Assembly (NCBI RefSeq): GCF_021502675.1
Contig: NZ_JAKFHA010000017.1
Span: 75,542-139,541, forward strand
Origin: Yinghuangia soli
GTDB taxonomy: Bacteria > Actinomycetota > Actinomycetes > Streptomycetales > Streptomycetaceae
Length of the DNA: 64,000 nucleotides
Reading direction: 5' to 3'
Shown: positions 1 to 64,000 of the stretch, piece after piece
Layout of the letters: each line of letters starts with the position of its first letter
Position numbering within the stretch: position 1 is the first letter of the stretch
Notes under the pieces: model-generated
Told to the model about the DNA's origin: nothing
Database searches by the model: none
The model's input: the letters and a program-made list of their open reading frames with translations, nothing else
Program-made: the position numbers and the translations under genes

Positions 1-413
1 GAGGCGTCGGACAGCCCGATGTTGAGGACGGTGTCCATCATCCCGGGCATGGAGAACGCGGCCCCGGAGCGCACCGACACCAGCAGCGGGTCGTCGGGCT
101 GCCCCAGCGTGCGGCCCATCTCGCGTTCCAGGTCGGCCAGATGGGCGTCCACTTCGGCCCGCAGGCCGGCGGGCTCCCGGCCGGCCTCGAGGAAGGCGCG
201 GCAAGCCTCGGTGGTGATGGTGAACCCGGGCGGCACGGGCAGTCCGAGGTTGGTCATCTCGGCAAGGTTCGCGCCCTTGCCGCCGAGCAGGTCCTTGAGG
301 TCCTTGTTGCCTTCGGCGAAGGCGTAGACGAGCTTGGGAGGGTTCGGGGTGTTCGTGGTTCGCGGAGCGCCGGTGATGCCGGGAGCGCTCGGATTGTTCG
401 GGGTGTTCGGCAC
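1..413 (-). CDS. ppdK: Pyruvate, phosphate dikinase (N-terminal part, runs off window)
   Basis: PPDK interconverts pyruvate and phosphoenolpyruvate using ATP and phosphate in the cytoplasm. Only the N-terminal ~137 residues are present. After a low-complexity Thr/Asn/Pro leader of about 30 residues the protein reads [20 protein letters not shown], then [12 protein letters not shown], and near the window edge [19 protein letters not shown]. These are the hallmark start and ATP-grasp region of PPDK. The GTG at 411-413 is chosen because GAGGGG lies 7 nt upstream and the family core begins about 30 codons later. The gene continues beyond position 1, so the phosphohistidine and PEP domains are not visible. 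The Pro/Asn-rich extension is unusual and could be untranslated if an internal start is used. Confidence 0.93.
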
Positions 414-671
414 GGGTATCCCCCTCGCGCACGACGGAGGGCCGCCTGACCACCGCCGCACGAAGCCGAGGGAGGCTTCGTCCAAGAACCGGCGGTGCCC
501 GCGCGGCCCAATTGCCCTGATGGCCCGGAGCGTACCCGTCCGGACCGGCGGGCCACGCCCTCCCCTCAGGATCGCGCCACCGCCGACGTCCGGCATCCCG
601 AGCGGCCTGCGGTCAGGACCGGCGGGCCGCGGGCCGGCGCCGGAGCGGGCGCGGAGGGGGCGCGGAGGGGG

Positions 672-1850
672 TCAGCCGCCGGAGTGGTCGAGTTCGGCGT
701 CGCTGGGCGGGATGGCGCATTCGGGGTCGTCGAGCCAGCCTTCGGGGAGGACGACCTTCTTGCCGCCTGCGGTGCGGCCGCGGGGGCCGTCGGCGCCGGC
801 CGGCCAGGGCTGGTCGAGGTGCAGGCCGGCGATGAGCTCGTCCAGCTGGGCGAGGTTGCCGACCATGGCGAGGCCGCGGCGCATCTCGGAGCCGACCGAG
901 AAGCCCTTGGTGTACCAGGCGACGTGCTTGCGGAAGTCGGTGACGCCGCGCTCCTCGCCCATCCACTCGCCGAGCAGTTCGGCATGCCGGCGCATGACGG
1001 AGGCGACCTCGCGCAGGGCGGGCCGGGCGCGGTCCTCGCTGCCCTCGAAGATCGAGACGAGGTCGCGGAACAGCCACGGGCGGCCGAGGCAGCCGCGGCC
1101 GACCACGACGCCGTCGCAGCCGGTCTCGCGCAGCATGCGCAGGGCGTCGTCGGCGTCCCAGATGTCGCCGTTGCCGAGCACCGGGATGTCGACGGACTCC
1201 TTGAGCCGGGCGATCGAGCTCCAGTCGGCGTTGCCGCCGTAGTGCTGCTGCGCGGTGCGGCCGTGCAGCGCGACCCAGGTGACGCCTTCGTCCTGGGCGA
1301 TGCGGCCGGCGTCCAGGTAGGTCAGGTGGTCGTCGTCGATGCCCTTGCGCATCTTCATGGTGACCGGCAGATGCCGGGCGTTCTTGACCGCGGAGCGCAG
1401 GATGTCGCGCAGCAGGTTGCGCTTGTACGGCAGTGCGGAACCGCCGCCCTTGCGGGTGACCTTGGGTACCGGGCAGCCGAAGTTGAGGTCGATGTGGTCG
1501 GCCAGGTCCTCGTCGACGATCATCGCGACGGCCCGGCCGACGACGTCGGGGTGCACGCCGTACAGCTGGATGCTGCGCGGGCGTTCGGTCTCGGCGAAGC
1601 GGATCAGCCGCATGGTCTTGTCGTCGCGCTCGACGAGCGCGCGCGTGGTGATCATCTCGCTGACGTAGAGCCCCGCCGGCCGGGCTTCGGTGGCCATTTC
1701 GGCCTGCTCCTGGCACAGCGTGCGGAACGGCGCGTTCGTGATGCCTGCCATCGGGGCCAGGACGACGGGCGGCCACACCTCGACCGGGCCGAGGCGCAGC
1801 GGCGCGAACTCGGTCGCCGCAGGGGTCGCGGCGGCGGGAGTCGTGGTCAT
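672..1850 (-). CDS. dusB: tRNA-dihydrouridine synthase (DusB type)
   Basis: FMN-dependent reductase that converts uridine to dihydrouridine in the D-loop of tRNA. The 392-residue protein has LAPMAGITNAPFR (about 31-43), the catalytic-cysteine motif NFGCP (Cys126), KMRKG, HGRTAQQHY, and the FMN phosphate-binding end GNGDI with VVGRGCLGRPW. The ATG at 1850 is preferred over in-frame upstream starts at 1892 and 1898: the family core starts shortly after it, and GGAG lies about 11 nt upstream. The N-terminus before residue 15 is Ala/Thr-rich. The neighbour ppdK is on the same strand with a 258-bp gap in which no other gene is seen. Full length for the family. Confidence 0.95.
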   Translation of the reverse strand: MTTTPAAATPAATEFAPLRLGPVEVWPPVVLAPMAGITNAPFRTLCQEQAEMATEARPAGLYVSEMITTRALVERDDKTMRLIRFAETERPRSIQLYGVHPDVVGRAVAMIVDEDLADHIDLNFGCPVPKVTRKGGGSALPYKRNLLRDILRSAVKNARHLPVTMKMRKGIDDDHLTYLDAGRIAQDEGVTWVALHGRTAQQHYGGNADWSSIARLKESVDIPVLGNGDIWDADDALRMLRETGCDGVVVGRGCLGRPWLFRDLVSIFEGSEDRARPALREVASVMRRHAELLGEWMGEERGVTDFRKHVAWYTKGFSVGSEMRRGLAMVGNLAQLDELIAGLHLDQPWPAGADGPRGRTAGGKKVVLPEGWLDDPECAIPPSDAELDHSGG

Positions 1851-2035
1851 GGCGGTGGCAGCTCCGGATCGGCGGCGGACGGATCCCTCCATTGTCACCC
1901 ACGTGGTCCATCCGGTTTCGCACCCGCGATGCGCAAGTTGTCCTCAGATCGAGAAAAACCAGTGGCGAGGCGTCGGGACGCGCTGCCACGATGAGAGCGC
2001 AGGAGCAGTGCGGGACGGGATGGGCTGGGGGCGAC

Positions 2036-2683
2036 ATGGGACTCGAGGCGAGGGAGGCGGCGGACGTGCGCGATTCCGTGGAGGTGTCTGAGGTGTCCGA
2101 GGCGCCCGGGGGGCTTGCCGAGCCGCGTGATGTGGCGTCGCTGATGGAGTTCGCGACGCCGGAGCGGCGGGTGAAGTTCCTGCACTTCTGGGGGCACCAG
2201 GCGCAGGCGGACGGCTCGGTCGGCGCGGGGTGCCTGAGCCAGTGGTGGCCGTCGCCGTTCACGGTGGACGGGGTCGAGTACGCGACGGCCGAGCACTGGA
2301 TGATGGCCGGCAAGGCGCGCAAGTTCGGCGATGCGGAGGCCGAGCGGCGTGCCGTGGCCGCATCGCACCCCAAGGCCGCGAAGGCCGTGGGGCGCCAGGT
2401 CCGCGGCTTCGACGAGGCGACGTGGGTGGCCGGCCGGTTCGCGTTGGTCGTCGAAGGCAACGTGGCCAAGTTCGGGCAGCACCCCGACCTGCTGGCTTAT
2501 CTGCTGGGGACGAACACGCGCGTGCTGGTCGAGGCGAGCCCGATGGACCGCATCTGGGGCATCGGGCTCGCGGCGGCGGACCCGCGCGCCGATGATCCGG
2601 CGCAGTGGCGCGGGCTCAACCTGCTCGGCTTCGCACTGATGGAGGCGCGGACGCGGCTGCGGAACGCGCCGCCGGAGGCGTAG
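2036..2683 (+). CDS. NADAR (YbiA-like) family protein
   Basis: NADAR-domain proteins act on riboflavin-pathway intermediates (YbiA-type N-glycosidase) or on NAD/ADP-ribose-derived substrates. The domain spans roughly residues 35-210 of 215: FLHFWGH, LSQWWPSPFTVDG, YATAEHWMMAGKAR, a conserved Ala/Lys/Gly stretch, and the C-terminal PMDRIWGIGL and WRGLNLLG. These match the ybiA-type core including the Glu/His/Trp cluster. The ATG at 2036 follows a G-rich SD-like stretch. An earlier in-frame start (1892) would overlap dusB and add a sequence without family character. It stands alone, divergent from dusB and convergent with the AhpD-like gene. Its exact substrate cannot be told from sequence. Confidence 0.85.
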   Translation: MGLEAREAADVRDSVEVSEVSEAPGGLAEPRDVASLMEFATPERRVKFLHFWGHQAQADGSVGAGCLSQWWPSPFTVDGVEYATAEHWMMAGKARKFGDAEAERRAVAASHPKAAKAVGRQVRGFDEATWVAGRFALVVEGNVAKFGQHPDLLAYLLGTNTRVLVEASPMDRIWGIGLAAADPRADDPAQWRGLNLLGFALMEARTRLRNAPPEA

Positions 2684-2711
2684 TCGGCAGCCTGCGGCCG
2701 ATCGCTCTGGT

Positions 2712-2755
2712 GAACCGCCGGGCCGCCCCTGATGAAGGGGGCGGCCCGGCGGTTC
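2712..2755. terminator. Bidirectional hairpin terminator
   Basis: Perfect 18-bp inverted repeat (2712-2729 with 2738-2755), 8-nt loop, no long T tract. It lies between the convergent NADAR gene (ends 2683) and the AhpD-like gene (ends 2800). Confidence 0.8.
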
Positions 2756-2799
2756 CGTGCGAGCGGCGAACGGTCCGCGCCGACGCGCGAACGCCGCGG

Positions 2800-3333
2800 T
2801 CAGCCGGTGTAGCCGCGTGCGGTGATGCGCCGGGCCAGGCCCGCGAGCATGCCGGGGTCGGTGATCGGTGCGGCGCCCAGGGCGTCGGCGTAGCGGTTGA
2901 TCATGCTGAACGCCGCGGCGATCAGGACCGCGTCGTGGATCTCGCGGTCGTCGGCGCCGGCTTCGCGGGCCGCGTCGATGTCCTTGGCGGCGACCGCGCT
3001 GCCGGATTCGCGGACCAGGGCGGCGATGTGCAGCAGGGCGCGCAGCTTGGGGGTGATGTCGGCCCGGTCGGGGTCGGCCTTCACCTGGGCGACAAGGTCG
3101 GCGCCGCCGGGCAGTTGGACGGCGGCGATGGCGCTGTGGCCGGGGGCGCAGACCTGGCAGTCGTTGAGCTCGGAGACGTAGGCGGCGATGAGTTCGCGCT
3201 CGCCGGGGGCGAGCGTCCCGGGGCCGCGCAGCAGGGTCTCGACAAGCTGGTTGATCGGCGCGGCGGTCTCGGGTCGGTACGCGAACAGGGCGGCGATGCC
3301 GGGTGCCTGGTTGCCGAGGTCGATGTGGGCCAT
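2800..3333 (-). CDS. Carboxymuconolactone decarboxylase / AhpD-like protein
   Basis: Small all-helical AhpD-fold protein of 177 residues, probably a peroxidase-related disulfide enzyme. The key motif is ELNDCQVCAPGH, a Cys-x-x-Cys followed by His, as in the alkylhydroperoxidase active site. The preceding ELIAAYVS helix also fits the family. The ATG at 3333 is chosen over the in-frame upstream start at 3354 because GGGGAG lies 7 nt before it and the product then begins MAHIDLG. It sits downstream of glyS on the same strand but behind a strong hairpin, so it probably has its own promoter. Substrate unknown; true carboxymuconolactone decarboxylase activity is unlikely without catechol-pathway neighbours. 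Confidence 0.85.
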   Translation of the reverse strand: MAHIDLGNQAPGIAALFAYRPETAAPINQLVETLLRGPGTLAPGERELIAAYVSELNDCQVCAPGHSAIAAVQLPGGADLVAQVKADPDRADITPKLRALLHIAALVRESGSAVAAKDIDAAREAGADDREIHDAVLIAAAFSMINRYADALGAAPITDPGMLAGLARRITARGYTG

Positions 3334-3555
3334 GGGCGCTCCCCCTCCGCGCACCGCCGGGCGCGGGGCGCGCGGCCCAGGTTCTCATGATCGACAGCGC
3401 GTGAGGAGGGGAAGCGGAGAAGCGCTGAAACGAGCAACCACGCGTAGGGCCTGCGGCACCGGGCAGGGGTCCGCCGCACAGGGCGGGTGACGACGGGCCC
3501 GGCGTACCGGTGCTCGCGCACGGGCCGGGCCCGCGGCGCAAGGCGGCGTGACGGC

Positions 3556-3605
3556 GGAGGGCCCGGCGCACGACCGCTCGGGAGCAGTCGTGCGCCGGGC
3601 CCTCC
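3556..3605 (-). terminator. glyS terminator hairpin
   Basis: Perfect 19-bp inverted repeat (3556-3574 with 3587-3605), 12-nt loop, starting 21 nt past the glyS stop codon. Confidence 0.8.
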
Positions 3606-3625
3606 GGCACGTGTCGAGCGGCTGG

Positions 3626-5008
3626 TCAGCAGCCGATCAGGCGCGGGGCGAGGTACTCGCGGACGCGGTCGAGGCCGACGCGCTCCTGGCCCATGGTGTC
3701 GCGGTCCCGGATGGTCACCGCGTTGTCCTCGAGGGTGTCGAAGTCGACGGTGATGCAGAACGGCGTGCCGATCTCGTCCTGGCGGCGGTAGCGGCGGCCG
3801 ATGGCGCCCGCGTCGTCGAAGTCGACGTTCCAGAACTGCCGCAGGTCGGCGGCGAGGCCGCGGGCCTTGGGCGACAGGTCGGCGTTGCGGGAGAGCGGCA
3901 GCACCGCGGCCTTGACCGGCGAGAGGCGCGGGTCGAGGCGCATCACGACGCGCTTCTCCATGACGCCCTTGGCGTTGGGCGCCTCGTCCTCGCTGTAGGC
4001 GTCCATCATGAACGCGAGCATCGCGCGGTTGACACCGGCGGCCGGCTCGATGACGTACGGCATCCAGCGCTCCTTGGTCTCCTGGTCGAACCAGGAGAGG
4101 TCGTTGCCGGAGTGCTTGGAGTGCGTCGACAGGTCGTAGTCGGTGCGGTTCGCGACGCCCTCGAGCTCGCCGAACTCGTTGCCGCCGAACTGGAAGCGGT
4201 ACTCGATGTCGGCGGTGCGCTTCGAGTAGTGCGACAGCTTCTCCTTCGGGTGCTCGAAGAAGCGCATGTTCTCTTCGCGGAGGCCCAGGCCCGTGTACCA
4301 GTTCCAGCGCTCTTGGAGCCAGTACTCGTGCCACTGCTCGTCCTCGCCCGGCTTGACGAAGAACTCCATCTCCATCTGCTCGAACTCGCGGGTGCGGAAG
4401 ATGAAGTTGCCCGGCGTGATCTCGTTGCGGAAGCTCTTGCCGACCTGCGCGATGCCGAACGGCGGCTTCTTGCGGGCCGCGTCCGCGGTGAGCTTGAAGT
4501 TCACGAAGATGCCCTGGGCGGTCTCCGGGCGCAGGTACGCGCGGCCGGACTCGTCCTGGACCGGGCCGAGGTACGTGGTCAGCAGGCCGTTGAAGAGCTT
4601 CGGCTCGGTGAAGGTGCCCTTGTTGCCGCAGTTCGGGCAGTTGAGGTCGGCGAGGCCGTTGGCCGGCGGGTTGCCGTGCTTGGCCTCGTACGCCTCTTCG
4701 AGGTGGTCGGCGCGGTAGCGCTTGTGACACGAGGTGCACTCGGTCAGCGGGTCGACGAACGCCTCGACGTGGCCGGATGCCTCCCACACCTCGCGAGCGA
4801 GGATGACCGACGAGTCGAGACCGACGATGTCGTCGCGCGAGGTGACCATCGAGCGCCACCACTGGCGCTTGATGTTCTCCTTGAGCTCCACGCCGAGCGG
4901 TCCGTAGTCCCAGGCGGCCTTCTGGCCGCCGTAGATCTCGCTGCACGGGAAGACGAACCCGCGGCGCTTGCTCAGCTGGACGATGGTGTCGATCTTGTCG
5001 GCGGCCAC
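3626..5008 (-). CDS. glyS: Glycyl-tRNA synthetase (alpha2 type)
   Basis: Class II aminoacyl-tRNA synthetase charging tRNA-Gly. 460 residues, the usual length of the single-chain actinobacterial enzyme. It opens [20 protein letters not shown] and [18 protein letters not shown], shows a zinc-site candidate with CTSCHKRY and CPNCGNKG, then motif 2 in [20 protein letters not shown] and motif 3 around NRAMLAFM. The start is GTG at 5008 with GAAGAGAG just upstream. It is divergent from znuA across 181 bp, and the terminator hairpin follows directly. Confidence 0.98.
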
Positions 5009-5152
5009 GATGCTCTCTTCGGTGCGACGATGCGGTCAGTGACGGTGTTCGCACAGGGTACCGGCGTCAAGGGGGCCCGCGCGACGCCGTAAGAGCGCAC
5101 GGTGACCGCGCACGGAGGCGCGCGAGGAGCGCTCCGCCGAGGCCGGACGCAA

Positions 5153-5190
5153 TTGACAATCATTGTCATCTGAGTTGAGAATGATTGTCA
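5153..5190 (+). promoter_or_regulatory. znuA promoter with two Zur-box palindromes
   Basis: Box 1 (5154-5168) is a perfect 7-1-7 palindrome, TGACAATCATTGTCA. Box 2 (5176-5190, TGAGAATGATTGTCA) matches at 6 of 7 arm positions. Both resemble the actinobacterial Zur/Fur-family consensus TGAAAATNATTTTCA. TTGACA (5153-5158) and GAGAAT (5177-5182), spaced 18 nt, form a good promoter, so transcription would start at about 5189-5190, on the ATG itself. Bound Zur would cover the -35, the -10 and the start site. Confidence 0.85.
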
Positions 5191-6182
5191 TGAACATACG
5201 CCGTGCCGTCCCCGTCTCGCTGCTCGCCGCGACCACCGCCTCCGTGCTCCTGCTCACCGGCTGCGGCTCGGGCGACAAGGCGGATGCGGCCTCCGGCAGC
5301 GGCTCGGTGGACGTGGTGGCGGCGTTCTATCCGCTCAAGTTCGTCGCCCAGCAGGTCGGCGGCCCCGACGTGAAGGTCTCCAGCCTCACCAAGGCCGGCG
5401 CCGAGCCGCACGACCTGGAGCTCAACCCCAAGCAGGTCGCGGCCGTCTCCGACGCCGACGTGATGGTCTACCTCAAGGGCCTGCAGCCCGCGGTGGACAA
5501 GGCCGTCGAGCAGAACAAGCCGAAGAACGTCGTGGACGCCGCCGCGCTCAGCCCGCTGGAGGAGCACGGCACCGAGGTGGACGGCGCGGACGAGCACGGC
5601 CACGCGGAAGGCGAAGGCGAGAAGCACACCGAGGACGACGGCCACGACCACTCCGTCGCGGACGGCGCCGACCCGCACATCTGGCTCGACCCCGAGCGCC
5701 TGGCCGCGGTCGCCGCCGGCGTCGGAGAGACCCTCGCCAAGGCCGACCCCGCGCACGCGGACGGCTACCGCACCCGCGCCGCCGAGTTCAAGACCAAGCT
5801 GGACGCGCTGGACCAGGAGTACAAGACCGGTCTGGCAACCTGCCAGCGGAAGGACTTCGTCACCAGCCACGCCGCCTTCGGCTACATCGCCGAGCGCTAC
5901 GGCCTGAACGAGATCGCCATCAACGGCGTCAACCCCAAGTCGGAGCCCTCCCCCGCGCGCATCGCCGACCTGCAGAAGCTGGTCAAGGAGAAGGGCGTCA
6001 CCACCGTCTTCTTCGAGACCCTCGCGAGCCCCAAGACCGCCGAGACGCTCGCCCGCGACACCGGCGTGAGCACCGCCGTCCTCGACCCGATCGAGGGAAT
6101 CAAGGACGAGTCCAAGAACGATTACTTCTCCGTGATGCGCGCCAACCTCGATGCTCTGCGGAAGGCCCTCGGATGCTCGTGA
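5190..6182 (+). CDS. znuA: Zinc ABC transporter substrate-binding lipoprotein ZnuA
   Basis: Cluster A-I solute-binding lipoprotein that captures Zn2+ outside the membrane for ZnuCB. 330 residues. A signal peptide ends in lipobox LTGC (Cys25). The mature domain has AFYPLKFVAQQVGG, AEPHDLELNPKQ with a metal-ligand His, a His/Asp/Glu-rich flexible loop at about 120-155 typical of zinc (not manganese) binders, DPHIWLDP, TSHAAFGYIAERYGL and FFETLASPKTAETLARDTG. The ATG at 5190 is preferred: no Shine-Dalgarno is visible and the predicted transcript start coincides with it, so it is probably leaderless. It is the first gene of the znuA-znuC-znuB-zur operon under two Zur boxes. Confidence 0.96.
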   Translation: MNIRRAVPVSLLAATTASVLLLTGCGSGDKADAASGSGSVDVVAAFYPLKFVAQQVGGPDVKVSSLTKAGAEPHDLELNPKQVAAVSDADVMVYLKGLQPAVDKAVEQNKPKNVVDAAALSPLEEHGTEVDGADEHGHAEGEGEKHTEDDGHDHSVADGADPHIWLDPERLAAVAAGVGETLAKADPAHADGYRTRAAEFKTKLDALDQEYKTGLATCQRKDFVTSHAAFGYIAERYGLNEIAINGVNPKSEPSPARIADLQKLVKEKGVTTVFFETLASPKTAETLARDTGVSTAVLDPIEGIKDESKNDYFSVMRANLDALRKALGCS

Positions 6183-6277
6183 AGTCGCGGGGGCGGACCG
6201 CCCTCCCCGCCCAGTCCACCCGCTCGGGCGACCGCCCCGATGCGGGTGGACCCGCCCCGTGCCAGGGTGGTGCCACC

Positions 6278-7059
<782 letters not shown>

Positions 7060-7063
<4 letters not shown>

Positions 7064-7152
7064 CCGGCAGCCCGCCCCCCGCTGCCGCGTCCCCCTCGCC
7101 CGAACACCGCAGGCCCGCCCTGCCCGATGCCTTCCTGGAACTGCCGACGTGA
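7060..7152 (+). CDS. Possible 30-residue coupling ORF between znuC and znuB
   Basis: An ATG inside the znuC stop (ATGA, 7060-7063) opens a 30-codon frame ending with a TGA that overlaps the znuB GTG start (GTGA, 7149-7152). The peptide is Pro/Ala/Ser-rich (MTGSPPPAAASPSPEHRRPA then LPDAFLELPT) and has no recognisable domain. Both overlaps are the standard translational-coupling geometry of actinobacterial operons, so it may be translated to carry ribosomes from znuC to znuB. It could equally be chance in a permissive GC-rich frame. Confidence 0.3.
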
Positions 7153-8105
7153 GCATGCTCGACTACGACTTCATGCAGCGCGCGCTGCTCGCCGCGCTGC
7201 TCGTCGGCATGGCCGCCCCCGCGGTCGGCGTGTACCTCGTGCAGCGCCGCCAGGCGTTCATGGGCGACGGCATCGGGCACGTCGCGCTCACCGGCGTGGG
7301 GCTCGGGCTGATCATGCACCAGTCCCCGGTGCTCTTCGCGGTCCTGACCGCCGCGGCCGGCGCGGTCGCCATCGAGCTCATCCGCGAGCAGAGCAAGGCG
7401 AGCGGGGACGTCGCGCTGTCGGTGCTCTTCTACGGCGGCATCGCGGGCGGCGTCATGCTGGCCAGCAAGTCCGACAGCGGCGCCAATCTCGACGCGTACC
7501 TCTTCGGCCAGTTGGTGTCCGTCTCCCCCGACGACATCAAGATCATCGTGGTGCTGGCGATCGCCGTGCTCGCGGTCACCATCGGGCTGCGGCGCGCGCT
7601 GTTCACCGTCTCGCAGGACGAGGAATTCGCCCGCGTCACCGGCCTTCCGGTACGCGCCCTCAACCTGCTCGTCGCGGTCACCGCCGCGGTGACCGTCACC
7701 GTCGCGATGCGCGTCGTCGGCCTGCTGCTGGTCAGCGCGCTCATGGTGGTCCCGGTGGCGATCGCCCAGCAGCTGACCCGCAACTTCGCGGTCACCATGG
7801 CCGCATCGATCGGCATCGGCGTCCTGGTCTCGGTCTCCGGCACCGCGGTGACCTACTACAGCGACACCCCGCCCGGCCCGACCATCGTGCTGCTGGCCAT
7901 CGGGCTGTTCATCGTGGTCGGCATTCTGGCCACGCCGCTGCGGGTCCGCCGGGCGCACCGAGCGTCCGCCGCCGCGACCGAGGACGACCTCGATATGGCC
8001 GGCAACGCGCACCCCGACGCCGACCTCGCCGCTTCCGGCACAATGTCGGGGACGAGCCGTGCCCCCGCTGCCGTCGAGAACGCCGTCGAGGAGGAGCCCC
8101 GGTGA
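7149..8105 (+). CDS. znuB: Zinc ABC transporter permease ZnuB
   Basis: Membrane-spanning subunit of the zinc importer, ABC-3 family. 318 residues, with several hydrophobic helices. It starts with the family signature QRALLAALLVGMAAPAVGVY and LVQRRQAFMGDGIGHVALTG, followed by SVLFYGGIAGGVML, a cytoplasmic EEFARVTGLPVRALNLLV loop and GLLLVSALMVVPVAIAQQL. The hydrophilic C-terminal ~60 residues are variable. GTG at 7149 gives a 4-nt overlap with the preceding mini-ORF; ATG at 7155 is an alternative. Its TGA overlaps the zur GTG. Confidence 0.96.
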   Translation: MSMLDYDFMQRALLAALLVGMAAPAVGVYLVQRRQAFMGDGIGHVALTGVGLGLIMHQSPVLFAVLTAAAGAVAIELIREQSKASGDVALSVLFYGGIAGGVMLASKSDSGANLDAYLFGQLVSVSPDDIKIIVVLAIAVLAVTIGLRRALFTVSQDEEFARVTGLPVRALNLLVAVTAAVTVTVAMRVVGLLLVSALMVVPVAIAQQLTRNFAVTMAASIGIGVLVSVSGTAVTYYSDTPPGPTIVLLAIGLFIVVGILATPLRVRRAHRASAAATEDDLDMAGNAHPDADLAASGTMSGTSRAPAAVENAVEEEPR

Positions 8106-8518
8106 CCACCGCGAACAGCCAAGCCCGTGGCAGGTCCACGCGGCAGCGCACCGCCGTCTCCAGCCTCCTGGACGAGGTCGAGGACTTCCGCAGTGCGCAG
8201 GACCTGCACGACCTGCTCAAGCAGCGGGGCGAGTCGGTCGGGCTGACCACGGTCTACCGGACGCTCCAGGCGCTCGCCGACGCGGGCGAGGTGGACGTGC
8301 TGCGCACCCAGGACGGCGAGGCCGTCTACCGGCGCTGCAGCCAGGGCCACCACCATCACCTGGTGTGCCGCGCGTGCGGCCGCACGGTCGAGGTCGAGGG
8401 CCCCGCGGTCGAGCGCTGGGCGGGGCGGATCGCCTCCGAGCACGGCTTCACCGACGTCTCGCACGAGCTGGAGATCTTCGGCACCTGCGGGCCCTGCACG
8501 CTCGCCGCGCGCGGCTGA
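8102..8518 (+). CDS. zur: Zinc uptake regulator Zur (Fur family)
   Basis: Zn2+-responsive repressor of the Fur family, 138 residues. The winged helix (about 10-75) contains DFRSAQDLHDLL and VGLTTVYRTLQALADAGEVD. The metal/dimer domain has HHHHLVCRACG and EIFGTCGPC, giving two CxxC pairs for the structural zinc and a His cluster for the sensing site. The GTG at 8102 overlaps the znuB stop (GTGA) and follows a strong GAGGAG. The gene lies inside the operon its product is expected to repress, through the two boxes upstream of znuA. Confidence 0.95.
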   Translation: MTTANSQARGRSTRQRTAVSSLLDEVEDFRSAQDLHDLLKQRGESVGLTTVYRTLQALADAGEVDVLRTQDGEAVYRRCSQGHHHHLVCRACGRTVEVEGPAVERWAGRIASEHGFTDVSHELEIFGTCGPCTLAARG

Positions 8519-8590
8519 CCCGCCCACCGCACAAGCTGTACGCCGAAGCCTCCGCGCTCCCACCACCTCCGGGTCCACCCCGTAAGCCAC

Positions 8591-8649
8591 GCGCGTGCAC
8601 GAATCCCTCGTGCACGCGCTTCCTGCTGCCCGGGCACAGCTGCCCGGGC
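8591..8649. terminator. Two hairpins between convergent zur and TIGR03943 genes
   Basis: Hairpin A: 12-bp perfect arms 8591-8602 and 8608-8619, loop 5. Hairpin B: 9-bp arms 8628-8636 and 8641-8649, loop 4. Together they separate the converging zur operon and the permease/TIGR03943 pair. Confidence 0.7.
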
Positions 8650-8663
8650 TCAGGGGAACCGCC

Positions 8664-9488
8664 TTACTCGTACGGCTCCTTCGGTGGCGCGATGCGTTCC
8701 ACCAGGGCCGCGGTGAGGGCCGGGGTGGCGTTCTCCGAGCCGGTCTCGCCGTTCTTGAACCACGTGCCGGTGACCTGCACCCACGCATCGGTGGGCGGTG
8801 CCGGGACGCCGCGGACCTCCACCTTGCGGGCCACCGCGTCGGCCGCGCAGCAGCTGATCACCAGGCGGTTGACGAACCACGAGCCGTCCTTGCCCGGGGT
8901 CACGAAGCCCATGAGGCGCACGTTGCGGCCCTTGAGGGTCTCGGCGGTGTCCCACACCGCGCGGACCCCGAAGTCGCCCAGGGTCATGTCGTACGGGTCA
9001 CCCGGCGGCAGGGCCGGGAAGCCCGCGTCGACGGTCTTCGCGGCCGGCTTGGCGATCGTGTTGTCGGAGCGCTCGGCGGTGTAGGAGCCGAGCGCCGGGG
9101 GCGCGATCAGGAACAGCGCGATGACCGGCAGGCAGAGCAGCCAGGCGACGTGCGGGCCCTTGCTGTGGTCATGCCCGTGCGCGTCCCCGCTGCCGTGCGC
9201 ATCGCCATTGCCGTGCTCGCCGCCGTGCTCGTGTTCGTGGTGATGCGCGTGTCCGTCGGCGTGCACGTGGCCGTCCGCCCCCGCGTGCGCGGCGCGTTCG
9301 TGCTTGCGCAGGATGCCGTCCCGCACCACCCCGACCGCGCCCAGCGCCAGCAGGATGGCTCCCGAGGCGATGAGGGCAGGCCGCAGGCCCTCCTTGACGT
9401 ACCGCAGGTACATCGCGTCGTCGAGCGAGATGCGCAGCAGGGCCGCGCCGATGAGGACCAGGACGATCGACTGCACGTCGCGCTTCAC
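8664..9488 (-). CDS. TIGR03943 / DUF1980-type membrane protein, His-rich
   Basis: Partner subunit of a putative DUF318-type permease; the transported species is unknown, with metals often suspected. 274 residues: N-terminal membrane helices (SIVLVLIGAALL, ALIASGAILLALGAVGVV), a His/Asp/Gly loop at about 70-115 with more than ten His, a third helix (WLLCLPVIALFLIAPPALG), then an extracytoplasmic domain with the paired cysteines VISCCAADA and VQVTGTW. The GTG at 9488 overlaps the upstream permease stop (GTGA) and is taken as a coupled start. Convergent with zur and next to the zinc importer, so a metal role is plausible. No Zur box was seen upstream of the pair. Confidence 0.82.
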   Translation of the reverse strand: MKRDVQSIVLVLIGAALLRISLDDAMYLRYVKEGLRPALIASGAILLALGAVGVVRDGILRKHERAAHAGADGHVHADGHAHHHEHEHGGEHGNGDAHGSGDAHGHDHSKGPHVAWLLCLPVIALFLIAPPALGSYTAERSDNTIAKPAAKTVDAGFPALPPGDPYDMTLGDFGVRAVWDTAETLKGRNVRLMGFVTPGKDGSWFVNRLVISCCAADAVARKVEVRGVPAPPTDAWVQVTGTWFKNGETGSENATPALTAALVERIAPPKEPYE

Positions 9489-10618
9489 AGGAGCCACCAT
9501 CCCACCGCAAGGCTGGTCAGGACCGCGACCGCGAAGGTCGCGGTGCTGAACCGGACCGCGAACGCGCGGCCGAACGTACCGGATTGCAGGGCGATGAGCT
9601 TCACGTCCACCATCGGCCCGACCACCATGAACGCCAGCTTCGCGGTCGGCGAGAAGCCGGTGAGGCTGGCCGCCACGAACGCGTCCGCCTCCGAGCACAC
9701 CGCCAGGATCACGGCGAGGAACGCCAGCGCCAGGACGCCGATCCACCAGTTGTCCGAGACCGCGTCGATGACGTCCTTGGGCACCGTCACGTTGAGCGTG
9801 GCCGCGGTGATCGCGCCGACCACCAGGAACCCGCCCGCGTGCAGGAAGTCGTGCTGCATGCCGACCCGGAAGTCCTCCCAGCGGGAACCCGAGGACGGCT
9901 CGCTGAAGCGCTTGGGGATGCGCAGCCACTCGGCCTTGCCGAACCGCACCCACAGCCAGCCCATGATCACCGCGGTGGCCAGCGAGGCGCCGAACCGGGC
10001 GAAGACCATCTCGGGCTGGTTCGGGAACGCCACGGCCGTCGCGGTCATGACGATCGGGTTGATCGCCGGCGCGGAGAGCAGGAACGCCAGCGCCGCGGCC
10101 GGCGCCACACCGCGGGCCATCAGGCCGCCCGCGACCGGTACGGAGGCGCATTCGCAACCGGGCAGGACCGCGCCCGCGGCGCCCGCGACCGGCACCGCGA
10201 GGGCCTGGTTGCGGGGCAGCACCTTGGTGAAGACGGACGGCGGCACGAAGGCCGTGATGGCCGCCGAGATGACCGTGCCGAGCACCAGGAACGGCAGCGC
10301 CTGGACGGCGATCGCCACGAAGACCGTGCTCCAGGTCTGCACGGCGCGGGCGTCGAGGCGGTCCGCGATCCACGACTGGCCGACCAGCAGGAGCAGCAAC
10401 CCGAGGACGAACAGCTCGAGTTGGCCGAGCCGCAGGCGCGGCGGCGCGGCCTGCCCCGGCCCGCCCCCGGGCTTGCCCGCAGTGGTGCCGGGGCCGGGCC
10501 CCGGGGCAGCGCCGGCGGGCCCGCCCTGGTCGGGGACCGCCGGGCCGGCGTCGGGCGGCGCGGATGCCGCGGGTGGGATGCCGTGGGCCGGCGCAGTTTG
10601 CTCGGACATGGCCTTCAT
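9485..10618 (-). CDS. Putative permease (DUF318/ArsP-like)
   Basis: Polytopic membrane protein of 377 residues. A hydrophilic Pro/Gly/Ala-rich N-terminus of about 65 residues is followed by helices including LELFVLGLLLLLVG, FVAIAVQALPFLVLGTVISA, the conserved LPGCECASVPVAGGLMARGV segment (Cys-Glu-Cys inside the membrane), LAFLLSAPAINPIVM, and VCSEADAFVAASLTGFSPTA. These are hallmarks of the permease family that pairs with TIGR03943 proteins. The ATG at 10618 is one of two close candidates (10609 is the other); neither has a strong SD. It forms a two-gene operon with the overlapping downstream gene. Transport of a soft or transition metal is a guess from Cys/His content and neighbours. Confidence 0.82.
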   Translation of the reverse strand: MKAMSEQTAPAHGIPPAASAPPDAGPAVPDQGGPAGAAPGPGPGTTAGKPGGGPGQAAPPRLRLGQLELFVLGLLLLLVGQSWIADRLDARAVQTWSTVFVAIAVQALPFLVLGTVISAAITAFVPPSVFTKVLPRNQALAVPVAGAAGAVLPGCECASVPVAGGLMARGVAPAAALAFLLSAPAINPIVMTATAVAFPNQPEMVFARFGASLATAVIMGWLWVRFGKAEWLRIPKRFSEPSSGSRWEDFRVGMQHDFLHAGGFLVVGAITAATLNVTVPKDVIDAVSDNWWIGVLALAFLAVILAVCSEADAFVAASLTGFSPTAKLAFMVVGPMVDVKLIALQSGTFGRAFAVRFSTATFAVAVLTSLAVGWWLL

Positions 10619-10768
10619 GCTGGCATCAGCCGGGCCGTGCCGCGGCCATCTGCCGCTGCGATTCGGGGCGTTTTGGCCGGGCTTTACCGGAGTCCCGGCA
10701 AACTCGCCGCGGCTACCGCGTTCCAGCCTTACGGGCGACGCCCGTTCGGAGGGCGCCCGGGCGTGCGC

Positions 10769-10790
10769 GGCGGTCGCTCGTGCGACCGCC
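10769..10790 (-). terminator. uppS terminator hairpin
   Basis: Perfect 9-bp inverted repeat (10769-10777 with 10782-10790), 4-nt loop, starting 22 nt after the uppS stop. Confidence 0.55.
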
Positions 10791-10811
10791 CGGGCCCGGG
10801 CGGACACCGGC

Positions 10812-11735
10812 TCAGCGGGCGGATTCGGCCTCGGCAGGTTCGGCAGCCGCGGCGTCGGTCCCCGCCGCGGTCACCACGTTCGGCAGCGCGCCGCCGTAGC
10901 GCCGGTCGCGGGCCACGTACGACTCGACCGCCTTCCACATGTGGGTGCGGTCGAAATCCGGCCAGAGCACGTCGTCGAACACCATCTCGGCATACGCGGA
11001 CTGCCACAGCAGGAAGTTCGAGGTGCGCTGCTCGCCCGAGGACCTGATGAACAGGTCGACGTCCGGCATGTCCGGCTCGTCGAGGTAGGCGGCGAAGAGC
11101 TTCTCGTCGATCTTCTTCGGGTCGATCTTGCCGTCCCGCACGTCCTGCGCGAGGGCCGAGGCGGCGTCGACGATTTCGGCGCGGCCGCCGTAGTTGATGC
11201 ACATGGCGAGGGTGAGGCGCGTGTTGTCCTTGGTGCGCTCCTCGGCGATCTCCAGCTCGCGGATCACGCTCTTCCACAGCCGCGGCCGCCGGCCGCACCA
11301 GCGGATCCGGACGCCCAGGTCGTCCATCTCGTCGATGCGCCGGTGGATGGTCTCGATGTTGAAGCCCATCAGGAAGCGCACCTCCTCGGGCGAGCGCTTC
11401 CAGTTCTCGGTGGAGAACGCGTACGCGGAGACGTACTCGACGCCGATCTGCGCGGCCCCTTCGACCACGTCGAACAGCGACGCCTCGCCCGCGGTGTGCC
11501 CGTCGGTCCGGGCCAGGCCGCGCTCCTTGGCCCAGCGGCCGTTGCCGTCCATCACCAGGGCGACGTGCTTGGGCACCGCGTCGGCCGGGAAGACCGGAGG
11601 CTGCGCGCCGCCCGCGTGCGGCTTGGGGTCGCGGTATTCGTGCGGCTGCCGGGCTCCGGGCCGCGGGGCCTGCCGCTGCGTCCCCTTGCGGAAGGAGGGC
11701 AGTCCCCATCGGCTTCGGCCGCGTGCCTGACTCAC
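10812..11735 (-). CDS. uppS: Isoprenyl (undecaprenyl-type) diphosphate synthase
   Basis: cis-Prenyltransferase making the polyprenyl carrier lipid for peptidoglycan and other glycans. 307 residues. The catalytic motif [18 protein letters not shown] places Asp63 at the diphosphate site. Others are [22 protein letters not shown], and the C-terminal [20 protein letters not shown] and WPDF. The first 50 residues are Arg/Pro/Gln-rich and variable, and the last 25 are Ala/Glu-rich. The GTG at 11735 overlaps the recO stop (GTGA) and has GGTGGAG upstream. The recO-uppS pairing is the conserved actinobacterial arrangement. Confidence 0.95.
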
Positions 11736-12484
11736 GATGAACGCTCCACCAGTCTCAACGAGCGGATACCCCGCTCCAAGTGCCATTGCAGATACGCGGC
11801 CACCAGGCCGCTCCCCTCGCGCCGGTGCCGCGATTCGCTCGCGTCGGCACCCGCCCAGTCTCCGGTGAGCAGGGCGCCGAGCAGGTCGAGGGTCTCGGGA
11901 GAGGGTACGACGGATCCGGCCGGACGGCAGTCTCCGCAGACCACGCCGCCGCCGGGGACGGAGAAGAAGCGGTGCGGCCCGGGCAGCCCGCAGCGGGCGC
12001 AGTCGGCGAAGCTGGGCGCGTAGCCGGCCACCGCGAGCGAGCGCAGCAGGAAGGCGTCCAGAACGAGGCCGGGGTCGTGCGAGCGCACCGAGAGGGTGCG
12101 CAGCGCCCCGATAAGCAGCAGGTACTGCTGCAGGGCCGGCTCGCCTTCGTGGTCGGTCAGGCGCTCGGCGGTCTCGAGTATGGCGGTACCGGCCGTGTAC
12201 GCCGGATAGTCGCTGACCAGCGAGCCGCCGTGGGCGGCCAGGGTCTCCACCTGCGTGATGGCGGGCAGGCCGCGGCCCGGGAAGTCGCTGCCCTTGACGA
12301 AGAACTGCACGTCGACGTGGGCGAAGGGCTCCACGCGCGCGCCGAATTTCGACTTGGTGCGGCGCACGCCGCGCGCGACGGCCCTTATACGGCCGTGGCC
12401 ACGCGTGAGCAGCGTGATGATGCGGTCCGCCTCACCCAGTTTCTGGGTGCGCAGCACCACACCCTCGTCGCGGTAGAGACCCAT
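11732..12484 (-). CDS. recO: DNA repair protein RecO
   Basis: RecFOR-pathway mediator that loads RecA on SSB-coated single strands and anneals DNA. 250 residues: N-terminal OB fold beginning [20 protein letters not shown], then [20 protein letters not shown] helical C-terminal domain contains a zinc-ribbon-like Cys set ([10 protein letters not shown], then VVCGDCRP). The ATG at 12484 is the only start matching the family N-terminus. The stop overlaps the uppS GTG, so the two are co-translated. Confidence 0.95.
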
Positions 12485-12563
12485 GGGTCCATTATCGGCC
12501 GCCGGGACCGACACGGGACCCGGAGCGCGCGTTCGGCGCCCTCGGCCGGGTCCGGGCGCGCGT

Positions 12564-13184
12564 TCACAGCGGCATGTGGCCGGCCGCCTCGTCCAGAACA
12601 CGGTCGGTCTCGGCGCGGGTGAGCCCGAGCCGGGCGCCGGCCGAGAGCAGCATGTCGAGTTCGAGGGTGCGGTACGGGCCGTCGGCCAGCGCCACCATGG
12701 CGGCCACCGACACCAGGCGGGCGCGGCCTTCGGGGACGAGGTGGTCGGCGAGCGCGTCGAGCGCCTCGGCCGCGTCGTCGTCGCCGACGTGCGCGTACAG
12801 GTCGGCGGCGAGCAACTCGTCGGTGTAGGCGGCCACTCCGGCGTCGCGCACCGCGCAGACCGCGGCCGCCCGGGCAGCGGGCGAGGACTCCCCGCCCGCG
12901 ACCAGGGCGCCGACGGCCAGGGCGCGCGTGACGTCGCGCAGCAGGACGGTCAGCCGGCGGCCGGTCGGGACGTCGAGGACACCGCGGTCGAACCCCAGGC
13001 GGCAGACCGCGCATTCGACGCTTCCGGCGGCCCGCGACAGCGGCATCACGTGCAGGCCGAGCACGATCAAGTACCGGCGGCCCAGCCCGTATTGGTACCG
13101 CCGGTCGCCACCGCACTCCGGGCAGTGGAACTCGCCGTCGTCGAGCACGGTCCGGACATTCCGCACCCCCACGATGACCACCAT
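12564..13184 (-). CDS. TerB-like protein with N-terminal zinc-ribbon
   Basis: 206 residues. The N-terminus carries a FHCPECGG pair and a later [10 protein letters not shown] pair, consistent with a zinc ribbon that might bind protein or nucleic acid. The C-terminal ~130 residues are helical and acidic, with repeated [16 protein letters not shown]-like segments that fit the TerB tellurite-resistance helical fold (metal-binding acidic helices). The ATG at 13184 is chosen because GGGGAG lies 8 nt upstream; an in-frame ATG at 13268 lacks this. It lies just upstream of recO on the same strand with a 79-bp gap. A role in tellurite resistance is not implied; its cellular job is unknown. Confidence 0.7.
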
Positions 13185-13347
13185 GGCGTGGCTCCCCTGC
13201 ACCCCTCGGCCGCGACGCGCCCGCGCGTTCTCGCGTTCGATGGTGGCACAGTTTTCACCACACGTCATCAGATAGGCACACAGAGCTACAGTTTGCTGCG
13301 AGTGGCCGGGGCCCGGGATTCCGGTGGTGCTGCAGAGGCGGGAGTGG

Positions 13348-14256
13348 TCAGTACGGCCGGTCCCCCAGGATCGCGGCGCGCTCCATGACGCGGACGTGCG
13401 GGTGGTAGTCGTTGGTGGCGTAGTGCGCGGTCGCCCGGTTGTCCCAGATCACGACCGAGTCCGGCGTCCAGTGGAACCGCGCCTGGTACTCGGGGTACGT
13501 GGTCTGCTTGAAGAGGAACGCCAAGAGTTCCTCGCTCTCTTCGTCCGGCAGGCCCACGATGTGGTCGGTGAAGAACTCGTTCACGAAAAGCGTCTTGCGG
13601 CCGGTCACCGGGTGCGTGCGGACGACCGGGTGTTCCACCTGCGGGTATTCGGCGCGCATCGCGGCGAACCGCTCGGGGTCCATGAACATGCCGAACGAGA
13701 ACGCGAAGTCGTGGACCGCGGTGCGCCCTTCGATGCGCTCCTGGATGTCCGCGGGCAGGTTGTCGTACGCCGCGGCGAGGTCGGCCCACAGCGTGTCGCC
13801 GCCGAACTCGGGGACCTCGACGGCGCGCAGCACCGAGCCGAGGGCCGGCTCGGCGCGCCAGGTGACGTCGGTGTGCCAGGCGTTCTCGACGCCGACACTG
13901 TCCGCGTCCTTCGCGAACCGCACCACCTCGGGCACGTCGCCCTGCGCGAGGAACGGGTGCACTTCGAGGTCGCCCCACAGCCGCGCGAAGGCGCGGTGCT
14001 GCGCGGAGTCGATGGGCTGGTCGCGGAAGAAGAGGACCTTCCATTCGAGCAGCGCGCGGTCGAGTTCCGCGAAGAGTTCGGGGCCGACCGGCTCGCGCAG
14101 GTCCACGCCGCGGATCTCGGCACCGATCAGCGGCCCGCTGGGACGCAGCTCGAACAGCTCGTACGGCGCCGGCTCGACGCCCGCCGGGAGCCGGCGCAGC
14201 ACGCGCGAGCCGATCGCGGTGCGGCGCTCTCCGATGCGGTTGCGGATCGTGGTCAT
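13348..14256 (-). CDS. TauD/TfdA-family Fe(II)/2-oxoglutarate dioxygenase
   Basis: Non-haem iron dioxygenase of the taurine/alkyl-sulfate/phenoxyacetate class, 302 residues. The facial triad is visible as WHTDVTW (His and Asp) and NRATAHYAT (distal His); a C-terminal Arg in HVRVMERAAILGDRPY binds 2-oxoglutarate. LFFRDQPI and WGDLEVHP are typical of the family. The ATG at 14256 follows GGGAGGG at 6-nt spacing. No transporter is adjacent, so the substrate (taurine, alkyl sulfate or other) stays open. A palindrome 41 nt upstream may be its operator. The sulfate-ester operon 19 kb away makes a sulfur-scavenging role attractive but not shown. Confidence 0.88.
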   Translation of the reverse strand: MTTIRNRIGERRTAIGSRVLRRLPAGVEPAPYELFELRPSGPLIGAEIRGVDLREPVGPELFAELDRALLEWKVLFFRDQPIDSAQHRAFARLWGDLEVHPFLAQGDVPEVVRFAKDADSVGVENAWHTDVTWRAEPALGSVLRAVEVPEFGGDTLWADLAAAYDNLPADIQERIEGRTAVHDFAFSFGMFMDPERFAAMRAEYPQVEHPVVRTHPVTGRKTLFVNEFFTDHIVGLPDEESEELLAFLFKQTTYPEYQARFHWTPDSVVIWDNRATAHYATNDYHPHVRVMERAAILGDRPY

Positions 14257-14296
14257 GGCAAGCCCTCCCGGTCGCGGCGATGTGCCTGCCGGGAGA

Positions 14297-14314
14297 TTAA
14301 GACACGTGACTTAA
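14297..14314 (-). promoter_or_regulatory. Candidate operator upstream of the TauD-family gene
   Basis: AT-rich 18-bp near-palindrome TTAAGACACGTGACTTAA (one mismatched central pair) in a GC-rich background, 41 nt upstream of the dioxygenase start. The regulator is unknown. Confidence 0.45.
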
Positions 14315-14511
14315 CTTAGGAAGAGGCACATCCGATCCGGAAACAATTCGGCAGCATCGCGGCCGCATTTCGGCAAGGCCGCGGCAACAACGCGCCGGAG
14401 CCGAGGAGGCGGCTGCGGGGCCGCGGGGGAAGTGCGGGGCCGCTTGCGGCCGGACCGGCCGCCCGGCGGACGGCGAGGCTCACCCGCGGTGCGGGCGGCG
14501 TGGAAAGCGCA

Positions 14512-14539
14512 ACGGCCCCCGGCGGATGCCAGGGGCCGT
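14512..14539 (-). terminator. leuA terminator hairpin
   Basis: 8-bp perfect arms (14512-14519 and 14532-14539), extendable with one mismatch to 11 bp, loop 12, about 80 nt past the leuA stop. The rest of 14257-14616 shows only the palindrome above and no gene. Confidence 0.55.
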
Positions 14540-14616
14540 CGCAGTCGCGCGGGTGCGTCCGCTACGCGTGGCGCGCGTAGGTCGCGGGTGTGGTGCAGAG
14601 GTTGCCCGGTGCCGCG

Positions 14617-16674
<2,058 letters not shown>

Positions 16675-16724
16675 TCACGTGCCCTTTACACGCATCGCGG
16701 CGACAATGGATCCCGGAGAGACAC

Positions 16725-16760
16725 GGCGCCGCCTTCACCTCCCCTTTGGAAGGCGGCGCC
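16725..16760 (-). terminator. era terminator hairpin
   Basis: Perfect 12-bp arms 16725-16736 and 16749-16760, loop 12, ending 15 nt past the era stop. Confidence 0.75.
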
Positions 16761-16775
16761 TTTCCCTGTCCGGGC

Positions 16776-17726
16776 TCAGAAGCCGAGGCGGCGGAGCTGC
16801 TTGGGGTCGCGCTGCCAGTCCTTCGCCACCTTCACGTGCAGGTCCAGGTAGACCGGCGTGCCCAGCAGCGCCTCGATCTGGCGGCGGGCACGCGTGCCGA
16901 CGTCCTTGAGGCGGGCGCCCTTGGCGCCGATGACGATGGCCTTCTGGCTGGGGCGCTCCACGTACAGGTACGCGTGCACGTCCAGCAGCGGCTTGTCGGC
17001 CGGGCGGTCCTCGCGCGGGATCATCTCCTCGATCACCACGGCAAGGGAGTGCGGCAGCTCGTCGCGGACGCCCTCCAGGGCCGCCTCGCGGATCAGCTCG
17101 GCGGCCATGATCTGCTCGGGCTCGTCGGTCAGTTCGCCGTCCGGGTAGAGCGGCGGGCCCTCCGGGAGGAGCTTGGCGAGCAGGTCCGCGACCAGCTCGA
17201 CCTGGTCGCCGGAGACCGCCGAGACCGGGATGATCTCGGCCCATTCGAAGCCGAGGTCGGCGGCCATCCGGTGCACCGCGACGAGCTGTTCGGCGAGGGT
17301 CTTCTTGTCCACCAGGTCGGTCTTGGTGACGATCGCGACCTTGGGGGTCTTGCGGACCTCGGCGAGCTCCTTGGCGATGAACCGGTCGCCGGGCCCGACC
17401 TTCTGGTCGGCGGGCAGGCAGAAGCCGATGATGTCGACCTCGGCCCAGGTGGTGCGGACCAGGTCGTTGAGGCGCTGGCCGAGCAGCGTGCGCGGCTTGT
17501 GCAGGCCCGGGGTGTCGACCAGGACCAGCTGGGCGTCCGGGCGGTGCACGATGCCGCGGACCGTGTGGCGGGTGGTCTGCGGACGCCCTGAGGTGATCGC
17601 GACCTTGGTGCCGACCAGTGCGTTCGTCAGGGTGGACTTGCCCGCATTCGGGCGGCCGACGAAGCAGGCGAAGCCGCTGCGGTGGACCGCGGGGCGCGCG
17701 GCGGCGGAGGTGGGGCGATCACTCAT
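16776..17726 (-). CDS. era: GTPase Era
   Basis: Essential GTPase that binds 16S rRNA and assists 30S subunit assembly. 316 residues. G1 is GRPNAGKST (24-32), G2 TTRHT, G3 DTPGLHKPR, G4 TKTD and G5 PVSA. The C-terminal KH domain contains ERPSQKAIVIGAKGARLKDVG. The ATG at 17726 is chosen; an ATG three codons upstream (17735) sits too close to the GAGGG for good spacing, but either is possible. Upstream on the same strand is the cytidine-deaminase-like gene, the conserved Streptomyces neighbourhood. Confidence 0.97.
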   Translation of the reverse strand: MSDRPTSAAARPAVHRSGFACFVGRPNAGKSTLTNALVGTKVAITSGRPQTTRHTVRGIVHRPDAQLVLVDTPGLHKPRTLLGQRLNDLVRTTWAEVDIIGFCLPADQKVGPGDRFIAKELAEVRKTPKVAIVTKTDLVDKKTLAEQLVAVHRMAADLGFEWAEIIPVSAVSGDQVELVADLLAKLLPEGPPLYPDGELTDEPEQIMAAELIREAALEGVRDELPHSLAVVIEEMIPREDRPADKPLLDVHAYLYVERPSQKAIVIGAKGARLKDVGTRARRQIEALLGTPVYLDLHVKVAKDWQRDPKQLRRLGF

Positions 17727-17857
17727 GGCGTTCATTGTCCCTCAGCGGCGGGCGTGTTCCGACCGCCGGTGCCTGTGCGGTGCCGCAGCCCGCCCGCAGC
17801 GGGCTGCGGTCGCCGGTCCCGCTGTCGCGCCGCGGGCTGCGGGCGCGGTGCCGAAGG

Positions 17858-18205
17858 TCAGGCCTCGACGACGCTGCCGACCGTGCCGTCCGGGCCGGCC
17901 AGCAGGACCGGGGTGCCGGCGCCGGCCAGGTCGCGGACGGCCGCGCGGTCCGCGTCGGCGAGTTCGGCGGCCTCTCCGACGATCGCGGCGGCCTCCAGGC
18001 TGCGGGCGCCGCCCGCGACGGCCATCGCGACCGCGGTCTGGAGCGCGGTGAGCTTGAGCGAGGGCAGGTCGACGGTCGAGGCGACGTACGTGCGGCCGGT
18101 CTCGTCGCGCACCGCGGCGCCCTCGGGAGTGCGGTTCCGGGCCCGCGTGGACCGGGCCAGCGTGACGATCTTCGCGTCCTCGGGGTCGACGGTGGTCCCG
18201 CTCAT
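17858..18205 (-). CDS. Cytidine-deaminase-like protein lacking zinc motifs
   Basis: 115 residues. Genes at this position next to era are commonly annotated as cytidine deaminase, and SLEAAAIVGEAAELADADRA and GTPVLLAGPDGTVG fit that fold. However, the catalytic H/C-A-E and P-C-x-x-C zinc signatures are both absent, and there is no cysteine at all in the protein. It is therefore more likely a non-catalytic relative. The ATG at 18205 has CAGGAGGCACC directly upstream. It lies 131 bp ahead of era on the same strand. Role unknown, possibly structural or regulatory. Confidence 0.75.
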   Translation of the reverse strand: MSGTTVDPEDAKIVTLARSTRARNRTPEGAAVRDETGRTYVASTVDLPSLKLTALQTAVAMAVAGGARSLEAAAIVGEAAELADADRAAVRDLAGAGTPVLLAGPDGTVGSVVEA

Positions 18206-18271
18206 GGTGCCTCCTGCGCGATGCGGCGTGTGCGTCCTCCCGTCCGACGGGAAGATCCCCGGCACAGTACC

Positions 18272-18304
18272 GCCCCGGGGCACGGGGGTTCCGTGCACCG
18301 GGGC
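18272..18304 (-). terminator. Hairpin after lipoprotein gene
   Basis: 14-bp arms (18272-18285 with 18291-18304) with one mismatch, loop 5, between the lipoprotein stop at 18329 and the deaminase-like gene. Confidence 0.6.
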
Positions 18305-18328
18305 GCGGCGGGCAGCCGGGCGGTCGGG

Positions 18329-19153
18329 TCAGTTGTGCATCTCCTCGACCTTCTGGATCTGGCCGCGGGCGAACGTGTCGGGCACGGCGGGCAGGCCCTC
18401 GGTGGAGATGGCGCCGACCGAGATGCCGGTGGACCCGCGGTAGGCGAGGACGGCGTGGCCGTAGCTGCTCACCGTGCCGTCGGTGACCTCGAGCTTGAAG
18501 ACGACGCTGTTCGGGCCGTACTTGCCGGTCTGCACGCCGGTCACGCGGTACTGCAGCGTCTCCGTCCCCTGCGTGGCCTCGAAGGACGAGCACACCTTCA
18601 GCGCGGCGACGTACTCGTCGAAGATGCTCTTGAGGTCGGCCTCGGGGCGGCTGACCAGCCCCACGGACACGAGCTCCTTGCCTTCCGCGCCGTCCTTCTC
18701 GAAGTCCACCTCGGCCTGGCCGATGGCGCGCTTGTCCATCGAGCCGTTCACCAGCGGCTGGCAGCGCTCGTCGGACGCCTCGGAGCGCTCCTCCTCGTCC
18801 GGGTCGGTGTTCACCGCGCCGGAGGAGTAACCGGCCGGGATCTCCTGCGCGTTCAGCAGCGTGTCGGAGAGCTTGGCGCTGCTCGCCGGCTTCGCGGCCG
18901 GGTCGGCCTTGCCGGTCGGCTTGCCGCTCGCGTCGGGCTTGCCCGTGCTCTTGTCGTTCTTGTCGTCCTTGGCGCCCTTGGTGTCCTTGTCGTCCTGCGG
19001 GGCATCCTTGCCCGCCGACGCGGCGTCGGTCGGCGCCTGCTTGCTGGGCAGGTCGTTGTCCTCGCACGCAGTCAGACCGGCCAGCGCGAGCGCGGCCAGC
19101 GGGACGATGGCGAACTTGACGGCAAAGCGCTTTCGGGACGTGGCAGTACGCAC
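18329..19153 (-). CDS. Secreted lipoprotein, two-Cys sensor-like family (member 1)
   Basis: 274 residues. Signal peptide with lipobox LTAC; then a ~60-residue Lys/Asp/Ser/Pro linker; then a folded domain with a semi-conserved start (LLNAQEIPAGYS), first Cys in RCQPLVNG, second in KVCSSFEA, and a C-terminal amphipathic helix ARGQIQKVEEMHN. The same layout recurs in six other lipoproteins here (19391-20275 and five at 44972-49390). The domain recalls the extracellular PknH-like sensor domain, but I am unsure. The GTG at 19153 follows GGGGGGTTCACG, nearly identical to the upstream context of the next paralogue. Function unknown; likely membrane-anchored on the outer face. Confidence 0.8.
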   Translation of the reverse strand: MRTATSRKRFAVKFAIVPLAALALAGLTACEDNDLPSKQAPTDAASAGKDAPQDDKDTKGAKDDKNDKSTGKPDASGKPTGKADPAAKPASSAKLSDTLLNAQEIPAGYSSGAVNTDPDEEERSEASDERCQPLVNGSMDKRAIGQAEVDFEKDGAEGKELVSVGLVSRPEADLKSIFDEYVAALKVCSSFEATQGTETLQYRVTGVQTGKYGPNSVVFKLEVTDGTVSSYGHAVLAYRGSTGISVGAISTEGLPAVPDTFARGQIQKVEEMHN

Positions 19154-19390
19154 CGTGAACCCCCCGGTTCGGTGTGGTGGACGACGCGTCGCGATTGGGC
19201 CGTACCCCCCTGGTCCGGCCCGGCGTCGTCGGTGATGTGCCTAGAAGCTATCTGGTGCCAAGCCGGATTCCGGCCCCTGTTACGGACCCGGCACTTCGCT
19301 GTGACGGGATGCTCCCGGCCGTGACACGTCTGCCGTGCCCCGGCCGGGTATCACCGGATCCGCGCAGGTCACGTCTCGGTCGGCGCCCGG

Positions 19391-20275
19391 TCAACTTCCC
19401 AGCAGCGGCTTGGCCTTCTGGACCTGGGCGGCCATGAAGGCGGCGTACGGCGGGTGGTTCGGGCTGCCGTCGCCGCCGTACGCGAAGTGCGCGACCGTCG
19501 CGCCGAAGCGGATCAGCACCACCGTGAACGTCCGGTTCCCGTCCGCGGCCTGGACCGCGACGCGGTACGCGACGGTCTCGTCGCCGAGCAGCGGCGCGTT
19601 GTCGACCGGCGCCACCGACCACTTCTCCGGCTTCGACGCAGCGGCACCAGCAGCGACCGGGTCGACCGTGAAGGGCACCGCGCAGCCGGCCAGGGCCCGG
19701 TCGACGTCGGCGAGCAGCTTCGCGCCCGCCTCGCCGCGGTGGCCGGACAGGGTGATGCCCATCCGGGCGCCCTGCGCGGCGCCCTTGCCGGCGTACTCGC
19801 GGTGCGCCCACGCCTCGGCGGCGCCCGCGTTGTGGATGGACTCCTGGGCGAACACGGCGCACTCGACGCGGTCGGCGGCAAGGCCCGCGGCGGGCGGGCC
19901 GCCCATGAGCCGGTCCGCGCCGTCCACCTGGTAGTCCGCGGCGGGCAGTTCGCTCTTGCCGAGCAGTGCGGCGGCCAGCTGCGCGTTGGTGGCCGGGACG
20001 CCCGGCTGTACTCCGCCGGGCTTGGCGCCCGGCGCCGGCGGCTTGGCGGTGCTCTTGGGCTTCACGCTCGGCTCGACCTTGGGCAGCGGATCGGCCCCGG
20101 TGGGCGCCGGTGCGGCGCTCTCGGTCGCGGCGGCGGCGTTCCCGGCGGTGCTGCCGGCCTCGTCGTCCGACGACGTGCACGCAGTGCCGGCCACGAGCAC
20201 GAGGCCCAGGACGGGCACGGCAGCGCGGCGGGACAGCCTGCTTGCGGTGCGTGGCAGGGACATGTTGGTGCGCAC
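19391..20275 (-). CDS. Secreted lipoprotein, two-Cys sensor-like family (member 2)
   Basis: 294 residues. Signal peptide with lipobox AGTAC, Pro/Ala/Lys-rich linker to about residue 95, then [16 protein letters not shown], first Cys in VECAVFAQ, second in AGCAVPFT, and end [15 protein letters not shown]. It is the most divergent of the seven paralogues because it lacks the usual Cys-x-Pro-Leu. The start is GTG at 20275, preceded by CCGGGGGGTTCACC as in its neighbour; ATG at 20263 is an alternative. The two genes are 237 bp apart in tandem, suggesting separate transcription. Function unknown. Confidence 0.78.
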
Positions 20276-20401
20276 GGTGAACCCCCCGGTCCGTCGGCGG
20301 TGCCGCAGAGGCCCGTACGTACACCCCGCACACCCCTGTTGCGGCGCCTCGTGTCCTGCGGTTCGGGTAAGACGGTACGCGGCGCGCGGCGGTGGCGGAG
20401 G

Positions 20402-21706
20402 TCAGTCCTCGTCCGCGTCCTCTGCGTCCTCGCTCCGCGGGGCCTTCTCGACGACGATCGTGCCGACCTGGTTGCGGCGCCCGGACGGCCGGTCGGCGGT
20501 GAGCCGCAGCCCTTCGACCTCGGCGGTGGCGCCCGGGATCGGCACCCGGCCGAGCTGCTTGGCGAGCAGGCCGGCGACCGTCTCGACGTCCTCGTCGTCG
20601 AGTTCGAGGCCGAACAGGTCGCCCAGTTCGTCGACCGGCAGCCGCGCGGTGACCCGGAAGCGGCCGTCGCCGAGGTCCTCGACCGGATGCGTCTCGCGGT
20701 CGTACTCGTCGGTGATTTCGCCGACGATCTCCTCCAGGATGTCCTCGATGGTGACCAGGCCGGCGGTGCCGCCGTACTCGTCCACCACGATGACCATGTG
20801 GGTGCGGCTGGCCTGCATCTCGCGCAGCAGGTCGTCGGCCGGCTTGCTGTCCGGCACGAAGGTGGCCTGGCGCATGACGGAGCCGACCGGCTCGTGCGCC
20901 CAGGCGTCGTCGCCGCCGCCGACCGCGTGCTCGGCCAGGTCCTTGAGGTAGACGATGCCGACGACGTCGTCCTCGTTCTCGCCGATGACCGGGATGCGCG
21001 AGTAGCCGCTGCGCAGCGCGAGGCGCAGCGCCTGGCGGACCGTCTTGTGGCGTTCGATGAAGACCATGTCGGGGCGCGGCACCATGACTTCGCGGACGAT
21101 GGTGTCGCCGAGCTCCAGGACGGAGTGCAGGAGCTTGCGCTCCTCGTCCTCGATGAGCGACTCCTTCTCCGCGAGGTCGACGAATGCGCGCAGTTCGGCC
21201 TCGGACGCGAACGGGCCCTCGCGGTAGCCCTTGCCGGGTGTGACCGCGTTGCCGAGCAGGATGAGCAGCGGCGGCAGCGGGCCGAGGATGCGGGCCAGCA
21301 CGATGAGCACGGGGGCGCCCGCGGTGCCGACCGCGACGGGGTGCTGGCGGCCGATGGTGCGCGGCGAGACGCCGACCACCACGTACGACACCACGACCAT
21401 GACGCCGACCGAGGCGAGCACGGCCTGCCAGGTCTCGGTGAAGTTGTCCAGGAACACCACGGTGACCAGGACGGCCGCGGAGACCTCGCAGGCCACCCGG
21501 ATCAGCAGCGCCAGGTTGAGGTAGCGGGCCGGGTCGCGGACGACGGTGAGCAGGTTGCCCGCGCCGCGTCGGCCGGTGCGTACCAGTTCCTCGACGCGCG
21601 GCCGGGAGATGCGCGCGAGGGCGGCCTCCAGGCAGGCGAAGAGCCCGGCCACCACGACGAGGACGACCGCCCCGACGACGAACCGGAAGACCTCGTCAGA
21701 GGACAC
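20402..21706 (-). CDS. Hemolysin-C/CorC-type transporter accessory protein (CNNM + CBS)
   Basis: 434 residues. An N-terminal CNNM/DUF21 domain with about four membrane helices ([20 protein letters not shown] onward) is followed by a tandem CBS pair ([48 protein letters not shown]) and a C-terminal CorC-HlyC domain ([20 protein letters not shown]). Proteins of this class are associated with Mg2+/Co2+ efflux. The start is GTG at 21706. It follows ybeY on the same strand after a hairpin, completing the phoH-ybeY-corC cluster conserved in many bacteria. Confidence 0.92.
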
Positions 21707-21770
21707 CGGGGTCCCCGCCCTTCGTCGGCGCCGGCAGCACTGCCGGCATCAGCTTCGGCAATGGCCGTGT

Positions 21771-21796
21771 CCCGGGGCCGGCGGTCCGGCCCCGGG
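21771..21796 (-). terminator. Hairpin between ybeY and the CorC-type gene
   Basis: Perfect 11-bp arms 21771-21781 and 21786-21796, loop 4. It may reduce read-through within the phoH-ybeY-corC cluster. Confidence 0.5.
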
Positions 21797-21811
21797 GTCC
21801 GGGATCTCGCA

Positions 21812-22276
21812 TCAGTCTTCCGCGCCGCGCCGTTCGCGCCACGCCTGCAGGATCTCGCCCTGCAGCCCGAACATCTCGCGCTCTTCGTCCGGCTCGGCGT
21901 GGTCGTAGCCGAGCAGGTGCAGGACGCCGTGCACGGTGAGCAGCTGGAGCTCGTCGTCGGTGCCGTGCCCGGCGGCCTTGGCCTGCCGGGCCGCGACCTC
22001 GGGGCACAGCACCACGTCGCCGAGCAGGCCCTGCGGGGGGTCCTCGTTGTCCTTGCCGGGACGCAGCTCGTCCATCGGGAAGGACATCACGTCGGTGGGG
22101 CCGGGCAGGTCCATCCACTGGATGTGCAGCTGCTCCATGGCGGCCTCGTCGACGATGACGACGGACAGCTCGGCGAGCGGGTGGATCCGCATCCGGTCCA
22201 GCGTGAAGCGGGCCACGTCCACGATGCCGTGCTCGTCGAGCTCGAATCCGGACTCGTTGGCGATGTCGATGGACAT
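21812..22276 (-). CDS. ybeY: Endoribonuclease YbeY
   Basis: Metal-dependent endoribonuclease for 16S rRNA 3' maturation and ribosome quality control. 154 residues. The catalytic zinc site is [11 protein letters not shown], preceded by [19 protein letters not shown] and [15 protein letters not shown] are family motifs. The ATG at 22276 is 5 nt after the phoH stop, so the two are tightly coupled. Confidence 0.97.
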
Positions 22277-22281
22277 GGCCG

Positions 22282-23403
22282 TCAGTTCACATCCCGTTCT
22301 GCGTTGCTCGTGCGGTCGTTGCCGGTGCTGTGGATCTGGCCGCGCCGCCCGCGCGAGCGCGGGACGGCCTCGCCGTTCTGGCGCTCCGCGTCGTAGCGGC
22401 CGTACGCGTCGACGATCCGGCCGACCAGCTGGTGCCGGACCACGTCCTGGCTGCTGAGCGGGCAGAACGCGATGTCGTCGACGCCGTCCAGGATCCGCTG
22501 GACCACCCGCAGGCCGCTCTCCGTGCCGTTGGGCAGGTCGACCTGGGTGACGTCGCCGGTGACCACGATCTTCGAGCCGAAGCCCAGCCGGGTCAGGAAC
22601 ATCTTCATCTGCTCGGCGGACGTATTCTGCGCCTCGTCCAGAATGATGAACGCATCATTCAGGGTCCTACCGCGCATATAAGCCAGCGGGGCGACCTCGA
22701 TGGTTCCCGCGGCCATGAGGCGGGGGATCGAGTCGGGGTCGATCATGTCGTGCAGGGCGTCGTAGAGCGGCCGCAGGTACGGGTCGATCTTCTCGTACAG
22801 CGTGCCGGGCAGGAAGCCGAGGCGTTCGCCGGCCTCGACCGCGGGGCGCGTCAGGATGATGCGGTTGACCTGCTTCATCTGCAGCGCCTGGACGGCCTTG
22901 GCCATGGCGAGGTAGGTCTTGCCGGTACCGGCGGGGCCGATGCCGAAGACGACGGTGTGCCGGTCGATCGCGTCCACGTAGCGCTTCTGGTTGAGCGTCT
23001 TGGGGCGGATCGTGCGGCCGCGGTTCGAGAGGATGTTGAGGGTCAGCACCTCGGCGGGTGCCGCGTCGCCGCCGGAGCGGAGCATCGCGATGGAGCGCTC
23101 GACGGCTTCGGGGGTGAGCGGCTGGCCGGTGCGCAGGACGAGCATCATCTCGTCGAACAGGCGCTTGACCAGGTCGATGTCCTCGCGGGGGCCGGAGGTG
23201 GTGACCTCGTTGCCGCGCACGTGGATGTCGGTGGCCGGGAACGCGGTCTCGATCACCCGCAGCAGCGAGTCGCCGGAGCCGAGGAGGGCGACCATCGGGT
23301 GCTTCGCCGGGATCACGATCTTGGCCTGGGCCGGCGCGGCCTCGGCGGGCTGCGGGTTCTCGGCACCCTGGTCGGCGCCGCGAGCGTGTCGTGTGGAAGC
23401 CAT
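22282..23403 (-). CDS. phoH: PhoH family ATPase
   Basis: Cytoplasmic PhoH-like P-loop ATPase, thought to act in RNA metabolism together with YbeY. 373 residues. An N-terminal KH-like part ([20 protein letters not shown]) precedes Walker [11 protein letters not shown] (154-163), [17 protein letters not shown], Walker [21 protein letters not shown], and [15 protein letters not shown]. The Arg/Gln/Asn-rich last 30 residues are variable. First gene of the phoH-ybeY-corC cluster; start ATG 23403. Confidence 0.96.
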
Positions 23404-23518
23404 GGGCGGCCTTACGGCCTGATCACGCCTACTTTCCGTGGCTCGGGTGACGGTTGTGTCCTGGTGCCAATGGTAGCCCGTGGACCTTCACCCGCTCTTG
23501 AGGTTTTCGCCCGGATGA

Positions 23519-24694
23519 TCACGCCGGGCGGCTGTCCGCGGCGGCCGCCGCCCGCTGGTGCTCCTGGTCCGCGACCCGCATCAGGACGTCCCAGTCGAGG
23601 CGCGGGTAGGCGTCGGGGCGCGCCGCGAGCGGGGTACGGGCGAAGAGCGGCCACTTGTAGATGTTGTCCTGGCCGAGCCGGAGTGTGGCGGCGCCGTCGG
23701 ACAGGAGGCCGTACGCAGGGTCGTCGTCGGCGGGGGCGGGCCGGGTCTCGGGGAGACGCGCGAGGGCGGCGAGGCGGTCGGGCAGCGAGGGGTGCGTGTC
23801 GAACTGCGGCTCGTCGGCCGTGCGGGGCAGCTCGGGCGGTTCGGCGCGCAGTTCGGCGAGGCGGCCGCTGTCCGCGAGGTCGGCGAGCAGGGTGCGGAAT
23901 CCGGCATGCAGGTCCTTCGGGGCGCGTCCCACCTGGGCCGCGTGGAGGACGTGGTCCATGACGAAGACCGGCCAGACGGTCGCGACGGCGTGGACCTCGC
24001 GGAGCGCGTCCGCGGCCTGAGTCTTGCCGACGACTGCGGCGGCTATTGCGTCGGCCTCGAACTCCTGGCGGTGGCCGAGCGTGAGGGTCAGGCGGTGGAA
24101 GCAGCCTGCGAAGGCGGTGAAGACGCGACGGGTGAGCGCGTAGCGCGTGCTGCGGACCATGCGCTCCAGCGCCCCGCCCACACGGTGGTTGAGCACGCCG
24201 AGCCGGGTGTGGCCTTTGGCGTAGTGGCCCAGTTCGTGCACCACCACGGCGCGCAGGCCGCCGCGGGTCATGGCGGCCAGCAGCGGGGTCCCGATGTACA
24301 GCACGCGGCGGCCGGGCAGCAGGCCGAACAGGCGCGAGCGCTCGTCGACGCCGGCGTTCATCTCGGCGATCAGGCGGATCTCGGCGGGGCCTCGAACCCG
24401 GGCGGCGCGGGCCAGGTCGTCGACGACGTTCCACAACTCGGGTTCGTCGGCGCGCGTGACCCGGCGGCTCGGGGGCGGGGCGGTGAAGGTGGGGCGGGCG
24501 CAGCGGACCAGGAACGCGATGGTGCCGGGCAGCCAGACCAGGATGAGAAGGGCCGTGCCGACGGGCTGCCATGCCCCGCCGGCGGCGAGCATGTGCAGGC
24601 CGAGCAGGAGTATGCCGATGCCTGCGCCGACGCAGCCTGCGATCACTGCCAGAACGAACAGGAGTGCCGTCAGGGCCCGCAGGACCGCCGTCAT
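23519..24694 (-). CDS. M48-family membrane metalloprotease
   Basis: 391 residues. Two N-terminal hydrophobic helices (about 5-35 and 45-65) anchor a cytoplasmic-side peptidase domain with the zinc site VVVHELGHYAKGH and the downstream third ligand region EFEADAIAAAVVGKTQAADA. This arrangement matches HtpX/Ste24-like M48 peptidases. The C-terminal 100 residues contain a conserved HPSLPDRLAALARLP segment and an extension. Start ATG 24694. Monocistronic by spacing. Expected role: membrane-protein quality control. Confidence 0.88.
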   Translation of the reverse strand: MTAVLRALTALLFVLAVIAGCVGAGIGILLLGLHMLAAGGAWQPVGTALLILVWLPGTIAFLVRCARPTFTAPPPSRRVTRADEPELWNVVDDLARAARVRGPAEIRLIAEMNAGVDERSRLFGLLPGRRVLYIGTPLLAAMTRGGLRAVVVHELGHYAKGHTRLGVLNHRVGGALERMVRSTRYALTRRVFTAFAGCFHRLTLTLGHRQEFEADAIAAAVVGKTQAADALREVHAVATVWPVFVMDHVLHAAQVGRAPKDLHAGFRTLLADLADSGRLAELRAEPPELPRTADEPQFDTHPSLPDRLAALARLPETRPAPADDDPAYGLLSDGAATLRLGQDNIYKWPLFARTPLAARPDAYPRLDWDVLMRVADQEHQRAAAAADSRPA

Positions 24695-24696
24695 GT

Positions 24697-24755
24697 GAAT
24701 TCTCCCGTGTGCGCGCGTGCGCGTGTGCGTTTGCGCGGGCGCGCTGTGGGCGCGT
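24697..24755. other. Alternating purine-pyrimidine GT/GC tract
   Basis: Intergenic stretch dominated by GTGCGC-type alternation upstream of the M48 gene. It is potentially Z-DNA-prone; no gene or binding motif recognised. Confidence 0.4.
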
Positions 24756-24926
24756 GGCGCAGCGGTCAGTCTGGCGTAGGCGCGCAGGCGGGGGAACTGC
24801 CTTTCTGCGGAGGTGGGCTTGCTGCGGAGTAGGGCGAGGGTGGGCGCAGGTGGGGCGCAGGGTCGTTGCGCAGATACGGGTTGCCGCGGGGGCGCACGGT
24901 CCGGGGCTGGGTGGGTGCCGGGGTGG

Positions 24927-25844
24927 TCAGCGGCGTTTGGGGACGGGGATGCGGTCGAGGTCGGCGGCCACGGTGATGTCGCCGTCGAAGTGCTTGCGGG
25001 CGTCGGCGAGGAAGGCGGTGGGGTCGGTGTAGCGCTGCGAGAAGTGGGTGAGGACGAGGAGGCGGGCGCCGGCTTCGCGGGCGGTGGCGGCGGCCTCGCC
25101 GGCGGTCATGTGGCCGTGTGCGCGGGCGAGGTCGGCGTCCGCGTCGAGGAAGGTGGACTCGCAGACGAGCATGTCGGCGCCCTCGGCGAGTTCGCCCACG
25201 GCGTCGCAGACGCGGGTGTCCATGATGAAGGCGAAGCGCTGGCCGCGGCGGGTCTCGCTGACGTCGTCGAGGGTGACGGTGCGTCCGTCGGGGAGGGCGA
25301 GGGCGCCGTCGCGCTGGAGGAGGCCGACGTCCGGGCCGGCGATGCCGAGTTCGCGCAGGCGCTCGGGGATCATGCGGCGGCCGTCGGGTTCGACGATGCG
25401 GTAGCCGTACGACTCGACGGGGTGCGAGAGGCGGCGGGCTTCGAGGGTGAAGGCCGGGAGGGGGATGGCCGCGGCATCGCCGCCGAGGGGGTGTTCGCGC
25501 AGGACGGCGGCTTCGTGGAAGGCGCTGGCGTGGTGCAGCCGGTCGAAGAAGTGCCGACCGGACGCCGGGAAGTAGGCGGTCACTTCGTGGGCCACGCGGT
25601 CCAGGGAGATGCGCTGGATGACGCCGGGCAGGCCGAGGCAGTGGTCGCCGTGGAAGTGCGTGACGCAGATGCGGGTGATGTCGGTCGCGGCGACGCCGGC
25701 GTAGAGCATCTGGCGCTGGGTGCCCTCCCCCGGGTCGAAGAGGAGGCCTTCGCCGTCCCAGCGGAGCAGGTAGCCGTTGTGGTTGCGGTGCCGGGTGGGT
25801 GCCTGGCTGGCGGTGCCGAGGACGACGAGCTCGCGTACGGACAT
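24927..25844 (-). CDS. rnz: Ribonuclease Z
   Basis: Metallo-beta-lactamase-fold endonuclease that matures tRNA 3' ends. 305 residues, standard short form. Zinc site [13 protein letters not shown] (His63, His65, Asp67, His68), [12 protein letters not shown] at the start, MDTR, ESTF and [11 protein letters not shown] near the end. The ATG at 25844 has AAGGGA upstream, and [10 protein letters not shown] matches the family start; a long upstream in-frame extension is rejected. It is divergent from the small VOC gene across 78 bp. Confidence 0.96.
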
Positions 25845-25922
25845 GCGTTCCCTTGTCGGGGGTGGGTGGGGGGCTTGTGCGGGGGTGGGGTGCGCGGCGG
25901 TGGCGTGGGTACCCTCGCGGCC

Positions 25923-26234
25923 ATGAGCGACGTGCGGATGACCTTGGTGGTGCTCTACAGCACCCGGCTGGAGGAGTGCCGCCGGTTCTATGCGGGTCTC
26001 GGCCTGGATTTCGCGTACGAGAAGCACGGTCAGGGCCATGGGCACTATGCCGCGGAGCTGGGCGGCGGGGGCGTGTTCGAGCTCTATCCGGCGACCACGT
26101 CGCTGGTGACGGGCGCGGCGCGGCTGGGGCTGACCGTGGCGGCGAGCGACACGCTGCCGCCGGGCCGCAGTGTGCTGCGCGACCCGGACGGCAGGGCGGT
26201 GGACGTGCTGAGCGTCAGCCGGGCGGCCAGTTGA
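25923..26234 (+). CDS. VOC-superfamily (glyoxalase/bleomycin-resistance-like) protein
   Basis: 103 residues, one vicinal-oxygen-chelate module: [51 protein letters not shown], and [14 protein letters not shown] at the end. The fold and its His/Glu pattern are clear; the substrate is not. The start is ATG 25923. Its last 20 bp overlap the 3' end of the convergent HIT gene, which may give antisense interference. Monocistronic. Confidence 0.85.
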
Positions 26235-26577
26235 GGCCGCGGCCGCCGAGCAGGTGGGCGTGCACGTGGAAGACCGTCTGGCCGGCGCCGGCGCCGGTGT
26301 TGAAGACGAGGCGGTAGCCGGTCTCGTCGATGCCCTCGGCGGCGGCGGTCTTGGCCGCCTCGGCGAGGAGGATGCCGGCCAGTTCGGGCTCGGCGGCGCC
26401 GAGTTCGCCGGCGTTTTCGTAGTGCGCGCGCGGGATCACCAGGATGTGGATCGGTGCCTGCGGGTTGATGTCCCGGAAGGCGATGACGTCCTTGGTCTCG
26501 CGGACCACGGTGGCCGGCACGTCGCCCGCCACGATCTTGCAGAACAGGCAGTCCGCCTGGGGTTCCCCGGCCGCCAT
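26215..26577 (-). CDS. HIT-family (HINT-like) hydrolase
   Basis: Purine nucleoside phosphoramidate hydrolase of the histidine-triad family. 120 residues. N-terminal zinc-like [14 protein letters not shown], then [17 protein letters not shown], and the histidine triad [13 protein letters not shown]. Start ATG 26577. It follows rsmE on the same strand after 163 bp, the usual actinobacterial order. Its 3' end overlaps the VOC gene by 20 bp. Confidence 0.94.
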
Positions 26578-26693
26578 GCGTGCCTCCTTTAGCGTTGCGG
26601 ATTCGCCGCGATGCTATCGGCTGCGGCGGGCCGTTCCGGGATGGCGCGGGAGGGCCGGGCGGCTCGGTCTCGCAGGTCGGTCTTGCGAGTCGG

Positions 26694-26735
26694 TGTGCGG
26701 GTGCGGCGTGCGGGTGCGGTGCGTAGGTGCGGTGC
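26694..26735. repeat. Degenerate 13-bp G-rich tandem repeat
   Basis: Three to four imperfect copies of a GTGCGGGTGCGGT-like unit lie in the short gap between rsmE and the HIT gene. Probably replication slippage. Confidence 0.4.
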
Positions 26736-26740
26736 GCGGG

Positions 26741-27481
26741 TCAGGACCAGCGGCCTGAGCGGGCCATGAGCACGGAGGCGGCGGAGACGCCTGCGGTCGA
26801 GGTGCGCAGGACGGTCGGGCCGAGGCGGTAGGCCGCGGCGCCCGCGTCGGCGAAGGCGGCCAGTTCCTCCGGGGCGACGCCGCCTTCGGGGCCGACGACG
26901 AGGACGATGTCGCCTTCGGCGGGCACCTCGACGGTGGCGATCGGGTGGTCGGCGGCCTCGTGCAGGACGCCGGCGAAGGCCGCGCCGCCGAGCAGTGCGG
27001 CGACCTGACGTGTCGTCATGAGGTCGGTGATCTCGGGGAGATGAGTGCGGCGGGCCTGCTTGCCTGCCTCGCGCGCGGTGGACCGCCACTTGGCCAGCGA
27101 CTTGGTGCCGCGCTCGCCCTTCCACTGCGTGATGCAGCGGGCCGCGGACCACGGCACGACGACGTCGACGCCGACCTCGGTCATGGTCTCGACGGCCAGT
27201 TCGCCGCGGTCGCCCTTGGGGAGGGCCTGGACGACGACGATGCGCGGGGCGGGCGCGGGCTCTTCGGTGCGCTCCTCGACGTCGACGTACAGGGTGTCCT
27301 TGCCTTCGACGACGGCGACGGTGCCGCGGACCGCGAGGCCGCTGCCGTCGGTGAGGACCACTTCCTCGCCCACCGCGATCCGGCGCACGGTCACCGCGTG
27401 GCGGCCTTCCGGTCCGTCGAGGACGACCCGTCGGCCGGTGCGCAGGGCGGGGTCGGCGGTGAGGAAGACGGGGGCGCTCAT
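26741..27481 (-). CDS. rsmE: 16S rRNA m3U1498 methyltransferase
   Basis: SPOUT-class SAM-dependent methyltransferase modifying U1498 of 16S rRNA. 246 residues. A PUA-like N-terminal domain (DGPEGRHAVTVRRIAVGEEV) precedes the knotted domain with VVQALPKGDRGE, EVGVDVVVPWSAARCI, REAGKQARRTHLPEI, LVVGPEGGVAPEEL and the C-terminal LGPTVLRTSTAGVSA. The ATG at 27481 has GGAG 8 nt upstream; the longer frame upstream is an Arg/Pro/His-rich shadow. Confidence 0.95.
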   Translation of the reverse strand: MSAPVFLTADPALRTGRRVVLDGPEGRHAVTVRRIAVGEEVVLTDGSGLAVRGTVAVVEGKDTLYVDVEERTEEPAPAPRIVVVQALPKGDRGELAVETMTEVGVDVVVPWSAARCITQWKGERGTKSLAKWRSTAREAGKQARRTHLPEITDLMTTRQVAALLGGAAFAGVLHEAADHPIATVEVPAEGDIVLVVGPEGGVAPEELAAFADAGAAAYRLGPTVLRTSTAGVSAASVLMARSGRWS

Positions 27482-27506
27482 GGGGCGGGCTCCGGGGTGT
27501 GGTGCG

Positions 27507-27568
27507 GCGTACGGGGGCGGCGTGTGGTGGCGGCGTACGGGGGCGGCGTGTGGTGGCGGCGTGTGGTG
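27507..27568. repeat. 26-bp tandem repeat upstream of rsmE
   Basis: Two identical 26-bp copies (27507-27532 and 27533-27558) plus a 10-bp partial, in the gap between the nitronate monooxygenase stop and the rsmE start. Confidence 0.75.
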
Positions 27569-27609
27569 ACGAGTCTGCCGGATCTTGGGGCGGGGAGGCC
27601 GCAGCGGGC

Positions 27610-28725
27610 TCAGGCGGGTCGGCCGTGCTGCCCGGGCAGGGCGGCGGCGATGCGGCGTACGACGTCCGCGGCGGGTTCCTCGCGGGCCTCGCGCCAGCCC
27701 TCGCCGGCCCACAAGGCCATCGCGCCGGGCTCCCCCGCGGCCGCGGCGGCGCGGCGCAAGGGGGCGGTGGCGTAGTGGACTTCGGGGTAGGCGGCGGGGG
27801 CGTACGGGTCGTGCGCGGCGAGGAAGCGGTTGACGAGCCCGCGGGCCGGGCGGCCCGAGAAGGCGCGGGTGAGGCGCGTCTCGGTGAAGCCGGGGTCGGC
27901 CAGTGCGGCCTTGTGGGCGGGCGCTGCGCCGGATTCGGGGCAGCGCAGGAAGGCGGTGCCGAGTTGGGCGGCGACGGCTCCGGCGGCGAGGACGTCGGCG
28001 ACCTGGCGTCCCGTCATGAGGCCGCCGGCGGCGATGCAGGGGAGGTCGGTGGCGGCGCGGACGAGAGCGAGGAGGGTGCGGAGGCCGTACGGCTCTTTGC
28101 GAGCACTGTCATCTTTGTCGTGATTGTTGTCGTTGTCGTCGTTGTCCCAGCGGCCTTGGTGGGCGCCGGCTTCGCCGCCTTGGACGACGAGGAGGTCGGG
28201 GCCTGCGGCGGCGGCGAGTTCGGCCTCGCGGGCGGTGGTGACGGTGACCGCGGTGCGGGTGCCGGCGGCGCGCAGTGCGGCGAGGTCCGCGGGCGCGGGG
28301 CAGCCGAAGGTGAACGAGACCACCGGGATGGGGACGGGGTCGGCCAGGAGGGCGGCGAGCTTGGCGTCCCAGTCGTCGGTGCCGCCGTGCGGGGGTACCT
28401 CGCCAAGGGCGACGCCGAGCCGGTCGGCGTCGGCGGCCAGCCGGTCGCGGTAGGCGGGGAGGGCGGCCAGCGCGGCGGGGGCGGTCGTCCCGGGCATGAA
28501 CAGGTTGACGCCGAAGGGCTTTCGGGTCAGCGCGCGGAGCTCGGCGATCTCCGCGGTCATCGCGTCGGCGGTTTTGTAGCCGGCGGCGAGGAAGCCGAGG
28601 GCGCCTGCGTCGCATACGGCGGCGGCGAGGGCGGGGCCGGAGGCACCGCCGGCCATGGGCGCTTGGACGAGGGGAACGGAGGTGGGCCAGGCGAACGCCG
28701 CAGTGTGGGTTCCCGCGCCGACCAT
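27610..28725 (-). CDS. Nitronate monooxygenase-like flavoprotein with an acidic insertion
   Basis: FMN-dependent TIM-barrel enzyme of the nitronate monooxygenase/2-nitropropane dioxygenase family. 371 residues: LVQAPMAGGASGPALAAAV, GFLAAGYKT, PFGVNLFMPG, VVSFTFGCPAPADL, DLLVVQGGEAGAHQG, IAAGGLMTGRQVADVLAAGA and AQLGTAFLRCPES. Between the GGEAGAHQG loop and the next helix it carries an Asn/Asp/His-rich insertion (DNDDNDNNHDKDD) that I do not expect in relatives; the DNA there is a GTC/GTT repeat tract. ATG 28725 with AAGGAGG upstream. Physiological role is probably detoxification of nitronates. Confidence 0.88.
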   Translation of the reverse strand: MVGAGTHTAAFAWPTSVPLVQAPMAGGASGPALAAAVCDAGALGFLAAGYKTADAMTAEIAELRALTRKPFGVNLFMPGTTAPAALAALPAYRDRLAADADRLGVALGEVPPHGGTDDWDAKLAALLADPVPIPVVSFTFGCPAPADLAALRAAGTRTAVTVTTAREAELAAAAGPDLLVVQGGEAGAHQGRWDNDDNDNNHDKDDSARKEPYGLRTLLALVRAATDLPCIAAGGLMTGRQVADVLAAGAVAAQLGTAFLRCPESGAAPAHKAALADPGFTETRLTRAFSGRPARGLVNRFLAAHDPYAPAAYPEVHYATAPLRRAAAAAGEPGAMALWAGEGWREAREEPAADVVRRIAAALPGQHGRPA

Positions 28726-28960
28726 GCCGCCTCCTTGGCAACGAGTCTCCGCCGGCCGGCCATTGGGTCCGGAGCGGGACGCTGCCCACCCTGCCATCCC
28801 GCGGGTGGGACAGGGCGGAGGCCGGGGCGATCTCAGGGTGGATTGGTCGCGGGAAGTGGAAGGGGAGGTCTGGTGCGGGCAAAGTCGCTGGGTCCCCTGT
28901 GTGGCCTCAACGGGTAGGCGGGGGTGGGGAGTTCCGGTGGGGGTGTCCCTCGATGGGGTG

Positions 28961-29079
28961 GGAGCAGTGTCCGTGTTCGTCCCCAGGGCCCTCGGGAAAC
29001 GCAGCGGCGGCGCGGAGCGGGCTCCTCGGGGAGCAGTGTCCGTGTTCCTCCCCAGGGCCCTCGGGAAACGCAGCGGCGG
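28961..29079. repeat. 50-bp direct repeat (two copies)
   Basis: Copies 28961-29010 and 29030-29079 differ at one base (28979 versus 29048) and are 19 bp apart. The whole 28726-29202 interval has no supportable gene. Confidence 0.85.
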
Positions 29080-29172
29080 GGGGGGGGGGGGGGCCGGCGG
29101 GGGGGGGGGGGCCCCGCCCCTGGGAAGCGGGGGGCGGGGGGCGGGCCCCCGGGGCGCCCGCCCCCCCCCCCC
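29078..29172. other. Homopolymeric G/C tracts downstream of dnaJ
   Basis: G16 (29078-29093), G13 (29099-29111), further G and C runs, and C12 (29161-29172), immediately after the second 50-bp repeat. They could form quadruplexes or a long GC stem, or could be an assembly or sequencing artefact. Confidence 0.7.
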
Positions 29173-29202
29173 GCCGTTCGACTGCGGGTGCCGGGCGCCG
29201 GG

Positions 29203-30330
29203 TCAGCGGCCGTTGAAGGCGTCCTTCAGCCGGGAGAACAAGCCCTGCTGGCCCGGCGAGAACTGACCCGTCGGGCGTTCCTCGGCGCGCAGCTTGGCGA
29301 GCCTGCGGAGGAGGTCCTCCTGCTCGGCGTCCAGCTTCGTCGGAGTCTGCACCTCGACGTGGACGATCAGGTCGCCGCGGCCGCCGCCGCGCAGGTGGGT
29401 GATCCCCCGCCCGTGCAGCGGGATCGACTGGCCCGACTGGGTGCCGGGCCGGATGTCGATCTCGGCGACGCCGTCGAGGGTCTCCAGCGGGACCTTGGTA
29501 CCCAGCGCCGCCGCGGTCATCGGGATGGTGACCGTGCAGTGCAGGTCGTCGCCGCGCCGCTGGAACGTCGGGTGCGGGACCTCGGCGATCTCCACGTACA
29601 GGTCGCCCGCGGGGCCGCCGCCGGGGCCGACCTCGCCCTCGCCGGCCAGCTGGATGCGGGTGCCGCTGTCCACGCCGGCCGGGATCTTGACGGTCAGCGT
29701 GCGGCGGGCCCGGACCCGGCCGTCGCCCGCGCACTCGGGGCACGGGGTGGGCACGACGGTGCCGAAGCCCTGGCACTGCGGGCAGGGCCGCGAGGTCATG
29801 ACCTGGCCGAGGAACGACCGGGTGACCTGGCTGACCTCGCCGCGGCCGCGGCACATGTCGCAGGTTTGGGCGGTGGTGCCGGGGGCGGCGCCCTCGCCGC
29901 TGCAGGTGGTGCAGGTGACCGCGGTGTCGACCTGGATCTCCCGGGTCGTGCCGAACGCCGCCTCCTCCAACTGCACCTCGATGCGGATCATGGCGTCCTG
30001 GCCGCGGCGGGTGCGCGAGCGCGGACCGCGCTGGCTGGCCTGGCCGAAGAAGGCGTCCATGATGTCGCTGAAGCCGAAGCCCGCGCCGAAGCCGCCGGCG
30101 CCGCCGCCGGATCCGCCCAGCGGGTCCCCGCCCAGGTCGTACATCTGCCGCTTCTGCGGGTCCGAGAGGACCTCGTAGGCGGCGTTGATCTCCTTGAAGC
30201 GCTCCTGCGTCTTGGGATCCGGATTCACATCCGGGTGCAGTTCGCGGGCGAGCCTCCGGAAGGCCTTCTTGATCTCCTCAGGCGTGGCATCACGCCGAAC
30301 ACCGAGGACCTCGTAGTAATCAGTGGTCAA
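29203..30330 (-). CDS. dnaJ: Molecular chaperone DnaJ (second actinobacterial type)
   Basis: Hsp40 co-chaperone of DnaK. 375 residues. The J domain has HPD (33-35) after [13 protein letters not shown]; a Gly/Phe-rich linker follows (about 72-90); four zinc-finger repeats are visible ([32 protein letters not shown]); then come the substrate-binding domains ([20 protein letters not shown]). The start is TTG at 30330, directly after the hrcA stop with GGAG 6 nt upstream, so translation is coupled. The hrcA-dnaJ2 pair is typical of Streptomyces and is controlled from the CIRCE upstream of hrcA. Confidence 0.96.
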
Positions 30331-31347
30331 CTACGACTCCGCGAGAATCTGTCCGACGTACCGTGCCACGGCGCGTACCGCTCCCATCGTTCCTGGGTAG
30401 TCCATCCTGGTCGGCCCGAGTACGCCGAGTTTGGCCAGGGCCTCGTCGCCGCTGCCGTACCCGACGGACACCACCGAAGTGCTGGCCAGTCCCTCGTGCA
30501 TGTTCTCGTGCCCGATGCGCACCACCATGGCCGGCTCGGTGGCCTCACCGAGCAGCCGGAGCAGGACGACGTGCTCCTCGAGGGCTTCGAGGACCGGGCG
30601 GATCGTCATCGGGAAGTCGGTGCCGAACCGGGTGAGGTTGGCGGTGCCCGCGAGGACGACCCTCTCCTCCTGCTGCTCCACCAAAGTGTCCAGCAGGGTG
30701 GCGAGAACAGTGGTGACGATCGGCCGCTCCTCGGCCGTGAAGGACTCGCCGAGGTCCTGGACGAGCAGGGCGACGTCGGCGAAGCGCTTGCCGACCACCT
30801 TGCCGTTGATCCGGGCGCGCAGGTCGGCGAGGAGGTTCTCGCCGATCGGGGCCGGCGCGTCCATGACGCGCTGCTCGACCCGCCCGGTGTTGGTGATGAG
30901 CACGAGCATGATCCGGGTGGGCGCGAGCGTCAGCAGCTCGACGTGCCGGATCGTGGAGCGGGTGAGGGAGGGGTACTGCACGACCGCGACCTGGTGGGTC
31001 AGCTGGGCGAGCAGACGGACCGTGCGCCCGACCACGTCGTCGAGATCGACGGCGCCGTCGAGGAAGAGCTGGATGGCCCGGCGTTCGGGCGTGGAGAGCG
31101 GCTTGATGCCGGCCAGCCGGTCGACGAAGAGGCGGTAGCCCTTGTCGGTCGGCACGCGGCCGGCGCTCGTGTGGGGCTGGGTGATGTACCCCTCCTCCTC
31201 CAGCGCCGCCATGTCGTTGCGGATGGTCGCCGGGGAGACTTTGAGGTTGTGGCGTTCTGCGAGTGCTTTGGATCCGACGGGTTCGTGGGTGGCCACGTAG
31301 TCCTGCACGATGGCGCGCAGCACATCGAGCTTGCGGTCGTCGAGCAC
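30331..31347 (-). CDS. hrcA: Heat-inducible transcription repressor HrcA
   Basis: Repressor of class I heat-shock genes that binds CIRCE operators. 338 residues. The N-terminal winged helix has [46 protein letters not shown] and [17 protein letters not shown]. The central and C-terminal dimerisation domain ends [20 protein letters not shown]. The start is GTG 31347 with GGGAGGTG upstream. A perfect CIRCE palindrome begins 24 nt upstream of the start codon, indicating autoregulation together with dnaJ. Confidence 0.96.
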
Positions 31348-31371
31348 CGTGCGCACCTCCCTGGCCTTTGC

Positions 31372-31398
31372 CTGGCACTCCGCTGGCTGGAGTGCCAG
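31372..31398 (-). promoter_or_regulatory. CIRCE operator of hrcA-dnaJ
   Basis: Perfect 9-9-9 inverted repeat: CTGGCACTC, 9-nt spacer, GAGTGCCAG. This is the CIRCE layout (consensus TTAGCACTC-N9-GAGTGCTAA) in the GC-shifted form used by streptomycetes. It also lies only 53 bp from the divergent MBL-fold gene. Confidence 0.93.
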
Positions 31399-31451
31399 TG
31401 TACGGCGACGCCGATCGGTCCGTACCCTGCCGTCTGTGGAAGGGTCGAGGG

Positions 31452-32186
31452 ATGGTACACGCGGAAGATGACGAATACCTTCCCTGGCACCCGGTAGGAC
31501 CCGGCGTTTTCGTGGCGCAGGTCCCGTCGCTGAAGCTGAACGTGGCGGCCGTGGCGGGCCGGGACGGGTTCGCACTGGTCGACACCGGCTCGTTCGAGCG
31601 CGAGACGGCGGCGCTCCTGGACGGCCTCGCGGCGGTGCTCGGGGAGCACGGATTGCCGTTCCGTGCGCTCGCGGTGGTGAACACCCATGGGCACTTCGAC
31701 CACTGCTACGGCAATGCGGAGGTGCTGCGCCGCTTCCCGGACGCCGAGGTGGTCGGCCACCGGGATCTGCCGGACTACTTGTCCGTGTGGGGCGAGGAGG
31801 GGCGCGCGGACGCGGTGCGCTTCGGGATGCCCGCGGCGGACATGGCCGCGGTCCGCATCGTGCCGCCGGCCCGGCTGGTCGGCGCCGGGGAGCGGACAGT
31901 CCTGGACGTCGGCGGAGTAACGGCACAGGTGGTGGCCCCCGGACGCGGGCACACCGGATGCGACGTGGTGGTGCACGTGCCCGATGCGGGGGTACTGCTG
32001 GCCGGGGACTTGCTGGAGGAGTCGGACCTGCCGTCGTACGGCCCGGATTCGTTCCCGGGCGAGTGGCCGGCGACGCTGGAGCGGGTGCTGGAGCTGCCTG
32101 CGGAGGTCATCGTCCCGGGCCACGGGCGCGTGGTGGGACCGGGGTTCGCGGCGGAGCAGCTGGAGTACGTGCGGTCGCGCGGCTGA
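31452..32186 (+). CDS. MBL-fold metallo-hydrolase
   Basis: 244-residue metallo-beta-lactamase-fold protein. Zinc site [14 protein letters not shown] (His79, His81, Asp83, His84), further ligands in [16 protein letters not shown] and [10 protein letters not shown], and the closing [11 protein letters not shown]. This pattern fits glyoxalase-II-like or general MBL hydrolases; the substrate is unknown. The ATG at 31452 follows GGAAGGGTCGAGGG. It is divergent from hrcA and shares its 104-bp control region, so CIRCE could in principle influence it. Confidence 0.85.
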
Positions 32187-32287
32187 GCGGCCGCAGGCCG
32201 GACGCACGTCAGCAGGTGGTCCGCGCCGGTTCGCGCGCGGCGCGCCTGAACGGGTGACGGGCGGTGCGGCCGATAGCGTCCGGTGCC

Positions 32288-33139
32288 ATGCGCAGCAGGA
32301 GTTACGGCCCCGACCTCACCCCGCCGTGGAAGAAGCCGAAGCCGGTGCCCGAGGTGGAGGCCGAGCGGGATCTGGTCGTCGAAGAGGTCGAGACCGGGTT
32401 CTGCGGGGCCGTGGTGCGGGTGGAGAAGACGCCCGAGGGGTTCACCGTCACGCTGGAGGACCGGCACGGGAAACTGCGGGTGTTCCCGATGGAGCCGCGC
32501 GGGTTCATGGTGGACGGCGCGGTGGTGACGCTGGTGCGGCCCCGCGCGGCGCAGGCGGGGCCGGTGCGGCCGACGCGTACGGCGTCGGGTTCGGTGGCGG
32601 TCCCCGAGGCGCGGGCGCGCGTGGCGCGGGCCGGGCGCATCTACGTCGAGGGGCGGCACGATGCCGAACTCGTCGAACGGGTCTGGGGCGACGACCTGCG
32701 CATCGAGGGCGTGGTGGTGGAGTACCTGGAGGGTGTGGACGATCTGCCCTCGGTGGTGCGGGAGTTCAAGCCGGGTCCGGGGCGTGCGCTGGGCGTGCTC
32801 GTGGACCATCTCGTGCCGGGGTCGAAGGAGAGCCGGATCGCGGCGGAGGTCGCGGCGGGTCCGTACGGCGCGCATGTGCTGGTCACCGGGCACCCGTTCA
32901 TCGACATCTGGGAGGCGGTCAAGCCGTCCGTCCTCGGCATCGGTGCGTGGCCGAAGGTGCCGCGCGGCGTGGCCTGGAAGGACGGCGTGAACGCGGCGCT
33001 GGGGCGGACGTCGAGCACGGGTGAGACGTGGCGCTGGATCCTTTCCCATGTGGATTCGTACCAGGACCTCGAACCGGCATTGCTGGGCCGGGTCGAGGAG
33101 CTCATCGATTTCGTGACGGCGCCCGGCAGCGAAGATTGA
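32288..33139 (+). CDS. DUF3097 family protein
   Basis: 283 residues, a conserved actinobacterial protein of unknown function. An N-terminal ~90-residue beta-rich part (DLTPPWKKPKPVPEVEAERD, then FCGAVVRVEKTPEGFTVTLE) is followed by a TOPRIM-like segment: IYVEGRHDAELVERVWGDDL (Glu121) and GVLVDHLVPGSKESRIA, with an Asp after the strand. Next comes VLVTGHPFIDIWEAVKP. This suggests a nucleic-acid-related, metal-dependent role, but none is established to my knowledge. ATG 32288. Co-directional with the MBL gene across a 101-bp gap. Confidence 0.9.
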   Translation: MRSRSYGPDLTPPWKKPKPVPEVEAERDLVVEEVETGFCGAVVRVEKTPEGFTVTLEDRHGKLRVFPMEPRGFMVDGAVVTLVRPRAAQAGPVRPTRTASGSVAVPEARARVARAGRIYVEGRHDAELVERVWGDDLRIEGVVVEYLEGVDDLPSVVREFKPGPGRALGVLVDHLVPGSKESRIAAEVAAGPYGAHVLVTGHPFIDIWEAVKPSVLGIGAWPKVPRGVAWKDGVNAALGRTSSTGETWRWILSHVDSYQDLEPALLGRVEELIDFVTAPGSED

Positions 33140-33259
33140 GCGGGGCCTGCGAAGTATCGGTGCAGTAAACCGGCAATAATCCGTTAACAATTGTCCAGTT
33201 TTCGAGACGCTGCACCAGGAATGTTGACCCTCTCGCGCACCCCTGACACAGTCAGGCTC

Positions 33260-33343
33260 GTGAGTTCGGACCGCCAAGCCCTCGTGTCGCGCCGCCACAT
33301 CGACTTCTGTCGTGTCGCCGGCGCCATCTGTGCCGTCCGCTAA
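33260..33343 (+). CDS. Cys-containing leader peptide of the RRHxDF class
   Basis: A 27-codon frame from GTG 33260: VSSDRQALVSRRHIDFCRVA then GAICAVR, stop TAA 33341. The RRH-I-D-F-x-R-V-x-x-A-x-C core is the signature of short actinobacterial leader peptides found ahead of sulfur-assimilation and sulfonate/cysteine genes. Two Cys codons fall in the second half, so a ribosome short of Cys-tRNA would stall there. An internal GTG (33284) could also start it. It lies 192 nt upstream of the substrate-binding protein, the expected geometry for attenuation. No other feature was identified in 33140-33534. Confidence 0.75.
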   Translation: MSSDRQALVSRRHIDFCRVAGAICAVR

Positions 33344-33534
33344 AAGCCTGTAGAAGCAGCTTCCGGAACCGCCCGGATTTCCCGGCCGGTTCGGCTTCCG
33401 CACGCATTCCGCGCACTCCGCGCGAGTTTTCGCCTTCTTCTCGTCGTTTCCGCATACGGCAGCCCGGAATTTGCGCGGGCCGCTTCCGTAGGCGCGCTCA
33501 CCCCTGCCTCGCACCGCTCAGAGGAGCCTTTGCC

Positions 33535-35106
33535 ATGCCCGTTTCCTCGATTTTCACCAGCCGCCGGACGGTTCTGCGCGCCGCCGGAGCCGGCGCCGTC
33601 GCGCTGGGGCTGGCCGGGTGCAAGTCGGCGGTCGACGAGAAGAAGTCGTCGCCGGCCGGGGCGAGCGGGCAGCCGAAGAAGGGCGGCACGCTGCAGATAG
33701 GCAGCCTGACCGATTTCACCCCGGCGCTGCTGTTCACCCAGAACGCGTTCACCGCGGTGCACCGGCTGGTCTTCAACACGCTGACGTCGTACGACCCGAA
33801 GACCCTGCAGCCGCAGCCGCAACTGGCGAAGTCCTGGCAGGTGGCCGCGGACGGCAAGTCCGTGACGTTCCAGCTGCGCGAAGGCGTGAAGTTCCACAAC
33901 GGCCGCCCGTTCACCGCCGACGATGTGGTGTTCGCGATAAACAACCTGAAGGACCCCAAGCGCAGCGCGCAGTTGCGGGCCACCGCCGCGGTCGTCCAGG
34001 AGATCCAGGTGGTCAACCCCCTGGAGGTGACGCTCAAGCTCGCGCACCCGGTGAGCAACCTGTTCGACCTGTTCGAGTTCATGATCATCACGGACAAGGA
34101 CTCGGTCGAGGAGGCGGTGACCGGCAAGAAGCTCATCGGGACCGGCCCGTTCGTGTTCAAGAGCTGGACTCCGGGGGCGTCGCTGTCGTTCGCGAAGAAC
34201 CCCGAGTACTTCATCCCGGAGCGCCCGTACTTCGACGGCGTCGAGGTGCGGATCATCCCCAACAACGACTCGCTGGTCTCCGCGCTGCGTGGCAAGCAGG
34301 TCCAGCTCGCCATCGGCCTCAACGGCCGCGACGTGGCGCCGGTCAAGACGGATCCGCAGTTCACCGTGCAGCAGTACGACACGGGTTCGGGCGCGGTCTA
34401 CGTGGGGGCGAACGTCACCGTGAAGCCGTTCGACGACAAGCGCGTGCGGCAGGCCATCTCGTACGCGATCAACCGCGAGCGGATCGTGCAGCAGAGCCTG
34501 GGCGGCTTCGGCCTGCCGTCCTCGGCGCCGTGGCCGAAGTCCTCCCCCGCGTACTCGGACGCCACCGCCAAGCGCTACCCGCACGACCCGGAGCGGGCGA
34601 AGGCGCTGCTCGCCGAAGCCGGGGTAAGCAACTTGGACGTGCCGCTGGCGTACCTGAACACCTCCACGGTGATCGCCCAGATGATCCAGTTCGACCTGCA
34701 GCAGGTCGGCATCAAGACCACGTTGGAACCGCTCGACCCGGCGAAGTTCCAGGCCCAGCTGATCGGCCAGACGATGCCCGCGCTGTGGGCCGGCTCGCAC
34801 GGTTTCGCGCAGCTGCACCCGGCCACGCTCGCGGTGAGCGCGTACCCGTTCAACGAGGCCAAGAACACCTCGAAGTTCTCCGACCCCGCCTACACCGAGA
34901 TCGTCCAGAAGGCGTGGCGGCAGCCGGACGCGGACAGCCCCGCGGCGAAGGCCGCCTACCAGGACCTGAGCGAGGTGCTGCTGGACCGGCAGTTCGTGAT
35001 CGACCTGGTGGTGCTGGCGAACCTGTACGTGGCGGACAAGAGCCTGCAGGGCGTCGGCCAGAACACGTACGCCTCGCTGGTCCTCGACGACGCGTATCTC
35101 GCGTGA
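33535..35106 (+). CDS. ABC transporter substrate-binding lipoprotein (SBP_bac_5, probable sulfate-ester importer)
   Basis: Family 5 solute-binding protein, 523 residues. The N-terminus has a Tat motif SRRTVLR and a lipobox LAGC (Cys at about 29), so it is probably exported folded and lipid-anchored. The core has GGTLQIGSLTDFTPALLF, LQPQPQLAKSWQVAADGKSV, FQLREGVKFHNGRPFTADDV (the family signature), and VRQAISYAINRERIV. ATG 33535 has GAGGAG 8 nt upstream. It is first in a five-gene operon with permeases, ATPase and sulfatase. Substrate is inferred to be a sulfate ester or other organosulfur compound, from the leader peptide and sulfatase. Confidence 0.92.
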   Translation: MPVSSIFTSRRTVLRAAGAGAVALGLAGCKSAVDEKKSSPAGASGQPKKGGTLQIGSLTDFTPALLFTQNAFTAVHRLVFNTLTSYDPKTLQPQPQLAKSWQVAADGKSVTFQLREGVKFHNGRPFTADDVVFAINNLKDPKRSAQLRATAAVVQEIQVVNPLEVTLKLAHPVSNLFDLFEFMIITDKDSVEEAVTGKKLIGTGPFVFKSWTPGASLSFAKNPEYFIPERPYFDGVEVRIIPNNDSLVSALRGKQVQLAIGLNGRDVAPVKTDPQFTVQQYDTGSGAVYVGANVTVKPFDDKRVRQAISYAINRERIVQQSLGGFGLPSSAPWPKSSPAYSDATAKRYPHDPERAKALLAEAGVSNLDVPLAYLNTSTVIAQMIQFDLQQVGIKTTLEPLDPAKFQAQLIGQTMPALWAGSHGFAQLHPATLAVSAYPFNEAKNTSKFSDPAYTEIVQKAWRQPDADSPAAKAAYQDLSEVLLDRQFVIDLVVLANLYVADKSLQGVGQNTYASLVLDDAYLA

Positions 35107-35122
35107 CGGGCGAGGCGACCTC

Positions 35123-36067
35123 ATGACCGGTTATCTGCTGCGGCGGCTGCCCTCGGCCCTCGGGGTGCTGCTGCTCGCATCTTTCGCCATCTTCTTCATC
35201 CTGCGCGCGGTGCCCGGCGACCCCGTGGCCACGCTCGCCGGGTCCGACCCCTCCCCGGAGACCGTCGCGGCGATCCGCGCCGACCTCGGGCTGGACCGCC
35301 CGGTGCTCGCGCAATACGGCACGTGGCTGGCCGACGTGCTGCGCGGCGACCTGGGCCGCTCGTACGTCATCGGCGGCGAGGTGTCCGAGCTGCTCTCCCA
35401 GCGGATCGGCAAGTCCGTCGAACTCACCATCGGCGCGCTGGTGTTCTCCCTGGCCATCGGACTGGTGCTCGGCGTGCTCGGGGTGACCGTGAAGAACCGG
35501 GCCGGGCAGGCGGTCCTGTCCGCGATCAACGCGATTTCGCTCATCGTGCCCGCCTACGTCAGCGGCTTCCTGCTGGTCTTCCTGTTCGCGATCACCTGGC
35601 CGGTGCTGCCGCCGGGCGGACACGTGTCGGTCCTGTCCGATCCGCAGATCGGCTTCCAGTACCTGCTGATGCCCGCGCTGGTGATGGCGCTGCCGCCCGC
35701 GGCGATCGTGGCCCGCTACGTCAAGGACGGGCTGCTGCAGGCACTCGGCGAGGACTACACGCGCACCGCCAAGTCGCTCGGCATCCCGCACCGCCGCATC
35801 CTGTGGCGGCACGCGCTGCCGAACGCCCTGCCTCCGGTGCTGACCGTACTGGGCATGCTGGTCGGCACACTGCTCGGCAGCGCGGTGATCATCGAGGCGG
35901 TGTTCGCGTGGCCCGGCCTCGGCACGCTGGCCGAACAGGCGGTGACCCGCCGCGACTACCCGGTGATCCAGGCCGTCCTGCTGTTCATGGTGGCGGTGTT
36001 CGTGATCGTGCAGCTGCTCACCGACCTGGCGTACGCCCTCATCGACCCGCGCGTCCGGCTGAGGTGA
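35123..36067 (+). CDS. ABC transporter permease (DppB type)
   Basis: Inner-membrane permease of a peptide/nickel-type importer, 314 residues, about six helices. Typical N-terminal MTGYLLRRLPSALGVLLLAS, then AVPGDPVATLAG, LGRSYVIGGEVSELLSQRIG, and the EAA-loop GEDYTRTAKSLGIPHRRILW with RHALPNALPPVLTVLG that docks the ATPase. The ATG at 35123 lies 16 nt after the SBP stop. Its TGA is directly followed by the next permease start region. Confidence 0.94.
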   Translation: MTGYLLRRLPSALGVLLLASFAIFFILRAVPGDPVATLAGSDPSPETVAAIRADLGLDRPVLAQYGTWLADVLRGDLGRSYVIGGEVSELLSQRIGKSVELTIGALVFSLAIGLVLGVLGVTVKNRAGQAVLSAINAISLIVPAYVSGFLLVFLFAITWPVLPPGGHVSVLSDPQIGFQYLLMPALVMALPPAAIVARYVKDGLLQALGEDYTRTAKSLGIPHRRILWRHALPNALPPVLTVLGMLVGTLLGSAVIIEAVFAWPGLGTLAEQAVTRRDYPVIQAVLLFMVAVFVIVQLLTDLAYALIDPRVRLR

Positions 36068-36072
36068 CCGAC

Positions 36073-36999
36073 ATGGCGACCGACGTACTCTCCGCTGCTC
36101 CTTCTCCTGGTCCTGTTCCCGCCCCTGCGCATGCTCCCGGCGCAGGGCCGGGTCCGGCGGCCGCGGCCAAGCCGCGCCGCCGGATCCGCAACCGCTACCT
36201 GCGCGGGCTGATGACGCCGCGCGGCATCATCGGGCTGGCCCTGGTCGGTGTGCTCCTCGGCGCCGGCCTCGCGGCTCCGCTGCTGACCTCGCACGACCCG
36301 AACTTCCAAAGCGCCGACGCACTTGTCGGCCCGGGCAGCGCGGGGCACCTGTACGGCACCGACGAGATCGGGCGCGACCTGCTGAGCCGGCTGCTGTACA
36401 GCATCCGCACCGACCTGATGGTGGTGCTGATCGCGGTGCCGCTGGGCCTGCTGATCGGCGGCGCGCTGGCGCTCGTCGCGGTCACGCACCGGGTCGCGGA
36501 CGTCGCCGTGCAGCGGCTGTTCGACCTTCTCCTGTCCTTCCCCAGCCTGATCCTGGGCCTGACCGTCACCGCCATCGCGGGATTCGGCGCCGGGTCGATC
36601 GTCACGGTGATCGTGCTGATCGAGATCCCGTCGTTCGGCCGCATGCTGCGCGGCGCGATCCTCGTGCACCGCGACCGCGAGTACGCGGTGGCCGCCCGGA
36701 TCGGCGGGGCCGGGCCGCTGCGGCTGCTCACCCGGCACGTCCTGCCCAACGCGGCCGACCCGGTGGTCGTGCAGGTCGCGGTGGCCATGTCGGTCGCGGT
36801 GATCCTCGAAGGCGCGATGAGCTTCATCGGCATCGGGATCCGCCCGCCCGACGCGTCGCTCGGCGGGATGCTCTCCGCCTCGCGGCCGTACCTGGAGGAC
36901 CACCCGTTCTACGCGCTGGGCCCGCTCGTGGTCATCACCGCGCTGGTGGTCGGTCTGAACCTGATCGCGGAGGCACTGAACCGAGGAGCCCGACGATGA
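36073..36999 (+). CDS. ABC transporter permease (DppC type)
   Basis: Second permease of the importer, 308 residues. The first 35 residues are Pro/Ala/Gly-rich. Then RNRYLRGLMTPRGIIGLALV, the OppC-type periplasmic segment LYGTDEIGRDLLSRLLYS, RLFDLLLSFPSLILGL, and the EAA loop REYAVAARIGGAGPLRLLTR with HVLPNAADPVVVQVAVAMS. ATG 36073 has GAGGTGA upstream; a GTG at 36064 overlapping the previous stop is the alternative. The stop overlaps the ATPase ATG (ATGA). Confidence 0.94.
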   Translation: MATDVLSAAPSPGPVPAPAHAPGAGPGPAAAAKPRRRIRNRYLRGLMTPRGIIGLALVGVLLGAGLAAPLLTSHDPNFQSADALVGPGSAGHLYGTDEIGRDLLSRLLYSIRTDLMVVLIAVPLGLLIGGALALVAVTHRVADVAVQRLFDLLLSFPSLILGLTVTAIAGFGAGSIVTVIVLIEIPSFGRMLRGAILVHRDREYAVAARIGGAGPLRLLTRHVLPNAADPVVVQVAVAMSVAVILEGAMSFIGIGIRPPDASLGGMLSASRPYLEDHPFYALGPLVVITALVVGLNLIAEALNRGARR

Positions 37000-39005
37000 C
37001 CATTTCCCTCGACAAGCCGATCGACGAGCCGCTCGACGACCCGCTCGCCGCCCCGGCCGGTTCCGCGACGCTGCACGGACTCTCTTCCTCGGACGCTCTG
37101 CTGCGGGTCCGCGGCCTGCACGTCACGTTCACTTCCGAGCGCGGCCCGGTGCACGCGGTGCGCGGCGTCGACTTCGACCTCGCGCGCGGCGAGACGCTCG
37201 CGATCGTCGGAGAGTCGGGCTCGGGCAAGTCGACCACCGCGCTGGCGCTGACGAAGATGCTCCCGGGGGCAGGCGCCGTCACCGGCGGTTCGGTGCTGCT
37301 GGACGGTCCCGCGCCCGGAGACCCGGTACTGGACCTGGCGTCGGCCGGGGAGGACGAGCTGCGGCGGATCCGCGGCGCGCGGATCGGGATGATCTTCCAG
37401 GACCCGATGACGTCGCTGAATCCGCTGCTGACCGTGGGCCGCCATCTCGACGAGGCGATGCGCGCGCACGGGGTCGCCGACAAGCGCAAGCGGGCCGCCC
37501 GGGCCGTCGAACTCCTCGACCTGGTCGGCATTGCGGACCCCGCGAAGCGCATGCGCGACCACCCGCACCAGTTCTCCGGCGGCATGCGGCAGCGCGTCAT
37601 GATCGCGCTGGCGCTCGCCAACGAGCCCGACATCCTGCTCGCCGACGAGCCGACCACCGCACTCGACCCGACCGTGCAGGCGCAGATCCTGACACTGCTG
37701 GAGAACCTCTCGCGTGAGCTGGGCACGGCGACCGTGCTCATCACCCACAACATGGGCGTGGTGGCGCGGTCCGCGGCGCGCGTCATGGTGCTGTACGGCG
37801 GGCGGGTCGTCGAGCATGGGCGTACCGAGGACGTCCTGGCCGCACCGCAACATCCCTACACCGCAGGCTTGTTGCGTGCGGTGCCGCGCCTGGACGCGCC
37901 GTACGGGCAGCGGCTGCACGGCATTCCCGGGTCGCCTCCGGATCTGGCGTCGCCGCCGGAAGGCTGCGCGTTTGCCGACCGCTGCACGTTGGCCACCGAC
38001 CAGTGCCGCACCGAGCAGCCGCCGCTGCGGGCGGTGGGCAGCGGGCGGACGGTGGCGTGCTGGGTGTCGGACGGGCCGCTGCCACTGCCCTTGGCCGCCT
38101 CCGGGGCCGTGGTGTCCGGCGGCGCCTCCGGCACAGAGGTCGCGGAAGCCCTGGACGGGAAGCAGGCGTTCGCCGCCGCGCGGGCCGCTGACGTCCACGA
38201 GGCCGGCGACGTGGAGCCCGTGCTGTCCGTCGAGGGGCTCGGGAAGGTGTTCAAGTCGCGCCGCAACCGGGTCGTGGCGCTCGACGACGTCTCGCTGCAG
38301 CTGTTCCCGGGCGAGACGCTGGGTGTGGTCGGCGAGTCCGGGTCGGGCAAGTCGACGCTGGTACGCACCCTGGTCGGGGTGCACCCGCCGACCGCGGGAC
38401 GGATCGTCTTCGGCGGGCGGGACGTGACGCGGCCGTCGCGGGCCGACGTGCGCACCCTGCGGCGCAGCGTACAGATGGTCTTCCAGGATCCGTACGCCTC
38501 GCTCAACCCGCGCATGACGGTCGGCGCGATCATCGCCGACCCGCTCGTCTCGCAGGGCCTCGGCACCCCCGGCGAGCACCGCCGCCGGGTCGGCGAACTG
38601 CTCGAACGCGTCGGCCTGGACCCGGCCGCCGCGGACCGCTACCCGCGCGACTTCTCGGGCGGGCAGCGGCAGCGCATCGGCATCGCGCGGGCGCTCGCCC
38701 CCGAGCCGTCCGTGCTGATCTGCGACGAGCCGGTGTCCGCACTCGACGTGTCGGTGCAGGCCCAGGTGGTGAACCTGCTCGCCGACCTGCAGGCCGACCT
38801 GGGCCTCTCGATGATCTTCATAGCGCACGACCTCGCGGTGGTGCGGCAGATCTCGCACCGCATCACCGTGATGCGCGGCGGCCGGGTCGTCGAGACCGGG
38901 CCCGCCGAGCAGCTCTGCGCGGATCCGCAACACCCCTACACCCAGGCGCTGTTGGCCGCCGTCCCCAGTCCCGTCCCGGCCGCCCGCACCGCAGCCGCCG
39001 CGTAA
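36996..39005 (+). CDS. Fused dual ABC ATPase (DppD-DppF type)
   Basis: 669 residues with two complete ATPase modules in one chain, replacing separate D and F subunits. Module 1: Walker A GESGSGKST (about 71), Q-loop MIFQDPMTSLNP, signature FSGGMRQR, Walker B ILLADEP, switch LITHNMG, and an oligo_HPY-type tail (HPYTAGLLRAVP, CAFADRC). Module 2: GESGSGKST (about 448), MVFQDPYASLNP, FSGGQRQR, LICDEPVSALD, FIAHDLA, HPYTQALLAAVP. An Asp/Pro-rich N-terminal tail precedes module 1. Start ATG 36996 overlaps the DppC stop. Confidence 0.95.
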   Translation: MTISLDKPIDEPLDDPLAAPAGSATLHGLSSSDALLRVRGLHVTFTSERGPVHAVRGVDFDLARGETLAIVGESGSGKSTTALALTKMLPGAGAVTGGSVLLDGPAPGDPVLDLASAGEDELRRIRGARIGMIFQDPMTSLNPLLTVGRHLDEAMRAHGVADKRKRAARAVELLDLVGIADPAKRMRDHPHQFSGGMRQRVMIALALANEPDILLADEPTTALDPTVQAQILTLLENLSRELGTATVLITHNMGVVARSAARVMVLYGGRVVEHGRTEDVLAAPQHPYTAGLLRAVPRLDAPYGQRLHGIPGSPPDLASPPEGCAFADRCTLATDQCRTEQPPLRAVGSGRTVACWVSDGPLPLPLAASGAVVSGGASGTEVAEALDGKQAFAAARAADVHEAGDVEPVLSVEGLGKVFKSRRNRVVALDDVSLQLFPGETLGVVGESGSGKSTLVRTLVGVHPPTAGRIVFGGRDVTRPSRADVRTLRRSVQMVFQDPYASLNPRMTVGAIIADPLVSQGLGTPGEHRRRVGELLERVGLDPAAADRYPRDFSGGQRQRIGIARALAPEPSVLICDEPVSALDVSVQAQVVNLLADLQADLGLSMIFIAHDLAVVRQISHRITVMRGGRVVETGPAEQLCADPQHPYTQALLAAVPSPVPAARTAAAA

Positions 39006-39019
39006 GGAGCACGTCCACC

Positions 39020-41422
39020 ATGACCGCATCAGAGAACCCCGGGACCTCCGCTTCCGACGCGTCGGGGACATCCGGCCCGTCGGGTCCGTCCGCGACAGGA
39101 TCCGCGCGGCGGCGCGACCCGTACGCGGGCTTCGCCGGCCGTGTCGGGCGTACTTTCGCGGCGTCGGAACCGGCCTGGACCGGCAAGTCCGCGGCCCGGC
39201 CCGGCGCGCCGAACATCGTCGTCGTGCTGATCGACGACATGGGCTACAGCGATATCGGCCCGTTCGGCTCGGAGATCCCCACGCCGACCCTCGACAAGCT
39301 GGCCGAGCGCGGCGTGCGGCTGACGAACTACCACACGATGCCGCTGTGCTCGCCGGCCCGCGCGGCGCTGCTGACCGGCCTGAATCCGCACCGGGTCGGG
39401 TACTCGTTCGTGGCGAACGCCGACCCCGGCTTCCCCGGGTACGCGATGGAGATCGCCGACGACATCCCCACGCTGCCGCAGCTGCTGCACGATGCCGGGT
39501 ACGCGACCTTCGCGGTCGGCAAGTGGCATCTGGTGCGCGACTCGGCGTCGAACGCCGCGGACGACCGGCGCAACTGGCCGCTGCAGAAGGGCTTCGACCG
39601 CTACTACGGCGTCCTCGAAGGCCTGACCAGTCTCTTCCACCCGCATCAACTGGTGCGCGACAACAGCCCGTTGGACATCGACGAGCTGCCCGACGACTAC
39701 TACTACACCGACGACATCACCGACGAAGCCCTCGGCATGATCAAGTCGCTGCGCGCGCACGACGCCGACAAGCCGTTCTTCCTGTACGTCGCGCACAACG
39801 CGGTGCACGGCCCGCTGCAGGCGAAGGAAGCCGACATCGAGCGGCAGCGCGGCCGCTACGACGGCGGCTGGGACGCGCTGCGCGAGACCCGCTTCGCGCA
39901 GCAGATCGCGGACGGCCTCTTCCCGTCCGACACCCGGCTGCCGCGCCGCAACTTCGAGCGCGGCCACGAAGTCGGCGCCTGGGACGACGTACCCGAGGAG
40001 ACGCGCGCGCTGTACGCCCGCTACATGGAGGTGTACGCGGCGATGGTCGACAACATCGACCAGAACCTCGGCCGGGTGACCGCCCTGCTCGAAGACCTCG
40101 GCGAACTCGACAACACCATCATCGTGTTCACCTCGGACAACGGCGGCACGGGCGAGGGCGGCGCGGAGGGCACCCGGGCGTACTTCAAGCGCTTCATCCA
40201 CCACCCGGGGCTGCCGGACGACTGGAACGGCGACGTCGAACGCGAACTGGACCTGGTGGGCGGCCCGCGCAGCCTGATCCACTACCCGCGCGGGTGGGGC
40301 ATGGCGTCCAACACGCCGTTCCGGCTCTACAAGGGGCAGACGTACGCGGGCGGTGTGCGGGTGCCGTTCGTGCTGTCCTGGCCGGCCGGGCTGCCGCGGG
40401 CGTCCGCGGACGACACGGGCGTGCGGGGGCAGTACCAGTACGTCACCGACTTGCTGCCCACGCTGCTGGACCTCGCGGGCGTCGAACGCCCGGAGGAGCG
40501 CGGCGGGGCACCCACCCAGGAACTGGACGGCGGCTCGTTCACGCCGGTGCTGGCGTCTCCCTCCGCCCCGTCCGAACACGTCGAGCAGTACAGCGAGATG
40601 ACCGGCAACCGGAGCTACTACCGGCACCCGTACAAGCTTGTGACGCAGCACCAGTTCGGGGCGGAGTACGACGACGGCGAATGGGCGCTGTACGACATCG
40701 AGAGCGACCCGACCGAGATCGTCGACCTCGCCGACCTCTACCCCGACGTCGTCAAGGAGCTGTCCCAGGCCTGGGAGGAAGCCGCGTGGCGCAACGGCGT
40801 GTTCCCGCTCGCCGATGCCAGCGGCGCGCTGGTCTTCCGCGGCCCGGACGAGGAGGCCCTGCGGCGGCCGGTCCGCATCCTGGCGGGCACCCCGGAGTTG
40901 GAGCGCTACCGCTCGGCGAAGCTCACGTCGTTCCGCGACTTCGAAGCGGTGATCGAGATCGCCCGGCACGGCGCCGAGGACGCGGGCGTGCTGCTGTCGC
41001 ACGGTGACCAGGGCGGCGGCTACAGCGTGTACGTCGAGGACGGGCACCTGTGGTTCGCCTTCAACGAGTACGGCGTGCTGCACACCGTGGACGCGGGCGA
41101 ACTGGCCCCCGGGCCGCACGTGGTGGCGCTGCACGCCCACACCCGGCCGCGGTTCCGGTGGGACTTCGTGGTGACCGTGGACGGCGACGACGTGGCCTGG
41201 CTGGAAGGCGTCCACCTGCTGATCGGGATGGCCCCGCTGCAGGGCATCAGCGTGGGCGTGGACCGCAAGTCGCCGGTGTCGTGGCCGGTGTACGAGCGGC
41301 ACGGCTCCTTCCGCTACACGGGCGACCTGCGGGCGGTCACGTACTCCCCCGGCGCGCCGGCGGCGTACGACCCGGAGACGGTGCTCCGCACGCTGCGGGA
41401 GGCGGCGGCGACGTACGAGTAG
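39020..41422 (+). CDS. Arylsulfatase/sulfatase, type I (formylglycine), AtsD-like
   Basis: Sulfate-ester hydrolase, 800 residues. Metal site IDDMGYSDIG (71-80); formylglycine motif LCSPARAALLTG with Cys110 to be oxidised by a formylglycine-generating enzyme; GKWHLVRD; DNGGTGEGG for the second metal/Asp-Asn pair. After the alpha/beta sulfatase domain (to about 600) a C-terminal beta-rich part (GAEDAGVLLSHGDQGGGYSV, GPHVVALHAHTRPRFRWDFV) looks like a ConA/LamG-type module. No signal peptide: the Ser/Thr/Gly-rich start is hydrophilic, so it acts in the cytoplasm after import. It ends the ABC operon, 14 nt after the ATPase. Length resembles mycobacterial AtsD-type enzymes. Confidence 0.93.
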   Translation: MTASENPGTSASDASGTSGPSGPSATGSARRRDPYAGFAGRVGRTFAASEPAWTGKSAARPGAPNIVVVLIDDMGYSDIGPFGSEIPTPTLDKLAERGVRLTNYHTMPLCSPARAALLTGLNPHRVGYSFVANADPGFPGYAMEIADDIPTLPQLLHDAGYATFAVGKWHLVRDSASNAADDRRNWPLQKGFDRYYGVLEGLTSLFHPHQLVRDNSPLDIDELPDDYYYTDDITDEALGMIKSLRAHDADKPFFLYVAHNAVHGPLQAKEADIERQRGRYDGGWDALRETRFAQQIADGLFPSDTRLPRRNFERGHEVGAWDDVPEETRALYARYMEVYAAMVDNIDQNLGRVTALLEDLGELDNTIIVFTSDNGGTGEGGAEGTRAYFKRFIHHPGLPDDWNGDVERELDLVGGPRSLIHYPRGWGMASNTPFRLYKGQTYAGGVRVPFVLSWPAGLPRASADDTGVRGQYQYVTDLLPTLLDLAGVERPEERGGAPTQELDGGSFTPVLASPSAPSEHVEQYSEMTGNRSYYRHPYKLVTQHQFGAEYDDGEWALYDIESDPTEIVDLADLYPDVVKELSQAWEEAAWRNGVFPLADASGALVFRGPDEEALRRPVRILAGTPELERYRSAKLTSFRDFEAVIEIARHGAEDAGVLLSHGDQGGGYSVYVEDGHLWFAFNEYGVLHTVDAGELAPGPHVVALHAHTRPRFRWDFVVTVDGDDVAWLEGVHLLIGMAPLQGISVGVDRKSPVSWPVYERHGSFRYTGDLRAVTYSPGAPAAYDPETVLRTLREAAATYE

Positions 41423-41435
41423 ATCGTGTGCGGTC

Positions 41436-41474
41436 CTGCGGCCCGCCCCGGAACGAATCCGGGTCGGGCCGCAG
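41436..41474. terminator. Bidirectional terminator hairpin after the sulfatase
   Basis: Perfect 10-bp arms (41436-41445 with 41465-41474), with additional pairing inside, between convergent sulfatase (ends 41422) and ATPase (ends 41488) genes. Confidence 0.75.
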
Positions 41475-41487
41475 TGCTGCCCCCGCG

Positions 41488-42927
41488 CTAACGCCAGGCA
41501 GCGACCACGTCCTCGGCCCCCCAGACCAGGTCCGCCGCTTCCGAGTCGACCCCGCGGACGCCGGACAGCGAGACGACCGCCAGGCCCGTGCGCCCGGCTT
41601 CGAATCCCGGGACACTCGGAGCCGCCGCGGCCAGCGCGGCGAAGTCCCGGGCGTCGAACCGCCCGGCGAGCCATTTCACGGACCCGACGAACCCGATGCG
41701 CCGAGCGACCGGGCTGCGGTCCGCACCCACGAGGTCCACCTCGGGATCGAACTTCCGGTTCCACCACCCGCCGACCGCCTCGACGTCCTCCCAGGGCAAG
41801 GCGCCGTCCAGTGCGGCGAGTTCGAGCGCTTCGCGAACGAGCGGCTCGACGGCCCGCCCACGCCACGCCGGCCACCGGCGTTCGACCAGCCGGAACGCGG
41901 CTTCGGGGCGACCGCGGCGCACTTGGGCGACGACGTCGCGGAGTATCGCCAGGTAGAGCCGCAGACTGCTGTCGGCGACCCGGTAGAGGGAGGGCTTGCC
42001 GGGCTGCGTGGAGAGCGGCTCGTCGATGGCGAGGACGCGCTTCTCCGAGGCCAAGCGCCGCAGCACCGGAGTCAAGGTGCCGGAAGGTACGGCGCCTTCG
42101 TGGTTTCCGGCGGTCGCCGCGATGTTCGCGAACGTACGGTCTCCGCCCCCGACCGCCTCCAGTACCCGGCGGCTATGGTCCGGCGCCGGGAACTCCGCCA
42201 TGAGCGCCGACTCGGGCACACCAAATACCGGCGAAGCAGGGTCGGAGCACTCCGCTTCGAGGAAGTCCAAGGCAGGCGTCCCGTGCGGCCAGGCGCGGAG
42301 AATGCCCGGAAGGCCGCCGGACACCAGGTGTGCGTCGACGGTGTCCGCCGCGGACAGTCCCAGTGCAGTCCTGGTCTCGCCTGGGTTCAGGGGCCCCAGC
42401 TCCATATTGTCCGCACGGCCGTAGAACGGCCGATCGTAGGCGGTGAGGCGATCCATCATGTGAAGGTCGCTTCCCAGGAGGAGCAGGAGCACCGGGCGGG
42501 TCGACAGCAGCCGGTCCCATGCTGTCTGGAGCGCGCCGTCGAAGACAGGGTCTTGCTCGGCGAGCCACGGCAACTCGTCGAGCACCACGACCGCAGGGCG
42601 CGGCGGGAGCACCGCGGCCAGGGCACGGAACGCGTCCGGCCAGCTCCCGCTGCCCGCGGGCACGAGCTCGCGGTCGCTCGGCACCGACGAATCGGCCAGC
42701 GTCCTCATGAAATCGGCGACCGCCTCGACCGGCGATGCCCCCTTCGTGGCCGCGAAGAACACGTACGGCACCTCGGCCCGGTCGCAGAATTCCTGGACCA
42801 GACGAGACTTGCCGACTTGCCGGCGACCGCGCAGCGCAAGCGCGGCGCCCGTACCGGACGCGGTGACCCTGGCCAGCCGCTTGGCCAGCAAGTCGAGCTC
42901 GGCCTGGCGCCCGACGAACGATGGCAC
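41488..42927 (-). CDS. AAA-type ATPase with C-terminal DUF234-like domain
   Basis: About 479 residues. The N-terminal archaeal-type ATPase has FVGRQAELDLLAKRLARV, Walker A LRGRRQVGKSRLVQEF, Walker B AVVVLDELPWLAEQDPVF and a sensor LLLLLGSDLHMM. A winged helix follows (NIAATAGNHEGAVPSGTLTP). The C-terminal DUF234-like part (KFDPEVDLVGAD, RIGFVGSVKWLAGRFDARDF) has a nuclease-like E/D-x-D-L-V pattern. The function of this class is unknown; defence or toxin links are suspected. Start uncertain: GTG 42927 is 10 nt from a perfect GGAGGT (42938-42943); GTG 42933 and ATG 42957 are alternatives, the last lying beside the palindrome cluster. Confidence 0.8.
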   Translation of the reverse strand: MPSFVGRQAELDLLAKRLARVTASGTGAALALRGRRQVGKSRLVQEFCDRAEVPYVFFAATKGASPVEAVADFMRTLADSSVPSDRELVPAGSGSWPDAFRALAAVLPPRPAVVVLDELPWLAEQDPVFDGALQTAWDRLLSTRPVLLLLLGSDLHMMDRLTAYDRPFYGRADNMELGPLNPGETRTALGLSAADTVDAHLVSGGLPGILRAWPHGTPALDFLEAECSDPASPVFGVPESALMAEFPAPDHSRRVLEAVGGGDRTFANIAATAGNHEGAVPSGTLTPVLRRLASEKRVLAIDEPLSTQPGKPSLYRVADSSLRLYLAILRDVVAQVRRGRPEAAFRLVERRWPAWRGRAVEPLVREALELAALDGALPWEDVEAVGGWWNRKFDPEVDLVGADRSPVARRIGFVGSVKWLAGRFDARDFAALAAAAPSVPGFEAGRTGLAVVSLSGVRGVDSEAADLVWGAEDVVAAWR

Positions 42928-42961
42928 GGCCACGATTACCTCCAGGGTGGATCGCATCTAG

Positions 42962-42990
42962 GTAGATTCAATCTACGTAGATTGATCCTA
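42962..42990. promoter_or_regulatory. AT-rich palindrome cluster at the ATPase 5' end
   Basis: GTAGATTCAATCTAC (42962-42976) is a perfect 7-1-7 palindrome; it overlaps the palindrome ATCTACGTAGAT (42971-42982), and a third partial GTAGATT half site follows. The composition contrasts strongly with the GC-rich surroundings. Probable operator/promoter of the ATPase gene. Confidence 0.6.
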
Positions 42991-43046
42991 CGAGACTTCG
43001 CCCGCGCAGGCGAGGCTCGCTTGGTCGCGCTTGGAGGGCTTCTCGG

Positions 43047-43163
43047 ATGTCGGGTGCACGGGCGGTTGCAAAGGCCAGGAAGTCGGCAAAGCTCGCAGAG
43101 CAAGGCGGCGGCATCGCGGATGTCACGGCGATCAGCCGCCGGGTAGTCAAGGGGCGGACGTGA
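43047..43163 (+). CDS. Small unknown ORF (possible gene remnant)
   Basis: 38 codons from ATG 43047 with GGAGGG about 10 nt upstream; the peptide starts MSGARAVAKARKSAKLAEQG and is basic. Its codon use (GTT, GCA, AAG) is less GC-biased than its neighbours, and it lies next to the AT-rich palindromes. No family recognised. It could be a real micro-protein, a truncated remnant brought in with the ATPase gene, or chance. Confidence 0.25.
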   Translation: MSGARAVAKARKSAKLAEQGGGIADVTAISRRVVKGRT

Positions 43164-43176
43164 CGATGGTCAAGCA

Positions 43177-43213
43177 ACGGCCCGCCGCAGGAGACGGAGC
43201 TGCGGCGGGCCGT
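43177..43213 (-). terminator. Terminator hairpin of phenylalanine 4-monooxygenase
   Basis: Perfect 14-bp arms (43177-43190 and 43200-43213), loop 9, starting 22 nt after the stop. Confidence 0.8.
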
Positions 43214-43234
43214 GGGAGCCGGCATAGGTGCCGG

Positions 43235-44122
43235 TCAGGAGACCGGGAGGGCCAGGCGGGCGATGGAGTCGTCGTCGCAGGTGGCCCAGAAGGCGCCGAC
43301 CACGTCTTCGAGGTGGTCCATGGACTCCGCGCGGAACAGCACGTCCTGGTAGTGCGTGATGTCGTACGACGTCGTGCCCATCGCGGCCAGCTCCAGCGGG
43401 CGGATGTCCATGCCGCGGAACTCGCGGATCTCGCCGTAGGAGGAGAGGATCCCGGCGCCGTAGGCCTTGAGCTCGCCGCCCTCGGCCATGACGCCGAACT
43501 CGAGGGTGAACCAGAAGACCTTGGAGACGAATTCGAGGGCCTCGCGGCTCTCCACTCGGCGGGCGGCCTCACCGGCCAGCCGGTACAGGGCCGCGAACCG
43601 GTCGCTGGCCAGCGCGTTCGCGTGGCCGATGACCTCGTGGATCACGTCCGGCTCGGGGGTGTACAGCGGAACGCTGTGGTGCCGGATGTACTGCGTGGAG
43701 TGGAAGTACGAGTCGGCCAGTGTGCCGTAGAACTCGCGCAGCTCGACCAGGCCCGCGGCCGGCAGATAGCGGAAGCCGGTCAGCGGGGCGAGCCACTCGC
43801 TGACCTCCTGCAGCTGCGGGATGCGGTCCTTGGGAAGGTTCAGGCGCTCGTACCCGTGCAGGTACTCCGCGACCGCGAGCTCCTGGTGCGCGACGGCCAG
43901 CTCGGCCGACACGATCCGCCAGACCTCGTGCTCCTCGGGGGTGTAGTCCACCACCGGGATCGGTTCGCCCTGCTGGTGCTGCATCGCAAGTTCCGCGATG
44001 CGGTTGCGCCGTTCGCGGTACACCGGGTCGGCGAAACCGGGGTGGCTGCGGGACAGCTCGACCTCGATGCTGCCGTCGGCACGCCGGGTCACCGGGGCCA
44101 GGTACTGCGCTTCCTCGAACAT
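43235..44122 (-). CDS. phhA: Phenylalanine 4-monooxygenase
   Basis: Pterin-dependent non-haem iron aromatic amino-acid hydroxylase converting phenylalanine to tyrosine. 295 residues, catalytic domain only, as in bacteria. The iron ligands are in PDVIHEVIGHANAL (His162, His167) and FWFTLEFGV (Glu208). RYLPAAGLVELREFYGTLAD and YIRHHSVPLYTPEPDVIHEV are family regions. ATG 44122 has GAGGAGG 6 nt upstream. Monocistronic, with its own terminator and a divergent neighbour. No pterin-recycling dehydratase is visible in the window. Confidence 0.94.
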   Translation of the reverse strand: MFEEAQYLAPVTRRADGSIEVELSRSHPGFADPVYRERRNRIAELAMQHQQGEPIPVVDYTPEEHEVWRIVSAELAVAHQELAVAEYLHGYERLNLPKDRIPQLQEVSEWLAPLTGFRYLPAAGLVELREFYGTLADSYFHSTQYIRHHSVPLYTPEPDVIHEVIGHANALASDRFAALYRLAGEAARRVESREALEFVSKVFWFTLEFGVMAEGGELKAYGAGILSSYGEIREFRGMDIRPLELAAMGTTSYDITHYQDVLFRAESMDHLEDVVGAFWATCDDDSIARLALPVS

Positions 44123-44429
44123 CGCCGCCTCCTCGTGGGGCCGGACGGAACCGGTGGATGAGGAGAAAACCGCACGGCGGCACCGCACCAGAGCGCGTGC
44201 GACGGTGGTCGCCCGGCCCACTATGCCCAGTATGCGCCGACATGCCGCGGGTGACGGCTCGACACGTACGCCCGGGCTTGCTGCGGTACGCCTTGCGAGG
44301 GATCGCCTCGACTGCCCCCATCGGATACCCACCTCCGGCCCGGAAGCAAGATCCACCGCGAGAAAGGTGGCCTGCACCCGGCAATCCGCGCCGGGCGGAT
44401 CCCGACCGCGGCCGCACGCGATGCCCCTC

Positions 44430-44444
44430 TAGACTCGCCGCCCA
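44430..44444 (+). promoter_or_regulatory. Leaderless promoter of the DUF2199 gene
   Basis: TAGACT (44430-44435) is 8 nt before the ATG, so transcription would start at or next to the start codon; no SD is present. No other motif was recognised in the 321-bp divergent gap 44123-44443. Confidence 0.5.
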
Positions 44445-44956
44445 TGGCGAGCGGACAGGATCAGGACTTCGCGTGCGAGTGCTGCGGCGGGCAGCACGAA
44501 GGGCCCGCGATGTCCTACGGTGCCGACGCCCCCGCCCCGTGGCGGCCGCGCCACGCCAGAGGCCGGAAGAGCGAGCTGGGCACGGACCTTTGCGTGATCA
44601 AGGGGCGCCACTTCTTCATCCGCGGGCTCGTCGAGATCCCGGTGCTCGGAACCGACGAGAGCTTCTCCTGGGGCGTCTGGGCCTCGCTGAGCCGGACGAA
44701 CTTCGTGCGGGCGCAGGAGCTCTGGGACGATCCCGACCGCACGGAGGAGCCCCCGTACTTCGGCTGGCTGTGCACGGCGCTGCCCGGCTACCGTCCGGGC
44801 ACGCTCCACCTCAAGACCAACGTGCACACGCGCGCGGTCGGGCAGCGGCCGTTCATCGAATTGGAGCCGACGGACCATCCGCTGGCCGTGGAGCAGCGCG
44901 AGGGGATCACCATGGACCGGGTGCGGGAGATTGCCGCGCTGGTCATGGGCGGGTGA
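44444..44956 (+). CDS. DUF2199 domain-containing protein
   Basis: 170 residues. A putative zinc-finger-like start FACECCGGQHEGPAMSYG (Cys-x-x-Cys and His) is followed by the DUF2199 core: CVIKGRHFFIRGLVEIPVLG, FSWGVWASLS, PPYFGWLCTALPGY, TLHLKTNVHTRAVGQRPFIE and LEPTDHPLAVEQREGIT. The function of the family is not established. It starts at ATG 44444, probably from a leaderless mRNA. Its end is 15 bp from the convergent lipoprotein gene. Confidence 0.88.
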   Translation: MASGQDQDFACECCGGQHEGPAMSYGADAPAPWRPRHARGRKSELGTDLCVIKGRHFFIRGLVEIPVLGTDESFSWGVWASLSRTNFVRAQELWDDPDRTEEPPYFGWLCTALPGYRPGTLHLKTNVHTRAVGQRPFIELEPTDHPLAVEQREGITMDRVREIAALVMGG

Positions 44957-44971
44957 CGGGGGCAGTCGGGC

Positions 44972-45661
44972 CTACTGCTGCTGGGCTGCGGCGAGCTTGT
45001 CCACCTGGGCCTTGATGAGGGGCTCGGGGATGGGGACGGACTTGGCTCGGGCGACGTTCATCGTGGTGGTGATGACGAGCGCGGAGCCCTTGCGGACGAC
45101 GGTGTGCGGGATGGTGATGGTCTCGCCTTCCGCGCCGACGGCCAGTTCGAAGTAGAGGGCGGCGTCGCCGAGGGCCGGGGCGGGAGCCGTGGTCACCGCG
45201 GCCGGGGAGACTCCCCCGCCTTCCTGCTTGATGCCGAAGCCGGTGCAGCCGGGCAGCGCGGCGGTCGCGGCGGCGAGGAGGGCGGCGGCGTCCCCCTCCT
45301 TGTACTGGTTGATGCCGAGGTGCGAGGCGCCCTGCTCCTGGCCCGCGCCGAGGAGGCCGACGTCGACCTGGGCGGTCGGAGCGATCCCGGCGCTGCGGCC
45401 GGACACCAGGTCCATGACGGGCTGGCAGGCGGCCCGGTCGGCCTGGGCGATCTCGTCCTTCTCGACGTCCTTGCCGCCGCCGGCCAGCTCCCAGCCCTGG
45501 GGCAGCTCTGCCTGGGTGAGGAGTGCGGCTTCGAGGGCCTTCTGGTCGAGGGCGTCCGGGGCAGTCCTGCCGCCGTCCGAGTCGCTGCAGGCAGCAACCG
45601 CGAGCAGCAGCGGGACGGTCAGGAGAGCGGACAGGGCGGTACGGCCGGACGGCAGGCGCAT
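44972..45661 (-). CDS. Secreted lipoprotein, two-Cys sensor-like family (member 3)
   Basis: 229 residues, the shortest paralogue. Signal peptide and lipobox VAAC, almost no linker, then LEAALLTQAELPQGWEL, first Cys in AACQPVMDLV, second in PGCTGFGI, and a C-terminal helix LIKAQVDKLAAAQQQ. The two conserved Cys probably form a disulfide in the mature domain. Start ATG 45661. It is the last of five tandem copies transcribed leftward. Function unknown; the set probably presents related extracytoplasmic sensor or binding domains. Only the linker length and surface residues differ much between copies. Confidence 0.8.
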   Translation of the reverse strand: MRLPSGRTALSALLTVPLLLAVAACSDSDGGRTAPDALDQKALEAALLTQAELPQGWELAGGGKDVEKDEIAQADRAACQPVMDLVSGRSAGIAPTAQVDVGLLGAGQEQGASHLGINQYKEGDAAALLAAATAALPGCTGFGIKQEGGGVSPAAVTTAPAPALGDAALYFELAVGAEGETITIPHTVVRKGSALVITTTMNVARAKSVPIPEPLIKAQVDKLAAAQQQ

Positions 45662-45737
45662 GGACTTCCTCGGGCAGCGGACGGGCGGGGACGCCGTGCC
45701 CGCCAGCGTACGGCGTGCCCGGACCTGCCCGTGGTGG

Positions 45738-45786
45738 CCGCCGGGCGCGGCTGCGGTGTGGGCCGCGGCCGCGCGCCCGGCGGTGG
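45738..45786 (-). terminator. Hairpin between lipoprotein members 4 and 3
   Basis: GC-rich arms of about 14 bp with a 2-nt bulge, starting 17 nt past the member 4 stop. Confidence 0.45.
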
Positions 45787-45802
45787 CGTACCGGTCGCGG
45801 GG

Positions 45803-46618
45803 TCAGCTCTTCTGCGCGGCGGCGATCTTCTCGACCTGGGCCTTGATGACGGCGTTGTCGATGGGCTTGGCCGACGAGCCGTTCATGTCCAGGCCCTGGG
45901 CGCCGACCAGAACGGATCCGGAGCGCACGAAGACGATCGGGGCGTCGAAGGTCATCCCCTCGGCGGACATGTTCACGCTCAGGCCGAGGCTCTCGTCGCC
46001 CGCCTTGGCGCCGGCCGCCAAGGCGACCTTGTACGTGACCATCGTGCCGTCGGAGTCGGCGGTGAACTCCGCGCAGGACGGGACCGCCTTCTTCGCCGCG
46101 GCGAGCACCTTGGCGGCTTCGCCGCTCGGGAACGACAGGAGGCCGACGTTGTAGGTGGTGGTCGGCGCGCTCGTCGTCTGCAGCTCGGCGCTGGCCCGGC
46201 CGACGCCCTTGACGGGACCGGAGGCGTTGAGCAGGTCGGCGAGCGGCTGGCACGCGGGCGTGGAGGCCTTCGACGCGCCGGTCGGCTCGTCCTCCTCGTC
46301 CGGCTCGACCGTCCAGCCTGACGGGAGGTCGCCCGCGGCTACCAGCGCCGAGGTGAGCTGCGCGGTGGTGAGCGTCTTGCCGCCGCCGTTCGAACCACCG
46401 CCGGAGCCGGCATTCGCGCCGCCGGCCGGGGTGCTTGCGGAGCCGCCCGAGGACCCGCCCGCGGAACCGCCGCCCGTGCTCTCGGCGCCCGGGGTCTGCG
46501 CACCCGTGGCGCCGGCCGACTTGGCGTCTTCCTTCTTGTCGTCGGAGCCGCAGGCGGTGGCCAGGAACAGGAGCGGGACTGCGGCGACGGTGATCAGGCG
46601 GCGCGATGCGTGGCGCAT
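45803..46618 (-). CDS. Secreted lipoprotein, two-Cys sensor-like family (member 4)
   Basis: 271 residues. Signal peptide MRHASRRLITVAAVPLLFLA with lipobox TAC; a long Gly/Ser/Ala-rich linker to about residue 80; LTSALVAAGDLPSGWTV; first Cys in PACQPLADLL; second in PSCAEFTA; C-terminal VIKAQVEKIAAAQKS. ATG 46618 has AGAGGAATCC upstream. Second from the left in the tandem array. The Gly/Ser linker would hold the domain away from the membrane. Function unknown. Confidence 0.8.
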   Translation of the reverse strand: MRHASRRLITVAAVPLLFLATACGSDDKKEDAKSAGATGAQTPGAESTGGGSAGGSSGGSASTPAGGANAGSGGGSNGGGKTLTTAQLTSALVAAGDLPSGWTVEPDEEDEPTGASKASTPACQPLADLLNASGPVKGVGRASAELQTTSAPTTTYNVGLLSFPSGEAAKVLAAAKKAVPSCAEFTADSDGTMVTYKVALAAGAKAGDESLGLSVNMSAEGMTFDAPIVFVRSGSVLVGAQGLDMNGSSAKPIDNAVIKAQVEKIAAAQKS

Positions 46619-46787
46619 GGATTCCTCTTGTCTGAGCGGGACGCGGAAGGAGACGTGCGGGCGGGAATCATCGCGCATCGTTTGGTTGGCGCTGACGTCG
46701 GGTCAGGTCCGCATGCCGCCGGACAGGGCTGCGGCGGTGCGCGGCGCATCGCTGCGGCCGCGCACCGCCTGCCCGGAGGGTGGGTTT

Positions 46788-46812
46788 TCCGGGGACCCCC
46801 GCGGGCCCCGGA
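46788..46812 (-). terminator. Hairpin directly after lipoprotein member 5
   Basis: Perfect 7-bp arms (46788-46794 with 46806-46812) abutting the stop codon of the gene ending at 46813. Confidence 0.5.
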
Positions 46813-47637
46813 TCAGCCCTTCAGCGCCGCGACGACCTTGTCGACCTGCGTCTTGACCTGCGCGTCCGGCACGAACTCGGCGTTGTACGCGGTGCTTTCG
46901 GAGCGGCCGACCATCTTCACGAGCACGGCGCCGGAGCGGACGAGCTGGACGCTGGCCGAAATCGCCGGTTCCGAGGGGTCCTTCATCGTCTTCGGGTCGC
47001 CCCAGGTCACGCTGATCCACAGCGAGGCATCGCCCATCTTGGGCTGGTGGTCGCCGAAGCTGAACTGGTAGGCGGTCTTCTCGTCCTTGGTGTTGAGCGC
47101 CTCGAACTCCAGGCACTCGTGCTCACCGGCGATCTTGAGCGCGGCGTCCAACTGCTTCGAGACCGCCTCGGCGCTCTCGAAGCGGGCGATCGACAGGTCG
47201 ACCCAACTGCCCTTGTCCGCCGCGGACTCCAGGACCTCGCCGACGTGCACCGCGGGCTTCGGGGTGGACCCGGTCAGCAGGTCGAGCAGCGGCTGGCACT
47301 TCGCGGCGGCGGGCACGGCCTTCATCCCAATGCTGCCGTAGACCGTGCTCTTGGCCTGCTTGACGGTCCAGCCGGGGCCCAGGTCCTTCTGCGTGACGAG
47401 CAGGGCCTGGAGTTCGGAGATGTTGAGCGCCTTGCCGGGCGCCTGCGGGGCGCCGGTGGACGGTGCTCCGGTCGGCGCGGCGGATCCGGTCGCGGCGGGC
47501 GGCGACGCGGGCGCGGAGGACTGCGCGGCGTTGTCGGCCTTCGCGTCCTTGTCCTTGTCGTCGCCGAGGCAGGCGGTGGTGAGGAGAAGCAGCGGTACGA
47601 GAGCCGCACCGGCTATGCGTGCGCGGGCAGAGCGCAT
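46813..47637 (-). CDS. Secreted lipoprotein, two-Cys sensor-like family (member 5)
   Basis: 274 residues. Signal peptide with lipobox TTAC, Asp/Lys then Pro/Ala/Ser linker, NISELQALLVTQKDLGPGW, first Cys in AKCQPLLDLLTG, second in HECLEFEA, and end VKTQVDKVVAALKG. ATG 47637 with GAGG upstream. Middle gene of the array. It shares the 'ALLxxxDLxxGW' entry and the 'Cys-Gln-Pro-Leu' motif with members 3, 4 and 7. Function unknown. Confidence 0.8.
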   Translation of the reverse strand: MRSARARIAGAALVPLLLLTTACLGDDKDKDAKADNAAQSSAPASPPAATGSAAPTGAPSTGAPQAPGKALNISELQALLVTQKDLGPGWTVKQAKSTVYGSIGMKAVPAAAKCQPLLDLLTGSTPKPAVHVGEVLESAADKGSWVDLSIARFESAEAVSKQLDAALKIAGEHECLEFEALNTKDEKTAYQFSFGDHQPKMGDASLWISVTWGDPKTMKDPSEPAISASVQLVRSGAVLVKMVGRSESTAYNAEFVPDAQVKTQVDKVVAALKG

Positions 47638-47672
47638 GGGGAGAACCTCGTCGTTTCCGTGGGGGGACGGCA

Positions 47673-47705
47673 GAACGGGACGGCCTGTGCGTGGCCGTCC
47701 CGTTC
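47673..47705 (-). terminator. Terminator hairpin between lipoprotein members 6 and 5
   Basis: Perfect 13-bp arms (47673-47685 with 47693-47705), loop 7. Next to it is an 11-bp direct repeat ATGATCACGTA at 47708-47718 and 47722-47732. Confidence 0.7.
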
Positions 47706-47757
47706 CCATGATCACGTACTGATGATCACGTAGTGCTGGGACGCCGCCCGCCCCACG

Positions 47758-48537
47758 TCAGTTCTGCTGCGCCTTGACGAGCTTGTCGTATTGAGCACGG
47801 ACCATCGCCTCGGGAGCCGTGGCGGCTGCAGCCGTGGACTCCGACGGCTTGTCCCCCACGGCCGAGCCGTACACCTGCACGAGCGCGGATCCGCTGCGCA
47901 CCAGGCAGACGATCGCCGAACCGGAAAGGTCCGCGACGAACTCGACGACCAGCGAATCGTCGCCGAAGCCGTACCCCTTGCCGTCCTTCGCGCCCGGCTG
48001 CGCCGGGCCGGGCCGCACTGCGAAGGCGATCGTGTCGCCCTCGTCGTCGGTCATCGCGAACGACGTGCACTTCGCCAACGCCGCCCGCGCCTCGGCGACC
48101 AGCTTTTCCGCTGTCCCGGCAGCGTAGGTCGCGGTGCTCACCATGGCCGTGTGGCCCAGCGGTGCGCCTTCCTTGGTGACGGCGACCTGTGCCGCAGCGA
48201 GCGGCCGGTATCCCCGGGCCGGCGAGAGCAGTTGGGCCAACGGCAGGCACTCGGCCTTGTCGACCGTCTTGTCCGAGTAAATGTCCTCGTCGACGACGGA
48301 ATCGGACAAGGCGCGGTAGCCGGGCAGGTCGTCGCCGGTCAGCAGCGCGTCCTGAAGTTGCCGGGCGGTCAGGGCCTTGCCGCCCGGCGTGCCCGCGCCC
48401 GGGGTCTGCGAGTTGCCCGGCCTCGTGGCCACCGTGTCGGACGTGTCGTCCTTCTTGCCACCGGACTCGCATGCCGACACGAGCAGGAACATCGGGATTG
48501 CTGCGGCGATGGCGAGACGCTTGCCGATGAATCGCAT
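47758..48537 (-). CDS. Secreted lipoprotein, two-Cys sensor-like family (member 6)
   Basis: 259 residues. Signal peptide MRFIGKRLAIAAAIPMFLLV with lipobox SAC, short linker, LQDALLTGDDLPGYRAL, first Cys in AECLPLAQLL, second in AKCTSFAM, and a third Cys in AIVCLVRSG that the other copies lack. C-terminal MVRAQYDKLVKAQQN is nearly the same as member 7. ATG 48537 with AAGGA upstream. The closest relative of member 7 in the array. Function unknown. Confidence 0.8.
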   Translation of the reverse strand: MRFIGKRLAIAAAIPMFLLVSACESGGKKDDTSDTVATRPGNSQTPGAGTPGGKALTARQLQDALLTGDDLPGYRALSDSVVDEDIYSDKTVDKAECLPLAQLLSPARGYRPLAAAQVAVTKEGAPLGHTAMVSTATYAAGTAEKLVAEARAALAKCTSFAMTDDEGDTIAFAVRPGPAQPGAKDGKGYGFGDDSLVVEFVADLSGSAIVCLVRSGSALVQVYGSAVGDKPSESTAAAATAPEAMVRAQYDKLVKAQQN

Positions 48538-48567
48538 GCAGAAAGGTCCTTCGCACATCGAATAGGG

Positions 48568-48599
48568 CGGCCGACCGGTCCGCGGGGATCGGTCGGCCG
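48568..48599 (-). terminator. Terminator hairpin between lipoprotein members 7 and 6
   Basis: Perfect 10-bp arms (48568-48577 with 48590-48599), starting 9 nt past the member 7 stop. Confidence 0.65.
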
Positions 48600-48607
48600 A
48601 CGGCGGC

Positions 48608-49390
48608 TCAGCTCTTCTGGGCCTTGACGAGCTTGTCGTACTGGGCGCGGAGCAGGGACGCGTCGATGGTGTTCTCCGACGGGGCGTCTTTGGTGATGTC
48701 CATGTCGAGGACCATGCCCTGCAGGACGACGGGGCCGCTGCGGACGAAGACGACCTGGAGGAGGGTCGGGTCGGTTTCGCCGTCCTCGAGCATCGAGAAG
48801 TCGAGGGCCAGCGAGTCGTCGCCGAAGCCGGGCTTCTTGGCTTCCTTGGTCGTGTACGCCGTCTTGGTGTTCTCGGGGTCGACGGCGGAGAACGACGCGC
48901 ACTTGGAGAGCGCGGCGCGGGCGTCCTTGAGGGCCTTTTCGGCCTTGTCGCCGTCGAACTGGCCGAGCGCCATCATGTGCACGGTCTTGGGGGCCGTCTC
49001 CTTGTTCACGGCCACGGTGGCGGTGAGCGACGGCATGTGGTCCTTGTCGGCCGCCACGAGGTTCATGAGCGGCTGGCATTCGGGCTTGTCGGTCTTCTCC
49101 GGGGACGCCGAGTCGTCCTCGGGGTCGCCGGTCGTGGCGGTCCAGCCGGGGACGTCGGCGCTGACCAGCAGGGCCGCCTTGAGCTTGTCCTCGGTGAGCG
49201 CCTTGCCGCCGGGCTTGCCGGCCGGGGAGTCTGCCGCGCCGGGCGTGCTGCCCGGCGTGGCGCCCGCGTTGCCGGCGTTGCCGGCCGTGGCTGATTTGTC
49301 GTCCTTCTTGTCGTCCGAGCTGCAGGCGGTGGCCAGGGCGAGCAGCGGGACGATTGCGGCGACGGCGATCCGCTTACCGGCAAAACGCAT
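48608..49390 (-). CDS. Secreted lipoprotein, two-Cys sensor-like family (member 7)
   Basis: 260 residues. Signal peptide MRFAGKRIAVAAIVPLLALA with lipobox TAC, Asp/Lys then Ala/Gly/Pro linker, LKAALLVSADVPGW, first Cys in PECQPLMNLV, second in SKCASFSA, and end LLRAQYDKLVKAQKS. ATG 49390 with AAAGGAAG upstream. It begins the leftward array and is divergent from the dynamin operon across 211 bp, so both units share one control region. Function unknown; envelope location is certain from the lipobox. Confidence 0.8.
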   Translation of the reverse strand: MRFAGKRIAVAAIVPLLALATACSSDDKKDDKSATAGNAGNAGATPGSTPGAADSPAGKPGGKALTEDKLKAALLVSADVPGWTATTGDPEDDSASPEKTDKPECQPLMNLVAADKDHMPSLTATVAVNKETAPKTVHMMALGQFDGDKAEKALKDARAALSKCASFSAVDPENTKTAYTTKEAKKPGFGDDSLALDFSMLEDGETDPTLLQVVFVRSGPVVLQGMVLDMDITKDAPSENTIDASLLRAQYDKLVKAQKS

Positions 49391-49550
49391 GAAGTGGGCT
49401 TCCTTTGTGACAGGTTCGACCGGCCGCCGGAGGGGATCCGGGCCGGCCTGACTGGGCGTCAGAGTGGCGCATCGACAGGTTGCTTGTCCATGGGATTCCG
49501 GCTGCTCGGAGCGGCATTGCCAAGCCTTGCTTTTGTCTCCGGACCCCACG

Positions 49551-49580
49551 TTGACGCGGGTATACAGGCCCCGTCAGACT
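49551..49580 (+). promoter_or_regulatory. Promoter of the dynamin operon
   Basis: TTGACG (49551-49556), 18-nt spacer, CAGACT (49575-49580). A start at about 49587 gives a ~15-nt 5' leader to the ATG at 49602. Confidence 0.45.
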
Positions 49581-49601
49581 GGCCCCACTCTGGGGGGAGC
49601 C

Positions 49602-51785
49602 ATGCACGTGGGGAACACTCATGGGCCGGGCGATCACCGGTCCCAAGTCGCGCGCGACGAACGCCGCGACACGATCGAGGCACTGACCGAGGTGTCCGAC
49701 CACCTCGATTTCGCGCTGCGCCTGGTGCGCAGCACGGTCGCCGACCGCGACCGCCTCGCGGACCTGACCGCGCGCATCCGCAGCGTCGAGGAGCGCCTGA
49801 AGGACGACCGGTACTACCTGGCCGTCATCGGCGAGTTCTCGGCCGGCAAGAGCACCTTCATCAACGCCCTGCTGGGCCTGGACCTGCTGCCCACATCCGC
49901 GCTGCGCACCACCGCGGCGGCGACCCGGATCACGCACGGTCCGGAGTTCTCCCTGCTGGTGCGCTTCCGCAACGACGGCATCCGGTACGTGTACCCGGCG
50001 GGCCGCACCGAAGGGGCGGCGAGCCCGCTGGGCCGCATGCTGCTGCACCTCGCGCCTTACCTGCGCGTGCCGTCCGACACCGCGGGCATCCTGTCGCTGC
50101 TCACCGCGGACGAGCGCATCGCCCCGCACCTGGAGTACCTGGAGGTGCGGCACCCCGCGACGCCGCTGCGCGACGGCCTGGTGATCATCGACACGCCGGG
50201 CACCAACGCGGAGGTCGGGCACACCGAGATCACCGCCGAGGTGATGCGCGGCGAGGCGGACCTGGCTGCGGTGCTGAGCCCGTCCGCGTCGCCTGCGTCG
50301 TCCTCGCTGACCGGTTTCCTCACCGAGGCGCTGGATCCCGCGCTGCTGCGCCGCTGCATCTTCCTCGTGACGAAGATGGACCACGTCGAGGAGGACGAGC
50401 ACGACGACCTGCTCAACCATGTACGGCGCCGGTTCGCGCGGCTGCTCGACCTGGACGACGTGGTGGTGCAGGGCGTCGCGGCCGATGCGGTGCTGCGCCG
50501 GGCGACCGGGCGGCCGCTGCTCGGCCCGGAACAGGAGTACTGGGCCGACATCTTCCCCACCACGCTGGCCGCGCTGCGCGATCTGATGCAGCGCCAGCGC
50601 ATCATCGCGGTCTCCGACCATCTGCTGCGCCTCCTGGAGGACGTGCTCGGCGAGATGGGCAGCGAACTGGAGGACGCGCAGCGCCGGCTGGCCGAGGAGG
50701 AGGCCGAACTCGGCGCGGTGCGGGTGCCGGACCTGGCCGCGTTCGCGCAGCGGCACGCGGTGCGCGGCGGCCTGCTGGTCGACGCGGGGGCGGAGAACGC
50801 CCGGCGCGCGGTGAGCGCGATGGCCGCGCAATGGCAGCAGTACACGCGGCGTTCGATCGATGCGGCGATAGATGCGGCGGTCACGCCGGACGACATGCGC
50901 CGGGTGATCCGCACCGATGTGCCCGACCTGATCCGGCGCGACCTGCCGCGTATCGGCGACGTCGTGCAGACCGCGGTCACCGCCGCCTTGGCGGACGGCG
51001 CGAAGCAGGCCGAGGCGGCGGTGGAGGGCGCGTTCGAGGCCGAGTACGCCAAGCTCGACCAGACCACCGCGCGCGTCCTGCGGCCCAACTTCACCGTGGT
51101 GAACGGGCATGCGCTGGCGGACAGCATGCTGCAGGCGTACGAGTCCAACGTCGCGGGTGTCACACAACAGCTACGGGCGGTTCGCCAACAGGCAACAAGA
51201 TCAGGACCGATCGGCTCCGGAGTGGACCAGTGGTTCACCTCGATGCCCCCGCCGACGGGTCCGCGCAAGGGCACCGTGCCGCCCAACATGCCGCCCCCGG
51301 TGCCGCGGCATTCCGGACAGTTCGCCCCGCCGAATCAGGACAGACCCGTCCCATATCCGGTGCAATCGCCCCCGCCGATCCCGCCTCCGCCGGGCGCCCA
51401 ACTGCGCGGTGGGCTGGGCGGTTTCGCGGCGCGCGTGGCCGACTCGCTTTCCTCGACGGACATGAATCTGCTGCGGAACCACGCACGGGCCGAAATGCAT
51501 CAGACACTCCAGACGGTCGCGACCGGCCTCGCCGTCCAGATCGACGAGGCGATCGAGTCCGCCACCGGGCACTACGCGGGAACCGTCCGCGAGCACGTGG
51601 AGCAGTACCGGGCCGCGTACGAGCAGACGGTCGCCGACATGGTCACCGAGCACCACCGGCGCGAGGCCATCCTCGCGGCGCGCAGGACCCTGCTGCAGGA
51701 CGCAAGCAGGCAGACGGAACGGCGACGCGCGACGGTCAACTCCCAACGCGAGCGCCTCTCTACTCGGGGGGGAACCCGAATATGA
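49602..51785 (+). CDS. Dynamin-like GTPase 1
   Basis: Bacterial dynamin-family large GTPase, 727 residues. G1 GEFSAGKSTFINALLG (78-93), G2 LRTTAAATRI with the switch threonine, G3 IIDTPGTNAEVGHTEIT (about 196-212), G4 TKMDHVEEDEHDD (257 on). A long helical stalk follows (LLRLLEDVLGEMGSELEDAQ). At about 545-600 a Pro-rich linker with PPP/PPPP clusters interrupts it, then a short amphipathic region and a final coiled coil (REAILAARRTLLQDASRQTE). No clear transmembrane helix, unlike its two partners. ATG 49602. Its stop overlaps the next ATG (ATGA). Expected role: membrane association or remodelling; no function known. Confidence 0.9.
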   Translation: MHVGNTHGPGDHRSQVARDERRDTIEALTEVSDHLDFALRLVRSTVADRDRLADLTARIRSVEERLKDDRYYLAVIGEFSAGKSTFINALLGLDLLPTSALRTTAAATRITHGPEFSLLVRFRNDGIRYVYPAGRTEGAASPLGRMLLHLAPYLRVPSDTAGILSLLTADERIAPHLEYLEVRHPATPLRDGLVIIDTPGTNAEVGHTEITAEVMRGEADLAAVLSPSASPASSSLTGFLTEALDPALLRRCIFLVTKMDHVEEDEHDDLLNHVRRRFARLLDLDDVVVQGVAADAVLRRATGRPLLGPEQEYWADIFPTTLAALRDLMQRQRIIAVSDHLLRLLEDVLGEMGSELEDAQRRLAEEEAELGAVRVPDLAAFAQRHAVRGGLLVDAGAENARRAVSAMAAQWQQYTRRSIDAAIDAAVTPDDMRRVIRTDVPDLIRRDLPRIGDVVQTAVTAALADGAKQAEAAVEGAFEAEYAKLDQTTARVLRPNFTVVNGHALADSMLQAYESNVAGVTQQLRAVRQQATRSGPIGSGVDQWFTSMPPPTGPRKGTVPPNMPPPVPRHSGQFAPPNQDRPVPYPVQSPPPIPPPPGAQLRGGLGGFAARVADSLSSTDMNLLRNHARAEMHQTLQTVATGLAVQIDEAIESATGHYAGTVREHVEQYRAAYEQTVADMVTEHHRREAILAARRTLLQDASRQTERRRATVNSQRERLSTRGGTRI

Positions 51786-53428
51786 CCGAGCCCTACGGCG
51801 ACGACCTGTACACGGAGCTCCCGGCCGACGGCCTGGACGACATGTCGCTGGACACCACGCTCGCGGACGACGCGGGCAGCACCGACCTGCTGTGGGAGAC
51901 CGCGCCGGACGGCATCGAGACGCTGGACGCGGTCGCCGACCCGGCGCTCGACGCGCCGGCCCCCGATCTGCCCGACTACACCGACCCGCTGGACGTGCCG
52001 CAGGGCGGCGACATCCCCACCGAGGAGCCCCCCTACACCGGGACCGGCACCGGCGACCCGATCGAGCCCGGCGCGCAGCAGGAGCTCGACCCGTACATGC
52101 CGGGCGCCGAGGACCCGTACGCGGAGGGCACCGGCGAGGACCCGTACGGCGAGACCGGCACCGACCCGTACGCGGACGCCGGTTCCGAGGACCCGTACGC
52201 GGTCGACCCGAACGACCCGAACGTCGGCCTGGACCCGTCCGACCCGAACTACGACCACTACTACGCCGAGCACGGCTACCCGTACGACGGCCCGAGCGAC
52301 GTCTCGGACGCCGCGGTCGAGGACGACAACAGCGAGGCGCCGAGCGACCCGCTGCCGGTCGACGACTACACGGGCTACGACCCCGACGCGTACACGCCGA
52401 CCGACTACTCGTACGACGACCCGTTCGCCTACCCGGGCTACGACGAGGGCTACGACCCGTACGGCGAGGCGGGCTACGACCCGTACGCGGACGGCCCGTA
52501 CGGCGGCGGCTACGACGTGGTGTACGACCCGTGCTGGGGCGACTTCGGCTACGACCCGTACCAGCAGATCTTCGTCGAGGTCAACGTCACGGTCGAGGGC
52601 GACGTGTACGTCGTCGGCGACCAGACCGCGGACGTGTACGTGGTCGACGACTCGGACACCTACATCGACAACTCCGACAACTCCACGACGTACGTCGACA
52701 ACTCGACGACCTACGTGGACAACTCCTCCGACACCCACGTGGACGTCGACTACACCGAGACCACCGTGGTCCAGGAAGAGGTCGTGTACTACGAGGGCTG
52801 GGACGGCGACTCGGCCCCGCCGTACGAGTCCTACGGCCCGATGGAGATCGCGCACTACACGCCGGACTGGAACGTCACGGACTTCGACGGCGTGGGCGAC
52901 CCGCTGGCCGACGCCGCGTACTTCCACGAGGCGGAGAACCCGGTCAACACCCCGCTGGTGACCGAGGGCCAGATCATCGAGAAGCTGACCGGCACCCCGT
53001 TCAACGAGGAGGCGCTGGCCGCGCAGGCCGAGAACGCCGGCTTCTTCGACCCCGAGCTGGGCATGACGAACACCGACGTCGGCAGCCTGCTGGAGCTGCA
53101 CGGCATCGAGACCGAGACGGTCTACGACGCCGACATGGACACCATCATGAACGCGCTGGAGAGCGGCGACCCGGTCATGGCGGTGGTCGACGTCAACGAG
53201 ACCGGCATCCCGATGCGCGACGTGGTGACCGGCGAGCCCATCGAGCAGAACCCGTCCGTCATGGGCTCGGTGTGGGTCACCGGCGTCGACGTGCAGCCCG
53301 ACGGCTCGGTCTACGTCCTCGTGAACGACCCGGGCTGGCCCGAGGGCCAGACCCAGGCGATCGCGATCGAGGACTTCGCGAACGCGTGGGAAGAGAGCGG
53401 CAACCAGGCGGTCATCGCACACGCCTGA
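51782..53428 (+). CDS. Acidic DPY-repeat protein with a C39-like pseudo-peptidase domain
   Basis: 548 residues, extremely acidic. Residues ~1-250 are Asp/Tyr/Pro/Gly-rich with more than a dozen DPY repeats. Residues ~260-340 are a Val/Asp/Thr/Asn strand-rich region with repeated TTYVDNS. The C-terminal ~180 residues resemble a C39-like peptidase: GQIIEKLTGTPFNEEALAAQ, TDVGSLLELHGIETETVYDA, ESGDPVMAVVDV, VWVTGVDVQPDGSVYVLVND, IEDFANAWEESGNQAVIAHA. However, the catalytic Cys near its N-edge and the His before VTGVD are missing; the only Cys lies in the repeat half. No signal peptide. Start ATG 51782 is coupled to GTPase 1. It may be a scaffold or cargo for the GTPases. Confidence 0.8.
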   Translation: MTEPYGDDLYTELPADGLDDMSLDTTLADDAGSTDLLWETAPDGIETLDAVADPALDAPAPDLPDYTDPLDVPQGGDIPTEEPPYTGTGTGDPIEPGAQQELDPYMPGAEDPYAEGTGEDPYGETGTDPYADAGSEDPYAVDPNDPNVGLDPSDPNYDHYYAEHGYPYDGPSDVSDAAVEDDNSEAPSDPLPVDDYTGYDPDAYTPTDYSYDDPFAYPGYDEGYDPYGEAGYDPYADGPYGGGYDVVYDPCWGDFGYDPYQQIFVEVNVTVEGDVYVVGDQTADVYVVDDSDTYIDNSDNSTTYVDNSTTYVDNSSDTHVDVDYTETTVVQEEVVYYEGWDGDSAPPYESYGPMEIAHYTPDWNVTDFDGVGDPLADAAYFHEAENPVNTPLVTEGQIIEKLTGTPFNEEALAAQAENAGFFDPELGMTNTDVGSLLELHGIETETVYDADMDTIMNALESGDPVMAVVDVNETGIPMRDVVTGEPIEQNPSVMGSVWVTGVDVQPDGSVYVLVNDPGWPEGQTQAIAIEDFANAWEESGNQAVIAHA

Positions 53429-53442
53429 TCCGGATAGCCGTC

Positions 53443-53486
53443 CGGCGGGCCGGGCGTCCTGGTGACGTCCCGGGCCCGGCCCGCCG
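53443..53486 (+). terminator. Hairpin between the acidic protein and GTPase 2
   Basis: Perfect 13-bp arms (53443-53455 with 53474-53486), followed by TTTG. It may divide the operon or set a lower level for the downstream GTPases. Confidence 0.6.
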
Positions 53487-53548
53487 TTTGCGGCATCCCG
53501 TCCGATCCGCTTGCCCACAACCTGACTTCCCTCGAGAGGACTACCTCC

Positions 53549-56149
53549 GTGACCATCGACCGTGAGGCCGTCAACGCCCGCGTCGCGCAGACCCAGCCCC
53601 GCCGCCAGAGCGGCGTCGCCGCGCTGCTCGGCGGCATCCACCGCAGCGCCGAACTGAAGGGCTGGCTCAAGTCCGGCTCGATCGCGCTGCCGCCCGTCGC
53701 CGAGCGCGTGGACGGCACCTGGACGCTGACCGCGCTCGTCGCGGTCGGCCGCCGCGAGCCGCAGGCGCCGGTCATCACCGTGTCCCCCGCGTGGGGCGCG
53801 GTGCAGTGGGAGTGGCCTTCGCAGAAGGTGCTCCAGCACACCACGCTCGCCGAGCACGCCGCGGCCGCCGACATGCTCGCCAAGGCGGCCGGCGCCGAGA
53901 CGAACTGGAACCTGTCGATGCAGGCCGAGGCGCTGGCCGCGCGGGCCCGCTTCTTCCAGACGCTGACCCGCTTCGTCTCCGAGCCGGGCGAGCGCGACCT
54001 CAAGCTGCTCACCCGCGCCTACGCGCAGGTGCTCCCGCGGGCCGCGTACCCGATCTACCACATGCTGGTGCCCAGCACCCGCAGCTGGCTGCAGGTCTCG
54101 CCGGCCGCCCCCGCGAAGGCGGCGGCGGGCCGTGAGCAGCGCTCGCGTTCGGCGGGCGCCTCGGCCGAGGCCGGCGTCGCCGGTCTACCCGGCCCGTCGA
54201 GGACCGCGGCGCAGCAGCAGCCTGCTGCGCCGAAGGCGGCCCCGGCCGGCGCCGCGGCACGGGGCGCGGGGGCCCCGGCGCGCGGCACCGGTCCGTCCTC
54301 GGCGGGCGCTCCTCCCCGGCGGGCCGCCACCGCGGCTCCCGCGGCGACGCCCAGGCGCGATGCGGGCTCCGGCCCCAGCCTGGTCAAGTCCGCGGGCGCC
54401 GCACTCAGCACGCCCATCACCGAGGCGCGCGAACTGGCCGAGCAGTACGGCCTGGAGCAGATCTGCACCGAGGTCGACCGGCTGCGCGCCCGGATGCGCC
54501 GGCCCGGCTTCCGCATCGCGGTGGTCGGCGAGTTCGGCCGCGGCAAGTCGACGCTGGTGAACCGCCTCCTCGGGGCCAAGGTCGTCCCCGAGGGACGGCA
54601 CACCCGCGTCCCGGTCGTGGTGGCGCCCGGGCCCGAGGCCCGGCTCGAACTGCAGTACGCGGACGGCCGGGCCGAGGTCCGGCCGTCCGTCCCGGAGTCG
54701 TGGGCGGACCTGGACGAGGCCGCGGCGCGCGAGGGCGGCGCCGCGCTGGTCGGCATCCGCGTGCTGGTCGCCGACCCGGAACTGGCCCGGCTCGACGTGG
54801 AGATCGTGGACACTCCCGGGGTGAACGCGGGACTCGGCGAGGGCGTGGACGACGACCAGGCCCAAGACCTGGTGCGGCGTACCGTGGCGGCCAGCGACGC
54901 GGCGTTCATGGTGGTGTCCGCGAGTGCGCCGCTCGGGCTGTCGGAGACCTCGTTCCTCGAGGAAGAGGTCATCTCCAAGCACGTGCCGCGGATCACCGTG
55001 GTGGTGTCGAAGCTGGACTCGGTCGACGAGGACGAGCGCGAGGACATCGTCGACTACCTGGGCGGCCGCGTGCGGCGCATCGCCCCGGTGCTCGAAGTGC
55101 TGCCCGGTCCGCACCGCGAGGACAGCGCGCCGATCGCCGGGGTGCGGGCCCGCCTGGAGGAGTACGCCGGTTCCGGCGGGCGGCGGGCCATGCGGGCCCG
55201 CCAGACCGCGGGCCAACTCCTGGGCCTCCTCGAGGAGATGACCGAACTGGCCCGGCAGGGCGTGGCGGACTCGGCGCTCAGCGTCGAGGACAAGCGGCGC
55301 GCGGCCGAGGCCGCCGAGGTCGAGATCGACAACATGACCGCGGAATGGGGCAAGGTCCGCGTGGAGCTGCAGAAGCGGCGCAGCACCACCGCGGAGAAGT
55401 TCCGCGAGCACCTGGCGCAGTCCCAGGAGGACCTGCTCGGGGTGCTGAAGTACGAGATGGACCGCACCCCGGACCCCAAGACGTGGTGGGAGCGCGACCT
55501 GCCGTTCCGGCTGCGCCGTGAGCTGACCGCGATGGCCAAGAAGTACGAGGGCCAGCTGCACTCCAGCGTCAGCGCCGACCTGCAGTGGCTCGACGCGCAG
55601 ATGAAGCGGCACTTCGGCAAGGGCAGCACGCACAAGGTCGACAAGGCCGAGCAGCTGTCCACCGAGTTCGAGCTGAACGAGGCCGAGGAACTGGGCCTCA
55701 AGGACCTCAAGAGCCGCAAGCTGGCCTGGCGCATCGGACCCAGCGGCGTGGCCGTGCTGGGCATGCTGATCATCCCGCTGACCGGCGGCCTCGCGGCCAT
55801 CCCGATGGGTGCGGGCATGGCGGCCTCGGTGGGCGGCATGGTGCTCGGCGAGGTCAAGTCCGGCTCGCTCACCGAACAGCAGCGCGGGCAGGCCGCGAAG
55901 GCCCTGGAACCGGCCATCGAGGAGATGCTGTCCGGCTTCTCGCAGCAGGTCTCGGACCGGCTGTACGAGCTGTACGCGGGCGTCATGGACGAGGCCGTAC
56001 GCGGCCAGAAGGCCTGGCGTGCGGACCGGCTGCAGGCGCTCACCGCGCAGGGCTCGGACGGGCCGGACTGGCAGGAACTGTTCACCCGAACCCAGGAATT
56101 GATCACCGGCGTCAGCGCATTGATCGACGGTGACGGCACGGACGCGTGA
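53549..56149 (+). CDS. Dynamin-like GTPase 2 (membrane-anchored)
   Basis: 866 residues. A novel N-terminal domain (1-190; GIHRSAELKGWLKSGSIALP and NWNLSMQAEALAARARFFQT) precedes a ~100-residue Ala/Pro/Gly linker. The GTPase has G1 GEFGRGKSTLVNRLLG (327 on), the Thr-containing HTRVPVVV switch, G3 VDTPGVNAGLGEGVDDD and G4 SKLDSVDEDERED. A long coiled-coil stalk then leads to a hydrophobic hairpin (about 733-770: VAVLGMLIIPLTGGLAAIPM, GAGMAASVGGMVLGE), and a C-terminal helical bundle follows. This layout, with the membrane hairpin inside the stalk, resembles mycobacterial IniA. The start GTG 53549 has AGAGGA 8 nt upstream. Confidence 0.88.
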   Translation: MTIDREAVNARVAQTQPRRQSGVAALLGGIHRSAELKGWLKSGSIALPPVAERVDGTWTLTALVAVGRREPQAPVITVSPAWGAVQWEWPSQKVLQHTTLAEHAAAADMLAKAAGAETNWNLSMQAEALAARARFFQTLTRFVSEPGERDLKLLTRAYAQVLPRAAYPIYHMLVPSTRSWLQVSPAAPAKAAAGREQRSRSAGASAEAGVAGLPGPSRTAAQQQPAAPKAAPAGAAARGAGAPARGTGPSSAGAPPRRAATAAPAATPRRDAGSGPSLVKSAGAALSTPITEARELAEQYGLEQICTEVDRLRARMRRPGFRIAVVGEFGRGKSTLVNRLLGAKVVPEGRHTRVPVVVAPGPEARLELQYADGRAEVRPSVPESWADLDEAAAREGGAALVGIRVLVADPELARLDVEIVDTPGVNAGLGEGVDDDQAQDLVRRTVAASDAAFMVVSASAPLGLSETSFLEEEVISKHVPRITVVVSKLDSVDEDEREDIVDYLGGRVRRIAPVLEVLPGPHREDSAPIAGVRARLEEYAGSGGRRAMRARQTAGQLLGLLEEMTELARQGVADSALSVEDKRRAAEAAEVEIDNMTAEWGKVRVELQKRRSTTAEKFREHLAQSQEDLLGVLKYEMDRTPDPKTWWERDLPFRLRRELTAMAKKYEGQLHSSVSADLQWLDAQMKRHFGKGSTHKVDKAEQLSTEFELNEAEELGLKDLKSRKLAWRIGPSGVAVLGMLIIPLTGGLAAIPMGAGMAASVGGMVLGEVKSGSLTEQQRGQAAKALEPAIEEMLSGFSQQVSDRLYELYAGVMDEAVRGQKAWRADRLQALTAQGSDGPDWQELFTRTQELITGVSALIDGDGTDA

Positions 56150-56226
56150 CACCGGTCCGTTGACCGTATGATCCGCAGGGATCGTCGCACGGGGGACGGA
56201 CCGGCGCGGCGGAGGGAGGGAGAGCA

Positions 56227-58221
56227 GTGGACCAGCACCGGGACCGGGGACTCGCGGGGGCACGCGGCGGCGCAGGCGGCTACAGCGCTTGGCGGGCCCG
56301 CCAGGAGACCCTGGTGGAGCTCATCGACCGGCTGACGCCGATCATCTCGGGCCTGTCCATCGGCAGCGGCGTGAAGAAGCTGGCGTCGGTGCGCACCCGG
56401 GCCGCCTCCGAGGCGTTCAAGGTGATGATCGTCGGGGAGTTCAAGCGCGGCAAGAGCACCGTGATCAACGCGATGCTCGGCGACAAGGTGCTGCCCTCCT
56501 TCGCCCGGCCGTGCACCGCGATCATCAACGAGGTGATGTGGGCGGACCAGCGCTCGGCGCTGATCTATCCGCTGGAGCCGGACGGCACCGCGGGCGAGCC
56601 GATCCCGATCTCGGTCGAGGAGATCGTCGACTACGTCACCATCGGCGCGGACGACGACAACACGCCCAACCCGTACCAGCGCGCGGTGGTCCGCTGGCCG
56701 CTGGAGCTGTGCCGCAACGGCGTCGTGGTGGTCGACTCGCCGGGCCTGAACGAGGCGCCCGAGCGCGAGCGCGTCACGCTGGCGTACCTGGAGCAGGCCG
56801 ACGTGCTGGTCTTCGTGGTCGACTGCCAGGCGGCGATGTCGCGCAGCGAGCAGCTGTTCCTCGACGTGCACGTCAAGGCCCGCGGGCACGAGGACGTCTT
56901 CTACGTCGGCAACAAGATCAACCTGGTGGAGGACGAGGAGCGCGAGGACGTCAAGCGCGAGATCCGCAAGCGCCTGGGCCCCTATGTCTCCCGTCCCGAC
57001 CGGGTCTTCTTCGTGAACGCGCGCGCCGCGCTCAACGGGCGCCGCAAGGGCGACCCGGAGCTGGTCGGCGAGTCCGGCATGGTGGAACTGGAGCGCGCGC
57101 TCGAGGAGTTCCTCACCCGCGAGCGCGGCCGCGCGAAGATCCTGTCGCCGGCCCGCGAGCTGAAGTACCTGCTCATCGAGGCGCGCGAGCAGATCGACCG
57201 CAAGGAGGCGATGCTCACCCAGAGCGTCGACGACCTGCGGGCCACGTACGAGCGCGTGCAGGTGCCGCTGACCCGGCTCGAGCAGAACCGCCGCGTCATC
57301 GTCGCGCAGATGGAAGGGCACCTGCGCGAGACGCGCGGCGAAGTCGAGGACGCCGGCCGCCGGTTCATGAACCGGGTGATCGGCCAGGTGCCGGGCTGGG
57401 CGCGGGACTACGACCCGACCAACTCGCTCGGCGCCAACCCGTTCAAGGCGCGCGAGAAGATGGAGGCGGCGGTCCGGGAGATCTCCGACCACCTCTCCGG
57501 GCGCATCCAGGTGGCGTTCGCGGAGTGGCAGGAGAAGGAGCTCAAGCCGCTGCTGACCCGGCGCGTCGAGGACCTGGAGCGGTCCATCGACGACGACGTG
57601 AAGCAGTTCGTGACGCGCATCGACGAGATCCGCGCGTCGCTCACCCCGGCCGAGGCCGAGACGCAGATCCTCAAGGTCCCGGACAAGACGCAGGCCCCGC
57701 TGGAGCGCCTGCTGGCCGACGCGGTCTCCTTCGTGCTGGACCCCGGGACCGCGCTGAGCGGCGGGAAGTTCAGCCTGCGCACGATGCTCACCACGCTGCT
57801 GCCGCAGATCGCGGTGGGCGCCATCGCGATCTTCGTGGGCCTGGGCCCGGTGGCGATCTTCGCGATGCTGCTGGGCGGCAACCTGTTCCGCGGCGCACTG
57901 CAGCTGAACAAGGCGAACCAGCGGATGAAGGAGCAGGTCGCCGAGCAGTTGGTCGAGGAGCTGCGGGGCCGGTCCGATGCGGACGTGCAGGCGCTGGGCG
58001 ACGAGATCACCAAGCAACTGCGGACCATGCGCGACGCGATCGCGCAGGGCCTCGACGCGGAGATCAAGAGCATCCGGGACGAGGTCGGCGAGGCGCTCCG
58101 GACCAAGGAGCAGGGCGAGTCGGACGCCAAGAAGACGGGGGCGGACCTGCGGCGCTACGCGGGCGAGCTGAACCGGATCGACGAGCAGCTCGCGGACTTG
58201 ATCATGGACGTGGCGCTGTAG
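56227..58221 (+). CDS. Dynamin-like GTPase 3 (membrane-anchored)
   Basis: 664 residues. G1 GEFKRGKSTVINAMLGD (70 on), RPCTAIINEVMW switch, G3 VVDSPGLNEAPERERVT, G4-like GNKINLVEDEEREDVKREIR (Asn-Lys-Ile-Asn rather than T/N-K-x-D). A coiled-coil stalk follows (EQIDRKEAMLTQSVDDLRAT). A hydrophobic double helix at about 520-556 (LLPQIAVGAIAIFVGLGPVA, IFAMLLGGNLF) is followed by another coiled coil to the end. GTG 56227 with GGAGGGAGAGCA upstream. It lies 77 bp after GTPase 2. The altered G4 could weaken guanine specificity. It most probably hetero-oligomerises with the other two. Confidence 0.88.
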   Translation: MDQHRDRGLAGARGGAGGYSAWRARQETLVELIDRLTPIISGLSIGSGVKKLASVRTRAASEAFKVMIVGEFKRGKSTVINAMLGDKVLPSFARPCTAIINEVMWADQRSALIYPLEPDGTAGEPIPISVEEIVDYVTIGADDDNTPNPYQRAVVRWPLELCRNGVVVVDSPGLNEAPERERVTLAYLEQADVLVFVVDCQAAMSRSEQLFLDVHVKARGHEDVFYVGNKINLVEDEEREDVKREIRKRLGPYVSRPDRVFFVNARAALNGRRKGDPELVGESGMVELERALEEFLTRERGRAKILSPARELKYLLIEAREQIDRKEAMLTQSVDDLRATYERVQVPLTRLEQNRRVIVAQMEGHLRETRGEVEDAGRRFMNRVIGQVPGWARDYDPTNSLGANPFKAREKMEAAVREISDHLSGRIQVAFAEWQEKELKPLLTRRVEDLERSIDDDVKQFVTRIDEIRASLTPAEAETQILKVPDKTQAPLERLLADAVSFVLDPGTALSGGKFSLRTMLTTLLPQIAVGAIAIFVGLGPVAIFAMLLGGNLFRGALQLNKANQRMKEQVAEQLVEELRGRSDADVQALGDEITKQLRTMRDAIAQGLDAEIKSIRDEVGEALRTKEQGESDAKKTGADLRRYAGELNRIDEQLADLIMDVAL

Positions 58222-58348
58222 GCCCTGCGGGCCGCAGCGGTCGGAGGCCGCGACTCCGGCAGGGAAGACTGTCACCGCGCCCCGCTACCGTCGGGCCCGT
58301 CCTGACGGCGGGTTGCGGGTGCGCGGCCGATGCGGAGCGGAGAAGCGA

Positions 58349-59230
58349 GTGCCGACGGTCATGACGGCCGGATCCTGGGCTGCGCTGGATGCGGACGGGG
58401 CCGCGGCTGCCGCACGGGCAATTGCCGCAGGATTGCCCGGTGTCGGGTTCGCGGGGGTCGAGGACGGGCCGGTCGTCGACGGACGGGTGTGGCAGCGGGC
58501 GTACTTCGCGTGCGCCGGGCGGCGTTACGCGCTGGTGCCGGGCGGGCGGGTGCGGTTGGGGTTCGACGTGGACAGGTTCGTGCCGACGGCCGGACAGGCT
58601 GCGTCGTATGCGCAGAGTGCGGCGGAGTACGGGATGCGTGGTGACCTGCACGAATACCTGCGCGGCATGGGCGGGTCCGCCGGGGCCGTGCTGAGTCCGC
58701 CGCGTGCCGCCGTGCTGCCGACGCTGCTGGTGGCCGTCGACCCGGTCGAACTCGGCGAGTTGGTCGACTGGGACGACGAGGACGAAGACGCAGGTGACGA
58801 CGACGGGGACGTCGGCGCCGCGGAAGTGCGCGCGGCGGAAGCGGCGTTGGCCGAAGTCGGGGCGCGGCTCGCGACGCCGGACGAGTGGGAGTACGCCTGC
58901 GGAGCGGGCGTGGGCACGCTGTTCCGCTGGGGCGGCGAGTACCCGGGCGAGACCGACCCGTACACCACAGCCGACGGGCCGCAGCAGGCGCCGAACCGGT
59001 TCGGGCTGCGCATCGCGTACGACCCGTACGTCTCGGAACTGACCTCGGAGCCCGGCACGATGACGGGCGGCGACGGCGGCGAGGCGACCTGCGGCGGGTA
59101 CGGCGCCTTCCTGGCGTGGCTGCCGCTGGCATCCGCATACCGCTCGACGCCGGCCGAGGACGTCCTCGCCGACTACCTCGGCGAGGCCTGGGTGCGGCCC
59201 GTCATCGACGTGGCGCCCGCTCCTGCGTAG
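58349..59230 (+). CDS. FGE/SUMF1-fold-like protein without catalytic cysteines
   Basis: 293 residues. After a ~95-residue alpha/beta start and an Asp/Glu-rich stretch (about 140-160) comes a segment like formylglycine-generating enzyme/SUMF1 and related lectin-fold proteins: RLATPDEWEYACGAGVGTLF (173 on), RWGGEYPGETDPY, and PNRFGLRIAY. The paired catalytic Cys of FGE, normally in the C-terminal RGGSW region, are not present, so it should not convert sulfatase cysteines. The start GTG 58349 has GGAGAAG upstream; GTG 58313 and ATG 58361 are alternatives. It follows GTPase 3 by 127 bp on the same strand, so it may belong to the dynamin locus, and is convergent with hemW. Confidence 0.65.
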   Translation: MPTVMTAGSWAALDADGAAAAARAIAAGLPGVGFAGVEDGPVVDGRVWQRAYFACAGRRYALVPGGRVRLGFDVDRFVPTAGQAASYAQSAAEYGMRGDLHEYLRGMGGSAGAVLSPPRAAVLPTLLVAVDPVELGELVDWDDEDEDAGDDDGDVGAAEVRAAEAALAEVGARLATPDEWEYACGAGVGTLFRWGGEYPGETDPYTTADGPQQAPNRFGLRIAYDPYVSELTSEPGTMTGGDGGEATCGGYGAFLAWLPLASAYRSTPAEDVLADYLGEAWVRPVIDVAPAPA

Positions 59231-59247
59231 CGGCCTGGCCTACCCGC

Positions 59248-60474
59248 TCAGTCCACGAGGTCGCGGACCACGGCGTCGGCCAGGAGCCTGCCCTTCAGCG
59301 TCAGCACCGCTTTGCGGTCCGCGAACTTGTCCGGTTCCAGGAGGCCTTCCTCGACCGCCGCCTCGGCGGCCGCGAAGCCCCGGTCCTTGAGCAGGGACAG
59401 CGGCATGCCGTCCTTCAAGCGCAGTTCGAGCAGGATGCGCTCGACGCGGCGGTCCTCCTCGGTCAGCAGTTCGCGGCCCTGGGCCGGGGACTCCCCTGCC
59501 GCGACGCGCTCCGCGTACGGCTTGGGGTGCTTCACGTTCCACCACCGCACGCCGCCGATGTGGCTGTGCGCGCCGGGCCCCGCGCCCCACCAGTCGGCGC
59601 CGGTCCAGTACAGCTCGTTGTGCCGGCAGCGGGCGGCGCCGTCGGCGGCCCAGTTGCTGACCTCGTACCAGCCCAGCCCGCCCGCGGTGAGGGCCTCGTC
59701 GGCCATCAGGTAGCGGTCGGCGAGGACATCGTCGTCGGGCAGCGGGATCTCGCCGCGCCGGATCCGGGTCGCGATGCGGGTGCCGTCCTCGATGATCAGC
59801 GCGTACGCCGAGACGTGGTCGGGCTCCGCGGCCAAGACCGCGTCGAGGGAGGCCTGCCAGTCCTCGTCGGTCTCCCCCGGGGTCCCGTAGATCAGGTCGA
59901 GGTTGATGTGCGCGAAGCCGGCCGCACGGGCCTCGGCGACGCATTCCTGCGCGCGGCCCGGGGTGTGGTGCCGGTCCAGGACCTGCAGGACGTGCGCGCG
60001 GGCGCTCTGCATGCCGAAGGACAGCCGGGTGAAGCCCGCTTCGCGCAGGTGGGCGAGGTAGCCGGGGTCGACGGACTCGGGGTTGGCCTCGGTCGTCACC
60101 TCGGCGTCCGGCAGCAGGCCGAACTCGTCGCGGATGGCCGCCAGGATGCGGCCCAGGTCGGCGGCGGGCAGCAGGGTCGGGGTGCCGCCGCCGAAGAAGA
60201 CGGTCTCGACCGGGCGGTCCGCATCGCCCAGGACGCGGCGGGCCAGCCGGATCTCGGCGATCGCGTCGTCGGCGTAGGAGGCCTGCGAGGCACCGCCGCC
60301 CAGTTCGGCGGCGGTGTAGGTGTTGAAGTCGCAGTAGCCGCAGCGCGACGCGCAGTAGGGCACGTGCACGTAGAACCCGAACGGCGGCTGCGGGTCCTCG
60401 GGGCCGCCGAAGGCGGAGGCGGGGAGCGACCCGTCGATGGGGGCGGGCAGGCCGTCGGGGAGTGCGGAAGGCAT
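59248..60474 (-). CDS. hemW: Radical SAM haem chaperone HemW / coproporphyrinogen-oxidase-like
   Basis: Radical SAM protein of the HemW/HemN family, 408 residues. The [4Fe-4S] motif is PYCASRCGYCDFNTY (Cys-x3-Cys-x2-Cys), with VFFGGGTPTLLP, TTEANPESVDPGYL, GFTRLSFGMQS, INLDLIYGTPGETDEDWQAS, and ISAYAL-like HVSAYALIIEDGT. HemW trafficks haem; true HemN activity is less likely. ATG 60474 (MPSALPDGLPAPIDG) agrees with Streptomyces orthologues as I remember them; an upstream in-frame ATG at 60510 overlaps the fadD terminator hairpin. It lies between the FadD-like gene and the convergent FGE-like gene. Confidence 0.94.
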   Translation of the reverse strand: MPSALPDGLPAPIDGSLPASAFGGPEDPQPPFGFYVHVPYCASRCGYCDFNTYTAAELGGGASQASYADDAIAEIRLARRVLGDADRPVETVFFGGGTPTLLPAADLGRILAAIRDEFGLLPDAEVTTEANPESVDPGYLAHLREAGFTRLSFGMQSARAHVLQVLDRHHTPGRAQECVAEARAAGFAHINLDLIYGTPGETDEDWQASLDAVLAAEPDHVSAYALIIEDGTRIATRIRRGEIPLPDDDVLADRYLMADEALTAGGLGWYEVSNWAADGAARCRHNELYWTGADWWGAGPGAHSHIGGVRWWNVKHPKPYAERVAAGESPAQGRELLTEEDRRVERILLELRLKDGMPLSLLKDRGFAAAEAAVEEGLLEPDKFADRKAVLTLKGRLLADAVVRDLVD

Positions 60475-60493
60475 CTGGCCAGTCTCCACGACG

Positions 60494-60530
60494 GGAGCGT
60501 CCGGGCCCAAACGACCGGCCCGGACGCTCC
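60494..60530 (-). terminator. Terminator hairpin of the acyl-CoA ligase gene
   Basis: Perfect 13-bp arms (60494-60506 with 60518-60530), loop 11, between the acyl-CoA ligase stop (60577) and hemW start. Confidence 0.8.
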
Positions 60531-60576
60531 TGCGTGTCCCGGTGGGTGCCCGCAGCCGTGCGGGGTGTGACCGGTG

Positions 60577-62457
60577 CTACTTGACGAGGGTGCCGTCGTA
60601 CATCTCGTCCAGGAGGGCGGCGTATTCGCGTTCCACGACGATGCGCTTGACCTTGAGGCTGGGGGTCAGTTCGCCGTGCTCGACGGACAGGTCGCGCGGC
60701 AGGATCGCGAACTTCTTGACGGTCTGCCAGCGCTGCAGCCCGGCGTTGAGTTCCGCGACGTAGCCCTCGATCAGGGCCCGGACCTGCGGCGTCGCGACGA
60801 GGTCGGCGTAGGGCAGGTCCGCGAGCCCGTCGCCCGCGCCGGCCGCCCAGCCGGCGAGGGCGTCCGCGTCGAGGGTGATCAGGGCGCTGCAGAAGTTGCG
60901 GTTGTTGCCGTGCACGATGATGTTGCCGACGTAGGGGCACAGGCCCTTGAAGCGGCCCTCGATGTCGGAGGGGGCAACGTACTTGCCGCCGGACGTCTTG
61001 ATGAGGTCCTTCTTGCGGTCGGTGATGCGCAGCGAGCCGTCCGGGTCGATCTCGCCGATGTCGCCGGTGTGCAGCCAGCCGTCGGGTTCGAGGGCGTCCG
61101 CGGTCGCGTCCGGGTTGTTGTGGTAGCCGGTCATGACGGCGGGGCTGCGGAGCAGGATCTCGCCGTCGGCGGCGATCCTGACCTCGGTGCCGGGCAGCGG
61201 CAGGCCGACGGTGCCGATGCGGTTGGCGCCGAGGCGGTTGACGCAGCTGCCCGCGCTGGCCTCGGTCAGGCCGTACCCCTGGAGTACGGAGATGCCGATG
61301 GCCTCGAAGAACTCGGCGACGTCGTCGGAGAGTGCGGCGCTGCCGGAGATGCAGGCCTTCATGCGGCCGCCGAAGAGGTCGCGGAGCTTGCCGTACACGA
61401 GCCGGTCGGCGAGCTTGTACTGCAGGTCGAGCAGCACTCCCGGGGTGCTTCCGGCCTGGCGGGCCCGGACGTGCTTGCGGCCGACGCCGACCGCCCAGGT
61501 GAAGATGCGGTACTTGGCGCCGCCTTCGGCCTTCATGCGGGTGTACACCGAATTGTGGACCTTCTCGAACACGCGCGGTGCGGCGGCCATGAAGGTCGGT
61601 TTCACGACCGGAAGGTTCTCGACCAGTTTGGGGATGCGGCCGTCCACGGCGGTCGGGTAGCCGATGCGCAGCTGGCCGGAGATCATCACCTTGCCGTAGC
61701 AGTGCGCAAGCGGCAGCCACAGGTACTGCAGGTCGCCGCGGTCGGTGATGGCCATCTGCTGCTGGGCGGCGGCCTGGTAGGCCCAGGTGTCGTGGGTGAG
61801 GCGGACGCCCTTGGGGCGGCCGGTGGTTCCGGATGTGTAGATCAAGGTGGCGAGCTGGTCGCGCTCGATGGCCGCGACCAGCCGGTCGACGAGTTCCGGA
61901 TCCTCGGCGAGGATGCCGCGGCCCCGGTCCTCGAGTTCGGCCAGGGACAGGACCCAGTCGCCGTCCGCGCCGGTGTCGGGGGTGCCGTCGGGGGTGCCGT
62001 CGAAGGTGACGAGGTGCCGGACGTCGCCGAGGCGGCCGGCCTTGCGTTCGCCGCGGAGCTTGGCCACCTGGGCCTCGTTCTCGGCGAAGACGATCGTGCT
62101 GCCGGAGTCTTCGAGGATGAACGCGGCCTCGTCGGCGTTGGTGGACGGGTAGACCGTGGTGGTCGCGGCGCCCGCGCACACGATGCCGAGGTCGGCCAGG
62201 ATCCACTCGATGCGGGTCTCCGCGACGATGGCCACCCGGTCGGTCGGGGCGACGCCGAGCGCGGTCAGCCCGGCGGCGATCGCTTTGACGCGCGCGGCGG
62301 TCTCGGCCCAGGTCAGGGACTTCCAGGCGGTCCCGCCCCCGGGGAGAGACGAGGGGAAACGATACGCCTCGGCATCCGGGATCTCCCGGACCCGGTCCAG
62401 GAAGTCGACGGCGACGGATGCGGGGCGGTCGTCGATCGCGGCAGCTGCTTCACTCAC
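60577..62457 (-). CDS. fadD: Long-chain fatty-acid--CoA ligase
   Basis: AMP-forming acyl-CoA synthetase, 626 residues. Phosphate-binding motif TLIYTSGTTGRPKGVRLTHD, LPLAHCYGKVMISGQLRIGY, the ACS-type GYGLTEASAGSC, adenine/Mg motif DGWLHTGDIGEIDPDGSLRI with TDRKKDLIKTSGGKYVAP, and the catalytic Lys near the end (SLKVKR). The length and the internal helical insertion (GRKHVRARQAGSTP) match bacterial long-chain enzymes of the FadD15 type. The start GTG 62457 has GGAGG 6 nt upstream; a longer in-frame ATG at 62529 lacks this. Monocistronic, with its own hairpin. Confidence 0.94.
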   Translation of the reverse strand: MSEAAAAIDDRPASVAVDFLDRVREIPDAEAYRFPSSLPGGGTAWKSLTWAETAARVKAIAAGLTALGVAPTDRVAIVAETRIEWILADLGIVCAGAATTTVYPSTNADEAAFILEDSGSTIVFAENEAQVAKLRGERKAGRLGDVRHLVTFDGTPDGTPDTGADGDWVLSLAELEDRGRGILAEDPELVDRLVAAIERDQLATLIYTSGTTGRPKGVRLTHDTWAYQAAAQQQMAITDRGDLQYLWLPLAHCYGKVMISGQLRIGYPTAVDGRIPKLVENLPVVKPTFMAAAPRVFEKVHNSVYTRMKAEGGAKYRIFTWAVGVGRKHVRARQAGSTPGVLLDLQYKLADRLVYGKLRDLFGGRMKACISGSAALSDDVAEFFEAIGISVLQGYGLTEASAGSCVNRLGANRIGTVGLPLPGTEVRIAADGEILLRSPAVMTGYHNNPDATADALEPDGWLHTGDIGEIDPDGSLRITDRKKDLIKTSGGKYVAPSDIEGRFKGLCPYVGNIIVHGNNRNFCSALITLDADALAGWAAGAGDGLADLPYADLVATPQVRALIEGYVAELNAGLQRWQTVKKFAILPRDLSVEHGELTPSLKVKRIVVEREYAALLDEMYDGTLVK

Positions 62458-62734
62458 GGCGGCCTCCGGGGCCCGGGGATGGTCCGACGCCGCGGCCCCG
62501 GTGCCGGGGGCGCGCTGACGCCCGCGCACTTCTCGCTGTGCGCTGCGTCACGCCGGTGATCTTGGGTCAAGGTAGTGCGCCGGGCGGTCCGGCGGTAGGG
62601 GGTGATCGCCTCCGGTCCGGGTGCCCGGTCGGACTCCGGGAAAAACCGCCGCTGACGGGTGGCGGAGCCGGCTCGGCGGGACACGGCCGGCGCGCGCGGC
62701 GCAACAACGAGCGATCAGCATTCCGCATCCCACA

Positions 62735-63137
62735 TATAAGTAACTTTTTGGACTAATTCGGACTCCATTGGTTAACCTCAACGCCGTCCGGGCGACCCTG
62801 CAGAGGGCCACCCGGACCGTGTGTGTCCGGCCCGGTGATCCCGGTCCTCGGACACCGCGGCCCTCGCATCCTGCCGGTCCCGTGCACGTGACCCGGATCC
62901 GCGAGGGCGGCCTGACCCTCGCGCCGGAACGCCTTGTCCCGCCCTCCGGTCGCGCGACACCGAACCCCCAGGGCGGGAGCGCGGACCCCACCGGTCCTCG
63001 TCGGACCGGGCGCGGCCACTGCGGCGCGTTCGGGGCACAGCGTCCGGGACGTCCCTCCTGACAAGGCCCATGGCCGGTTACGGCAGCCTGTCTCGTCCCC
63101 GCGCGCCGCCCACGCAGGCGTACGGGAGAAACCACGC
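62735..63137 (+). promoter_or_regulatory. Hairpin-rich 5' leader of the NlpC/P60 gene
   Basis: TATAAG (62735-62740), inside an AT-rich island, is a likely -10. The ~390-nt leader then has five successive stem-loops: 62786-62817 (14 bp, two mismatches), 62823-62855 (7 bp closing stem), 62861-62907 (7 bp closing stem), 62938-62977 (8 bp), 62991-63009 (7 bp). The expected ydaO/c-di-AMP core is not seen. The remaining intergenic part (62458-62734) shows nothing recognisable. Confidence 0.5.
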
Positions 63138-63623
63138 ATGTCCAGTCACATATGTACCCCCCGACGCGTCCTGACCCGGGTCGGGGTCACCGCGACCGCC
63201 GTCGCCACGCTCACCGTGGCACTGCCGGCCGCGGCCGCCGAAGCGGCGCCGAAGAAGGCGTCGCCGTCGGCCTCGAAGGTCCTGAACATCGCGGCCTCGC
63301 TCAAGGGCAAGCCGTACCGCTACGGCGGCAACGGGCCGAACGCCTTCGACTGCTCGGGCTACACGAAGTACGTGTACGGGAAGGCCGGGAAGAGCATCCC
63401 GCGCACCACCAGCCAGCAGTACCGGGCGTCCCGCAAGATCCCCCTCAACCAACTGCAGCCCGGTGATCTGGTGTTCACCAGCAAGCGCGGGGCGATCACC
63501 CACGTCGGCATCTACGCCGGCAACGGGATGGTCTGGCACGAGCCGCGGCCGGGCAAGTCCGTGCGCCTGGAGCGCATGGACTGGGCGATGGGCAAGAGCC
63601 GGGTGGCCGGCCGGGTGCTGTAG
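63138..63623 (+). CDS. Secreted NlpC/P60 peptidoglycan hydrolase
   Basis: Gamma-D-glutamyl-meso-DAP-type endopeptidase domain in a secreted 161-residue protein. A signal peptide with two Arg near the start and [16 protein letters not shown] leads to a very short linker and the NlpC/P60 domain: [20 protein letters not shown] with catalytic Cys in [31 protein letters not shown], catalytic His in [11 protein letters not shown], and the third polar residue in WHEPRPG. Minimal form, without coiled coil or LysM. ATG 63138 with GGGAG 9 nt upstream. Expressed behind a long structured leader, suggesting post-initiation control of cell-wall cleavage. Confidence 0.93.
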
Positions 63624-63647
63624 GCGCCCCGAGTGGTAAAGCGCGCC

Positions 63648-63678
63648 GAGGCGGCCTCCCGAACGGGGAGGCCGCCTC
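63648..63678 (+). terminator. Terminator hairpin of the NlpC/P60 gene
   Basis: Perfect 13-bp arms (63648-63660 with 63666-63678), loop 5, between the convergent NlpC/P60 and lepA genes. Confidence 0.8.
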
Positions 63679-63699
63679 CGGCGTTTCGTACCGCTACGT

Positions 63700-63747
63700 C
63701 TTCTTGCCTGCTTCTTGCTGCTTCTTGCCTACTGCTTCTTGCCTACT
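63700..63747 (-). repeat. Tandem repeat overlapping the lepA stop
   Basis: Four units beginning CTTCTTGC (63700, 63711, 63721, 63735), spaced 10-14 bp. On the minus strand they read as copies of the lepA 3' end (AAGAAG-TAG-GC). Confidence 0.7.
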
Positions 63748-64000
63748 TCTTCTTGTCGCCGCCGCCGTCCGAGTCGGTGGACAGGGCGGCGATGAACGCC
63801 TCCTGCGGCACCTCGACCCGGCCGACCATCTTCATGCGCTTCTTGCCTTCCTTCTGCTTCTCGAGCAGCTTGCGCTTACGGGAGATGTCGCCGCCGTAGC
63901 ACTTGGCAAGCACGTCCTTGCGGATCGCGCGGATGTTCTCGCGCGCGATGACCCGCGCGCCGATGGCCGCCTGGATCGGCACCTCGAACTGCTGACGCGG
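63743..64000 (-). CDS. lepA: Elongation factor 4 LepA (C-terminal part, runs off window)
   Basis: Ribosome back-translocase GTPase EF4/LepA; only the last ~85 codons are present. [40 protein letters not shown] and [20 protein letters not shown] are the invariant LepA C-terminal domain; the tail ends in an Asp/Gly then triple-Lys sequence. The gene continues past position 64000, so the GTPase domain is not visible. The AAG-rich stop region is part of the tandem repeat. Confidence 0.96.

Follow-up and report, generated by a model that had tools for sequence, protein, structure and literature searches.

The stretch of DNA analysed here, 64,000 nucleotides from Yinghuangia soli and referred to below as the window, comes from an actinomycete genome assembled in 91 contigs (9.7 Mb, 72% GC). 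It contains a run of co-directional genes in which three different dynamin-like GTPases, DLP1, DLP2 and DLP3, accompany an acidic protein (Table 1).

Table 1. Genes and domains at the dynamin-like GTPase locus, in window positions
Feature	Position	Strand	Basis
DLP1, dynamin-like GTPase, 727 aa	49602..51785	+	ATG start; Dynamin_N E 7e-23
Acidic partner protein, 548 aa	51782..53428	+	ATG start; composition, conserved order
C39-like (papain-fold) domain of acidic protein	52841..53425	+	model, Foldseek, profile match, alignment
DLP2, dynamin-like GTPase, 866 aa	53549..56149	+	GTG start; Dynamin_N E 3e-18
DLP2 extra N-terminal domain, residues 1-185	53549..54103	+	profile search, model
DLP3, NpBDLP1-like dynamin, 664 aa	56227..58221	+	GTG start; Dynamin_N E 5e-25
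Passenger (fifth) gene, 293 aa, acidic, weakly FGE/sulfatase-like	58349..59230	+	GTG start; PF03781 E 0.001, below cut-off

Gene order and the three GTPases

The ORF coordinates agree with a preliminary description of this locus, which had noted co-directional genes with the first GTPase gene overlapping that of the acidic protein. The overlap is a 4-nt ATGA, best explained by translational coupling of the acidic protein to DLP1, and is followed by gaps of 120 bp between the acidic gene and DLP2 and 77 bp between DLP2 and DLP3. A consensus search resolved no sigma-70-type promoter or terminator at the four-gene unit, a result that says little at this GC content. Given the two gaps and this result, a single transcript is putative; an operon-like layout of the four co-directional genes is nonetheless supported. 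The same description had drawn its boundary around five genes. We rejected the fifth as a member because it is missing from the other Yinghuangia loci and from those of a sister genus (code g4, probably Embleya), in which DLP3 is followed by hemW. Relatives of this gene were found in 19 other genomes among the 121 family genomes searched, none of them another Yinghuangia. Thus, the conserved unit comprises four genes, and the fifth is a passenger.

Adjoining the DLP operon on the minus strand, at 44972-49390, five small genes for lipoprotein-like products (229-291 aa) follow one another, all similarly laid out. They are apparently a tandem family, and similar genes flank the locus of Yinghuangia seranimata.

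All three GTPases match Dynamin_N above its cut-off and keep the P-loop and DxPG motifs, which bears out their earlier description as three distinct dynamin-like GTPases. Their G1, G3 and G4 motifs read GEFSAGKS, DTPG and TKMD in DLP1; GEFGRGKS, DTPG and SKLD in DLP2; and GEFKRGKS, DSPG and NKIN in DLP3, the last of these G4 motifs being non-canonical. Long hydrophobic stretches in the C-terminal halves of DLP2 (about residues 733-766) and DLP3 (about 517-554) are membrane hairpins as predicted from sequence, and the hydrophobicity of DLP1 reveals no membrane segment, so that the proposed division into two anchored GTPases and one predicted soluble GTPase stands. The Pro-rich linker ascribed to the soluble GTPase is present in the window DLP1 (about residues 546-605) and in the Yinghuangia copies only, and does not extend beyond them. 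DLP1 orthologues in six other genomes are 59-82% identical to it.

DLP2 carries an extra N-terminal domain, followed by an Ala/Pro linker of its own. In a profile search, with the loci then collected, this domain was confined to Yinghuangia and the sister genus; its model is moderate (pLDDT 74) and has no PDB match at E<=0.001. DLP3 is the most conserved member, at 93% identity within the genus and 79% between genera. It matches the helical domain Dynamin-like_hel_bact (PF21808, E 6e-19), and its match to NpBDLP1 of Nostoc punctiforme (2J68/2J69/2W6D) is nearly full-length (2j68, E 2e-31, residues 56-632); unlike NpBDLP1, DLP3 is encoded in one operon with two other GTPases and an acidic protein.

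The acidic protein and its relatives

The acidic protein has a pI of 4.05 and no Lys or Arg in residues 1-355. Its N-terminal two thirds are low-complexity and rich in Asp, Tyr and Pro, with DPY repeats (8 observed in the protein vs 0.6 expected from shuffles), as the earlier reading of an acidic DPY-repeat protein had it. At the C-terminus lies a domain predicted to adopt a papain-like, C39-like fold: its model is confident (pLDDT 92.6), the best Foldseek match is the C39-like peptidase 3erv (E 9e-6, prob 1.0), and a profile match to the same structure has E 7e-4. Pfam C39 models do not match the window protein or its six close orthologues, and two relatives, at loci L136 and L137, exceed the Peptidase_C39_2 cut-off.

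In an alignment of 14 relatives, the catalytic Cys is kept except in the three Yinghuangia rows, where it is Thr (window), Ser or Ala, and the catalytic His is kept except in the same three, where it is Gly (window), Ser or Asn. An Asn-Asp that follows the Cys and His positions is invariant. The papain fold is thus common to the window protein and the C39-like peptidases (PF13529; 3ERV), and Cys, His and Asp are kept in sister-genus and Streptomyces relatives; the window protein differs in lacking Cys and His, in its fusion to a DPY-rich acidic part and in its link to DLPs. The label "acidic pseudo-peptidase" in the preliminary description therefore suits Yinghuangia and fails for the sister genus, whose copies retain both residues. 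On this sequence evidence, a domain that is peptidase-like in the sister genus and dead in Yinghuangia is the best explanation. Within the genus, dN/dS of the C39 domain is about 0.45-0.69 vs 0.11-0.13 for DLP3, rough values given the strong codon bias and simple method.

Searching 346 Streptomycetaceae genomes with a profile of the C39 domain gave nine strong matches (at least 178 bits), every one of which adjoins a DLP gene. These are the seven known copies plus one each in genomes G322 and G497, where the order is DLP, acidic C39 gene, one or two small genes, DLP, Hsp70; in the L136 cassette, one small gene is GrpE-like. A tenth match, at L137 (family f26), is flanked by an Hsp70-DLP pair on one side and by another DLP on the other. 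A class-wide search also gave mycobacterial matches; the adjacency tally comprises the strong Streptomycetaceae matches and L137. Two weak matches that we inspected (L167, L168) belong to other enzymes with no DLP nearby. As in the window, the acidic C39 protein of the Hsp70-DLP cassettes (L136, L137, L166) lies between two DLP genes; these cassettes differ in having Hsp70, in the GrpE-like gene of L136 and in their DLP lineage, the DLPs of L136 and L137 falling outside the DLP1-3 clades in a G-domain tree. Since the same kind of protein, with its domain intact, occurs between DLPs of another lineage, the acidic C39 protein is a recurrent DLP partner.

Genes with at least four DPY or EPY motifs are commoner beside DLPs (6/103) than at a distance of at least three genes (1/439). 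Of these six, however, five are orthologues of one another, which leaves two independent cases and no statistical proof. The single distant gene is also an orthologue, its DLP having been missed by the gene caller. At another locus (L145, 6488-7999), a protein with SLT_3 lysozyme-like and NlpC/P60 domains adjoins a DLP, with an Hsp70-like gene nearby; this is another papain-like fold beside a DLP.

Conservation and ancestry of the triple

Searching the family with the acidic protein recovered it from three Yinghuangia and four sister-genus genomes. The order DLP1, acidic gene, DLP2, DLP3 is kept in these seven genomes of two genera, beside hemW, which DLP3 faces; the check proposed in the preliminary description, whether the order is kept in other genomes with the acidic gene included, thus came out positive. 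In one sister-genus genome (G037), the locus is divided by a contig break within DLP2; the remainder of DLP2 continues on a second contig, together with DLP3 and hemW. The hemW flank in eight genomes of other genera has no DLP, and often shows instead the hrcA/dnaJ region and a gene like that at window 32288-33139 (MRSRSYGPDLTPPWKK...), which we take to be DUF3097-like. The cluster was therefore either inserted in the ancestor of the two genera or retained only by it. A scan of named genomes with DLP2 returned only Y. seranimata, and plasmid records yielded no actinobacterial DLP3 relative, only distant dynamins, mostly cyanobacterial.

Beyond these two genera, a trimmed DLP2 profile (A5) run against the 346 Streptomycetaceae genomes found orthologues above a threshold of 500 bits in 14, namely the seven Yinghuangia and sister-genus genomes and seven in genera g9 (presumed Streptomyces), g13 and g6. 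Six of the latter seven have the full set of DLP1, DLP2 and DLP3 genes, arranged in the window's order; in the seventh (G398), DLP2 is cut by the start of the contig. Most sampled Streptomycetaceae genomes have no triple. In the Streptomyces-type triples the acidic gene is missing and DLP2 has no N-terminal domain. A fourth gene lies 3' of the triple (L050, L095, L096, L097, L098, L100), encoding a conserved globular N-terminal part and a His/DPY-rich low-complexity tail; it has no Pfam or NCBIfam match and only a cyclase-like hint (E 0.21). A DPY-rich partner is thus present in both kinds of triple.

In a tree of 90 G domains, DLP1 is sister to position 1 of the Streptomyces-type triple (support 100/96), DLP2 groups with position 2 (97/93) and DLP3 with position 3 at moderate support (94/80); the placement of DLP1 next to DLP2 has 84/93. 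Four further genomes encode a two-DLP pair, one member of which joins DLP3 (100/100) and the other DLP2 (97/92), so that the triple looks like this pair with DLP1 added. Elsewhere, a DLP2/DLP3-like pair (L105) sits between rsmE-like and phoH-like genes, in a chromosomal neighbourhood in which hemW and hrcA lie in other genomes. Two Streptomycetaceae loci (L102, L103) have three DLPs of lineages other than those of the window, with several Hsp70-like genes and one sigma-factor-like gene interspersed among them.

DLP genes of bacteria mostly occur in pairs, and heterotypic complexes of their products have been described (PMC6104087). Campylobacter Cj-DLP1/2 and Streptomyces DynA/DynB resemble the window in being adjacent, different dynamin-like GTPases, expected to form membrane hetero-oligomers; the window differs in having three GTPases, not two, and an acidic papain-fold partner. 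Because related bacteria also carry three-GTPase sets, the locus seems to be a form of the common bacterial dynamin pair that has three parts and has not been described before. In the literature we covered on DLPs with Hsp70, in defence operons and in actinobacteria, a scope outside which most subscription journals fell, this arrangement is not described.

Possible roles of the four-gene unit

Taken together, the gene set, its motifs and order, the orthology by position and the loss of Cys and His, as read from the sequences, lead us to favour, with moderate confidence, a vertically inherited operon whose products form a heterotypic membrane-remodelling machine of three dynamin-like components, with the acidic protein as a non-catalytic adaptor. 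DLP2 and DLP3 would be the membrane-anchored members, descended from a heterotypic DLP pair, and DLP1 would be an addition to them, soluble and akin to the DLP2 lineage. The hairpins of DLP2 and DLP3 would insert into the inner face of the plasma membrane, and G-domain dimerisation with DLP1 could cross-link or constrict the coat. Assembly would be controlled by the acidic protein, in the cytoplasm, its papain-fold domain and DPY-rich disordered part binding or gating the GTPases with no substrate being cut. Membrane remodelling would be the natural expectation from the dynamin family; IniA cuts membranes in vitro (PMC6715688). The task is likely membrane or envelope maintenance in hyphae, and the conservation of DLP3, equal to that of HemW, suits a core task. 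Weighing against this reading are the G4 motif of DLP3, the support values for the placements of DLP3 and of DLP1 next to DLP2, the putative status of the single transcript and the fast evolution of the acidic protein, which could mean relaxed constraint.

Alternatively, the locus may be an anti-phage or conflict system in which the acidic C39-like protein formerly served as effector or sensor and the GTPases reseal or protect the membrane on infection. The Streptomyces-type triples are indeed sporadic, strong DLP2 orthologues outside the two genera being limited to 7/346 genomes, one triple (G505) is about 47 kb away from the end of its contig, and Bacillus subtilis DynA has been reported to be active against phage. 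PADLOC LeoA/LeoBC models match each of DLP1-3 (E 1e-14 to 1e-23), although they match dynamins in general. We consider a defence role unlikely because the unit occupies one fixed site in all Yinghuangia and sister-genus genomes found, contains no called nuclease or toxin gene and includes a GTPase as conserved as HemW.

It also seems improbable that the unit is a sporulation or septation module acting with FtsZ in the manner of Streptomyces DynA/DynB, even though the hosts form sporulating hyphae, DLP2 and DLP3 trace back to a DLP pair, and DynA/DynB stabilise FtsZ rings (PMC8748795). The triple is missing from most sampled Streptomycetaceae genomes, and the same genome has another GTPase pair that is possibly the dynAB locus. 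This separate pair (L142; C19, about 44.5-47.7 kb; 519 and 533 aa) lies beside an SSB-like gene and forms a clade of its own, and one of its P-loops reads GAGRS instead of GAGKS.

The preliminary description had likened the locus to mycobacterial iniBAC, and a divergent IniB-IniA-IniC operon responding to envelope-drug stress would account for the acidic repetitive protein adjoining dynamin-like GTPases and for the PDB match of DLP3 to IniA (E 2e-11). We rejected homology because the acidic protein has no match to IniB_NTERM (NF038175), which the same library finds in acidic genes at three other loci (L139, L057, L063), and because DLP1-3 fall outside both the clade of IniA-position sequences, in a tree that holds no named IniA sequence, and that of mycobacterial sequences of about 500 aa, which we take to be IniC-sized. 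A repetitive partner and dynamin-like GTPases in one operon are common to both, whereas the window has no IniB domain, other DLP clades, three GTPases and a C39-like domain; the likeness is one of layout, and common descent is very doubtful. Overall, the observations of the preliminary description held up and its interpretation did so in part, the iniBAC homology and the five-gene boundary having fallen. Finally, that these genes are mere neighbours that do not work together, with the acidic gene inserted by chance, is scarcely credible: other genera have the triple without this fast-evolving gene, but the ATGA coupling, the order kept in seven genomes and the location of all nine strong homologues beside DLP genes, including those of a different lineage, argue against it.

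Descriptions of bacterial dynamins usually concern single proteins or pairs; here a triple recurs, its order unchanged in genomes of five genera. With each member in a lineage of its own, the triple is a natural test of three-part hetero-oligomerisation. We propose, more tentatively than the membrane-remodelling operon itself, that actinobacterial dynamins use a dedicated class of acidic papain-fold partner, common to two DLP lineages (the triple and the Hsp70-DLP cassettes) and a pure scaffold in Yinghuangia, with the triple as a true three-subunit machine. The recurring partner is a concrete lead on DLP regulation in actinobacteria, and the contrast between intact domains in the sister genus and Streptomyces and dead ones in Yinghuangia offers a way to ask whether cutting ever belonged to its job.
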